Source: Planctomycetota bacterium (GTDB lineage Bacteria > Planctomycetota > UBA1135 > GCA-002686595). Taken from it: a DNA stretch of 42,180 nucleotides. The notes under the pieces were generated by a model, which was not told the DNA's origin, ran no database searches, and saw only the letters and a program-made list of their open reading frames with translations. Of the stretch, positions 1 through 42,180 are shown piece after piece; position 1 is the stretch's first letter; each line of letters starts with the position of its first letter. The stretch lies in the NCBI GenBank assembly GCA_021730845.1, contig JAKFYL010000234.1, forward strand, positions 1-42,180. The letters are read 5' to 3'. Made by a program: the position numbers and the translations under genes.

Positions 1-24
1 GGGCCAGTCACTTGCGTGGCCGCT

Positions 25-68
25 AGCGCGCTCTAGGCGCGCTTCATGCGCGGGATCTTCCCCGCGCA
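25..68. terminator. Tandem GC hairpins, possible terminator
   Basis: The first stem pairs AGCGCGC (25-31) with GCGCGCT (37-43) around a 5-nt loop. The second pairs TGCGCGGG (47-54) with CCCGCGCA (61-68) around a 6-nt loop. Both are perfect and three bases apart. No T-tract follows, so this could be a transcript-end structure of a gene left of the window or simply GC-rich structured DNA. Confidence 0.3.
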
Positions 69-452
69 ATGCGACGTCGAGCCACAGTGAAAGTGCGAGC
101 CCAAGGCAGTCAAAACCTGGCCCCAGATTCGATGTCGAGGCGCAAACTCGGACGCGCGCGCTTGAAAACTCCCGTTGCATGTCCGCACATGCTCCAGCAA
201 GGGGCGTTGGGAATCGACGCTCCGGCCAAGTCTCAGTTTTGAGACGAACTGAGGCGGTGATCGGGAGCTAGATATTGTGCTTGTAGGATTCACAAACACT
301 ACGTACGGTCGCGCAGCCGGGCCGGGCCGCACCTTTGGGGAAGCGCCACGCCCAGCGCGTAGGTCCCCGTTCCTGGATGTTCGGTCCTGCGGAAGGCGTG
401 CCCCGATCTCGGAGGCCGCCCCGCGCCGCAGTCAGGCTGCAGGGCCCAACCG

Positions 453-481
453 CCTTTGGGGGTGCGCACCACCCCGAAAGG
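453..481. repeat. Inverted repeat, 12-bp stem
   Basis: Bases 453-464 pair with 470-481 around a 5-nt loop, with 11 of 12 positions complementary. It lies about 85 nt upstream of the short gene at 568. I did not recognise a second copy in the window. It may be a 5' leader structure or a terminator without a T-tract. Confidence 0.4.
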
Positions 482-567
482 ACGCGGGCGCGCTGCGCGG
501 GGCTACTCGCCAAGAGGCATGCAGCTTCTGGCCCAAAGCCGAGCATCACTTTTCGGAGGGGAATACC

Positions 568-834
568 GTGATCGAAGAAGCCATTGCCCGCGAGAAAGAG
601 CGCTTCTACTCGCGCCTGTCGACCATTCCAGGACTGCAGCCCATGCCTTCCATCGGCGACTGGATCTTGCTCAAGGTGAAGGATCCCAGCGAGTGCGCGC
701 GCCGCGTGACGCGTCGGCTGGTCCCGGGCTTGATCAGCGTGCCCAGGCATGTCGCCGGAGCCGTGCGCGTCACCGTTTCCGATCCCAAGACCAACGAGCG
801 CCTGTTGCGAGCGTTGCGCGAAGCAGTCGCGTAG
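568..834 (+). CDS. Short protein resembling the C-terminal domain of HisC-like aminotransferases
   Basis: An 88-residue product. The start is GTG at 568, chosen because a strong GGAGGG lies 7-8 nt upstream. The sequence follows the small C-terminal subdomain of class I/II PLP aminotransferases such as histidinol-phosphate aminotransferase: a helix of type EREKERFYSRLSTIPGL, a strand of type GDWILLKV, then AGAVRVTVSDPKTNERLLRALRE, which matches the family's LRVTVGTPEEN...LLAAL ending. The PLP-lysine domain is absent and is not encoded upstream in any frame. It is therefore either a stand-alone domain protein or the last piece of a decayed gene; the good ribosome site and clean frame favour an expressed protein. 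Function unknown. The M28 peptidase gene follows after 91 nt. Confidence 0.6.
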   Translation: MIEEAIAREKERFYSRLSTIPGLQPMPSIGDWILLKVKDPSECARRVTRRLVPGLISVPRHVAGAVRVTVSDPKTNERLLRALREAVA

Positions 835-925
835 GCTCTCGCACAACCGCTTCGCCGCGCGCGGCGATGCCCCTGTCCGCAAAGTGTGTGTGCACGTTCT
901 GCGAGGGTTTGGTCCAATCCTCACC

Positions 926-2380
926 ATGAGCTACAGCACCTGGATCGTTTGGGCGGCGGCGGTCGTCGCCGGCGCGCAGGGACCGGCCTCTCCAGAGATC
1001 ACCGCCAGTGAGTTGCGGGCAACCGTAGCGTTCCTGGCCGCGGACGAACAAGCAGGACGTCTGACCGGCACCCCGGAATGTGCGCGCGCTGGGGAGTATC
1101 TGGGGCGCGCCTTGGAACGCGCCGGCGTCAAGCCATTGGGCGACGACGGCACATTCTTCGATCACCTGCCCATGCACGAAGTGCGCTACGAATCCAGGCC
1201 CAATCTTTCCGCGCTGTCCGCTTCCGGCGACGGTGCCTGGTCCGGGCGCGAGTGGAGCGTGGATTTCGAAGATTTGCAGGGTTCGCCGAGCGCGGGCGAG
1301 CTGACCGTGGTCACGGCAAAATCGGCCGCCGATCTGCCCGCCCCCGATCCCAAACTCGGCCGCGAACACCTGGCCCTGCTGCTGGATCTACCCGCGCGCG
1401 AGCGCCGGGAAATCGTGCGCCAAATCGAAGCGCAGAAGTCCCGTTTCGGTTTGCTCCTGGTCGCTGGCAGCGCCACGCCGGGCAAGCCGACCAGCCTCGA
1501 AATCCCGCGCCCGGATCGCTCCACCGACTCCTCCGAGCCTGCCGCCGCCAGCATTCGTGTGCGCGGGACGTTGCTGTCCGACTTGCGCGCGGGACTGGTG
1601 AAAAAATTGCGCCTGGAGGTCGAGGCCAGCGTGCACGAGCTGCGAGCGTTCAACGTCGTCGGCGTGATTCCGGGCAAGGGCACGCCAGCGCGACCGGAAC
1701 TGGCCAAGGAAGTCGTGGTGTTCAGCGCGCACTACGACCACATCGGCGTGAAACCCGTGCCCGCGACCTCGCGCCAACAACCAAAAGCGGCCGGCGAGCA
1801 ACTCGACCTGGTACAAAACGGCGCCGACGACGACGCCTCTGGCTGCGCCGCCGTGCTCGAGTTGGCGCAGGCTTTGGCAGCCGCGCCGCCACCGGCGCGC
1901 ACGTTGGTGTTTTTCTTTGCCACCGGCGAGGAGCTGGGCCTGGTCGGCACGCATGCGTTCTTGCGCGCGCCGCCTTTCGAATTGTCGCAATTCGTGTGCA
2001 ACCTGAACTTCGAAATGCTCGGCCGCCCCGATCCCAAGGCAGGTGGTGCCGGGGGGCTGTGGCTCACGGGCGATGAGCGCTCGAATCTGGGGGCCATGTT
2101 CCGCGAGCTGGGCGCCAGGGTCGTAGCCGATCCCTATCCGGAGCAGCGCTTCTTCGAACGCTCCGACAGCATCGCCTTCGCCCACAAGGGCATCGTTGGC
2201 CAGACCCTGTCTTCCTACAACTTGCACAAGGACTACCACGAAGTCAGCGACGAGGCAGACACGCTGGACTTCGAGCACATGCAGGCTGCGGTGGAAGCCG
2301 CGCTGGTGTGCGCGCGCGCCCTGGCCGACGGCACACTGGCTCCGGCCTGGACCGAAGGCGGAAAGCCCGAGCCGCGCTAG
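926..2380 (+). CDS. Secreted M28-family zinc aminopeptidase
   Basis: A 484-residue secreted peptidase. The ATG at 926 is chosen because it begins a signal peptide (hydrophobic residues 5-17, cleavage near AGAQG); the frame is open further upstream but that translation is not protein-like. The M28 zinc site is visible: His269 and Asp271 in SAHYDHIG, Asp301 in GADDDASG, Glu335-Glu336 in ATGEELG, and His438 in YHEVSDEADT. Glu363 (NFEMLGR) stands where the family usually has Asp, a conservative change at a metal ligand. An inserted PA-like region (about 85-240) precedes the catalytic core. It probably trims N-terminal residues from peptides in the periplasm or outside the cell. A methyltransferase gene follows 50 nt later on the same strand. 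Confidence 0.88.
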   Translation: MSYSTWIVWAAAVVAGAQGPASPEITASELRATVAFLAADEQAGRLTGTPECARAGEYLGRALERAGVKPLGDDGTFFDHLPMHEVRYESRPNLSALSASGDGAWSGREWSVDFEDLQGSPSAGELTVVTAKSAADLPAPDPKLGREHLALLLDLPARERREIVRQIEAQKSRFGLLLVAGSATPGKPTSLEIPRPDRSTDSSEPAAASIRVRGTLLSDLRAGLVKKLRLEVEASVHELRAFNVVGVIPGKGTPARPELAKEVVVFSAHYDHIGVKPVPATSRQQPKAAGEQLDLVQNGADDDASGCAAVLELAQALAAAPPPARTLVFFFATGEELGLVGTHAFLRAPPFELSQFVCNLNFEMLGRPDPKAGGAGGLWLTGDERSNLGAMFRELGARVVADPYPEQRFFERSDSIAFAHKGIVGQTLSSYNLHKDYHEVSDEADTLDFEHMQAAVEAALVCARALADGTLAPAWTEGGKPEPR

Positions 2381-2430
2381 ACCCATTCCTGCTCGTATCG
2401 ATCCACCCGCAACCAAGAGCTTTCGTCCGC

Positions 2431-3297
2431 ATGCCTCGCTCGTCCCATCGATCCAAGCGCCCGCGCCTATCCGCGGCCAATGCCGACAAGTACGTGCTGT
2501 ACCAAGAGGCAGTGCAGTCCGCCGACCTCGACACCGCTTTCCTGGCGCGCGTGTACCGCCAAGCGCGCGGACGCGAGGCCTGGCATTTTCGCGAGGATTT
2601 TTGCGGTACAGGGCTGCTCTCGTCGCACTGGATCGCGCGCTCGCCGCGCCACACGGCCGAAGGCTTCGACCTGGATCCGGAACCGGTGCGCTGGGGCCTG
2701 GAGCACAATTTCAGGCTTGATCCAGGCCAGATGCCCAAGCGGATTGGAAATCGATTCACGGCAGGACGCTACACGGTTCATCTGCAAGACGTGCGCGCGG
2801 ATTCTTCCAAGGCGAGAAGTCCGAAACCTGACCTGCGCGTGGCTCAGAATTTTTCCTACTGGGTCTTCAAGCGACGCAACGAAATGCTCGAGTATTTCCA
2901 GGTCGCGCGCGCCAGCCTGGCGGCGGGCGGCTTGTTCGTCATCGATTTGTACGGCGGGCCCGAGGCTCAAGAAGAGCGCACGGAGCGCCGACGCCTATCA
3001 GGCTTCAACTACGTCTGGGACCAACACCGCTACTGGCCCGGCACGGGCGACTACCAAGCACACATCCACTTCGAATTCCGCGACGGCACCAAGCTTTCGC
3101 GCGCCTTCAGCTACGACTGGCGTCTGTGGCACCTAGGCGAACTCGAAGATCTGCTCTACGACGCGGGTTTTGCGCGCGTGGATCGCTACTTCGAGGGCTC
3201 GGATGCATCCGGCCGCGGGGGAAACGGTATCTTTCGCGCCGGGACGCGCGGCGACAACTGCGCCTCCTGGCTCGCATACTTGGTGGCTTTGCGCTAG
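2431..3297 (+). CDS. Class I SAM-dependent methyltransferase
   Basis: A 288-residue cytosolic protein starting at ATG 2431. It begins SANADKYVLYQEAVQ, followed by the glycine-loop region FREDFCGTGLLSSHW (SAM-binding motif I) and an acidic strand end, EGFDLDPEPVRW. Later blocks such as AQNFSYWVFKRRNEML, GGLFVIDLYGG, FNYVWDQHRYWPGTG and SYDWRLWHLGELEDLL match a conserved bacterial methyltransferase family of unknown substrate, over its full expected length. It probably shares a transcript with the M28 gene but there is no obvious functional link. The substrate cannot be read from the sequence. Confidence 0.82.
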   Translation: MPRSSHRSKRPRLSAANADKYVLYQEAVQSADLDTAFLARVYRQARGREAWHFREDFCGTGLLSSHWIARSPRHTAEGFDLDPEPVRWGLEHNFRLDPGQMPKRIGNRFTAGRYTVHLQDVRADSSKARSPKPDLRVAQNFSYWVFKRRNEMLEYFQVARASLAAGGLFVIDLYGGPEAQEERTERRRLSGFNYVWDQHRYWPGTGDYQAHIHFEFRDGTKLSRAFSYDWRLWHLGELEDLLYDAGFARVDRYFEGSDASGRGGNGIFRAGTRGDNCASWLAYLVALR

Positions 3298-3335
3298 CAA
3301 GGGCCTGGTGCGGGCGACGCCTGGGGCGCTTTGCC

Positions 3336-4289
3336 TCACTCGGTTTCGACGTGCTTGGCCGACGCCACGCGGCCTTCGGTCACCTGCATGTCCCAAGGTG
3401 TCTGGATGTCGTAGCCGCGCTTCAAGCGTGGCATTTCCAGGCGCACGGCACCGGGAGGCATCAGTGCTTCATCGACGGTTCGTGTGGCCTCGTCGTTTTC
3501 TTCGGGCAGCCTTACCAAAACGTATTGCTTGGGATCAGCTGAGAATCCGTTGTGCACGGCCAAGAAGTGCTGAGCGCAATGGTCGCAGTTGATGCGGTAG
3601 AAAATCCACGTGGCGTCTACCTGGGCTTCGCTCAGATCGATGAAGCTGGCCAGCGGCAACTCGTCGACCGTACGCCCGATCCAAGTGTCTGGCTCCAATG
3701 TCATCCACTCGGGCAAGGCGGGCGCGGGCGGAGCCGCGTCGCCGGGTTGAATGGCGACAGGTCCGCTCAACGGTTCTTGCGCCTGGTCCGCACCGCGCAG
3801 TCGCCAAAAAACCGCCGCCACCACAGCGGCCGATCCCAGGCTCACTAGCAGGTAGGGCGCGCGCGGGCGAGCCAGCTTGTTCCAGGGCCGGGTGAGCAAG
3901 AGCAGCCCGAGCAAAGTGCCGTCGATGCCCAGCATCACGCCGGGGTGGATGCTGAGCTTGGATCCCATGCAGCCACACGACTTGGCGCCTTGGGCGATCA
4001 TGACGCCTAGTAGCGCCAGGAACACGGAGTATTGCAGCGCGACCAGCATCCAGCCCACTTGGGGCCTCACCAGCGCGATCCAAACCACGACCAATTCGAT
4101 CGCGATCGCTAGTCGAAAGAGCTCGCCCTTGCCCAGACCGAGGCTCTTGCCGAAGTCTACGAACGTTGCCGGAAGGTCGCCCGGGGTGCCGAGGAAGAGC
4201 TTGAAGAGGGCGCCGATCGCTATCCATGCGGATGCAAGGAAGAGCGCCGAGCGGGAGCCCGCGGCGGAGGTCTGACTTTGGCTTTGCAT
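3336..4289 (-). CDS. MauE/DoxX-like membrane protein fused to a thioredoxin-like domain
   Basis: A 317-residue protein starting at the ATG at 4289 (minus strand). The N-terminal half has about five hydrophobic segments (near 15-33, 59-77, 80-100, 117-133 and 146-162) and a CGCMG motif (Cys105, Cys107) between helices, as in MauE/DoxX redox-associated membrane proteins. The C-terminal half (about 195-317) looks like an extracytoplasmic thioredoxin fold with a CDHC pair at Cys235/Cys238 (WIFYRINCDHCAQHF). Most likely the membrane cysteines pass electrons to or from the exported thioredoxin-like domain. The redox direction and partner are unknown. It converges on the methyltransferase gene and diverges from the FG-GAP gene. 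Confidence 0.72.
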   Translation of the reverse strand: MQSQSQTSAAGSRSALFLASAWIAIGALFKLFLGTPGDLPATFVDFGKSLGLGKGELFRLAIAIELVVVWIALVRPQVGWMLVALQYSVFLALLGVMIAQGAKSCGCMGSKLSIHPGVMLGIDGTLLGLLLLTRPWNKLARPRAPYLLVSLGSAAVVAAVFWRLRGADQAQEPLSGPVAIQPGDAAPPAPALPEWMTLEPDTWIGRTVDELPLASFIDLSEAQVDATWIFYRINCDHCAQHFLAVHNGFSADPKQYVLVRLPEENDEATRTVDEALMPPGAVRLEMPRLKRGYDIQTPWDMQVTEGRVASAKHVETE

Positions 4290-4643
4290 GGGTAACCGGG
4301 TTGGCGCTTTCGAAAGTTCCTCGGTTTTTTTGGTTCGGGCGATCGTGATCTACGGCTGGTGTGCCTCAGCGTTGGGTCAAAGCCGCATCGAGGCAGCCGG
4401 CAAAGCCCACGCCAAGCATGCCTGTTCGCCGCCCGTGTCGCAATTCTGGGCACAAGCGCGGATTCCACGCAACCGAAATAGGCCCCCGAGTGACATAGGG
4501 GAGCGCCATTTTGGAGCAGCGTCGCGACGGGACTAGGCGCCCCCTCGGCGTGCAACTCCAGCCGCTCGGGCTCAGCGGCTACTGGCGCCAACCTGGCCCG
4601 TGCAGGTAGGCGATTCCATCAACCCCCGACTTCAAGCAACTCC
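4290..4643. other. Intergenic region between divergent genes
   Basis: This 354-nt region separates divergent genes and should hold both promoters. On the minus strand an A-tract and the sequence GAGGAACTTTCG lie about 30-40 nt ahead of the MauE-like start; GGAACTT resembles an ECF-type -35 box, but I see no matching -10. On the plus side no sigma-70-like pair or strong Shine-Dalgarno stands out ahead of 4644. No gene is supported here. Confidence 0.4.
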
Positions 4644-6353
4644 ATGAACGCAACGCAATCGACCATTTTCCGCCTTGCGGCGGCTTTAGGCCTTCTCGCC
4701 CACACAGGGATGTCCTCGCCCCAGACCTTGGGCGAGTTCCAAGGCGTTCAGCACAGCTGGCCCTGGCCCAGTGAGCTGGCGACGCCGGGTTCCTTTACGC
4801 GAACCGACTCCGGCGACCTGGATGGCGACGCCGTACCCGACGTAGTCGTACTCGACGGCACTCAGCCCGTGATTCTGTTTGCGGTCGACGAGTGGGTCAG
4901 CCAAGTTCCCAGCAGCGTGGTGGCAAATGACTTGGCGGTCGTTCGCGGCATAGCGCCAGTAGCAGTCGACGATATAGCCGTTGTCGGACCGGCCGGCCTT
5001 ACGCGGCTGTGGTTCGACGCGACAAGCGAACAGTTCGTGAGCGTCCTTGCCGACGCAACCGCCTGGGTAGGAGCCAAAGTCGTGGTGGCCGGAGACGTCG
5101 ATGGCGATGGTGACGACGACCTAGTCGGCATCGGCGCCGATGGGACTACGATCCTGCGCAAACAGAACAACGTCACTGGGCTAATTTCGCTGCCCAGCTT
5201 CGTGACTTCGGCTCAAGCCAGCGACTTGGTCTTGCTCCAGTGGGACCTGGACCTGCCGCTGGAAATCGCCGTGCTGAACGCCAACGGCGTCGAGATCCTC
5301 GACGACACCGGAGCCCCCGCGACGAGTTGGACCCATCCCTTGGCGGGCGGGGCGATCACGCGCTTGAAGCAAGCAGGACAGGCGCGCGACCGACTGGCCT
5401 GGATCACGGTCTGGGCGCCCCCGGCCCAGCAATTGCTGATGGTGCTTGCGCAGGGCGGAGCCACGGACATTGTCGACCTGGGCGCCCTAGACACGATTGC
5501 AATCGAGAACGGCGACTACGACCTGGACGGCGACGACGATCTTTTGATTTCGCACCGCGTGTCCCACGAGTTGGTGTGGCTGGAAAACGAGCGCAGCCCT
5601 ACCAGCCCCAGCGGGCCCAGTTTCACTGCCAATCCCGACGGGACCAAGCTGTTTCGCGTAGGCCCGCCTGCGACCCAGGCGCCCATGAACGATGCCAGGC
5701 CGTTGCTGGCCGATCTGGACTTGGACGGCGACTTGGATGTGTTTTTTCCTTGCGAACAGACCATGTTCTATGAAGTGCTGCGAGGAGAAGCACGCAACGA
5801 AGCACAATGGCGACCGACCACGGGAGTCACCGTTTGGCAGGATCCGGCGCCGGGTGTGCCAGCCACTTTGACTTTCCCAATTTCCTCGCCCGTTCAGGCG
5901 AGCGCCGCGCAAGACGAGTTCGAAATTGAAATCTGGCGCCGTTCGCACCTGGGGACGTGGCTCGACCAAGACATTGTCAGCAGCACGTATGTCGCACGGC
6001 CCGCGTCGGGTTCGGTCAGCGTGACCGTGGCGATCCCTGAAACCAGCGCGGTTTTCGAAGACGTCTACATGATTCAAGTTCGCACCGTGGACCGCAACGC
6101 CGCAGGCTTGGTCATCGCACGCGGCACATCTCAGGTTCAGTGGTTCACGACGCACGAGCCCACAGAAGCGGCGATTGATGCGGCCGAAAGTCCTGTTAGC
6201 AATGAGACCGTCTGGAATGCTTCGAGCGCTCAGGGCGGTCCTGGCGGCATCAAGTCCGGGACCCTGAGCATCATGAAAAAGGTCAAATATCATGGCGCCG
6301 ACAAGCGTGGCCGGCGCACGCCACAACCCAAACCGCCTATCAGCGGAACGTAG
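4644..6353 (+). CDS. Secreted FG-GAP/VCBS repeat protein
   Basis: A 569-residue protein with a signal peptide (hydrophobic 9-22, cleavage near residue 27). It carries calcium-loop repeats of the FG-GAP/VCBS propeller type: GDLDGDAVPDV (57-67), GDVDGDGDDDL (150-160), GDYDLDGDDDL (290-300) and ADLDLDGDLDV (356-366). The spacing suggests an integrin-like beta-propeller over residues 35-380 with some repeats degenerate. A second beta-rich domain without recognised motifs follows (about 395-515), and the tail (535-569) is basic and low-complexity. Likely extracellular or cell-surface, binding or adhesion role unknown. It converges with the CHAT operon. Confidence 0.75.
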   Translation: MNATQSTIFRLAAALGLLAHTGMSSPQTLGEFQGVQHSWPWPSELATPGSFTRTDSGDLDGDAVPDVVVLDGTQPVILFAVDEWVSQVPSSVVANDLAVVRGIAPVAVDDIAVVGPAGLTRLWFDATSEQFVSVLADATAWVGAKVVVAGDVDGDGDDDLVGIGADGTTILRKQNNVTGLISLPSFVTSAQASDLVLLQWDLDLPLEIAVLNANGVEILDDTGAPATSWTHPLAGGAITRLKQAGQARDRLAWITVWAPPAQQLLMVLAQGGATDIVDLGALDTIAIENGDYDLDGDDDLLISHRVSHELVWLENERSPTSPSGPSFTANPDGTKLFRVGPPATQAPMNDARPLLADLDLDGDLDVFFPCEQTMFYEVLRGEARNEAQWRPTTGVTVWQDPAPGVPATLTFPISSPVQASAAQDEFEIEIWRRSHLGTWLDQDIVSSTYVARPASGSVSVTVAIPETSAVFEDVYMIQVRTVDRNAAGLVIARGTSQVQWFTTHEPTEAAIDAAESPVSNETVWNASSAQGGPGGIKSGTLSIMKKVKYHGADKRGRRTPQPKPPISGT

Positions 6354-6359
6354 CCCTGA

Positions 6360-6424
6360 GGCGACGGCCCCGCACCCAAACTTCGCACCCCAAGTGCTCG
6401 AGTGACCGGTGCGCGGCCGACGCC
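6360..6424. terminator. Large imperfect inverted repeat between convergent genes
   Basis: Bases 6360-6376 pair with 6408-6424 at 15 of 17 positions. The 31-nt loop contains its own small hairpin (GCAC, loop, GTGC). It sits 7 nt after the FG-GAP stop and 25 nt before the end of the convergent CHAT gene, so it is well placed as a bidirectional terminator. No T-tract flanks it. Confidence 0.45.
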
Positions 6425-6448
6425 ACGACACACGCCCCCCCCAAGAAA

Positions 6449-9106
6449 TCACCTGGTTTTCGGGAGAACGGCCGGATCGGGCAGGCCAAAGAGGCGCGTG
6501 TGTGCCCAGTGGAACGGGTGCTCGAACTGCGGCATTTGCGCAATCGAATTTCGCGCCAGGTGCAACGCTTGGACCAGCGGCATCCCCTGAGCGAGATTCT
6601 GGTGCAGTGCTGTCGTCAGTGCCAATTCGGAATCGAATGAGACCTCCATCGCCGAAGCCACGACGGCCTGGCTTCCACCGAGTAGGAAGGGCGCACACAG
6701 TCCAGTCTGATGCGGATCTCCCGCCCGGAAAGCACCGCTGTTGGATCCGCACACCGACAGCAAGACGATTAGGGGCCAGGACTGGCCGTTCCCAGTCGTA
6801 AGGTCTAGGTCCTCGGCCCAGAGCACATCCTGGTCACTTTCCATGCTGGGAAGCACCAAGCCCTGGCTGCGCTCAAGCTCCAGATTCGGCACTCCGTGGA
6901 CAATGAGCTGCAACAAGAACACGTGCTCTTGATTCAGATCAAACAGTGCCTCGGCGGTGGCCCCAGGCCCGATGCAGAAGGTCTTCTCCCAATCGCGATA
7001 GGGCGCGAATAGCCTTTTCGCGCCAGACTCGTCGAACGGGATGTTGGCCAAGGTCGGATAGTCCTTGCGAGTCGACTTGTCTACATCCGTCGTCGCGATG
7101 AGCGCAACGCTTGCCACCAGACTTGCGCTGATATCGCGCTGCGCGAGTCCGCAGGCTCCTGGAAACGAAATGGGGTCGTACGTTGGCACCACGTGCAACA
7201 GGCGTTGTCCCTTTTCGATCGTGAGGGCTTCAACCGGCAGCCCCTCCATGAGCTCCGCTCCATGGATGGCCAGCGAGCTCCAACCCATCAGCGCCGCCCG
7301 AGTTTGTGGCGTTAGAATCTTGTTGGCCAACTCTGCGCTCAAGACGCGCTCAGCTTTGAGCTCCCGAGCAAGTGTTTGGGCGGTCCACTGCTCTTTGGGA
7401 GGAGTCAACTTCTGAATCCAATTTCGAACCAAACGCCATTCGGAGTCGCCAAAGGGCAAGATCTCCAGGTGTGCGCTGTAGCGATCCAGCCGCACAACGA
7501 GCAAGTGCGTGCTGGAGGGAATGAGCACCAGCGCGCCGCCATTTTCCGAAAGCACGTGTTCCCGATACTGGGCGATCGAAGCTCCATCGGACTGTAGCGC
7601 GCGTGGAAACGAACCAACCGCCTGCAGTTTCGCGACGCGCTCCAGACAAGCTTCCGCTGCCTTCGCCGGGCCATGTTCCGCGAGCAGGAGCATGGCATAG
7701 CTCACCAAAGCGTCGCGGACTGGTACAAGATACATGCTGCTGACCCCACCTTTGCGAAGGTGCATGTCGGACCACGAGCCAGCGACGCGGTCGAGAGCCT
7801 GCTCTAGGCCTAGGCGCACCGTGGAGCGATCGATGTCCTTCGCGGCCGGGTGCAGCGCCCACTCGGTTTCGACGACCGCCAAGCGCAGGAGCACCCAAGG
7901 TTGGCTGGACTGACCTTCCTGGATGCTCTCCCATTCGTCACGCGCGCCGCTTAGGTCGTTGCCCAAACCAACCCACGCCTCTGCATCCAGTGTGTCCTCG
8001 AGCAGGTGCAAGCGGGTCTTGGCGATCGTGCATAAGATACGCTCGACCGGATTCAAAACGCCTGCGTTCAGTTGCTCTGTCAGTGCCCAAAGGGCCTGAT
8101 CGAGATCCTTGGGATCAAGCCGGGCCTGCTCGCCCAACGCTTGCACTTTCAGGTTCCTAAAAAGGCTCGAGTTCCGATCAGACAAAGGCGGCTTTTCGAG
8201 CTCTCCTTGAACCAAATCCACGGCGCGTCTGTAGTGCCCGATGGCCAGGTAGTGCTCGGCCTCCAAGAAACGCAACTCCAGCAGGTCTTCACGGTCAACT
8301 TCGTTCGCAGGGATCTGCTGCGCACGACGAATATCGTTGGAAGCGAGATCCGGAAGTCCTTGGTCAAGTCGTAGGCGACCACGCCTACAGTAAAGGCTCA
8401 TGGTCAACGCGGCGGTCTCCCAGCGAGACTCCGGCTTGGGTAACGCGTCTTTGGCCTTTTCGAAGTAGGCTTCTGCCGAGTCCCAGCGTTCCTCCAGGCG
8501 ATCGATGTCGCCCAGGTCCAGGTACGCACGTGCCAGCGAATCCTTGAAGCTAGGCGTCAAGTCATGGAGCGCCAGCAAGAGCGCCACCAAGTCCTCGAGG
8601 GTGCGTCTGGCCGCGGAGATCTGGCCCGCGTGGGATAGCCACTGGGCGAGGGCCAGCATCAATGGAGCCTGCACGTGTGGAAGCTTTGCTTCGCTCGCCC
8701 ACTGCACGTGGCCCTGCAGTTGTGCAATTCCATCCGCATCCGACATCAGCTCAGCGAATTCTTGGGCCAGATCCACGTAGCGCTCGAGCTCTGTATCGGG
8801 AACCGGGCCGTTGGCTGAGATCCAACGCCGGAACTCACGTATGCGGATGCTAGCCAGCTCCAGCTTGGCTTCGCGTTCAGCGGCGTTGTCTTCGACGCCA
8901 AGCTCGCGCAATTCTTCGACCGCAGCCGTGGCCGCTCGCGCTGGTTCGGATAGTTCGACATCCGGGGGCGGCTGTGGGCCGCAGGCCCAGACCAAAGCGA
9001 TCAGCGCGCAGAGGAAACCAGCCGTACGTAGACTGCGGGGGAAGTGTCCAGGGTCCCCCTGTTGGCAGCGTGAGCGCTCACGCTCCAACGAATCGCATAC
9101 GGCCAT
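6449..9106 (-). CDS. CHAT-domain lipoprotein with TPR-like helical region
   Basis: About 885 residues from ATG 9106; an in-frame GTG at 9136 is an alternative. The N-terminus holds a hydrophobic segment ending VWAC at Cys42 followed by GPQPPP, a plausible though imperfect lipobox. Residues about 80-500 are helical and TPR-like (for example SLARAYLDLGDIDRLEERWDSAEAYFEKA). The C-terminal part (about 520-880) is a CHAT (caspase-like) domain: His737 in LIVHGVPNLE and Cys786 in LLSVCGSNSG form the expected His-Cys dyad, followed by GGSQAVVAS and the family-typical closing helices. It overlaps the anti-sigma gene by about 100 nt in another frame, so translation is probably coupled. Likely a protease, possibly exported, acting in the sigma-factor pathway. 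Confidence 0.78.
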   Translation of the reverse strand: MAVCDSLERERSRCQQGDPGHFPRSLRTAGFLCALIALVWACGPQPPPDVELSEPARAATAAVEELRELGVEDNAAEREAKLELASIRIREFRRWISANGPVPDTELERYVDLAQEFAELMSDADGIAQLQGHVQWASEAKLPHVQAPLMLALAQWLSHAGQISAARRTLEDLVALLLALHDLTPSFKDSLARAYLDLGDIDRLEERWDSAEAYFEKAKDALPKPESRWETAALTMSLYCRRGRLRLDQGLPDLASNDIRRAQQIPANEVDREDLLELRFLEAEHYLAIGHYRRAVDLVQGELEKPPLSDRNSSLFRNLKVQALGEQARLDPKDLDQALWALTEQLNAGVLNPVERILCTIAKTRLHLLEDTLDAEAWVGLGNDLSGARDEWESIQEGQSSQPWVLLRLAVVETEWALHPAAKDIDRSTVRLGLEQALDRVAGSWSDMHLRKGGVSSMYLVPVRDALVSYAMLLLAEHGPAKAAEACLERVAKLQAVGSFPRALQSDGASIAQYREHVLSENGGALVLIPSSTHLLVVRLDRYSAHLEILPFGDSEWRLVRNWIQKLTPPKEQWTAQTLARELKAERVLSAELANKILTPQTRAALMGWSSLAIHGAELMEGLPVEALTIEKGQRLLHVVPTYDPISFPGACGLAQRDISASLVASVALIATTDVDKSTRKDYPTLANIPFDESGAKRLFAPYRDWEKTFCIGPGATAEALFDLNQEHVFLLQLIVHGVPNLELERSQGLVLPSMESDQDVLWAEDLDLTTGNGQSWPLIVLLSVCGSNSGAFRAGDPHQTGLCAPFLLGGSQAVVASAMEVSFDSELALTTALHQNLAQGMPLVQALHLARNSIAQMPQFEHPFHWAHTRLFGLPDPAVLPKTR

Positions 9107-9783
9107 TTCGCGATCACTTCGTCGGAAGGCTGCCACGCTTGCACGTAAAGCTCATCACTCTCGAAAAGCAGCTCGCCGTCGCCATCTCCAGGCACGGCGG
9201 ACTCTATGCGCACAGTGTACCACTCCGTGCCCGAAGGCTTGAAATCCCAGACGAAGGAGCCCCAATCCAGCACGTCTCCCTTCGGCGACAGGATCGCCTG
9301 ATGGCTAGGGCCAAGTGTAATTCTCGTATCCGCGCGTGAGCCAGCCGGCACCAGACGTTTTACAATCCACGTGGCCACCGCGACGGTGGCCGCCGCCGCC
9401 GCCACGCGCAGCGTAAAGGAGCGCTTCCAGGCGCTTTCGCGCCTGGGCTTGGCGGCCAGGCGTTCGCGCACGAAGCGATCTACCTGGCCCTGCTGGCGGA
9501 GTACGAATTGGCTTGCCTCTCCAGGGAGGGTGCTGTGTGCCTCCGCCAGGATTTCCTTTTCTAGGAGCGCTTCGCGGTCGATTCGCTGGGTCACGGAGAA
9601 CAGCGCGTGGAACTCGCGCGCGCACTCGGCGCATCGTCCAAGCTGTCCGCGCACAGCGGCATCGGAGGCGCTGCGCCCGGCCGCGAGCACCGAACTCAGC
9701 CATTCTTCATGCTCCGGGCCATGGGGGCCGCCGGGCAGGGCGAGATCAGGGGAGTCCAGGCCTGCGTTGCTGTAGTCATTCAT
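9001..9783 (-). CDS. Anti-sigma-factor-like membrane protein
   Basis: A 260-residue protein. Its ATG at 9783 overlaps the sigma gene stop by 4 nt (ATGA), the standard coupling of sigma and anti-sigma genes. The N-terminal cytoplasmic part has a CAEC pair (Cys51, Cys54) like a zinc anti-sigma domain, but the usual His three residues before the first Cys is Gln47, so zinc binding may be altered or use another ligand. One transmembrane helix lies at about 124-141. The outer domain (about 145-260) is beta-rich (GSFVWDFKPSGTEWYTVRIES, YVQAWQPSDEVIAKWPYAIRWSV) and may sense an envelope signal. It probably holds the adjacent ECF sigma inactive. Confidence 0.7.
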   Translation of the reverse strand: MNDYSNAGLDSPDLALPGGPHGPEHEEWLSSVLAAGRSASDAAVRGQLGRCAECAREFHALFSVTQRIDREALLEKEILAEAHSTLPGEASQFVLRQQGQVDRFVRERLAAKPRRESAWKRSFTLRVAAAAATVAVATWIVKRLVPAGSRADTRITLGPSHQAILSPKGDVLDWGSFVWDFKPSGTEWYTVRIESAVPGDGDGELLFESDELYVQAWQPSDEVIAKWPYAIRWSVSAHAANRGTLDTSPAVYVRLVSSAR

Positions 9784-10394
9784 GATGCGCTCTCCTGAGC
9801 TTGAGGGCCCGCTTGATCGAACGGTTCAGCCAGCATGGCCCGCAGTTGCTTCAGGCCCTTGAAATAATCGGCCTTGACGGTGCCCAGCGACAATCCCAGC
9901 TTGCTCGCGATTTGCCCCAAGGTCATCGATTCGTAGTGCTTCATCCGAATCAAACGTGCGCGACCGGCCGGGAGTCGCGCCATGGCTTGATGCAGCAGCT
10001 CGGTCTCGTCGAAATCGACGCAAGGATCCGCCTGCTCGGCCGGGTAACTCTCCAGCGCTCCCAACAGCGGCTCGACCACCTGGCGTTCGATGCTGGTCTT
10101 GGTCCGCGATGCGCGCCGCAGTTCATTGCGACAAATCCCAAGCACCCACGCGTCGAGCGGACCGCGCCCTTCGTATCTAGCGAGCTGATGCCAGAGCGAG
10201 GACAGGCAATTCTGAACCACGTCCTCCAGCTCGAAGTCGTTGAGGATCGAGCCGTTGCGCGAGTTCAGAGAGAAGGCAATCCGGGGCAAGGCATGCATGT
10301 GCAATAGGAACCTCTCAGTGGCCTCAGGGCTGCCATCCAAGACCGCGCGCACCAATTTCAGGTCGGGGTGCGGATCGTGGGCTGGGTGAAACAT
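9780..10394 (-). CDS. ECF RNA polymerase sigma factor
   Basis: A 204-residue sigma-70 family protein with only regions 2 and 4. ATG 10394 is preferred; an in-frame TTG lies at 10409. Region 2 is seen in LEDVVQNCLSSLWHQLARYEGRGPLDAWVLGICRN, and region 4 in LPAGRARLIRMKHYESMTLGQIASKLGLSLGTVKADYFKGLKQLR, which contains the helix-turn-helix that reads the -35 element. The stop overlaps the start of the anti-sigma gene. It heads a three-gene operon with the anti-sigma and CHAT genes and probably controls its own promoter. Confidence 0.88.
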   Translation of the reverse strand: MFHPAHDPHPDLKLVRAVLDGSPEATERFLLHMHALPRIAFSLNSRNGSILNDFELEDVVQNCLSSLWHQLARYEGRGPLDAWVLGICRNELRRASRTKTSIERQVVEPLLGALESYPAEQADPCVDFDETELLHQAMARLPAGRARLIRMKHYESMTLGQIASKLGLSLGTVKADYFKGLKQLRAMLAEPFDQAGPQAQESAS

Positions 10395-10606
10395 GCTGGT
10401 CGCGAGCAAAGCGAATCGGAGGTATCTCGCGGCCGTTTGTCCGGATTAGATGTGACGCGGGAGGCCCTTTCGGTTGCGGAAAAAATCCAAAAAGTTCGTT
10501 TCTGGGCTTCCCAACAATGGGCCAGGCTTGGCCAGTCTTCGAAATTTCCGGAAAAAAACGGCAACCAACCTGTCGGCCATGTCACTAGCGCACCTACGGG
10601 AATCCG
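10395..10606. promoter_or_regulatory. Divergent control region of the sigma/anti-sigma/CHAT operon
   Basis: This 212-nt region lies between the sigma gene (minus) and a large unknown gene (plus). It contains two similar A-tract blocks, each beginning CGGAAAAAA (near 10477 and 10549), and a short palindrome GGCCA/TGGCC at 10520-10533 between them. It is AT-richer than its surroundings. The repeated blocks are plausible promoter or regulator sites for an autoregulated ECF factor, but I cannot assign -35 and -10 boxes. Confidence 0.35.
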
Positions 10607-12616
10607 ATGCGCCTACCCCCTTCCCAACTCGACGAAGCTGTTCCGCCTTTGCGGGTCCCATTGGGCCATCAAGGCTTGGCCCCCGAGTTCGGTTTCATGG
10701 CCGAAGGTGCCCTGGGCTCGGATTTTGCCCTCGCGGACCGCTTGATTGGGCGCCTGCTTCAAGCCATCGAGAGCGCCGAGGACGCGCTGGCGGAGGAGGG
10801 AAACCCAAACGTACCAAGGCCCGGGGCCCGGGGAGAACCCGGGGGCCCTTTCCGGGACTCCAGCTCCTCGGCCGCTGATCTGTCGATCGTCTTGCTGCTC
10901 GCCCAGGCCGCCGATTCCAACTGCATTCCGGAATTGTCGGTCGCCGGTGAGGTGGGCGCCGCCCTCTGGCCCCCTTTCGCTTTCGGAACCCGCGGCGTGT
11001 CCCCGGTCCAAAGGCCAGTGCCGCTCCACGTGGAGCATTTGGACTTGGGGTCGGGCCTGGAAGCGCAGATCCTGCAGGCGCGCATGCTCGATTTGGCCTA
11101 CTGCCGGCGGTGCGAATCCTCATCAGGTCGGTTCCAGGTGCTTCCTGCAACAGGCCAGGTGGCGGAACACGGCGAGGTGGACTTTGGACGGACTGATTTC
11201 GCGCTGCGCGCCGTACGCTCCTATTTGCAATGCATCGCGCGCGCAGAGGATGCGGAGAACTGGGTGGAAACCGCAGCGCCCGAGTCAGAGCGCCGCGGTT
11301 TGGAGCAGCCAATCGTGCAAGGATGGTTGCTGCGCGCCTCACAGCTTGCGATCCATGCCCAATTGCCGGAGCCGGTGCTGGATCAGTTGCGGCTTTGGCT
11401 GCCACGCGCAGCAGGTGCCACAGCGCGCCGGGAACACCCGGCCTGTTCCTTGAGACTAGCGTATACGTGCCACGTGCTTGCCAGGCCGGAAAGCCGGAGT
11501 TTGCTCGAAGCCACGGTGCAGGCAGCTGAGCGCTGCTCGTTCCGGGGGCAATTCGCTTGGTCGCGCGCGCTGTACCGATCGGCTGAAGCTCTGGTTGGGG
11601 ATCAGGCCTCGTTCGACGAGCGTCACTTGCTGGCGGTCGATCGCAGCTTGACTTGGGCCGAGGAAGCTCAGTTTCGCCTCGGGCTAGGCGAACCCAAGTG
11701 GATCTGCTCCAGCATGCTGGACCAATGCGCCAGGGAACTTTCGCGCGAGGGCGCCCCTCCCTATGCCTTCCACCAATTGCAGCAGGTGCGCACACGTCTC
11801 TTGCCGCTGGAGTCTGCCGTGGAATGCGATGCAGCCTTGGTGTTGGTGCGCGATGCCCTGTTGCTGCGCTTGGGGCTCTTGGAACGCACGCCGGTGCTGC
11901 ACTTTTTGGCATCCTTGAGGCTGGAAGCTCCGGAGTTTGCACGACCCCAAAGATCCGCAACGCGTGGCGCCAGCGTCGATTCCGGCCATGACGGCGGAAC
12001 ATTCGATGTAGACGTTTTTCTGCAAGGCAATGGGGCTACCCTCGAGACGACCGCAGTCGAATCCCAAGGCAAGCGCCAGGGCACATGCGATAGCGCGTGC
12101 AGCGCTCCCAATCGAGCTGGGGACTTCGGCAGCGAGTGGTATCAGGCTGTATGCCAGTTGTGCGAATTCGTACTCGAAGACTTGCGGCTGTTGATTCGAG
12201 AAGACTTGGCTAGCGCGCGCACGGAACTCGCGCTGCTAGTGCACCCATTCCAGGCCCAGCTGGGTGCCCGAGCTGAGTTGCTCGAGGCGGGCGTAGTCGC
12301 CTGCTTGCAGGGTGATTTTCGCGCCGGGCTGGCCGTACTTGTACCCCAATTGGGCCACTGCTTGGACCAGGACGTCTTGTGGAATGGGGCCAGCCGTAGC
12401 CTAGCGATCTGGCTACTGAGGAGCGCCGATGGGCCGCGCCTGGAAAGGCGAATAGCAAGCGGCGACCCAGAGCTCTTCGCTCAGAGTCGAGCGCAGGGTA
12501 ACCTTGTGTTGTGGCTCGCGCTCCGGGGCCTGTACGAACGATCGCAGACCTTGCGCTTGCGGAGCGAATTGTTCGCCTGGTCCAGTCGAGATGGTGCTAT
12601 TCGGATCAGCAAGTAG
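10607..12616 (+). CDS. Large helical protein of unknown function (weak DUF4209-like C-terminus)
   Basis: A 669-residue protein starting at ATG 10607; no strong Shine-Dalgarno. No signal peptide or membrane segment is evident, so it should be cytosolic. Residues about 65-85 are Pro/Gly-rich and coincide with a very GC-rich hairpin-forming run in the DNA. The rest is mostly helical. The C-terminal stretch (HPFQAQLGARAELLEAG, then CLQGDFRAGLAVLVPQLGHCL, then NLVLWLALRGLYER) is reminiscent of the end of DUF4209-type proteins, but the RN...HG-like motif expected there is not intact, so this is only a weak lead. I do not recognise it otherwise. It is transcribed away from the sigma/CHAT operon and could be a target of that sigma factor. 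Confidence 0.6.
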   Translation: MRLPPSQLDEAVPPLRVPLGHQGLAPEFGFMAEGALGSDFALADRLIGRLLQAIESAEDALAEEGNPNVPRPGARGEPGGPFRDSSSSAADLSIVLLLAQAADSNCIPELSVAGEVGAALWPPFAFGTRGVSPVQRPVPLHVEHLDLGSGLEAQILQARMLDLAYCRRCESSSGRFQVLPATGQVAEHGEVDFGRTDFALRAVRSYLQCIARAEDAENWVETAAPESERRGLEQPIVQGWLLRASQLAIHAQLPEPVLDQLRLWLPRAAGATARREHPACSLRLAYTCHVLARPESRSLLEATVQAAERCSFRGQFAWSRALYRSAEALVGDQASFDERHLLAVDRSLTWAEEAQFRLGLGEPKWICSSMLDQCARELSREGAPPYAFHQLQQVRTRLLPLESAVECDAALVLVRDALLLRLGLLERTPVLHFLASLRLEAPEFARPQRSATRGASVDSGHDGGTFDVDVFLQGNGATLETTAVESQGKRQGTCDSACSAPNRAGDFGSEWYQAVCQLCEFVLEDLRLLIREDLASARTELALLVHPFQAQLGARAELLEAGVVACLQGDFRAGLAVLVPQLGHCLDQDVLWNGASRSLAIWLLRSADGPRLERRIASGDPELFAQSRAQGNLVLWLALRGLYERSQTLRLRSELFAWSSRDGAIRISK

Positions 12617-12739
12617 TGCTAGCCATTCGGCTGCGGTCGCGCCCCTGAGATGGCAACCCAGGGGCAGCGACCCTGGGTTTGCGGTGTTAGCCTCGTCCAG
12701 GAGTCAGTTTTTTGGCCTTCACAACTCAAGGAGCAATCC

Positions 12740-14041
12740 ATGCGTTTCACGGTCTCATCCTGTGCAAGAAGATCGTTGGCCGTAGTGAGTCTGCTATGGC
12801 CGGCTGCGAGCTTGGCGCGAGCTGGCGAAGTTTGGGTCGTCGCTCCCAGCGGCGGTCAGTTCACCTCGATCCAGGAAGCCATCGACGCCGCGAGCAGCGG
12901 CGACATCATTCTCTTGCGTCCGAATCCTGCGGGCTATGCGCCCTTCGATGTTTCAGGCAAGTCGCTCGCGATCCTGAGCGATGCGGAAGAGGCCCGTTTG
13001 GTGCTGGGGGAGATGAGTGTGCGCGACCTTGGGGCCAAGGGCATGTGCGCGCTGAGTTGGCTATCGACGAATGGCCAAGGCTTTCAATCGCGAGGGCTGT
13101 TCGCCAGCAACTGTCTGGGAGCAGTGCGCGTGCAGGAAAGTTCGTTCGTCGCGCTTGGCAATCCCGTGCCCACGCTCGACAAAGGGATTCAAGCCGCAGA
13201 ATGCGCCGATTTCGTGCTCTTTCACGTGCTGTCCGTCGGTGGAGGATGGGGCTCGACGACGCATCCTGGAACTGGCGGCCAGGGCCTGAGCGCATCGACC
13301 TCCACCATCCATGCAATTGCCAGTGAACTGCGCGGTGGAAAGGGCGGCTCAGGCAACGATGATGAAGGACAAAATGGTGGCGGCGGCGGCAATGGCTTGA
13401 TGCTGCTCAGTGGACTTGCATCGTGCGTGGATAGCAATCTGATCGGTGCCGCCGGTGGAGAGGGAGAGCCCGGCGATGGCGGGACTTTCGGCTGCGAGGA
13501 CGGCGGAAACGGCGGCGCAGGCGGGAACGGGGCCTATCTCTTTACTCAGCTCGGGCTCACGACCAAGATCCGTCATACAGGAAGCACCATGCAAGGTGCG
13601 CCTGGCGGATCTGGCGCACAGAGTTTCTGCGGTGGATCGAGCGGTAGCCCGGGACCAGACGGCTTGCCTGTCAGGATCTTCGGCGCGGGCACGGAAGTCG
13701 CGTTGGGCTCCCCCGCGCGGTACTTGACGGCGAAAACCATAGTGCGCGAATCGCAATTTCTGCAAGTTCGTGCCAAAGGTCAGGTTGGAGACCAGGTTTG
13801 GCTGCGCATCGAGCGCTTTGTGCCGAACATGGGTTCCTTGGCCGCGCCCCAATTGGCGAAGCATTCCTTCCTGGGCGTGATTCCTGCTGGCGGAGTGCTC
13901 GTCCACCTGCTGACCGTGCCCGAGTTGGGCCCGGGTGTCGAGGGACGCATCCTGCGCCTGAACCCCTTGTTCATCGACGGTGTTGGAGCAAGCCATTCAG
14001 CGCCTGATTTCGTGAGTGTGGTCGTGGACTCGGCCTTCTAG
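12740..14041 (+). CDS. Secreted glycine-rich, beta-helix-like surface protein
   Basis: A 433-residue protein from ATG 12740, chosen because AAGGAG lies 6 nt upstream and a signal peptide follows (RRSLAVVSLLWPAASLARAGE). After cleavage comes VWVVAPSGGQFTSIQEAIDAASSGDIILLRP, the usual opening of pectate-lyase-type right-handed beta-helix proteins (as in pectinesterase-like and NosD-like proteins). Residues about 175-320 contain runs of GG, GGNG and GGxGxPG resembling PGRS-type loops (GGKGGSGNDDEGQNGGGGGNG; GEGEPGDGG; GGNGGAGGNG). A final beta domain (about 330-433) closes the protein. No catalytic residues can be assigned. Probably cell-surface or extracellular. A clear terminator-like hairpin follows. 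Confidence 0.7.
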   Translation: MRFTVSSCARRSLAVVSLLWPAASLARAGEVWVVAPSGGQFTSIQEAIDAASSGDIILLRPNPAGYAPFDVSGKSLAILSDAEEARLVLGEMSVRDLGAKGMCALSWLSTNGQGFQSRGLFASNCLGAVRVQESSFVALGNPVPTLDKGIQAAECADFVLFHVLSVGGGWGSTTHPGTGGQGLSASTSTIHAIASELRGGKGGSGNDDEGQNGGGGGNGLMLLSGLASCVDSNLIGAAGGEGEPGDGGTFGCEDGGNGGAGGNGAYLFTQLGLTTKIRHTGSTMQGAPGGSGAQSFCGGSSGSPGPDGLPVRIFGAGTEVALGSPARYLTAKTIVRESQFLQVRAKGQVGDQVWLRIERFVPNMGSLAAPQLAKHSFLGVIPAGGVLVHLLTVPELGPGVEGRILRLNPLFIDGVGASHSAPDFVSVVVDSAF

Positions 14042-14091
14042 GCGGGTGAACCATCGCTCGCGCGCGGCGCTCGGGCCTTGGCAAACGACTT

Positions 14092-14127
14092 CGACCGTCC
14101 GGCCCTGGCACCGGACGGTCGAATTTT
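14092..14127 (+). terminator. Rho-independent terminator-like hairpin
   Basis: A perfect 11-bp stem, CGACCGTCCGG (14092-14102) with CCGGACGGTCG (14111-14121), loop of 8 nt, followed by AATTTT. It lies 50 nt after the stop of the glycine-rich protein. It could also act as an attenuator for the queuosine transporter gene 72 nt downstream, but I see no preQ1 riboswitch features. Confidence 0.7.
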
Positions 14128-14199
14128 CGCTGGCGCTTGGGCGCAAACTTGCGCGCTTCTCGCCGTGGGCGCAGCCCGCAGGCTAGGCTTCTTCGTCCG

Positions 14200-14973
14200 A
14201 TGCACGCCTCCGTACACGCCAACAAGCCCGCGCGACTGTTTCTGGTGCTCGGCGCGCTGTTTCTCACCAATGCCCTGCTGGCGGAGTTCCTGGGGGTCAA
14301 GATCTTCTCCCTGGAGCGCACGCTCGGCCTCCAGCCGGTGCAGTGGAAGCTGCTGGGCGAAGAGCCCTTTTCCTTCCAGCTCACCGCGGGCGTGGTGCTG
14401 TGGCCCTTTGTGTTCGTGATGACCGACATCGTCAACGAGTACTTCGGCAAGCGCGGCGTGCGCCTGCTCACCTTGCTGGCCGCGAGCATGATCCTGTACG
14501 CGTTCCTGATGGTGTTTCTGGCGATTCGGCTCGTGCCGGCGGATTTTTGGATTGCCACCCAAGCCGGCGCGGGAGTTCCCGACATGCAGCGCGCCTTCCA
14601 AGCCATTTTCGGCCAGGGCCAAAACATCATCGTGGGGTCCTTGGCGGCGTTCCTGTTGAGCCAATTGGTCGACGTCTTCGTGTTCCAGCGCATCAAGCGC
14701 GCAACCGGTGAGCGCGCCATTTGGCTGCGGGCCACGGCTTCCACGCTGGTGTCCCAACTGATCGACAGCGTGGTCGTGTTGTATGTGGCCTTCTACGTGT
14801 TCGGCGATTGGGACTTGGCGCTCGTGCTTTCGATCTGTGCCGTGAACTACGCCTACAAGTTCTGCATGGCCATTGCGCTCACGCCCGCCGTCTACCTGGT
14901 GCACGCCTTGGTCGAGCGCTATCTGGGCCGGGAGCTTGCCAGCGACCTGAAACGCGAAGCCGCGGCGTACTAG
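14200..14973 (+). CDS. yhhQ: Queuosine precursor transporter (YhhQ/vitamin-uptake-like)
   Basis: A 257-residue integral membrane protein starting at ATG 14200. It has about six transmembrane helices and the family signature around LTNALLAEFLGVKIFSL, AGVVLWPFVFVMTDIVNEYFGKRGVR, LLSQLVDVFVFQRIKR, STLVSQLIDSVVVLYVAFYV and NYAYKFCMAIALTPAVYLVH. These match the YhhQ family, which imports queuosine precursors such as preQ0/preQ1 for tRNA modification. Length is normal; some members are about 220 residues, and here an extra loop lies near 75-95. It stands alone between a terminator and an ECF sigma gene. Substrate is inferred from the family only. Confidence 0.82.
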   Translation: MHASVHANKPARLFLVLGALFLTNALLAEFLGVKIFSLERTLGLQPVQWKLLGEEPFSFQLTAGVVLWPFVFVMTDIVNEYFGKRGVRLLTLLAASMILYAFLMVFLAIRLVPADFWIATQAGAGVPDMQRAFQAIFGQGQNIIVGSLAAFLLSQLVDVFVFQRIKRATGERAIWLRATASTLVSQLIDSVVVLYVAFYVFGDWDLALVLSICAVNYAYKFCMAIALTPAVYLVHALVERYLGRELASDLKREAAAY

Positions 14974-14997
14974 CGGCCCTTTCTCGGGGGGGGGCCG
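14974..14997 (+). terminator. Hairpin after the transporter gene
   Basis: CGGCCC (14974-14979) pairs with GGGCCG (14992-14997) right after the transporter stop codon. The loop includes most of a run of nine G. No T-tract follows, so termination is possible but not certain. Confidence 0.35.
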
Positions 14998-15071
14998 TCG
15001 CTCTCCAGGGGCCCTGCGCGCGAGTTCGCGGTGACCGTGGCCCTGCTGGGGAGATAATTCCCATCGACAAC

Positions 15072-15836
15072 ATGCCTTCGCGCTCGTCCAACAACCAGGG
15101 GCCACCCCTCGTTCAAGCTCCGGCTCAGCCACTAGGCCGGCCGGGAGCTGCGTCCGAGGCAGCCCCCGGGCGGACGCCGCCCGAGCGAGACATGACGATT
15201 GCCCTATCCCCGATGCATGAGGCCTTGCGCGAGCCGGTCCTGATTGAGCGCGCGCGCGCCGGCGATGCCGCGGCCTACGAGGAGTTGGTGCGGGCCCATT
15301 TTGCGCGCGTATTCGGGCTTCTCGTGCGCCTGGTTCATAGCCCGGAAGACGCCGAGGACCTGACCCAGGAGTGTTTCGTGCGCACCTGGAAGTCCCTAGA
15401 GCTGTACCGAGGCGACTGCGCGTTTTCCAGTTGGCTGTACCGGATCGCCGTGCACCTGGCCATGGACCACCTGCGCGTACGAGCGCGCAGGGCTAGCCAC
15501 TTGAACCAAGCGGAGCAGGGTTTGCAGCTCCTCGAACTGGAACAGGCCACGACGCCCTCGCCCAGCGAGGCCAGCGGGGGCAGGGAACTTTCCCGGGCCA
15601 TCGCCGCGGCCTTGGCGCGTTTGCCGGAACGGTTGCGCACGAGCCTGGTCCTGCGCGTGTTCCAAGGAATGGAGTACGAAGAAATCGCCAAGGTCACGCG
15701 CGTGGAGCCGGCTACTTCGCGTTTGCACGTCTCGCAGGCGCGCGCACTGCTGTGGCGCAAGCTCTCCAGCTTCGTCGAAAAGGCGCGCGCTCGAGGCGAG
15801 CGCAAAGACGACCAAGGCACGGAGGGAGCGCTGTGA
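15072..15836 (+). CDS. ECF RNA polymerase sigma factor (RpoE-like)
   Basis: 254 residues from ATG 15072, or 214 from ATG 15192. The first 40 residues are a Pro/Ala/Gly-rich low-complexity stretch, so the shorter form is equally possible. Region 2 is clear: DAAAYEELVRAHFARVFGLL, DAEDLTQECFVRTWKSL, FSSWLYRIAVHLAMDHLR. Region 4 follows a variable linker: AALARLPERLRTSLVLRVFQGMEYEEIAKVTRVEPATSRLHVSQARALLWRKL. The stop overlaps the start of the next gene (GTGA), so sigma and anti-sigma are co-translated. This differs clearly in sequence from the sigma factor at 9780-10394, so the window carries two separate ECF circuits. Confidence 0.87.
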   Translation: MPSRSSNNQGPPLVQAPAQPLGRPGAASEAAPGRTPPERDMTIALSPMHEALREPVLIERARAGDAAAYEELVRAHFARVFGLLVRLVHSPEDAEDLTQECFVRTWKSLELYRGDCAFSSWLYRIAVHLAMDHLRVRARRASHLNQAEQGLQLLELEQATTPSPSEASGGRELSRAIAAALARLPERLRTSLVLRVFQGMEYEEIAKVTRVEPATSRLHVSQARALLWRKLSSFVEKARARGERKDDQGTEGAL

Positions 15837-17833
15837 AGGACTGCCGGCGCATGCGCGAGCACTTGACGCGCGAGGTCGACCGCGATCTGGGCTTGGAGCG
15901 ATCCTTGGAACTCGAAGCCCATCTTTCGATCTGCAAGCCCTGCCGGGACCATCGAGCCAGCTTGCTCTTGCTCGAGCGCGCTCTGCTGCAGATGGACGGC
16001 GGCAAGGTTCGGCCGCCGGACCTGGAACGCTCGGTGGCCCAGATTCGCGCACGCATCCGAGCGCTTCCGCCGGGTGCGCGACAAGCCGAGGTGCGCTCCA
16101 TCTCGCGCCTGTGGAAACGTCCCATGGTTTGGACCGCGCTGGCAGCGGCGTTGGCGGCGACGTTCGTGCTCGTGCGCCGCGTTGGGCCCAAGGATGACGC
16201 CCAGTCGAGCCTGCATTCCACGCTCGTCGTGGCGACCGATCGAGAGCACACCGCCCCGCACCAGACACCGGACCAATTGCCGGACCAAGTGCCGGACCAA
16301 TTGCCGGACCAGGCGCCCCCTCAGCCCGATGAGCACGCCCAGTTCGGCGCTGCGCGGCGCGCAGCCAAGGCGCTGATGGCTTCGGCTAGCCGCGAGCGCG
16401 ACTTTTCCACGGCCTCGCGCCAAGAAGTGGTTCAGTCGTTCGCGCACCTCGAACTCGAAATCACGCGCCGCGTGCCCGGCGCCTTGGGGGCGGGCCTAGA
16501 TCGATCGGGCTTGCTGCGACTGGCCAGCGAGTCGTTGGGCGGAGCGGACGTGTCAGAAAGCGCTGTAGCGGCGCGCTGGCTAGGCGCGTTCGCGAAAACG
16601 GAAGGGACGTCGAGCCACGTGCGCACGCTCGCGCGAGCTTTGGAGCGTCAAACGCTTTTGCCGACAAGCGCTACGCAAAGTTCGAGCTCATTGACGCTTG
16701 CGCTCGCCATGGCCTTGGAAGACTGCGGCTTGGGCGGACTGACGGCGCTGGCGCAAGCGCTCGACCAGCCACACGTTGCGCCGGTCGCGGAACGCGCGCT
16801 GCGTGCCGCTGGCAGCGAGGCGGCGTTGCCTGCCTTGCAGTCGGCACTCACATCCAAGCCGGAATCGACCAAAGCCATGCATCTGCTCGCCTCGACGGGT
16901 GCGCAGGGTCGCGCGGCGCTGCTCGATTTGGCAAGGCGCCGCAAGCTAGATCAGGGACTCGCCTTGGATGCGCTAGCGAGCAACGTAGCTGTGGCTGAAG
17001 CAGGTTTCAACGCGCGAGAGTATGCCTCCTTGGCTCTGGAGCTGGTCGACTCCGCGCGCAGCAGCAGTTCCACCGAGCTAGCTATGCTGGCGTTGACCCG
17101 CATGCCCGCCCAAACGGCCGAATTTCCGCGCGCCCAAGTGTGTGCTTGGCTGCGCGAGCGCGCTGTACGCGGCGAATGGCGCAGCTTGGTGCCGCCGGCC
17201 TTGGCCGCCGTGGGCGGATGCGAGGCAGCTTCCGAGTTGCTCGCGCTGGACCTCGAGGCGCTGGCTCCGGCACCGGCTGTGCGCGCGGCCATGGCCGAAC
17301 TGCTCGCTCGCTCCGCACCCGGAACATGCCCGGTATCCGCGCTGCTCGAGCACCAACGCGAGGCCCTGGGGCCAGAGCGCCTGGAACACTTGATGGAGCT
17401 AGTCGCCGCCAGCGAAGAGCCGCACGCAGTTCAGCCCCTGATGCAGCTCGCCGGCATGGCCGAAATGGACGTGCACGCGCGGGCGCTGGCCTTGCTCGCC
17501 GCCGGAGAGCTAGGTAGCGCCGCGGACCTCGAGCTCTTTCGTGCCGGTGTGCGACAAGCGCTGGTTTTTGTGCCCGCCAGCCACGAGCGCTTGTTGCTGG
17601 CCGCGGGACTGGTGGCTGCCCATCGCCTCGCCGCAGCAGAAGGCGCCGAGCTACTGCTGCAGGAACACGCCCAAATCGATGCCAAATCCGCGCAGCAAGT
17701 ATTCGCGCTGCTCGCGGCCATGGATCGCTCGCCGTCGATGCCTTCCCTGTTCAAGTTGGCGCGTCAACTAGACCCCTGGATCAGGAGCCGCAAACGCGAC
17801 AGCGCGGCCCGGACTTCACTTGGAGAATCATAA
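15833..17833 (+). CDS. Anti-sigma factor fused to a HEAT-repeat-like domain
   Basis: A 666-residue protein. GTG 15833 is chosen because it overlaps the sigma stop and GGAGGG lies 6 nt upstream. The N-terminus has a canonical zinc anti-sigma motif, His30-x3-Cys34-x2-Cys37 (AHLSICKPC). A single transmembrane helix is at about 98-115, then a PDQ-repeat linker (about 146-160). The remaining ~480 residues are Ala/Leu-rich tandem helical repeats resembling HEAT repeats (for example LALAMALEDCGLGGLTALAQAL, ALPALQSALTSKPESTKAMHLLASTGAQGRAALLDLARR), predicted outside the cytoplasm. Such a large helical-repeat outer domain suggests protein-protein sensing. Known: the H-x3-C-x2-C motif binds zinc and the sigma factor. 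Inferred: ligand and signal. The next gene starts at the following base. Confidence 0.75.
   Translation: MKDCRRMREHLTREVDRDLGLERSLELEAHLSICKPCRDHRASLLLLERALLQMDGGKVRPPDLERSVAQIRARIRALPPGARQAEVRSISRLWKRPMVWTALAAALAATFVLVRRVGPKDDAQSSLHSTLVVATDREHTAPHQTPDQLPDQVPDQLPDQAPPQPDEHAQFGAARRAAKALMASASRERDFSTASRQEVVQSFAHLELEITRRVPGALGAGLDRSGLLRLASESLGGADVSESAVAARWLGAFAKTEGTSSHVRTLARALERQTLLPTSATQSSSSLTLALAMALEDCGLGGLTALAQALDQPHVAPVAERALRAAGSEAALPALQSALTSKPESTKAMHLLASTGAQGRAALLDLARRRKLDQGLALDALASNVAVAEAGFNAREYASLALELVDSARSSSSTELAMLALTRMPAQTAEFPRAQVCAWLRERAVRGEWRSLVPPALAAVGGCEAASELLALDLEALAPAPAVRAAMAELLARSAPGTCPVSALLEHQREALGPERLEHLMELVAASEEPHAVQPLMQLAGMAEMDVHARALALLAAGELGSAADLELFRAGVRQALVFVPASHERLLLAAGLVAAHRLAAAEGAELLLQEHAQIDAKSAQQVFALLAAMDRSPSMPSLFKLARQLDPWIRSRKRDSAARTSLGES
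16268..16315 (+). repeat. Four tandem 12-bp units inside the anti-sigma gene
   Basis: Four consecutive copies of CCGGACCAATTG with small changes (third and fourth triplets vary). They encode PDQL/PDQV/PDQL/PDQA in the linker just outside the membrane helix. In-frame units of this kind change linker length by slippage without breaking the gene. Confidence 0.85.
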
Positions 17834-19528
17834 ATGTCTATCTCGATGCTGTTGTGCGCATGTGCGGGATCGCTTCAGGCGCCGGCCCAAAGCCCAAGCC
17901 AGGTGCGGATCTACGACTTGCACGCCATTGCACCGCTGTACGGCGCGTCGGCAGGCGTCCAGTTTTTTCCGTTGACGGATCCCGAGTGGGAGAGTTCGCA
18001 AGGCCAAGAACTTGCACAGCCAGATTTCGATTTTGCCTATGAGCTCCTCACGCGCCTGATGGCGCCCGAATTCGACTTGGAAGGCAAGCGCCAGGCGTTG
18101 CTCGAGAACGGTCGCATGTTGATCGAGGGGTCTACGGCCGTGCATGAGGGTGTCGCGCGCACGTTGCGCAACCTCGAAAAGGTCTGCGCTGAACCGGTGC
18201 TGTTTTCGGTCGATGTGATCGCCTGGCCCGCCGGTCAAGGCGAATGGCCGGCCAGCACCTTGCTCCCCGAGTCCGCGGCTCTGGCGCTGGTCGAAGCGGC
18301 GCGCGGATCGCGCGCCGCGCTCTCCAGTTGGCGTCTTGCCTTGCGGCCGGGCGAGATCGGCACGATCGACGCCCGCCAGTCGGTACCGCTGGTCGCGGAT
18401 TTCGACGTAGAAATCGCTCAATTTGCTTTCATCGCCGACCCAGTCGTACGGACGCAGCGTATGGGCTTGTTCCTGCAGTTGGCGGCGGCTCCCGGCAAAT
18501 CGGGCACGTATCTGGCGCTCGCTGCCGTCAACAACGAGTGGGCCCAGCCCATGCGCGAATCCAAGCACAGGGTCGGCGGATTGCTGATCAGCGACAAACA
18601 AGTCCAGGACTATTCGAGCGAGGTGCTCGTGCAGGCAGCCGACGGGTCGCACCGCAGCTTCGGCTTGAACACCTTCCTGCCCGAAGGCCAAGTGCTCGCC
18701 TTGCCCGTGGACTACGAGCTCGAGCGCGGCGGCGTGCGGCAGATCATGCTCGTGCGCCGACTAGGGCCTGCCGGGAAGGCGTCGGTCGTTCTCGAAGCGT
18801 CGACGCCCAAGTCGGGCAGGGTGCTGCTTTGGAATCGCTCCGCCAATCTTCCGCCGCGCTGCGTTCTCGAACTTGGCGAAGAGCCGTTGGTGGGCGCTTC
18901 GCTGGTAAGCGGTAGCTACGAGGAACTGCCTTGGGATCTGTTCATCGCGCGGCTTCCAGGCGGCGAAGACGCCTGGTCGCCCCTGGAAAGCGGCGTTTGG
19001 CTGGCGCTACTGGAGCAACGCTCCACTTCTGCGGGACTGTCAGTGGCGGCGCTAGATGGCTTGCCCAGCGCCGACGAACGCGTGATCCACGTTGACTACG
19101 TGCTCGCTGGCCCAAACCTGTCCAGCATCGCACGCGGCGGTTTGCCGCTGCGAGCCGGAGAACCATCGCTGGCAGTCCTAGGCCTCGAATCGACTGCCGT
19201 CCGGGATGTGGATGTGGAAGTTGCCAGCAACTCCGCTACGAACTCCTTGGAAGTGCGTTCCGAGTTCGAAGGCTTGCGCCTGTCGCTGCACCCTAGGATC
19301 CTGGCCGATGGCGGACTGACTTTGGAGGTGGACGTCTTGGCGAGCATCCGGTCGTCGGCAGACCAGCGCTTCCAGCCGGACCAGCAGGGCCTGTTTGGCG
19401 TGGACCAAGTCCGGCACCAGCGCCTGGCCAGCCGCCAAGTGCTGCGCTTTGCTGCCGGCGCGCCCGCCAAAGCCGTGCTGGGCGACAGTGCAAACGGCCT
19501 GCAATTGAGCCTGGAAGCCCGCTGGTAG
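17834..19528 (+). CDS. Exported protein of unknown function linked to the sigma/anti-sigma genes
   Basis: A 564-residue protein; ATG 17834 directly follows the TAA of the anti-sigma gene, so the three genes form one operon. A short N-terminal signal is likely (LLCACAGSLQAPAQS). No known domain is recognised with confidence. The C-terminal third has repeated amphipathic strands of the type GLRLSLHPRILADGGLTLEVDVLASI and a closing RHQRLASRQVLRF, which loosely recalls the beta-domain of secretin-type proteins (strand pairs with 'L.l.P.i...g.l.l.v'). I would not call it a secretin: it lacks the conserved N-domains and VPxL motif. Envelope location is likely; it may be the element monitored by the HEAT anti-sigma. 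Confidence 0.6.
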   Translation: MSISMLLCACAGSLQAPAQSPSQVRIYDLHAIAPLYGASAGVQFFPLTDPEWESSQGQELAQPDFDFAYELLTRLMAPEFDLEGKRQALLENGRMLIEGSTAVHEGVARTLRNLEKVCAEPVLFSVDVIAWPAGQGEWPASTLLPESAALALVEAARGSRAALSSWRLALRPGEIGTIDARQSVPLVADFDVEIAQFAFIADPVVRTQRMGLFLQLAAAPGKSGTYLALAAVNNEWAQPMRESKHRVGGLLISDKQVQDYSSEVLVQAADGSHRSFGLNTFLPEGQVLALPVDYELERGGVRQIMLVRRLGPAGKASVVLEASTPKSGRVLLWNRSANLPPRCVLELGEEPLVGASLVSGSYEELPWDLFIARLPGGEDAWSPLESGVWLALLEQRSTSAGLSVAALDGLPSADERVIHVDYVLAGPNLSSIARGGLPLRAGEPSLAVLGLESTAVRDVDVEVASNSATNSLEVRSEFEGLRLSLHPRILADGGLTLEVDVLASIRSSADQRFQPDQQGLFGVDQVRHQRLASRQVLRFAAGAPAKAVLGDSANGLQLSLEARW

Positions 19529-19602
19529 GGATCTAGCTGGCCCCGTTCGCCGGGTAAGAAGCTTGCCTTGGAACACAAGAGTTGCTTTTCTTAAAGTCAG
19601 CC

Positions 19603-19905
19603 ATGGTGTTAGACCCAAGCAAATCAAGCGCGAAAGACTTCGCCCGGCCCAGCGCCCAAGGCGGTGTGAAATGCGCCGATTGTGTGCATTTCCGCCAGCG
19701 TCTTGGGGATACGCCCTGGAAGCGCAAGTCCGGCTGCTACCACCCCGAACTCCTCGAGCAGAGCCAAACCGACCGCTTCCTCAAGGAGCAGGTGGTTCCT
19801 GGCAATCACGAGAAGATCAACTTGAAAGGCGACTGCGCCAAGTTCCAGGCCCGAGCGCCGCGCCAGAGCCTCGTGCAGCGACTGCTAGCCGCGCTGAAGA
19901 CCTAA
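19603..19905 (+). CDS. Small four-cysteine protein, possible metal or Fe-S binder
   Basis: A 100-residue protein from ATG 19603 (an in-frame ATG at 19582 would add seven residues). It contains Cys24-x2-Cys27 (CADCVHF), Cys45 (GCYHP) and Cys78 (GDCAKF), with basic residues throughout. The order C-x2-C, GC-x-x-P, G-x-C-x-x-F is reminiscent of high-potential iron-sulfur proteins, but spacing between the third and fourth Cys (32 residues) is longer than in those proteins, and there is no export signal. A zinc ribbon-like fold is the alternative. It converges on the SDR gene with one base between the stops. Confidence 0.6.
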   Translation: MVLDPSKSSAKDFARPSAQGGVKCADCVHFRQRLGDTPWKRKSGCYHPELLEQSQTDRFLKEQVVPGNHEKINLKGDCAKFQARAPRQSLVQRLLAALKT

Positions 19906-19906
19906 A

Positions 19907-20677
19907 TCAGGCGCGCCCTAGACCCAGGCCATAGCCGCCGCTGACCGGCAGCGTGGCGCCTGTGATGTAGTCTGCACCCGGCGAGCACAGAAACGCGATC
20001 ACGGCCGCGACCTCTTCCGGCCGGCCGGCGCGTCCCAATGCGGTGTTCTTTTCGATCGCTTGCAAGTATTCGGGCGCGATCGAGCTGCGCACGCGCTCTG
20101 TTTCGATCACGCCTGGTTCCACCAGGTTGACGGTCACCGTGCTGCGGCCCAGCTCGACCGCCAAGGAGCGCACCATGGCCGTCAAGGCCGACTTGGTGGT
20201 CGCGTACACGACCTGCTCGCGCGCGCCGAAAGTGCCGGCTATCGAACCGACGAAGACCATGCGGCCGCGTCGGCGCGCCTTCATGCCCGGAATCAGGGCC
20301 TTGGCAAGCAGCAGCGGCGCGAGCACGTTGACCGCCAAGAGTCGCTCCATCTCGGGTGGGGGGACCTGTTCCAGCGGCGCCAAGGAAGCAAAAGCCGCCG
20401 CGTTGGAGATGAATACGTCCAGCTCGAGGAGCGCTAGTTTTTCCAGCGCTGTGGGGGCGGGGCATTGCAAGTCCAGTTGGCAGATGTCCGCCCGGCGTCC
20501 CAGGCCTTGCACCTGCGTGCAAGTTCCCTGCAAAGCGTTCGCATCGCGCCCCAGGGCGACGATGTCCATCCCTTGCCGCGCAAGCTCCAGGCAAATCGCG
20601 CGCCCGATGCCGCGGCTTGCGCCCGTGACCAGGGCGCGCGGAGCGCGGGGCTGTGTTTGGGTTGCTCGTGCATCCAT
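19907..20677 (-). CDS. Short-chain dehydrogenase/reductase (FabG-like)
   Basis: A 256-residue classical SDR starting at ATG 20677. The Rossmann motif TGASRGIG is at 18-25, the NNAG equivalent is SNAAA (91-95), and the catalytic residues are Asn117, Ser145 (VGSIAG), Tyr158 and Lys162 (YATTK). The later VEPGVIETE and ADYITGATLPVSGGYG blocks match 3-oxoacyl-ACP reductase-type enzymes. It should use NAD(P)H to reduce a keto group or oxidise an alcohol; the substrate is unknown. It diverges from the transporter gene across only 35 nt, so the promoters must overlap. Confidence 0.85.
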   Translation of the reverse strand: MDARATQTQPRAPRALVTGASRGIGRAICLELARQGMDIVALGRDANALQGTCTQVQGLGRRADICQLDLQCPAPTALEKLALLELDVFISNAAAFASLAPLEQVPPPEMERLLAVNVLAPLLLAKALIPGMKARRRGRMVFVGSIAGTFGAREQVVYATTKSALTAMVRSLAVELGRSTVTVNLVEPGVIETERVRSSIAPEYLQAIEKNTALGRAGRPEEVAAVIAFLCSPGADYITGATLPVSGGYGLGLGRA

Positions 20678-20712
20678 CTTTGTAGCTGCGCCGGCGCCGC
20701 TCCCATGCCAGG

Positions 20713-22050
20713 ATGCCCCGCGTGCCGAAGGATTCTAGCCAAACAGAGCCCCGCGCTTGGATGCTGCCCTTGCCGGGCGAGCTCAAGTGCGTGGCGGTGG
20801 CCGCCCTGGCGTTCTTCGGCGTGATGCTGTGGTACTTCCCGCTGCGCTCGCTGCGCGACGCGCTCGCCGCCGAACGCAAACTCTCGGATCTGCCCTGGCT
20901 GTTTTCCGCGACCTGGCTGGGCATGCTAGTCGTGCAGCCGCCCTTCGCGGCGCTGGTCGCGCGCTGGCCCAGACGCCGCAGCCTGGGGACCGTATTCCAC
21001 ACGACAACGGCTTGCTTGCTGCTTTTCTACTGGCTCGTGCCTAGTTCGATCGGTGCCCAGAGCCAATGGATGGGCGCGGTGTTCTACGTCTGGTTGAGCG
21101 TGTTCAATCTGTTCACGATTTCGCTTGCCTGGGCCGTGTTCACGGATTGCTTTTCGCACGCGCAAGCCAAGCGCGTGTTCGGCTGGGTGGGCCTGGGAGG
21201 CACGTTGGGAGCGATTGCTGGATCGCGCGTGGCCCAGTCGTGGGCCGATTCCGGCGGCGACCCTCTGCAGCTGCTCCTGTTTTCCGCCCTGGTGGTCGAG
21301 CTGGCCTGGCCGCTGCTCGCCTGGATCCTGCGACACCCCATGCGCGAGCCCGTTGCCGCGGCAGCGGGCGCAAAGAGCGCGCCCAAGGGACAGCTTCCGG
21401 CCCACGAAGCCGCGCTGGGAGGCGGACTTTGGGAAGGCGTGCGGCTCACGGTCTCGAATCCCGTGCTGGCCCTGATTGCGATATTCATGCTCACGCAAAC
21501 GGCGGCCTCGGCGTTTCTCTACAGCGAACAACAAGCCTTGGTCGGGCTCGAGTTCACCGATCGCGCCGCGCGCACGGCCTGGCTCGCGCGCACCGAGCTT
21601 TGGGGCCAAGTCGCCACGCTGACCGCCCAGGTGTTCGTGACGGGCCCTTTGCTTTCGAGCCTGGGGGTACCCATCGCGCTCGTCTTGTACCCGCTTGGGT
21701 CCATGCTCTTGTTCCTTTGGCTCGGGCTGAATCCGGGACTCGCGGCAGTGTTCGCGGCCCGCGTTGGCATGCGCGGACTCGACGCCGCCTGCTCGCGCCC
21801 GGCGCGCGAAACGTTGTTCTCGCTCGCCTCGCGAGCCGGCAGGTTCAAGGCCAAACCGTTCCTGGATACGTTCGTCTACCGCAGCGGCGACGCGGTGGGG
21901 GCCTGGATGTTCCGTTTCGGGCAGCAGGCGATGCAGCTTTCGCTGCAAGCCCTGGCCTTTGCGGCCATCCCCTTGGGATTGGCCGGCATCGCTGCGGCGC
22001 TAGCTTTGCGGCCGCGCGTGAAGGAACTGACGCGGGACAAGCAGACCTGA
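20713..22050 (+). CDS. NTT/MFS-like transporter
   Basis: A 445-residue polytopic membrane protein with about 11-12 hydrophobic helices, starting at ATG 20713. Blocks such as FNLFTISLAWAVFTDCFSHAQAKRVFGWVGLGGTLGAIAG and RPARETLFSLASRAGRFKAKPFLDTFVYRSGDAVGAW match a bacterial family annotated as MFS or NTP/NTP-exchange (ADP/ATP translocase-like) transporters. It lacks the long insertions of plastid-type translocases. Family members in free-living bacteria have no firmly known substrate, so nucleotide transport should not be assumed. Divergent from the SDR gene. Confidence 0.7.
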   Translation: MPRVPKDSSQTEPRAWMLPLPGELKCVAVAALAFFGVMLWYFPLRSLRDALAAERKLSDLPWLFSATWLGMLVVQPPFAALVARWPRRRSLGTVFHTTTACLLLFYWLVPSSIGAQSQWMGAVFYVWLSVFNLFTISLAWAVFTDCFSHAQAKRVFGWVGLGGTLGAIAGSRVAQSWADSGGDPLQLLLFSALVVELAWPLLAWILRHPMREPVAAAAGAKSAPKGQLPAHEAALGGGLWEGVRLTVSNPVLALIAIFMLTQTAASAFLYSEQQALVGLEFTDRAARTAWLARTELWGQVATLTAQVFVTGPLLSSLGVPIALVLYPLGSMLLFLWLGLNPGLAAVFAARVGMRGLDAACSRPARETLFSLASRAGRFKAKPFLDTFVYRSGDAVGAWMFRFGQQAMQLSLQALAFAAIPLGLAGIAAALALRPRVKELTRDKQT

Positions 22051-22126
22051 ACGCCACAGCGTTGCGCCAGGCGCGATCCGACTGACGCGCTTTTCTGCGT
22101 GAGCCTCGAGAGAATTCGGGCCGAGA

Positions 22127-23443
22127 CTAAATGTGCGGCCGAGTCAGGTTGCGGTGTCCGTCATGGGTCACCAGGACGTTGTCCTCGATGCGCGCGCCGC
22201 CGAAGGGGGCTAGGCGATCGATCAGTGCCCAATCGAACATGTTCGCATCGGCTCCCGAGCGTTTTTCGCGCAGCAGCATCTCGATGAAGTAGATGCCCGG
22301 CTCGATCGTGAACACCATGCCGGCTTCGATGGTGCGCGTGGTGCGCAGGAAAGGCGAATGGCTCGGCGGCGCAAGGCGCCCGCCGCCGCGCGCTTCTTGG
22401 TGCCCGCTGACGTCGTGCACCTGCAAGCCCAGGAAATGTCCCAGGCCGTGGGGGAAGAACGGCGCGGTCAGACCGCGCTCGAACGCTTCTTCGCCGCCGA
22501 GGCGCAGGACCCCCAGGGCGAGTAGCAAGTCGCCGATGCGTACGTGCGCTTGGCGCTGCAACTCGGGATAGGCAAGTCCCGGGCGCACCAGTGTGCACAG
22601 CACTCGCTGCAAATCGTCGAGGCCGCTCACCAGTTCGCGAAACGTCGCATCGGCATCGCTGGCGCACCACGTGCGCGTGATGTCCGAGCAGTAGCCCAAG
22701 TGGCGCGTGCCCGCGTCGATCAACAAGACGCGTCCGCGCACGCCGCGGCGCTTGCCGGTGTAGTGCAGGATGGCCCCCTTTTCGTCCAGGCAAACGATGC
22801 TGGGGTAGGCCAGCTGGTCTTCGGGGCAGTGCGCCGCGCCGACGAACGCATGGTGGATTTCCAGCTCGTCGGCGCCGCGCGCGAAGGCCTCGCGGGCGAC
22901 GCGGTGGGCTCTGCCTGCGACTGCCGAGGCTTCGCCCAGGCAAGCGACCTCGTAGGGCGTCTTGAAGCTGCGATCCCAATCCATGCGCGCCAGCAAATTG
23001 GGCGGATTGATCTCGGAATCCAGGAAGCCATCCTCGCGCGCCAGGCGCGGCGCGTCGCCGACGAAGGCCACGCTCTTGCCTTTGCGCTTGACCACGTCGA
23101 AGGCCTGCTTTTCGCCTGACACTTCGTGGATCTCGAACTCACCGGCCCAAAACGGTTCGCCCAGCGGCGCTTGTTCGTACCAATAGTCCTCGGGCGCAAC
23201 GCGCACTAGCTGCGGGCGCTGGCCACGGCGCAAGTACAAGAGATGGTGCGGGCCGGAAAGCGGCAACCAATGCGCGAAGTGGGGCGTCGAGCGGAACGAT
23301 GCGTCCATGTCGTCGGCGTAGTAGCGCATGGGCGTGCCGCTGGAGATCACCAGGCCTTCGAACCCGGTTTCGTCCAGGGCTTGTTCGAGCCGTTGCCGGC
23401 GGACCTGGATGTGCTGGGCGAAGAGTTCGACTTGGTTTTCCAT
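22127..23443 (-). CDS. pepQ: Xaa-Pro dipeptidase (prolidase), M24 family
   Basis: A 438-residue cytosolic metallopeptidase, ATG 23443. The five metal ligands of the pita-bread fold are present: Asp243 (LLIDAG), Asp254 (YCSDITRTW), His336 (PHGLGHFLGLQVHD), Glu381 (FTIEPGIYF) and Glu420 (GARIEDNVLVT). The N-terminal creatinase-like domain covers about 1-160. The layout and the insertion after VHDVSGHQEARG match bacterial PepQ rather than aminopeptidase P. It hydrolyses Xaa-Pro dipeptides, normally with Mn2+. It is the last gene of the DPP IV-POT-PepQ set, 9 nt after the transporter, which supports a role in using proline-containing peptides. Confidence 0.88.
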   Translation of the reverse strand: MENQVELFAQHIQVRRQRLEQALDETGFEGLVISSGTPMRYYADDMDASFRSTPHFAHWLPLSGPHHLLYLRRGQRPQLVRVAPEDYWYEQAPLGEPFWAGEFEIHEVSGEKQAFDVVKRKGKSVAFVGDAPRLAREDGFLDSEINPPNLLARMDWDRSFKTPYEVACLGEASAVAGRAHRVAREAFARGADELEIHHAFVGAAHCPEDQLAYPSIVCLDEKGAILHYTGKRRGVRGRVLLIDAGTRHLGYCSDITRTWCASDADATFRELVSGLDDLQRVLCTLVRPGLAYPELQRQAHVRIGDLLLALGVLRLGGEEAFERGLTAPFFPHGLGHFLGLQVHDVSGHQEARGGGRLAPPSHSPFLRTTRTIEAGMVFTIEPGIYFIEMLLREKRSGADANMFDWALIDRLAPFGGARIEDNVLVTHDGHRNLTRPHI

Positions 23444-23452
23444 GGTCGCGGC

Positions 23453-25150
<1,698 letters not shown>

Positions 25151-25191
25151 GGGTCGCTCGTGGGGGCTGGGGCGCTGGGTTAGCGGAGCGG

Positions 25192-27486
25192 TCAGAGGTT
25201 CTCGAGCACAAAACGGCCCATCGCGCCGTACAAATGCGCGCGCTGTTCGGCTTGTCCGACGTGGTGACGGTTGCCTGGGTACAGCATGAGCTGAAAGTCC
25301 TTGCCGGCTTTCTGCAAGCGTTCTGCGAGCATGTGGCTGTTTTGAGGGTGCACGTTTTCGTCCATGCTGCCGTGGATCAGGAGCAACTTGCCCGACAGAT
25401 TTGCGGCTGCTTCCAGCACCGAGGAGCGCTTGTAGCCTTCCGGATTGGCCTTGGGAGTGTCCATCAGGCGTTCGGTGTAGATCGAGTCGTACAGCTTCCA
25501 GTCCGTAACCGGGGCCCCGGCGATGCCGAGCTTGAAGCGCTTCGAGTGCGTCAAGGCGAAGGCTGTCTGGTAACCGCCGTAGCTCCAACCCCACAGGCCC
25601 ACACGGGCGGGATCGACGAAGCCCTTGGCCAGCAGCCAATCCAGTCCATCCTCGATGTCCGACAATTCTTGTGTGCCCAAGTTGCGCCACACCCCGAACG
25701 TGGAAGCCAGGCCCTTGCCGCTGGCCGAGCGATTGTCACACACCCATACGACTATGCCGCGCTTGGCGAGCTCGTGGTGGAACAAGCGGTCGAAGTTGGC
25801 CCATTGGTCGCGCACCTTGGGTGCGTGCGGGCCGCTGTAGATGTGGCACAGGACCGGATACTTGCGCGCAGGGTCGAAATCGGGCGGCTTGATCAGGTAC
25901 GCATCCATCTCGAAACCGTCGCGCGTCTTGGGGCTGTGGAATTCGACCGCGGTCAGGCCCAATTCCTTGGCGCGCGCATGGTCGCCGGTGGCCAGCGTGC
26001 GCACCAGCGATCCATCGGCGCGGCACAGGTCGACGCGGCCCGGATCGTTGAGCGAAGAAGTCGTGTCGACGAAGTACTCGAGGCTGGGCGAGAAGTTGAT
26101 CGCGTGCACTCCCGAGCCGCGGGTCAAGCGTTCCATGCCGCCGCCGTCCAGCTTCATGCGGTAGAGCTGGGATCCTTTGGAATCGTCTTTGTCGCAGTCG
26201 AAGTACACCCAGCCTTGCTTGTCGATGCCGTGAAGCTCGTCGACCTCGAACGGGCCGCTGGTCAAGGCGCGGTCAAGCGTGCACGTCCAGGTAGCGCCCG
26301 CTTCGACGGAGTACAGGTACAGGTGCTTGTAGCCAGTGCGCTCGGAGAGCCAAACAAAACGCCGGCCGTCGTCGAGCCAGTGCGGAAGTCCTTGGGGCTC
26401 GGTCCAAGTTTCGGTTTGGTCGCGCAAGAGCACTTGGCCCTGGCCGTTGGTGGCATCGGCCACGAGCAAATCGAGCCAGGTCTGGATGCGATCTTGCACC
26501 GCAAACACCACGCGCGAGCCATCCGGGGTCCAGCCCACGCGCACGATCAAGGTTTCGCCGCCGGCATAGCGCGACAGGTCGACCATGCGCGTTTGGGCGG
26601 TTTCTACGTCCACGATTGCGAGCTTGGCTATCGGATTGGGATCGCCGGCCTTGGGATAGCGCCAGGTCTCGACCTTGGCGCGGACTGTGCGATCGTCGAC
26701 GAGCGTGAACTCGGGCACCGGACTTTGGTCCAAGACCAAGTAGGCGATGCGCCTGGAGTCCGGCGACCACCAGAAGCCCTGAAAGTTGCCGCGGCCATAG
26801 ACCTCTTCCTGGTAGACCCAGTCGAGCCGGCCGTGCAACAAGTCCTTGGTTCCCGCGCTGGTCAACGCGCGCGCAGGTCCGCCGCCGACGGGTACGACGT
26901 GGATGTTGAAGTCCTTGACGAACGCAACCTGTTTGCCGTCCGGGGAGAGCTGTTCGCCTACTTCCTGTGCGTCCGGGTCGCTGGTTAGGCGCACCAATGC
27001 AGCGTCCGTGCCAGCCCAGTAGTACAAATCGCCGGAGTGCGCCACGACGTAGCTTCCGTGCTTGGGATCGGGCAACAAGTCCTCGCGTGCGGCAAGGGCC
27101 TGCGCTTGTTTGGCGTCCAGGCCGGGTAGGGCGGAGAAGGCTTTTGCGGCGAGCTCTGGATCGCGCAGCACCGCGGTCTTGGCGCTGCTCGCATCCACCT
27201 TGACCAGTGCTCCGGCATCACCGCTCTTGGCGGCCGTGATGTAGTTCGAGCCGTCGATCCAGGCTTTGAGCCCACCCCAAGCGGGACGCAGTTGCGTGCC
27301 CAGCTTGGTCAACTCGGCTGCTAGGGGGAGTTGCTGCTGGACGCCGGCGGCAGAGGGCGATTGCCGGGGCGCGCGCGCCTCTTGCGGCGCGCGACTTGAG
27401 CCAGATGCACAGCCCAGCGCCAGCGCCAGACCGGCTGAGAGGGGAACGGAACAACGCCAAACGCGACCAAATCTTGCACAAGCCAT
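25192..27486 (-). CDS. Dipeptidyl peptidase IV-like serine peptidase (S9), lipoprotein
   Basis: A 764-residue peptidase from ATG 27486. The signal peptide ends LALGC with Cys26 as probable lipidation site, placing the enzyme on the periplasmic side of a membrane. A beta-propeller (about 80-500) carries the DPP IV substrate N-terminus-binding pair Glu227-Glu228 (DWVYQEEVYGR). The alpha/beta-hydrolase domain has Ser635 (GWSYGGY), Asp709 (HGSMDENVH) and His741 or His742 (GNRHHVG). It should cut dipeptides, preferably Xaa-Pro, from peptide N-termini. It is the first gene of the minus-strand set that also encodes a peptide importer and a prolidase. Confidence 0.9.
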   Translation of the reverse strand: MACARFGRVWRCSVPLSAGLALALGCASGSSRAPQEARAPRQSPSAAGVQQQLPLAAELTKLGTQLRPAWGGLKAWIDGSNYITAAKSGDAGALVKVDASSAKTAVLRDPELAAKAFSALPGLDAKQAQALAAREDLLPDPKHGSYVVAHSGDLYYWAGTDAALVRLTSDPDAQEVGEQLSPDGKQVAFVKDFNIHVVPVGGGPARALTSAGTKDLLHGRLDWVYQEEVYGRGNFQGFWWSPDSRRIAYLVLDQSPVPEFTLVDDRTVRAKVETWRYPKAGDPNPIAKLAIVDVETAQTRMVDLSRYAGGETLIVRVGWTPDGSRVVFAVQDRIQTWLDLLVADATNGQGQVLLRDQTETWTEPQGLPHWLDDGRRFVWLSERTGYKHLYLYSVEAGATWTCTLDRALTSGPFEVDELHGIDKQGWVYFDCDKDDSKGSQLYRMKLDGGGMERLTRGSGVHAINFSPSLEYFVDTTSSLNDPGRVDLCRADGSLVRTLATGDHARAKELGLTAVEFHSPKTRDGFEMDAYLIKPPDFDPARKYPVLCHIYSGPHAPKVRDQWANFDRLFHHELAKRGIVVWVCDNRSASGKGLASTFGVWRNLGTQELSDIEDGLDWLLAKGFVDPARVGLWGWSYGGYQTAFALTHSKRFKLGIAGAPVTDWKLYDSIYTERLMDTPKANPEGYKRSSVLEAAANLSGKLLLIHGSMDENVHPQNSHMLAERLQKAGKDFQLMLYPGNRHHVGQAEQRAHLYGAMGRFVLENL

Positions 27487-27557
27487 GCGCAGGAAGGTAT
27501 CGGCCTGGGCTCTTTGGCGCCACTGCTTTGGGCCAGCCCGCGTTAGGCTCTGTGCCC

Positions 27558-28961
27558 ATGTGGTGCACCCTCCTCCTTGTCGCCTGGGCTCAAGCCGGGG
27601 CGGATACCTATTCCCAACACTTCACCGAGCGCGCACTGCGTTTCGACTACTACCACAGTGGCCCGCGGGGGGCCGAGCAGATCAGCCCCGATGCCCTGCG
27701 CCTGGAGGGGGCCTGGCCGGGCAGCCGCACGCAACTGGTCGACCGCACGAACATGGGCAAGTTCACCTTCGAGGTGATCGACCGCGCCACGAACGCGGTG
27801 CTCTATTCGCGCGGCTTCGCCAGCATCTACGGCGAGTGGGAAACGACAGCGGAGGCGAAGACCATCTCGCGCTCGTTCCACGAATCCCAGCGCTTCCCCC
27901 AGCCCAAGTTGCCGGCCCAGGTCGTGATCAAGAAGCGCGCCGACGACGGAGCCTTTCGCGAGATCTTTTCCTGGAGCATCGATCCCAATGGTCGCTTCGT
28001 GGATCGAAGTGAAGTAGCCAAAGTCGGGACCGTGCGCACGTTGCACGAGGGCGGCGACCCGACGCGCAAAGTCGACCTGCTCGTATTGGCCGAGGGCTAC
28101 ACGCAGAGCCAGGCCGACAAATTCGACGGCGACGCTGCGCGCCTCGTCGGAGCGTTGCTAGCGACCGAGCCCTTTGCGCGTCGCAAGAGCGACTTCAACG
28201 TGCGCACTTTGATGCTTCCCAGCGCGGAAGCCGGTATTTCCAATCCGCGCAAGGACGTCTGGAAGAATTCGCCGCTTGGTACTTCGTTCAACGCCTTCGA
28301 CAGCGATCGCTACGTACTCACCTACGCCAACCGCACCCTGCGCGAAGCGGCGGCGCAGGTTCCCTACGATGCACTGATCGTCTTGATCAACGAGCGCAAG
28401 TACGGTGGCGGCGGCATTTTCAATCTGTGGGCTACCTGCACGGCCGACACCGAGCCCGCGGCGTACGTGTTCGTGCACGAATTCGGCCACAGCTTCGCGG
28501 GGCTGGCCGACGAGTACTACTCTTCCCAAGTCGCCTACGAGGAATTCACGCCGCCGGGGGTCGAACCCTGGGAACCGAACGTGACCGCGCTCCTGGATCC
28601 CGCCACGCTCAAGTGGCGCGACTTGGTGGAGGCCAGCACGCCCCTGCCCACGCCCTGGGATCAGACGGCTTACGATGAAATGGACCTGGCCTACCAAAAA
28701 AAGCGCGCCGAGATGATCCGCGCCAAGGCCAGCGAAGCAGACTCGGAAGCCTTGATGCGCGAGGTCAAGCACAAATCGACCCCGTTCCTGGCCGCGCAAA
28801 CGCATGCTGGCCGGGTGGGAGCTTTCGAGGGCGCGGCCTACGAAGCCAAGGGCCTATACCGCCCCGAAGTCGATTGCATCATGTTCACGCGCAATCCGAC
28901 GACCTTTTGCCGAGTCTGTGAGCGCGCGCTCGAGCGCGTCATTGACCTGTACACTCGCTAA
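27558..28961 (+). CDS. Secreted M64-family zinc metallopeptidase
   Basis: A 467-residue protein from ATG 27558 with a short signal peptide (WCTLLLVAWAQAGA). The zinc motif VHEFGHSFAGLADEYY gives His307, Glu308, His311 and Asp318, the HExxHxxxxxxD pattern of the IgA-peptidase M64 family. The front domain (about 17-160) is the beta-rich N-terminal domain common in this family. The C-terminal part has CIMFTRNPTTFCRVCERAL, also typical, probably with a disulfide. The target protein is unknown; 'IgA peptidase' is a family name, not a claim. It starts 71 nt from the divergent DPP IV gene and is followed 2 nt later by the DinB-like gene. Confidence 0.88.
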   Translation: MWCTLLLVAWAQAGADTYSQHFTERALRFDYYHSGPRGAEQISPDALRLEGAWPGSRTQLVDRTNMGKFTFEVIDRATNAVLYSRGFASIYGEWETTAEAKTISRSFHESQRFPQPKLPAQVVIKKRADDGAFREIFSWSIDPNGRFVDRSEVAKVGTVRTLHEGGDPTRKVDLLVLAEGYTQSQADKFDGDAARLVGALLATEPFARRKSDFNVRTLMLPSAEAGISNPRKDVWKNSPLGTSFNAFDSDRYVLTYANRTLREAAAQVPYDALIVLINERKYGGGGIFNLWATCTADTEPAAYVFVHEFGHSFAGLADEYYSSQVAYEEFTPPGVEPWEPNVTALLDPATLKWRDLVEASTPLPTPWDQTAYDEMDLAYQKKRAEMIRAKASEADSEALMREVKHKSTPFLAAQTHAGRVGAFEGAAYEAKGLYRPEVDCIMFTRNPTTFCRVCERALERVIDLYTR

Positions 28962-28963
28962 CC

Positions 28964-29551
28964 ATGGCCGCTATGAAGATTCCTTCGCCCTCCGCGCGTG
29001 TCGCTGCGCCCTACCTGGATGCCTTGGCAGGCAAGGATCCGCTCAAGTCCATGGCCAAGACCGCTCGTCGGCTCGAGCGCTTGCTGCAACGTTTCAAGGC
29101 CACCAAGTCCAAGTGGGACCAACGGCCGTCGCCCCAAAAGTGGTCGATCAAGCAAGTCCTGAATCACTTGGCCGATCACGAGGTGATCCAGGGGGCGCGC
29201 TGGCGCATGGTAGCGGCCATGGAGAAGCCGCCCATCGCAAGCTACGACCAAAACGCGTTCACGGCGGCTCAGGATCTCAAACGAGCAAGCGCCAAGGATC
29301 TCGTGCGCGCTTTTCGCCAGGCACGCGAGGCCAACTTGGCGTTCCTTGCGCGCCTTGGTCCCAAAGTCTGGGAGAAGAGCGGCATGCACGCCGAGCGCGG
29401 CGAGGAAACCATGGCCGACATGACCTGGCGCGCGGCTGGGCACGATCGCATCCACGAAGCGCAGTTGGCGCGCACGCTGGAAGAACTGGCCACAGCCAAG
29501 GCGCGTCCCAAACGCCGCAAGCAAGCCAAGGCACCCAAGTCCAAGAGCTAA
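28964..29551 (+). CDS. DinB/YfiT-like four-helix protein
   Basis: A 195-residue protein, ATG 28964. The core (about 35-170) matches the DinB/YfiT fold: WSIKQVLNHLADHEV in the second helix and AGHDRIHEAQLARTL near the end supply the usual metal-binding histidines (His72 or His76, His160 and His164 region). The C-terminus is a Lys/Arg-rich tail. Members include metal-dependent thiol transferases and hydrolases, so a specific reaction cannot be given. It lies 2 nt after the M64 gene and 7 nt before a methyltransferase, in an apparent operon. Confidence 0.75.
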   Translation: MAAMKIPSPSARVAAPYLDALAGKDPLKSMAKTARRLERLLQRFKATKSKWDQRPSPQKWSIKQVLNHLADHEVIQGARWRMVAAMEKPPIASYDQNAFTAAQDLKRASAKDLVRAFRQAREANLAFLARLGPKVWEKSGMHAERGEETMADMTWRAAGHDRIHEAQLARTLEELATAKARPKRRKQAKAPKSKS

Positions 29552-29558
29552 GCGCAAC

Positions 29559-30380
29559 ATGGCCAAGAAGACCCGCGGCTACGTTCACGGCTTCACGCGC
29601 GAGGAGCAAGAGCGCTTGGTGCGCCAAGCTCGGTTTCTCGAACCGCACGTCCATGTGCAATTGCCTTTCCGGCGCTGCCAACGCTTGATCGAAGTCGGCT
29701 GCGGGGTGGGGGCCCAAAGCGAAATCTTGTTGCGCCATTTTCCCGATGTGCGTCTCACCGGAATCGACCAGTCGGCACCCAACTTGCGCCGGGCCGAGCA
29801 ACGCCTAGGCAAGATCCCCTGGGCCAAGGGACGCTTCGAAGGCGTGCGCGGCGACGCTTCGCGCATGCAATTCGAGGCCGACACGTTCGACGGTGCGTTC
29901 TTGTGCTGGATCCTGGAGCACGTCGCCGATCCGGAGCTGGTTCTGGCGGAGACGCGCCGGGTCCTGCGGCCCGGTTCGCCGATCGTGGTCACCGAAGTCC
30001 AGAACGCGACCTTTTTCCTCGACCCCTATAGCCCCAGCACCCTGGCCTATTGGATGGCCTTCAACGACCGCCAACTCGAACTGGGCGGAGATCCGTTCGT
30101 GGGGGCCAAGCTTGGCAATCTGCTGCAAGCGGTCGGGTACCGCGACATCGACACGCACGTGCACACGATCCACCTGGACAATCGCAATCCGGGCGAGCGC
30201 GCGGAGTTTCTCGAGTATTGGAGCGAGCTCCTGCTGTCGGGATGCGACGGTCTGCTCGCTGCCGGCAAGGTCAAGCGTGCAACGATCGACGGCATGCGCG
30301 AGGAGCTGCGCATCGTCGCTCACGACCCCAATTCGGTGTTCTTCTATTCGTTCGTCCAGGCGCGCGCCCGCGTCTGGTAG
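29559..30380 (+). CDS. Class I SAM-dependent methyltransferase (UbiE/Methyltransf_11-like)
   Basis: A 273-residue cytosolic enzyme, ATG 29559. SAM motif I is LIEVGCGVGAQSE (about 43-55), followed by the acidic strand LTGIDQSAPNL, GDASRMQFEADTFDGAFLCWILEHVADP and LRPGSPIVVTEV. The second half (SPSTLAYWMAFNDRQLELGGDPFVGAKLGNLLQAVGYRDI) resembles methyltransferases acting on small molecules. Substrate unknown. It is part of the M64-DinB-methyltransferase-tricorn run, all on the same strand with short gaps. Confidence 0.82.
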   Translation: MAKKTRGYVHGFTREEQERLVRQARFLEPHVHVQLPFRRCQRLIEVGCGVGAQSEILLRHFPDVRLTGIDQSAPNLRRAEQRLGKIPWAKGRFEGVRGDASRMQFEADTFDGAFLCWILEHVADPELVLAETRRVLRPGSPIVVTEVQNATFFLDPYSPSTLAYWMAFNDRQLELGGDPFVGAKLGNLLQAVGYRDIDTHVHTIHLDNRNPGERAEFLEYWSELLLSGCDGLLAAGKVKRATIDGMREELRIVAHDPNSVFFYSFVQARARVW

Positions 30381-30418
30381 TGGCTTTCCTCCTTCCGTTC
30401 CCTATTCGTTCTTGGCCT

Positions 30419-33400
30419 ATGTTGTTTTCTCTTCGCGGGTTTCTTGCGTGCTGTGTTTCGATCGTGGCCTGCACCGCCTTGGCGGCCGGTCAAACCAAGT
30501 TGCTCCGTTTCCCCGACGTGCACGGGGACCGTGTGGTGTTTTGTCACGGCGGGGACCTGTGGACCGCTTCGAGCACGGGTGGACTGGCCCAACGCTTGAC
30601 CGCCCATCCGGGCATGGAAGTGTTTCCCAAGTTCTCGCCGGACGGCGCCTGGATCGCTTTCACCGGTCAGTACGACGGCGACGAGCAGGTCTACGTCATG
30701 CCTAGCACTGGCGGTCAGCCGCGCCAGCTCACGTTTTACCCTGCGCGCGGCCCCTTGCCGCAGCGCTGGGGCTTCGACAACCAGGTGCACGGCTGGACCA
30801 GCGAGCAGGCACCCGGAGGCATGCGCGTCTTGTTCCGTTCCATGCGCGAGGGCTGGGACTTGACCGACACGCGCCTCTACACGGTTTCGCCCAGTGGCGA
30901 TTTGCCTAGGGTCTTGGACGTGCCCGTTGCCGGCGCCGGCGATCTTTCGCCGGATGGAACCAAGCTGGTGTACTCACCGTTGACGCGCGATTTCCGCACC
31001 TGGAAGCGTTACCAAGGCGGTTGGGCCCAGGACTTGTACGTGTTCGACTTCGCCACCCGCGCACTGACGCCGGTGGCGCATTCGCCGCGCACCGAACGCG
31101 ACCCGATGTGGATCGGAGAGCGCGTGTACTTCGCCTCTGACCGCGATGGGACGCTCAATCTGTATTCCTACGACACGCGTTCTTCCGCCGTGCAGCAGCA
31201 CACTAGCAGCAAGACCTGGGACGTGCGCTGGCCCAGCCGCGGCGAAGGTGGACAAATCGTCTACGAATTCGGCGGCGAACTTGCCATTTTCGACACCCAG
31301 ACCGGCCAGATTCGCACGCTTTCGATTCGGGTGCCCGATGACGGCTTGAACACGCGCCCGTCGATGGTTTCGGCGGCCGAGAACATCACCAGCTTCGAGC
31401 TGAGCCCCAAGGGCGAGCGCGCGTTGTTTTCGGCGCGCGGCGAGGTGTTCAGCGCGCCGATCGAGCACGGCACCACGCGCAACCTGACGCGAACCGTAGG
31501 TGCGCACGAGCGCGCCGCCGAGTGGTCGCCGGATGGGAAGCAAGTGGCTTTCCTTTCCGATCAAACGGGTGAGGAAGAAATCTGGACCACCGCCCAAGAC
31601 GGCTCCAGCCCGCCCAAGCAACTGACTAAAGGCGGCACGCAGCGCCGCACGGGCATCAGTTATTCTCCGGATTCCAAGTGGATTGCTTTCTCCGAGAAGA
31701 GCGGGTGGATCAAAATCGCCAACGCAGCGACTGGCGAGATCATCGACGTGGCGCGGGACTTGGCGGGCCAAACGGGGGACTACTCCTGGTCGCCCGATTC
31801 GCGTTGGCTGGCGTTTGGCATGCACGGCGAGAACGGTTTTGCGCGCATCGCCATTTGGAACCTGGAAGCCAAGCGGCTGCAGACGGTGACTTCGGAGCTG
31901 TTCAACGCTTACGAACCGGTGTTCCACCCCGGCGGCAAGTATCTGTACTACCTCTCGGACCGCGAGTTCGCGCCGCAACTGACTGGTCTGGAATGGAACT
32001 ATGCCGTGTCGCGCTCGACCATGGTCTTCGCCTTGGCCTTGCGCAAGGACGTGCCGCACCCGTTCCCGCCGCGCAGCGATGAAGTCGGTCAAGGCAAGCA
32101 GGACGATGCCGCCAAGTCCGACGATTCCAAGAGCAAGGAACAAGACAAGGGCAAGGACAAGGCCGAGGACAAGGCCGAGGACAACGGCGCACCCGCTGCC
32201 GAGCCGATCGAGATCGACTTCGAGGGCCTAGCCGAGCGCGTGTGCGCCGTGCCCATTCCGGCCGACAACATCCGGGCCCTGATGGCCACGGACAAGCACT
32301 TGGTCTACGTGGTGTCCGGCGCCAACTACTACGGCCGCTCCAGTGAGCGCGAGGACGCGCTGATGATCTTTTCCCTGGAGGACCGCAAAGCCGAAGCGTT
32401 GGTCGAAGGAGTCGGTGGCTACGCGCTGAGTTCTGACGGCCAGAAGATCATGGTGAGCAAGCAGGGCAAGTTCTCCTTGCTCGACGTCAAGTTGGGCGGA
32501 AAAGACTCCGGCAAGGAGGTCTCGACCGCGCAGCTGCGCTGCGAGCGCGACCCAAGGCGCGAATTCTCCCAGATCTTCGCCGAGGTGTGGCGCCGCTACC
32601 GGGACTACTTCTACGTGGACAACATGCACGGTTACGACTGGAAGGCTCTGCGTGCTCAATACGAAGGGCTGCTCGAGCACGTTTCGCACCGCGCGGACTT
32701 GAACTACGTGCTCGGCGAAATGGTGTCCGAATTGAACGTCGGTCACGCCTACGTCAGCGGCGGGGAGTGGGAGGTGCCGGCGCGCCCCGGCGTGGCCTTG
32801 CTGGGCGCGGAATTCGAGGCCGATCCGGCCTCCGGTCATTTCAAGATCGCGCGCATCCTGCCTGGTCAGAACGAGGAGGAACGCTACCGCTCGCCGCTGC
32901 GCGATATCGGGGTCGACGTCAAGGAAGGGGATTTCCTCCTGGCCATCGACGGCGAGGAGCTGCGCACGACCGACAACCCCTACCGCCTGCTGCGGTACAA
33001 GGATGGCCGCACGCTGGAACTGACGGTGTGCAAGACTGCGGACGGTAAGGATGCGCGCAAAGTGCAAGTCCGGCCGCGCCGCAGCGAATCGGACTTGCGC
33101 TACCTGCAATACGTGCTCGACAACAGGGCTCGGGTCGAGCGCTTGTCCGGCGGTCGTTTGGGTTACATCCACATCCCGGACATGGGCGAAGACGGCATCC
33201 GGGAGTTCATCAAGTGGTACTACGGCCAGGTGCGCAAGGAAGGCCTGGTGGTCGATGACCGCAACAACGGCGGCGGCAACGTGTCGCAAATGCTGATCGA
33301 GCGCTTGCGCCGCAAGCTGCTCTCGACCGGATTTGCGCGCAACAGCGAGTTCACCGACACCTACCCTGCGGTCGTGTTCACGGGGCCCATGGTTTGCTTG

Positions 33401-33760
33401 CTCAATGAAAATTCTGCTTCCGATGGCGACATCTTCCCCTGGATGTTCCGCGAGGCGGGGCTCGGCAAGCTGGTGGGCAAACGCTCCTGGGGCGGCGTGG
33501 TCGGAATCAGCGACCACGGCCCCTTGATGGACGGAGGAACGGTTTCAGTCCCCGAATTCGGCAACAACGCGGCCGATGGATCCTGGGCCGTGGAGGGCCA
33601 CGGCGTGGAGCCGGACATCGTTGTGGAGAACGATCCCAAGTCGATTCTCGAAGGCCGGGATCCACAACTGGAAAAAGCCGTGGAGTTGTTGCTGGCGGAC
33701 TTGAAGACGCGCTCGTCGGCGCTTCCCAAGCGACCGGCGGCGCCCGTGAAGCTGCGCTAG
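30419..33760 (+). CDS. Exported tricorn-type S41 peptidase
   Basis: A 1113-residue protein from ATG 30419, which begins a signal peptide (LACCVSIVACTALAAGQ). Order: two beta-propeller blocks (about 30-550), a Lys/Asp/Glu-rich linker (about 560-600), the S41 C1 domain, a PDZ domain (about 790-890) and the catalytic C2 domain. Aligning with tricorn protease, His776 (NVGHAYV), Ser1001 and Asp1002 (NENSASDGD) and Glu1059 (WAVEGHG) are present; the Ser before the His in the archaeal enzyme is Gly775. The Ser-to-Glu spacing of 58 equals that of tricorn. It should degrade oligopeptides in the periplasm. The charged linker is coded by a 12-bp tandem duplication (KDKAEDKAED). Confidence 0.9.
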   Translation: MLFSLRGFLACCVSIVACTALAAGQTKLLRFPDVHGDRVVFCHGGDLWTASSTGGLAQRLTAHPGMEVFPKFSPDGAWIAFTGQYDGDEQVYVMPSTGGQPRQLTFYPARGPLPQRWGFDNQVHGWTSEQAPGGMRVLFRSMREGWDLTDTRLYTVSPSGDLPRVLDVPVAGAGDLSPDGTKLVYSPLTRDFRTWKRYQGGWAQDLYVFDFATRALTPVAHSPRTERDPMWIGERVYFASDRDGTLNLYSYDTRSSAVQQHTSSKTWDVRWPSRGEGGQIVYEFGGELAIFDTQTGQIRTLSIRVPDDGLNTRPSMVSAAENITSFELSPKGERALFSARGEVFSAPIEHGTTRNLTRTVGAHERAAEWSPDGKQVAFLSDQTGEEEIWTTAQDGSSPPKQLTKGGTQRRTGISYSPDSKWIAFSEKSGWIKIANAATGEIIDVARDLAGQTGDYSWSPDSRWLAFGMHGENGFARIAIWNLEAKRLQTVTSELFNAYEPVFHPGGKYLYYLSDREFAPQLTGLEWNYAVSRSTMVFALALRKDVPHPFPPRSDEVGQGKQDDAAKSDDSKSKEQDKGKDKAEDKAEDNGAPAAEPIEIDFEGLAERVCAVPIPADNIRALMATDKHLVYVVSGANYYGRSSEREDALMIFSLEDRKAEALVEGVGGYALSSDGQKIMVSKQGKFSLLDVKLGGKDSGKEVSTAQLRCERDPRREFSQIFAEVWRRYRDYFYVDNMHGYDWKALRAQYEGLLEHVSHRADLNYVLGEMVSELNVGHAYVSGGEWEVPARPGVALLGAEFEADPASGHFKIARILPGQNEEERYRSPLRDIGVDVKEGDFLLAIDGEELRTTDNPYRLLRYKDGRTLELTVCKTADGKDARKVQVRPRRSESDLRYLQYVLDNRARVERLSGGRLGYIHIPDMGEDGIREFIKWYYGQVRKEGLVVDDRNNGGGNVSQMLIERLRRKLLSTGFARNSEFTDTYPAVVFTGPMVCLLNENSASDGDIFPWMFREAGLGKLVGKRSWGGVVGISDHGPLMDGGTVSVPEFGNNAADGSWAVEGHGVEPDIVVENDPKSILEGRDPQLEKAVELLLADLKTRSSALPKRPAAPVKLR

Positions 33761-33852
33761 GTCGCAACGGGCCGCCTGGCGGAGCGTGGCTGAGGATCTC
33801 TCTAGGACCGCTGGAACGCCGGCGGCCCTAGAGGCCCTTAGCCGTATTTTTT

Positions 33853-33874
33853 CACGGCTCTGGCCGTGTTCTTT
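33853..33874 (+). terminator. Terminator-like hairpin after the tricorn gene
   Basis: CACGGC (33853-33858) pairs with GCCGTG (33863-33868), 4-nt loop, followed by TTCTTT. It is about 90 nt after the tricorn stop. Upstream, GGGCCGCC (33769-33776) can pair with GGCGGCCC (33821-33828), so the whole stretch is structured. Confidence 0.5.
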
Positions 33875-33897
33875 GCGCTTCGGGGGCACCCTAGGCC

Positions 33898-33924
33898 TCC
33901 GCCCTGGTGGAACCAGGAGGCGGA
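33898..33924 (+). other. Bulged hairpin upstream of a secreted-protein gene
   Basis: A stem of about 11 bp with a 2-nt bulge: CTGGT pairs with ACCAG around a 3-nt loop and TCCGCC pairs with the following GGCGGA. It ends 72 nt before the ATG at 33997 and may lie in the 5' leader. No riboswitch class is recognised. Confidence 0.35.
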
Positions 33925-33996
33925 ATTACACTGATGCACCTCGTTTCCCCATACCCCCCAGACTTCTCTCTCCAAAAAGAAGTGAAACCAAGAGTC

Positions 33997-35151
33997 ATGA
34001 GTACCCTCAAGAAGCTTCTGTCATTCGCCGCAGCCGGCACTCTCGTCGCTGCCGCTTCGGCCCAAACCGCGGGCGACCTGGCCATGATCGGTTGGACCGA
34101 CAACACGACGCCGGATCAGTTCGTACTGGCTGCTTTGAACACGATTCCTGCCGGCACGGTCGTGTATTTCACCGATAACGGTTGGGACGACGTCCTGAAC
34201 GTGTACCGCGGTGCCAGCGGCACCAACCAGGAAGGCAATGAGGACATTTGCAAGTTGACCTTCGTCAACGCCGCTGCCGCGGGCCAACTGATCACGGCCT
34301 ATGTGGACACCGCAGACTGGACCTGGGACACCACCAGCGTGATCAACGCTGGCTTCCCCGCCAACTTGTTCCGTCCGCTCGCCTTGGCGCAGGCCGGCGA
34401 TCAAGTCTACGCGTTCACCGCCAGCGATCCGACCAACCCGATGATCAGCGTGACGCAAAACTTGTTCGTACTCGACGACACAGGTGCCTTCGAAACCGCC
34501 ACGAATTCAAACCAAGGCAACGTTGCACCGGGATTGACCGCCGGCGTGACTGCGATCACGTTCACCCAGAACGGCACGGGCCAGAATTTCATGGGCTTCA
34601 ACACGTCGACGCTGGCATGTGGTGACAAAGCCCAGTGGCTGGCTGCGATGGCGGTCGATCTCAACTGGACGTTTGGCGCTTCCGGCGTTCTGCCCAGCGG
34701 AACGATTCAAGTCGGATGCGGCTGCACCGGCTCGGTGTCGACCTACTGCGTTTCCCTGATCTCTTCCTCGGGCTGCACGCCTTCGATCAGTTCGACCGGC
34801 GCTCCTTCGCTGGCGAACCCCACGGGCTTCTCGGTCACGGGCAGCAATCTGGAAGACAACAAGAACGGCATCATCTTCTTTGGAACCACCGGCCAAAACA
34901 GCGCGCCCTTCTTCGGCGGCACGTTGTGCGTGGCTCCCACGCTGTACCGCTTGCCGGTCCAGGGTTCGGGTGGGGTCGGTACTTGCACGGGTTCGATCAG
35001 CAACACGCTGGCCGACTATCTGGCCCACCCCAGCGGCGGATCCCTGGTCATCGCCAATCAAGTCGTCAACAGCCAAGTCTGGTTCCGCGACCCGTTCGCT
35101 GCGCAGACCGTAGGACTCACCAACGGGCACGAATTTACGGTTTGCCCGTGA
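33997..35151 (+). CDS. Secreted protein with planctomycete-type C-terminal module
   Basis: A 384-residue protein. ATG 33997 is chosen because it opens a classic signal peptide (KKLLSFAAAGTLVAAASAQ). The N-terminal domain (about 25-240) starts GDLAMIGWTDNTTPDQFVLAALNTIPAGTVVYFTDNGW, a pattern found at the start of many bacterial surface proteins in which a beta-sandwich follows ('IAF.G...D..D.F.F.....I.AGT.I.FTD'). The C-terminal module (about 245-384) begins STYCVSLISSSGCTPSISSTGAPS and contains GIIFFGTTGQNSAPFFGGTLCV and GSLVIANQVVNSQVWFRDP; I have seen this Cys-rich module at the end of secreted planctomycete proteins. Role unknown, possibly surface attachment or packing. Followed by a strong inverted repeat. 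Confidence 0.72.
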   Translation: MSTLKKLLSFAAAGTLVAAASAQTAGDLAMIGWTDNTTPDQFVLAALNTIPAGTVVYFTDNGWDDVLNVYRGASGTNQEGNEDICKLTFVNAAAAGQLITAYVDTADWTWDTTSVINAGFPANLFRPLALAQAGDQVYAFTASDPTNPMISVTQNLFVLDDTGAFETATNSNQGNVAPGLTAGVTAITFTQNGTGQNFMGFNTSTLACGDKAQWLAAMAVDLNWTFGASGVLPSGTIQVGCGCTGSVSTYCVSLISSSGCTPSISSTGAPSLANPTGFSVTGSNLEDNKNGIIFFGTTGQNSAPFFGGTLCVAPTLYRLPVQGSGGVGTCTGSISNTLADYLAHPSGGSLVIANQVVNSQVWFRDPFAAQTVGLTNGHEFTVCP

Positions 35152-35210
35152 TTTGGATCAACTGACGCGAGTTCCTAGTACGAACGACCGTCAACGGATC
35201 GATTTTCTTT

Positions 35211-35248
35211 GAGGCCGCGCTGCTTGGAACTCCAGGCCGCGCGGCCTC
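35211..35248 (+). terminator. Perfect 10-bp inverted repeat after the secreted-protein gene
   Basis: GAGGCCGCGC (35211-35220) pairs with GCGCGGCCTC (35239-35248) across an 18-nt loop. It lies 60 nt after the stop at 35151 and 55 nt before the ArsC-like gene. T-rich sequence precedes rather than follows the stem, so strand and efficiency as a terminator are uncertain. Confidence 0.5.
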
Positions 35249-35302
35249 GACTTGTTGTCTGTCGCTTGAGGCCCTGGTGGCAGTTTGCGTAGGCTGAATG
35301 GC

Positions 35303-35653
35303 ATGGAACCACGCATCGACTGGTACTACCACCGCAAGGGTTGAATGAGCTGCACCAAGGCCGACGCGCTGCTGGCGCGAGGGGGCCACACCGCCCGTGA
35401 GACGGTGAACGCCAAGAAGACCAGGATTGGTCCCAGGGACCTCGAGCGCGTGCTTGAAGGAGCCAAGCGCGTCATCGCTTCCAAGGGCGCGAACGTGCGC
35501 ACCTTTGACCTGGCCAAGATCGATCTGCAGGACAAGGAATTCTTGGCGGCCGTCATCGGCCCCACGGGCAACTTGCGGGCGCCGACTTTGCGATTGGGCA
35601 AGACAGCCTTGATCGGATTCCACCAAGAAACTTGGAAAGAACAACTGGGTTGA
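35303..35653 (+). CDS. ArsC/Spx-like protein, probable selenoprotein (in-frame TGA = Sec)
   Basis: Read through the TGA at 35342-35344 this gene gives 116 residues, the normal length of small ArsC/Spx/YffB-like thioredoxin-fold proteins. From ATG 35303 the product starts MEPRIDWYYHRKG, then Sec14-Met-Ser-Cys17, then TKADALLARGG and the family's later blocks DLAKIDLQDKEFLAAVIGPTGNLRAPTLRLGKTALIGF. In relatives the motif is CxxC, so TGA replaces exactly the first redox Cys. The frame is open on both sides of the TGA and the part before it is conserved-looking (strand, then turn). A start at ATG 35345 would remove strand 1 and the active site. It probably reduces a thiol or oxyanion substrate. 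The stop overlaps the start of the threonine ammonia-lyase gene. Confidence 0.8.
35342..35387 (+). promoter_or_regulatory. UGA codon plus bacterial SECIS-like stem-loop
   Basis: After the TGA (35342-35344) the transcript can fold CGCGC (35365-35369) with GCGCG (35375-35379) around the loop UGCUG, extended below an internal loop by GGCC (35359-35362) with GGCC (35384-35387). The apical loop starts 25 nt after the UGA and contains a G near its 5' side, within the distance known for bacterial SelB-binding elements. All of it lies in coding sequence, as bacterial SECIS elements must. Confidence 0.6.
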
Positions 35654-36879
35654 GCGCACCCGATTCGAACTTCGAGGCGCTGGATCCACAGCGCGCGTTG
35701 CCGCTGATTCGAGCTGCCGCACAACGTCTGCGGCCGCATGCGCGCCGAACGCCCTGTGTGTATTCCTACACTTTCAGCGAGAGTTCGGGCGCGGATGTGT
35801 GGCTCAAGCTCGAAAACTTGCAGCGCACCGGCTCGTACAAGGTGCGCGGCGCGCTCAACAAGCTCTTGGGCATGGGCGCCAAAGAACTCGAGCGCGGGCT
35901 CGTGGCTGCCTCTGCCGGCAACCACGCCCAAGGCGTGGCCCTCGCGGCCAAGCTCGTGGGGGCCAAGGCCACGATATTCATGCCGCGCACCACAGCCCTG
36001 CTCAAGGTGCAGCGCACCGAGAGTTACGGCGCCCAGGTCGTCTTGACCGGAGACAACTACGACCAAGCGCAGCAGGCAGCCGGGGCGCACCGCGACCAAT
36101 ATGGATCTACGCTGATCCATCCCTATGACGATCCCGAAGTGATCTTGGGGCAAGCGACGGTTGGTTTGGAGCTGGCTGAGGAATTGTCCGAGCTGGATGC
36201 CGTGGTCGTGCCGATTGGAGGTGGCGGACTCCTCGCGGGCATGGCCCTGGCGCTCAAGGCTTTGTGCCCCAAGGTGCGTCTGATCGGCGTGCAAGCATCC
36301 GGCGCAGCGCCCATGGTGCGTTCCTTTCAGCAAGGCGTCCCGGTAGCAGTCGAGAATCCGACCACGCTGGCCGAGGGCATTCGCGTGGGCAAAGTCGGTC
36401 GATTGACCTTTCCCATCGTCAAACGACTGGTCGACGAATGCGTGTGCGTGGAAGAGGACGAATTGATCGAGGCCGTCGTGCAGACGATGGAAAAGAGCAA
36501 GGTCGTTGCCGAGACCGCAGGCGTCGCGGCCGTGGCCGCCCTGATCGCGGGCAAGGTCCCGAGCGCACGCAAAGTCGCTGCGGTCATCTCGGGCGGCAAC
36601 ATCGACCTCAATACCCTATCCAGAGTGATCGAAGCCGGTTTTGCACGCACGGGTCGTACGCATTTGGTGCGCCTACGCATGCCGGACCAACCGGGCGGTC
36701 TGGCGCGTGTGCTGGACGTGATCGCGGGTGCGCAAGGCAACGTGCTGGACGTGCAGCATTACCGCAGCGGTTGGAATGTTCCCGTGGGAACGGTGGACGT
36801 CGAAATCCTGATCGAGCTACGCCGCCCGGGGTCCGCGGCTCAAATCGACGAGCTGCTGCGCAGCAAATTCCCCAGCTAG
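35650..36879 (+). CDS. ilvA: Threonine ammonia-lyase with C-terminal ACT domain
   Basis: 409 residues from TTG 35650, which overlaps the preceding stop (TTGA); an in-frame TTG at 35632 would add six residues. It is a fold-type II PLP enzyme: Lys64 in GSYKVRGA is the PLP lysine, SAGNHAQG binds the substrate carboxylate, and GGGGLLAG holds the PLP phosphate. The final ~75 residues (THLVRLRMPDQPGGLARVLDVIAG...) form an ACT domain, giving the layout of the shorter, TdcB/IlvA-type enzymes of many bacteria. It converts threonine to 2-oxobutanoate and ammonia, for isoleucine synthesis or threonine breakdown. Coupling to a redox protein upstream is unusual; no functional link is known to me. Confidence 0.88.
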   Translation: MSAPDSNFEALDPQRALPLIRAAAQRLRPHARRTPCVYSYTFSESSGADVWLKLENLQRTGSYKVRGALNKLLGMGAKELERGLVAASAGNHAQGVALAAKLVGAKATIFMPRTTALLKVQRTESYGAQVVLTGDNYDQAQQAAGAHRDQYGSTLIHPYDDPEVILGQATVGLELAEELSELDAVVVPIGGGGLLAGMALALKALCPKVRLIGVQASGAAPMVRSFQQGVPVAVENPTTLAEGIRVGKVGRLTFPIVKRLVDECVCVEEDELIEAVVQTMEKSKVVAETAGVAAVAALIAGKVPSARKVAAVISGGNIDLNTLSRVIEAGFARTGRTHLVRLRMPDQPGGLARVLDVIAGAQGNVLDVQHYRSGWNVPVGTVDVEILIELRRPGSAAQIDELLRSKFPS

Positions 36880-36893
36880 GAATTCCTGCTGGG
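36871..36893. terminator. Bidirectional terminator overlapping the ilvA stop codon
   Basis: CCCAGC (36871-36876) pairs with GCTGGG (36888-36893), continued inward after a bulged T by AGG/CCT around the loop AATT; TTT follows on the plus strand. The stem includes the TAG of ilvA and ends 7 nt before the stop of the convergent HDOD-GGDEF gene, so it can serve both. Confidence 0.6.
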
Positions 36894-36899
36894 TTTCGC

Positions 36900-38960
36900 C
36901 TAGGCTGCTTGGCCTAGCGCCAGGCTGCGATTGCGGCCCGCCTGTTTGGCCGCGTACATGGACTTGTCCGCGCGGCGCAGGGCGTCTTCTGGGGTGGCAT
37001 CGCCGGGCTGCAGGGTGGCGACTCCGGTGCTGATCGTCACACGCAGCGAGGTCTGGCCGTAGGTGATGGTTTCGCCTTCGACAGCCGTACGCAGGCGCTC
37101 GGCGATGCGCATGCCGATGCCTGCATCGGCTCCGGGGCATAGGACCACGAATTCCTCACCGCCCAACCGGCAAACCAGGTCCATGCGCCGCAAGCTGCGC
37201 CGCAGTACACGGGCCGTGCCTTGCAACACCGCATCGCCGGCATCGTGGCCGTACGTGTCGTTGACCTGCTTGAAGCGGTCGATGTCGATCATGAGCAGCG
37301 ACAAGGGTTTGTCGGAAGCCCGCGCTCCTTGGAACTCTTGACGCAGCCGGTCCATGGCGTGCCGGCGATTGGGGAGCTCGGTCAAGGGATCGGTGATGGA
37401 CGCCAGTTCGAGCTTGCGGGCCAGTACTGCTAGCTGCGCCAGCGCCGTTTCGCTTTGTTTGCGCTGGAGTTCCAGTTCGCGGTCCAGGCTTGCAGCGCGG
37501 GCCACGGCGCGCATGCGCGCTGGCAGGGCGCCGGCTTGGAGCGGCAATTGCAGCACTTCATCGAAGCCTGCATCGAAAGCTTGGACCACACACGCGTTGC
37601 GCTCCGGACCCGCCAGTAGCACCAAGTGCATGCGGCCTTGGGCGGGGCTGCTGCGCAGCGAGCGCGCCAAGGCGATCACGCGCGCCGTATCCAGGCGCGC
37701 ATCGCACAGAATGACCTGTGGAGCCGATGCGACCGCGGCTTGCAGTGCCTGCGCGCAATCCGGAACCTGACGCAAGGCATGGCCGCTGGCCGCCAGTTGC
37801 GCACGGATTTCGGCGGCCAGGTTGTCTTCCGGCGAGACGATCAGTATTTGCAGCACCGGTGACGGCGCGCTTGGTTCCTCGATGGACTGCATCGGAGTGC
37901 TGGCGGCCGACCCCGTCGCGCTTTGGGGCGGGGCTTTCGCCGGCGCGACACTTGGATGGTTCGGGCTAGCGGCCGGTCGAGGCGCGGCTGCGCCCTCTCC
38001 GCTAGGTGCGTTGCGGGCCAATTCCGCCTGGGTGGAAAGTTCCCCCAGCCGTGCCACGGCGCGCACCTCCAGCTGCATGAGCCCGCTCCACTCTTTGTAT
38101 TGCGCGGCAGCCTGGGACCAGAAGTCGCGCAGGTTCTCGCCGCTGTAGTTCATGGATTGCACGAAACGCGCCACGCGGCGAGCGTGGTACAGCGCAGCGG
38201 CCGGTCCATCCTCGAGGCGCCACAAGAGCGCCCCGCCGATGCAGCGCGCCAGATCCATCAGGCGCAGCATCGAGCGCGCGCTTGGTTGCAGATTGGCTGG
38301 TTCGCTTTGGAGCAAGTCGAGTTCCGCGAACGCCCACTCACCCGCCAAAGCAAAGAACTCCGGCAATTTCCAGTCGCGCAAGATGGCCCCGGCCAGTTGG
38401 CGCCGATCCGTGGCGAATAGCTCGCGTTCCTGGCCGATGAGCGTGGCGCGGTCCATGCCGGCGGAACGCTCCAGCAGCTTGCTATAGCTTTCGCTGTGCG
38501 CGCTGGCCAAGGCCAATCGACCGATGTCCGTGACCAGGCCGCAGGTAAAAGCCTCGGCCGGATTGGGCGTGGGTACGAATCGCGCGCCCTGATTCGTTGC
38601 CAGCCATCCAGCTGCCGCGGCCGTGGCCAGGCACTCGGCCCAGTAGGCGTCGTAGGGGAATGCCGTGCAGCTTCCGGAGCGGTTGCCGGACACCAAGGTG
38701 AAACCCAGCGAAACGGAAGTCGTCGTGCGCAGGCCTAGTCGCAGCACGGCATCGCGCGCCGTGGTCACCTCGCGCACTCCCGTCATCAAGCTGGAGTTGG
38801 CGAGCTTGATCAACCGGCCCGTCAAGCTGGGATCGGTCGAAATGACGGAGATCAAATCGTCCATGCCCGCGGACTCGTCCTGGGACAATTTGAGCACCAC
38901 CAGCCCGACGCCCGCGGGCGAGGGCAAGCGTTCGGTCAATTTCAGTTCGTGAAAGTTCAC
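36900..38960 (-). CDS. HDOD - degenerate receiver - GGDEF signalling protein
   Basis: A 686-residue cytosolic protein; GTG 38960 overlaps the kinase stop (GTGA). Residues about 10-215 are an HDOD domain (LPSPAGVGLVVLKLSQD, ISTDPSLTGRLIKLANS, FTCGLVTDIGRLAL). A Pro/Ala-rich linker follows (about 315-365). Residues about 370-490 look like a receiver domain with a possible phospho-Asp in VILCDARLD, but the acidic pocket is reduced (SPED) and the conserved Lys is missing (LQLPL). The GGDEF domain (about 520-680) has the active motif GGEEF (600-604) and an inhibitory I-site RRMD (591-594). It should make cyclic di-GMP with product feedback. The adjacent kinase is the likely input. Confidence 0.88.
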   Translation of the reverse strand: MNFHELKLTERLPSPAGVGLVVLKLSQDESAGMDDLISVISTDPSLTGRLIKLANSSLMTGVREVTTARDAVLRLGLRTTTSVSLGFTLVSGNRSGSCTAFPYDAYWAECLATAAAAGWLATNQGARFVPTPNPAEAFTCGLVTDIGRLALASAHSESYSKLLERSAGMDRATLIGQERELFATDRRQLAGAILRDWKLPEFFALAGEWAFAELDLLQSEPANLQPSARSMLRLMDLARCIGGALLWRLEDGPAAALYHARRVARFVQSMNYSGENLRDFWSQAAAQYKEWSGLMQLEVRAVARLGELSTQAELARNAPSGEGAAAPRPAASPNHPSVAPAKAPPQSATGSAASTPMQSIEEPSAPSPVLQILIVSPEDNLAAEIRAQLAASGHALRQVPDCAQALQAAVASAPQVILCDARLDTARVIALARSLRSSPAQGRMHLVLLAGPERNACVVQAFDAGFDEVLQLPLQAGALPARMRAVARAASLDRELELQRKQSETALAQLAVLARKLELASITDPLTELPNRRHAMDRLRQEFQGARASDKPLSLLMIDIDRFKQVNDTYGHDAGDAVLQGTARVLRRSLRRMDLVCRLGGEEFVVLCPGADAGIGMRIAERLRTAVEGETITYGQTSLRVTISTGVATLQPGDATPEDALRRADKSMYAAKQAGRNRSLALGQAA

Positions 38961-40471
38961 GTCAGACCATGCAGGCGGGCGCTGGGAGTGGTGACGGAGC
39001 GCTGGGAGAACGCATGCCGCGGCAAGGCGGGCGTGGGATAGGGGGCGATGGTCTTGGACTGGCAGTCGGTGACTGGCAAGCGCACCAAGAAGCGCGCGCC
39101 CGTGGCCGGCTGGGGTCGGTTTCCGCCCAGGATCGAACCGCCATGGGCGCGCACGATGCTCTGGGACACGGACAGGCCCAAACCGGTTCCCCCGTTGTCG
39201 TGGCGCGTAGTAAAAAACGGTTCGAACAATTTCGGCAAGACTTCGGGTGCTAGCCCTGGCCCTTGGTCGAGGACTTCGAATTCGATGCTGGGCCCACCCG
39301 ACTCAGTCAGCCGCGCGTCCAGCTGAACCAGCGAACGCGCCGGAGCCGCGTGCAATGCATTGGCGATCAGATTGGCGAGCACCTGCTCCAGCCCGGCGGG
39401 ATCGACTTGGATGTGGGGCAGATTGGGAGCACTGTGCCACTCGAGCCGTACCCGTTGCCAGCGCGCCTTGGGAGCGAATCCACGCGCCACGCGTTCGAGC
39501 AGGGCCGCAGGGTCGATCCATTCGCGCCCGGCTGGCCGCGCGCTCGCAAGCGATGTCAAGTCGCCGGCGATCGTTCGGCAGCGCAGCGCCTGCTGTTCGA
39601 TCACGGTCAGCGCTTGCGTGTCCTCGGGCGTGCTCGCGCGCTCTCGAAGCAGTTGCGCATACCCGAGAATGGCCGTCATGGGCGATGCGAGTTCGTGGGC
39701 CACGCCGGCGGCCAGCGTGCCAACGGTGGCCAGCCGCTGTGCCCGCGCCAGGCCACTTGCTAGCGCCGACTGCGATACTTGCTTGGCTTCCGCGGCGAGC
39801 AACTGGAACTCGAGGCGAGCTAGCAACATCGCAGCGCCAAGCAGAGCCGCGCACAAGAAACGGGCCTGGAAGTGAAGTGCGAGACCGAGATCCGGCAGCA
39901 AAGCGCCGGCTCCCAAGACGCAGCTCGCGGCCCCGAGCACCAGGAGTCCTAAGTTCGCGCGCACAGCCGGCGTGCCGTACTGTCGCGCAGCGCGAGCGCC
40001 GCTCCATGCAACCCACGCGGCGAAGGCGCACGGGCTGGCCACGGCGAGCGCGGGCAGGCTAGCAGCGTAGTTCGCCTGGCCACTTCCCGCTGCGAACACG
40101 GGCAGCAGCGGCGTCGCGAGCAGCGCCCAACTGGCCAGGGCAGCAAGTAGGTACGACCGCTTTGGAAGTAGCCGACCAGTCGCCGCACAGGCGCTTTGCA
40201 CCAGGCACCACGCTGCGCCAAGAGTCAGAGCTTGGTTCCAAGCGGCCAAGAGGAACTGCAACGACTCCTCTTGCGGGCAGAGCGGGAGCACGGAAAGCGC
40301 CAGCAACCGGACCGCGCGCATCTCAGGCGCGAGTCCAGGAACGGCTATGCCGCGGCGACTCCAGGAGGGGAGGCACAGGCAGAGCGCAAGCAAAGCGAGC
40401 ACCGGGACGTTCGGGTCCGGGCGCGCGCCTTGGAGGACAAGAATTGTTGGGATCGAGAGGGACACATCCAT
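38957..40471 (-). CDS. Membrane sensor histidine kinase
   Basis: A 504-residue protein; ATG 40471 is preferred over an upstream in-frame start because the extra stretch is low-complexity. Six or more hydrophobic segments (about 23-35, 55-65, 83-98, 107-128, 136-155, 172-195 and 203-220) form a membrane sensor without a recognised ligand domain. The dimerisation helix holds His259 in GVAHELASPMTAILGYAQLL. The ATPase domain has the N box (ANLIANALHA), G1 (LDQGPGL), F box (LFEPFFTTR) and G2 (GGTGLGLSVS). It phosphorylates a receiver protein, most likely the overlapping HDOD-REC-GGDEF product, although that receiver looks degenerate. Confidence 0.87.
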   Translation of the reverse strand: MDVSLSIPTILVLQGARPDPNVPVLALLALCLCLPSWSRRGIAVPGLAPEMRAVRLLALSVLPLCPQEESLQFLLAAWNQALTLGAAWCLVQSACAATGRLLPKRSYLLAALASWALLATPLLPVFAAGSGQANYAASLPALAVASPCAFAAWVAWSGARAARQYGTPAVRANLGLLVLGAASCVLGAGALLPDLGLALHFQARFLCAALLGAAMLLARLEFQLLAAEAKQVSQSALASGLARAQRLATVGTLAAGVAHELASPMTAILGYAQLLRERASTPEDTQALTVIEQQALRCRTIAGDLTSLASARPAGREWIDPAALLERVARGFAPKARWQRVRLEWHSAPNLPHIQVDPAGLEQVLANLIANALHAAPARSLVQLDARLTESGGPSIEFEVLDQGPGLAPEVLPKLFEPFFTTRHDNGGTGLGLSVSQSIVRAHGGSILGGNRPQPATGARFLVRLPVTDCQSKTIAPYPTPALPRHAFSQRSVTTPSARLHGLT

Positions 40472-40664
40472 GGGCGGATTGGTCCCGGGGGGGAGAGGGT
40501 GCTGCTTCTTCGGTCGCCCTAGCCCTGCGCCTGAATGGGGGCCCAAAGGCCGGCGCAAGTCGGCTCCCGGGGGCGAGAACTGCAGCTAGCCGGCACGGCG
40601 CGAGTCTCTGCCTGTTGCGTGATCAAAGGGGTATCCGGGGAGCAGGGACAGTAGCATCGTGCAA

Positions 40665-41708
40665 ATGAAGGAATCCTCGCTGCTGTGGTCGGTGCGCCTC
40701 GTTTGCGCCGCGTTGCTCGTACTGATGGTCGTTCGAAGCCCGCTGACTGGGTCCGAGAGCGAAGAGCGGGAGGGCGCCGGCAGCGCCCTCTACCAATGGG
40801 ACACGGCCTGGCCGAAGCCCGAGGCGGCGGATTTCGGCAGCACCCACGGGGGCGTCGCGGTGGACGCGCAGGGCCGAATTTTCTTGTGCAGCGACACGGC
40901 TCCAGCGGTGCGCATCTTTTCCGCGCAAGGCGAGCGTTTGGGCTCTTGGGGCGAGGACTTGGCGGGCGGCTTGCACGGTATGGCGCTAGTGCGCGAAGGG
41001 GAGCGCGAGGTCCTGTACCTAGCCCACACCGCGCGCCATGAAGTGCTCGTGGCTTCGCTCGAGGGAGAAGTCCTAAGACGCATTCCTTGGCCGCAAGCTT
41101 CTGGGCTGTATGCGACACTGGACCAATACAATCCGACCTCGGTGGCCGTGGCGGACGACGGCATGGTGTTCGTTGCCGACGGCTACGGGAAGTCCTACGT
41201 GCATCGCTTCGACGCCGGCGGGCGCTGGTTGTCGGCCTTCGGCGGGCCGGGCAAGGAAAACGGTCAACTGAACACGCCCCACGGCATCGCCATCGATCGG
41301 CGCCAGTCGCCGGCCACGTTGCTGGTGGCCGACCGCGAGAACGGGCGGCTGCAGCGCTTTGGCTTGGACGGCAGTTTCTTGGAAGTCATTCAGGTTCCGT
41401 TGCGCCGACCCTGCGGCGTGGCAGTATTCGAAGGTTTCGTGGCCGTGCCGGATCTGGCCGGTCGCGTGACTTTGATCGGAGCGAAGAACGAGCTAGTCGA
41501 GCATCTGTTCGACAATCCAACCCCCGAGCTGCGCGCGAACAACGGCGTGGGGCGCGAGTTGTGGAAGCAGGGAGAGTTCATTGCGCCCCACGGCCTGGCC
41601 TTCGATGCCAAGGGCAACTTGTACGTGCAGGACTGGCTGGCCCTGGGGCGCGTGACGCGCCTCTTGCGCAGTGGGGTGCGAGCGAGCGAAGCCCAGGAGA
41701 GCAAGTGA
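40665..41708 (+). CDS. NHL-repeat beta-propeller protein, membrane-anchored or exported
   Basis: A 347-residue protein; ATG 40665 is preferred to the GTG at 40659. Residues about 8-24 form a hydrophobic signal or anchor. The rest is a six-bladed NHL-type propeller: HGGVAVDAQGRIFLCSD, NPTSVAVADDGMVFVADGYGKSYVHRFD, TPHGIAIDRRQSPATLLVADRENGRLQRFGLDG and APHGLAFDAKGNLYVQDW. The blades with PHG and ADR resemble peptidyl-alpha-hydroxyglycine lyase-type propellers, but that activity is not demonstrable. Probable extracytoplasmic binding role. The stop overlaps the next gene's GTG (GTGA), so both are co-translated. Confidence 0.78.
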   Translation: MKESSLLWSVRLVCAALLVLMVVRSPLTGSESEEREGAGSALYQWDTAWPKPEAADFGSTHGGVAVDAQGRIFLCSDTAPAVRIFSAQGERLGSWGEDLAGGLHGMALVREGEREVLYLAHTARHEVLVASLEGEVLRRIPWPQASGLYATLDQYNPTSVAVADDGMVFVADGYGKSYVHRFDAGGRWLSAFGGPGKENGQLNTPHGIAIDRRQSPATLLVADRENGRLQRFGLDGSFLEVIQVPLRRPCGVAVFEGFVAVPDLAGRVTLIGAKNELVEHLFDNPTPELRANNGVGRELWKQGEFIAPHGLAFDAKGNLYVQDWLALGRVTRLLRSGVRASEAQESK

Positions 41709-42180
41709 AAGTCGGCCGCGTCTGTTTGGTGGCGCTGTTGACGCTCGGATGCGCGTGTTCCACGCCAAACCAAGGAGCAGCAAACGTCCATCCCGCGAGC
41801 GCCTCGACGGGCCCCAGTACCAGTCGGGGAGATAACGCCACCACGACGCAGCACATCGAGGCCCTGCTCGACCGCTTTCACTTCGCGGCAGCGGCCGCCA
41901 ATTCCAAGGCCTACTTCGAGTGCTTGGCGCCGGAAGCGATATTCATAGGGACGGACGCCAGCGAGCGCTGGGACGTAGCGGGCTTTCGAGCCTATGCCGA
42001 GCCCTACTTCTCCAAAGGTCAAGGCTGGACCTTCGTGCCGACCAAGCGCTACGTCATGCTCGCCGCGGACGGCCAATGCGCCTGGTTCGACGAGCAACTA
42101 GCCAACGAAAAGTACGGCCCGACACGCGGCAGTGGGGTGGTTGTCTTGCGCGACGGGAACTGGCGCATCGCGCACTACGT
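41705..42180 (+). CDS. SnoaL/NTF2-like lipoprotein (partial, runs off the window)
   Basis: GTG 41705 overlaps the NHL gene's stop by four bases. The visible 158 residues begin with a lipoprotein signal, KVGRVCLVALLTLGCAC, giving a probable lipidated Cys at residue 16 (LTLGC). After a Ser/Thr/Asn-rich linker comes an NTF2/SnoaL-type domain: HIEALLDRFHFAAAAANSKAYFECLAPEAIFIGTDASERW, FRAYAEPYF, then WFDEQLANEKYGPTRGSGVVVLRDGNWRIAHYV. This pattern fits the SnoaL_3 family of the NTF2 superfamily, and little of the domain should be missing. Enzymatic role unknown. The window ends inside the gene, so its 3' end is not known. Confidence 0.75.
   Translation, partial: MKVGRVCLVALLTLGCACSTPNQGAANVHPASASTGPSTSRGDNATTTQHIEALLDRFHFAAAAANSKAYFECLAPEAIFIGTDASERWDVAGFRAYAEPYFSKGQGWTFVPTKRYVMLAADGQCAWFDEQLANEKYGPTRGSGVVVLRDGNWRIAHY

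Follow-up and report, generated by a model that had tools for sequence, protein, structure and literature searches.

Selenoproteins of the ArsC group and the bacterial SECIS

Small selenoproteins akin to arsenate reductase (ArsC) are already on record. The Global Ocean Sampling selenoproteome includes an 'arsenate reductase 2' with a UxxC motif (cd03032; PMC2398784), a UxxC 'Arsenate reductase-like protein' (COG1393) appears in PMC9312934, and NCBIfam holds the entry NF041106 'ArsC family (seleno)protein' (ArsC_rel_Se_1). In the bacterial (bSECIS) model, the SECIS, the hairpin bound by SelB, has a G among its first two loop nucleotides, usually followed by G or U, and the UGA and the loop are 16-37 nt apart (PMC13188914). 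According to the same review, some bSECIS elements fail the model; the one considered here is not named there. For the upper stem-loop of E. coli, a spacing of 11 nt is quoted (PMC8659212).

Here we examine a gene of this kind in the window, i.e. the whole analysed stretch of 42,180 nucleotides from a Planctomycetota bacterium (contig JAKFYL010000234.1). The selenoprotein itself is not new but is a new member of a family known from earlier work as UxxC 'arsenate reductase 2'; the unusual part of the case is the SECIS, which the sequence-only reading that preceded this analysis did not address. A literature search on Planctomycetota SECIS, non-standard bSECIS and SECIS displacement, covering mostly papers available without subscription, yielded no description of the element.

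A UxxC selenoprotein gene with an in-frame TGA

The gene and the two codons of its redox motif are as follows.

35303..35653, + strand: ArsC/Spx-like selenoprotein gene, 116 residues with Sec at 14, terminal stop TGA at 35651-35653
35342..35344, + strand: UGA codon for Sec, opening the UxxC motif (of 175 homologues, 149 have TGA here and 26 have Cys)
35351..35353, + strand: codon of the second, resolving Cys (C17) in U-M-S-C, an invariant column

With the TGA read as a residue, 35303-35653 encodes MEPRIDWYYHRKG-U-MSC...GNLRAPTLRLGK...EQLG, i.e. 116 residues with U at position 14; a standard ORF caller reports only 35345-35653, 102 aa, from the ATG at 35345 that directly follows the TGA. The sequence-only reading had held that the TGA splits an ArsC/Spx-like frame, that UMSC stands where relatives have CxxC, and that the conventional call truncates the protein, all of which is borne out. 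The joined product matches NF041106 at 121.6 bits (cut-off 85) over profile positions 1-106 of 107, that is, over its full length, and Pfam ArsC at 27.1 bits (cut-off 24), and the (U/C)xxC motif of NF041106 is present as U14 and C17, both in conserved columns. The window protein thus has in common with NF041106 the full-length match, the UxxC or CxxC active site and the Sec/Cys alternation, with no difference at the protein level; the family entry is silent on the SECIS. The proteins of PMC2398784 and PMC9312934, which bear out the remark that ArsC-like selenoproteins had been described before, are likened to it by description, not by sequence, as belonging to the same fold group and carrying the same bacterial UxxC motif; the location of the SECIS is not described in the relevant passages of these two papers.

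The homologues were assembled from relatives and named contigs (nearly all Planctomycetota) together with an even sample of the phylum; a single-query scan of genome contigs returned no relatives, and an alignment query returned hundreds. Among the 175 Planctomycetota homologues, position 14 is TGA in 149, TGC or TGT in 26, and nothing else, although the sequences are related, so that these counts are not independent events, and, with duplicates filtered out inside the first pool, the two pools may share a few genes. The TGA occupies the same column in most relatives and is flanked by nearly invariant residues (R11, U/C14, C17), with C17 invariant across the homologues. The ATG that follows the TGA in the window is not conserved, most relatives having Thr at this place. 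Matches to NF041106 over the cut-off were found in 84 of 151 relatives, nearly all with exactly one internal TGA. Two records labelled Melainabacteria and Cyanobacteria (L176, L183) carry neighbouring Sec and Cys versions of the gene; the family may reach beyond Planctomycetota, or the labels may be wrong.

The genome of the window encodes the complete machinery for Sec insertion, namely, selC (72.6 bits, called by ARAGORN as tRNA-SeC with the anticodon tca), SelA (477 bits), SelB (353 bits, with the C-terminal winged-helix domain present) and SelD (313 bits, with its own in-frame TGA at the known Sec site); tRNA-Sec was found in 135 of the 151 relatives. The joint presence of selC, SelA, SelB and SelD in one genome, which is a criterion for bacterial selenoproteins, and the restriction of position 14 to Sec or Cys are two of the checks that the sequence-only reading had proposed, and both came out in favor of its claim that UGA is decoded as Sec. 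On the basis of this comparison and of the machinery, Sec decoding of the TGA at 35342-35344 is near certain.

The AlphaFold model of the 116-residue product is confident (mean pLDDT 90.5), and among solved structures it comes closest to Spx and ArsC-like proteins (best E-value 5.8e-5, TM about 0.53); to those in PDB entries 6gho, 3gfk and 1rw1, the window protein shows about 20% identity and a TM of about 0.5. The predicted fold is a thioredoxin fold of the ArsC/Spx type in which helix 1 begins with the redox motif, and the protein is likely to be a Sec-based oxidoreductase of the ArsC/Spx group with a putative selenol/thiol redox chemistry. Neither arsenate reduction nor Spx-like regulation is specifically supported for the window protein; against the profile of Spx/MgsR regulators (TIGR01617), it scores 18.5 bits, the cut-off being 75.05. 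The gene context gives no functional clue: across 107 loci, each neighbour family recurs in 15 at most. A threonine ammonia-lyase-like gene (PALP and ACT domains; 35650-36879), absent from the shared neighbour families, can start at TTG 35650, a start that overlaps the stop of the selenoprotein gene, so that translational coupling is possible.

Two types of candidate SECIS in one family

Downstream of the UGA, the window gene contains two abutting hairpins.

35359..35387, + strand: HP1, first hairpin, GGCC..CGCGCU-GCU-GGCGCG....GGCC, at the site of the SECIS in canonical members and read here as a folded spacer
35389..35407, + strand: HP2, second hairpin, CACCGCC-CGUGA-GACGGUG, candidate SelB-binding SECIS stem, with one C.A mismatch in this gene
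35396..35400, + strand: apical loop of HP2, CGUGA, separated from the UGA by 51 nt

HP2 resembles the consensus bSECIS (PMC13188914) in being a coding-region hairpin after the UGA with a small apical loop of G followed by G or U, and the loop CGUGA of the window gene conforms to the G[G/U] rule; it differs in that its loop lies behind another hairpin and at 51 nt from the UGA, beyond the 16-37 nt of the model. Between 16 and 37 nt after the UGA, the window gene has no hairpin that combines a G[G/U] loop with a contiguous stem of more than 3 bp, and Rfam at gathering thresholds gave no match in the window. Other Planctomycetota members carry a canonical SECIS, for example, GCGCAAGA-GUU-UCUUGCGC, with the loop 23 nt from the UGA.

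Canonical elements were called by applying the published rule for loop and distance and taking the longest uninterrupted stem, with at least 6 contiguous pairs; a strict canonical loop at fixed columns was rejected, as it gave false 'both' calls. By this measure, the 149 Sec genes comprise 71 with the canonical hairpin only, 73 with HP2 only, 5 with HP2 and a marginal canonical stem, and none with neither, so that the HP2-bearing genes, hereinafter type II, make up 78 of the 149, the window gene included. None of the 26 Cys genes has HP2 and two have a canonical-looking stem, plausibly by chance. The best qualifying canonical stem has a median of 3 bp in type II genes, the same as in Cys genes (3 bp), versus 7 bp in canonical genes. 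Since the type II rule was defined on the first set of genes, only a further set, fetched from outside the order after the rule had been fixed, is an independent test: there, all 43 Sec genes have an element (30 canonical, 13 HP2), 42 of the 43 have exactly one, the remaining gene (L213) combining HP2 with a 5-bp canonical stem, and HP2 is found in 0 of 9 Cys genes. Judging from these sequences, the family makes near-exclusive use of either the canonical hairpin or HP2.

RNA-level constraint on the second hairpin

For a synonymous-constraint scan, 68 Sec genes were aligned gap-free from the UGA (index 0-2). A sharp peak appears at codon 18 (index 54-56), inside the HP2 loop, where the G-statistic reaches 143.5, as compared to at most about 45 elsewhere. 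The Arg codon at this place is CGT in 50 genes, CGG in 10 and CGC in none, whereas elsewhere in the same genes CGC accounts for 233 of 447 Arg codons. Two Cys versions (L087 and L155) retain the loop Arg with the codon CGC, which never occurs at this position in the Sec genes of the first set.

In type II genes, the consensus of HP2 is a stem ACCGUC/GACGGU with the loop CGUGA or CGGGA, and every one of the 65 type II genes in the first set has CGUGA, CGGGA, CGUGG or CGUGC as its loop. Among 54 distinct sequences, 92.9% of the cells are paired, and six of the seven pairs show compensatory changes; there are 36 double-change cells versus 12.4 upon shuffling, and 0-15 when the partner is slid by 1-3 columns. 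The compensatory pairs at third codon positions include C-G to G-C, and the top ten APC-corrected covariation scores over all column pairs include 50-62, where both columns are third codon positions, and 51-61. RNAalifold recovers HP2 unaided, with no structure for inputs of 45-60 nt and HP2 at 66 nt. A codon-permutation test that keeps the protein and the codon use gave mean z-scores for the HP2 region of -1.51 in type II, +0.20 in canonical and +0.29 in Cys genes. A candidate long-range stem between GCA at +69 and a UGC close to the UGA was discarded, its pairs lacking covariation.

In the further set, the loop codon encodes Gly in six genes and Ser in one (GGG, GGT, AGT), and the RNA loop is still N-G-[G/U], as GGGAC, GGGCA, GGUCA or AGUCU; hence, to judge from the alignments, the loop RNA is kept while the encoded residue changes. 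Further, SelD genes of relatives (families f6 and f7) carry a CGUGA or CGGGC pentaloop on a strong stem about 26 nt from the UGA, i.e. at the canonical distance, which provides independent support for the HP2 loop as the one recognized by SelB. The window gene is somewhat atypical: the C.A mismatch in its HP2 is unique among the type II genes of the first set, and, when its RNA is folded at lengths of at least 80 nt, the predicted minimum loses HP2 in favor of other pairings.

The first hairpin and the distance to the candidate SelB loop

HP1 lies between the UGA and HP2, abutting the latter, in most type II genes, where it has no conserved G[U/G] loop. In the same codon-permutation test, the mean z-scores for the HP1 region were -2.04 in type II, -1.35 in canonical and +0.10 in Cys genes. 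Once HP1 is folded, the stretch between the UGA and HP2 has a median of 12 nt (interquartile range 12-16) outside HP1, compared with a linear distance of 51 nt; for E. coli, a similar spacing of 11 nt is cited. HP1 of the window gene forms a stable stem, and its loop, GCU, opens with G and lies at the usual distance, 26 nt from the UGA, so that HP1 of this one gene could be read, loosely, as canonical.

A proposed displaced SECIS: mechanism and alternatives

We consider it likely that the window gene encodes a small UxxC selenol/thiol oxidoreductase into which Sec is inserted in a SelB-dependent manner from a displaced, tandem-hairpin SECIS, with HP2 as the SECIS and HP1 as a folded spacer. 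Specifically, SelA and SelD would provide Sec-tRNA(Sec) for delivery by SelB; carrying GTP and this tRNA, SelB would bind the HP2 loop, N-G-[U/G]-N-N, 51 nt downstream of the UGA; and HP1 would stay folded ahead of the ribosome, shortening the path to about 12 nt outside HP1 between the UGA and HP2, so that SelB could reach the A site when the UGA arrives. Comparison of the genes demonstrates the restriction of position 14 to Sec or Cys, the complete machinery, the pairing and loop constraint of HP2, and the near-exclusive use of one element, patterns from which we infer SelB binding to HP2 and the spacer role of HP1. As a mechanism, HP2 as the SECIS appears well supported by these comparative data.

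The gene could be suspected of being a pseudogene or of encoding a shorter protein from ATG 35345, with the TGA as a true stop or a sequencing error, given that the ORF caller reports 35345-35653 with an ATG directly after the TGA. We give this next to no credence. The TGA is in the same column in most relatives, with conserved residues before it, other homologues have Cys there, the Sec machinery is complete, and the ATG is replaced by Thr in most relatives; a sequencing error is implausible because the TGA is found in more than 100 independent assemblies, and the Sec/Cys-only position 14, together with the invariant C17 and the unconserved ATG, excludes the readings as a stop, a frameshift or a start at 35345 for practical purposes. 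A more subtle objection is that the conservation of HP2 reflects a constraint on the TVRETV peptide or a local codon bias instead of RNA structure. The peptide is, indeed, conserved in most type II proteins, and the pattern persists in synonymous shuffles for about a third of the genes (22.8 of 65); however, the third-position compensatory pairs (C-G to G-C), the lack of CGC among 60 Arg codons, the persistence of the loop motif with Gly or Ser, and the absence of the signal from canonical and Cys genes make this explanation highly improbable.

The alternative that deserves the most attention is that HP1 (loop GCU, 26 nt) acts canonically as the SECIS in the window gene, with HP2 in an auxiliary role, e.g. 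as a pausing hairpin. The stability of HP1 in the window gene, its usual distance and the G that opens its loop are all compatible with such a role, as is the RNA-level constraint on HP1 in type II genes. Nevertheless, HP1 of type II genes has no conserved G[U/G] loop and the best canonical stem there only equals that of Cys genes; the strongest codon constraint falls in the HP2 loop (143.5 versus at most about 45); and HP2 is confined to genes that lack the canonical loop, five marginal cases apart. We therefore regard a canonical HP1 as unlikely, albeit with a real chance of being correct.

Evolution of the SECIS

In the protein trees, the SECIS types are strongly clustered, with 4 changes among the Sec genes (many forks being unresolved) and 5 changes with the columns that overlap the RNA element excluded, compared to a mean of about 41 for a shuffled type II label. 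Both SECIS types are present inside families f15 and f27, which suggests more than one shift. Probably, the SECIS shifted more than once within one family, the SelB loop being lost from the usual hairpin and gained by the abutting one (or the reverse), with the old stem retained as a folded spacer, whereby the effective distance would be restored. This would define a distinct tandem-hairpin class, with the loop at 51 nt, that is missed by the current rules.

A natural class with the loop at 51 nt would escape the rule by which bacterial SECIS are searched for, i.e. a loop at 16-37 nt, and, accordingly, selenoproteins are probably missed or truncated in annotation. Furthermore, the canonical, displaced and Cys sets within one family amount to a natural experiment on the reach of SelB and the effective distance, and show how the demands of RNA and protein are traded in the same codons.

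Other selenoprotein genes of the same genome and of its relatives were also inspected. SelD of the window's genome (L018, C286, minus strand) is itself a selenoprotein (CAG-U-AGK), and its UGA is followed by two abutting hairpins, AGAUGCCC-CAA-GGGCAUCU and then GCGCAG-GUU-CUGCGC, the loop of the second one lying 33 nt from the UGA. Among families, the SelD SECIS loops differ (L090-L113), with GUN at 33 nt in f1 and CGUGA or CGGGC at about 26 nt in f6 and f7, which suggests, as far as these sequences go, that the SECIS may have shifted in SelD, too. The window's genome also contains FdhA, the formate dehydrogenase alpha subunit (L251, C60), whose usual Sec site is occupied by an in-frame TGA (CNRTUHAPSVVGL).
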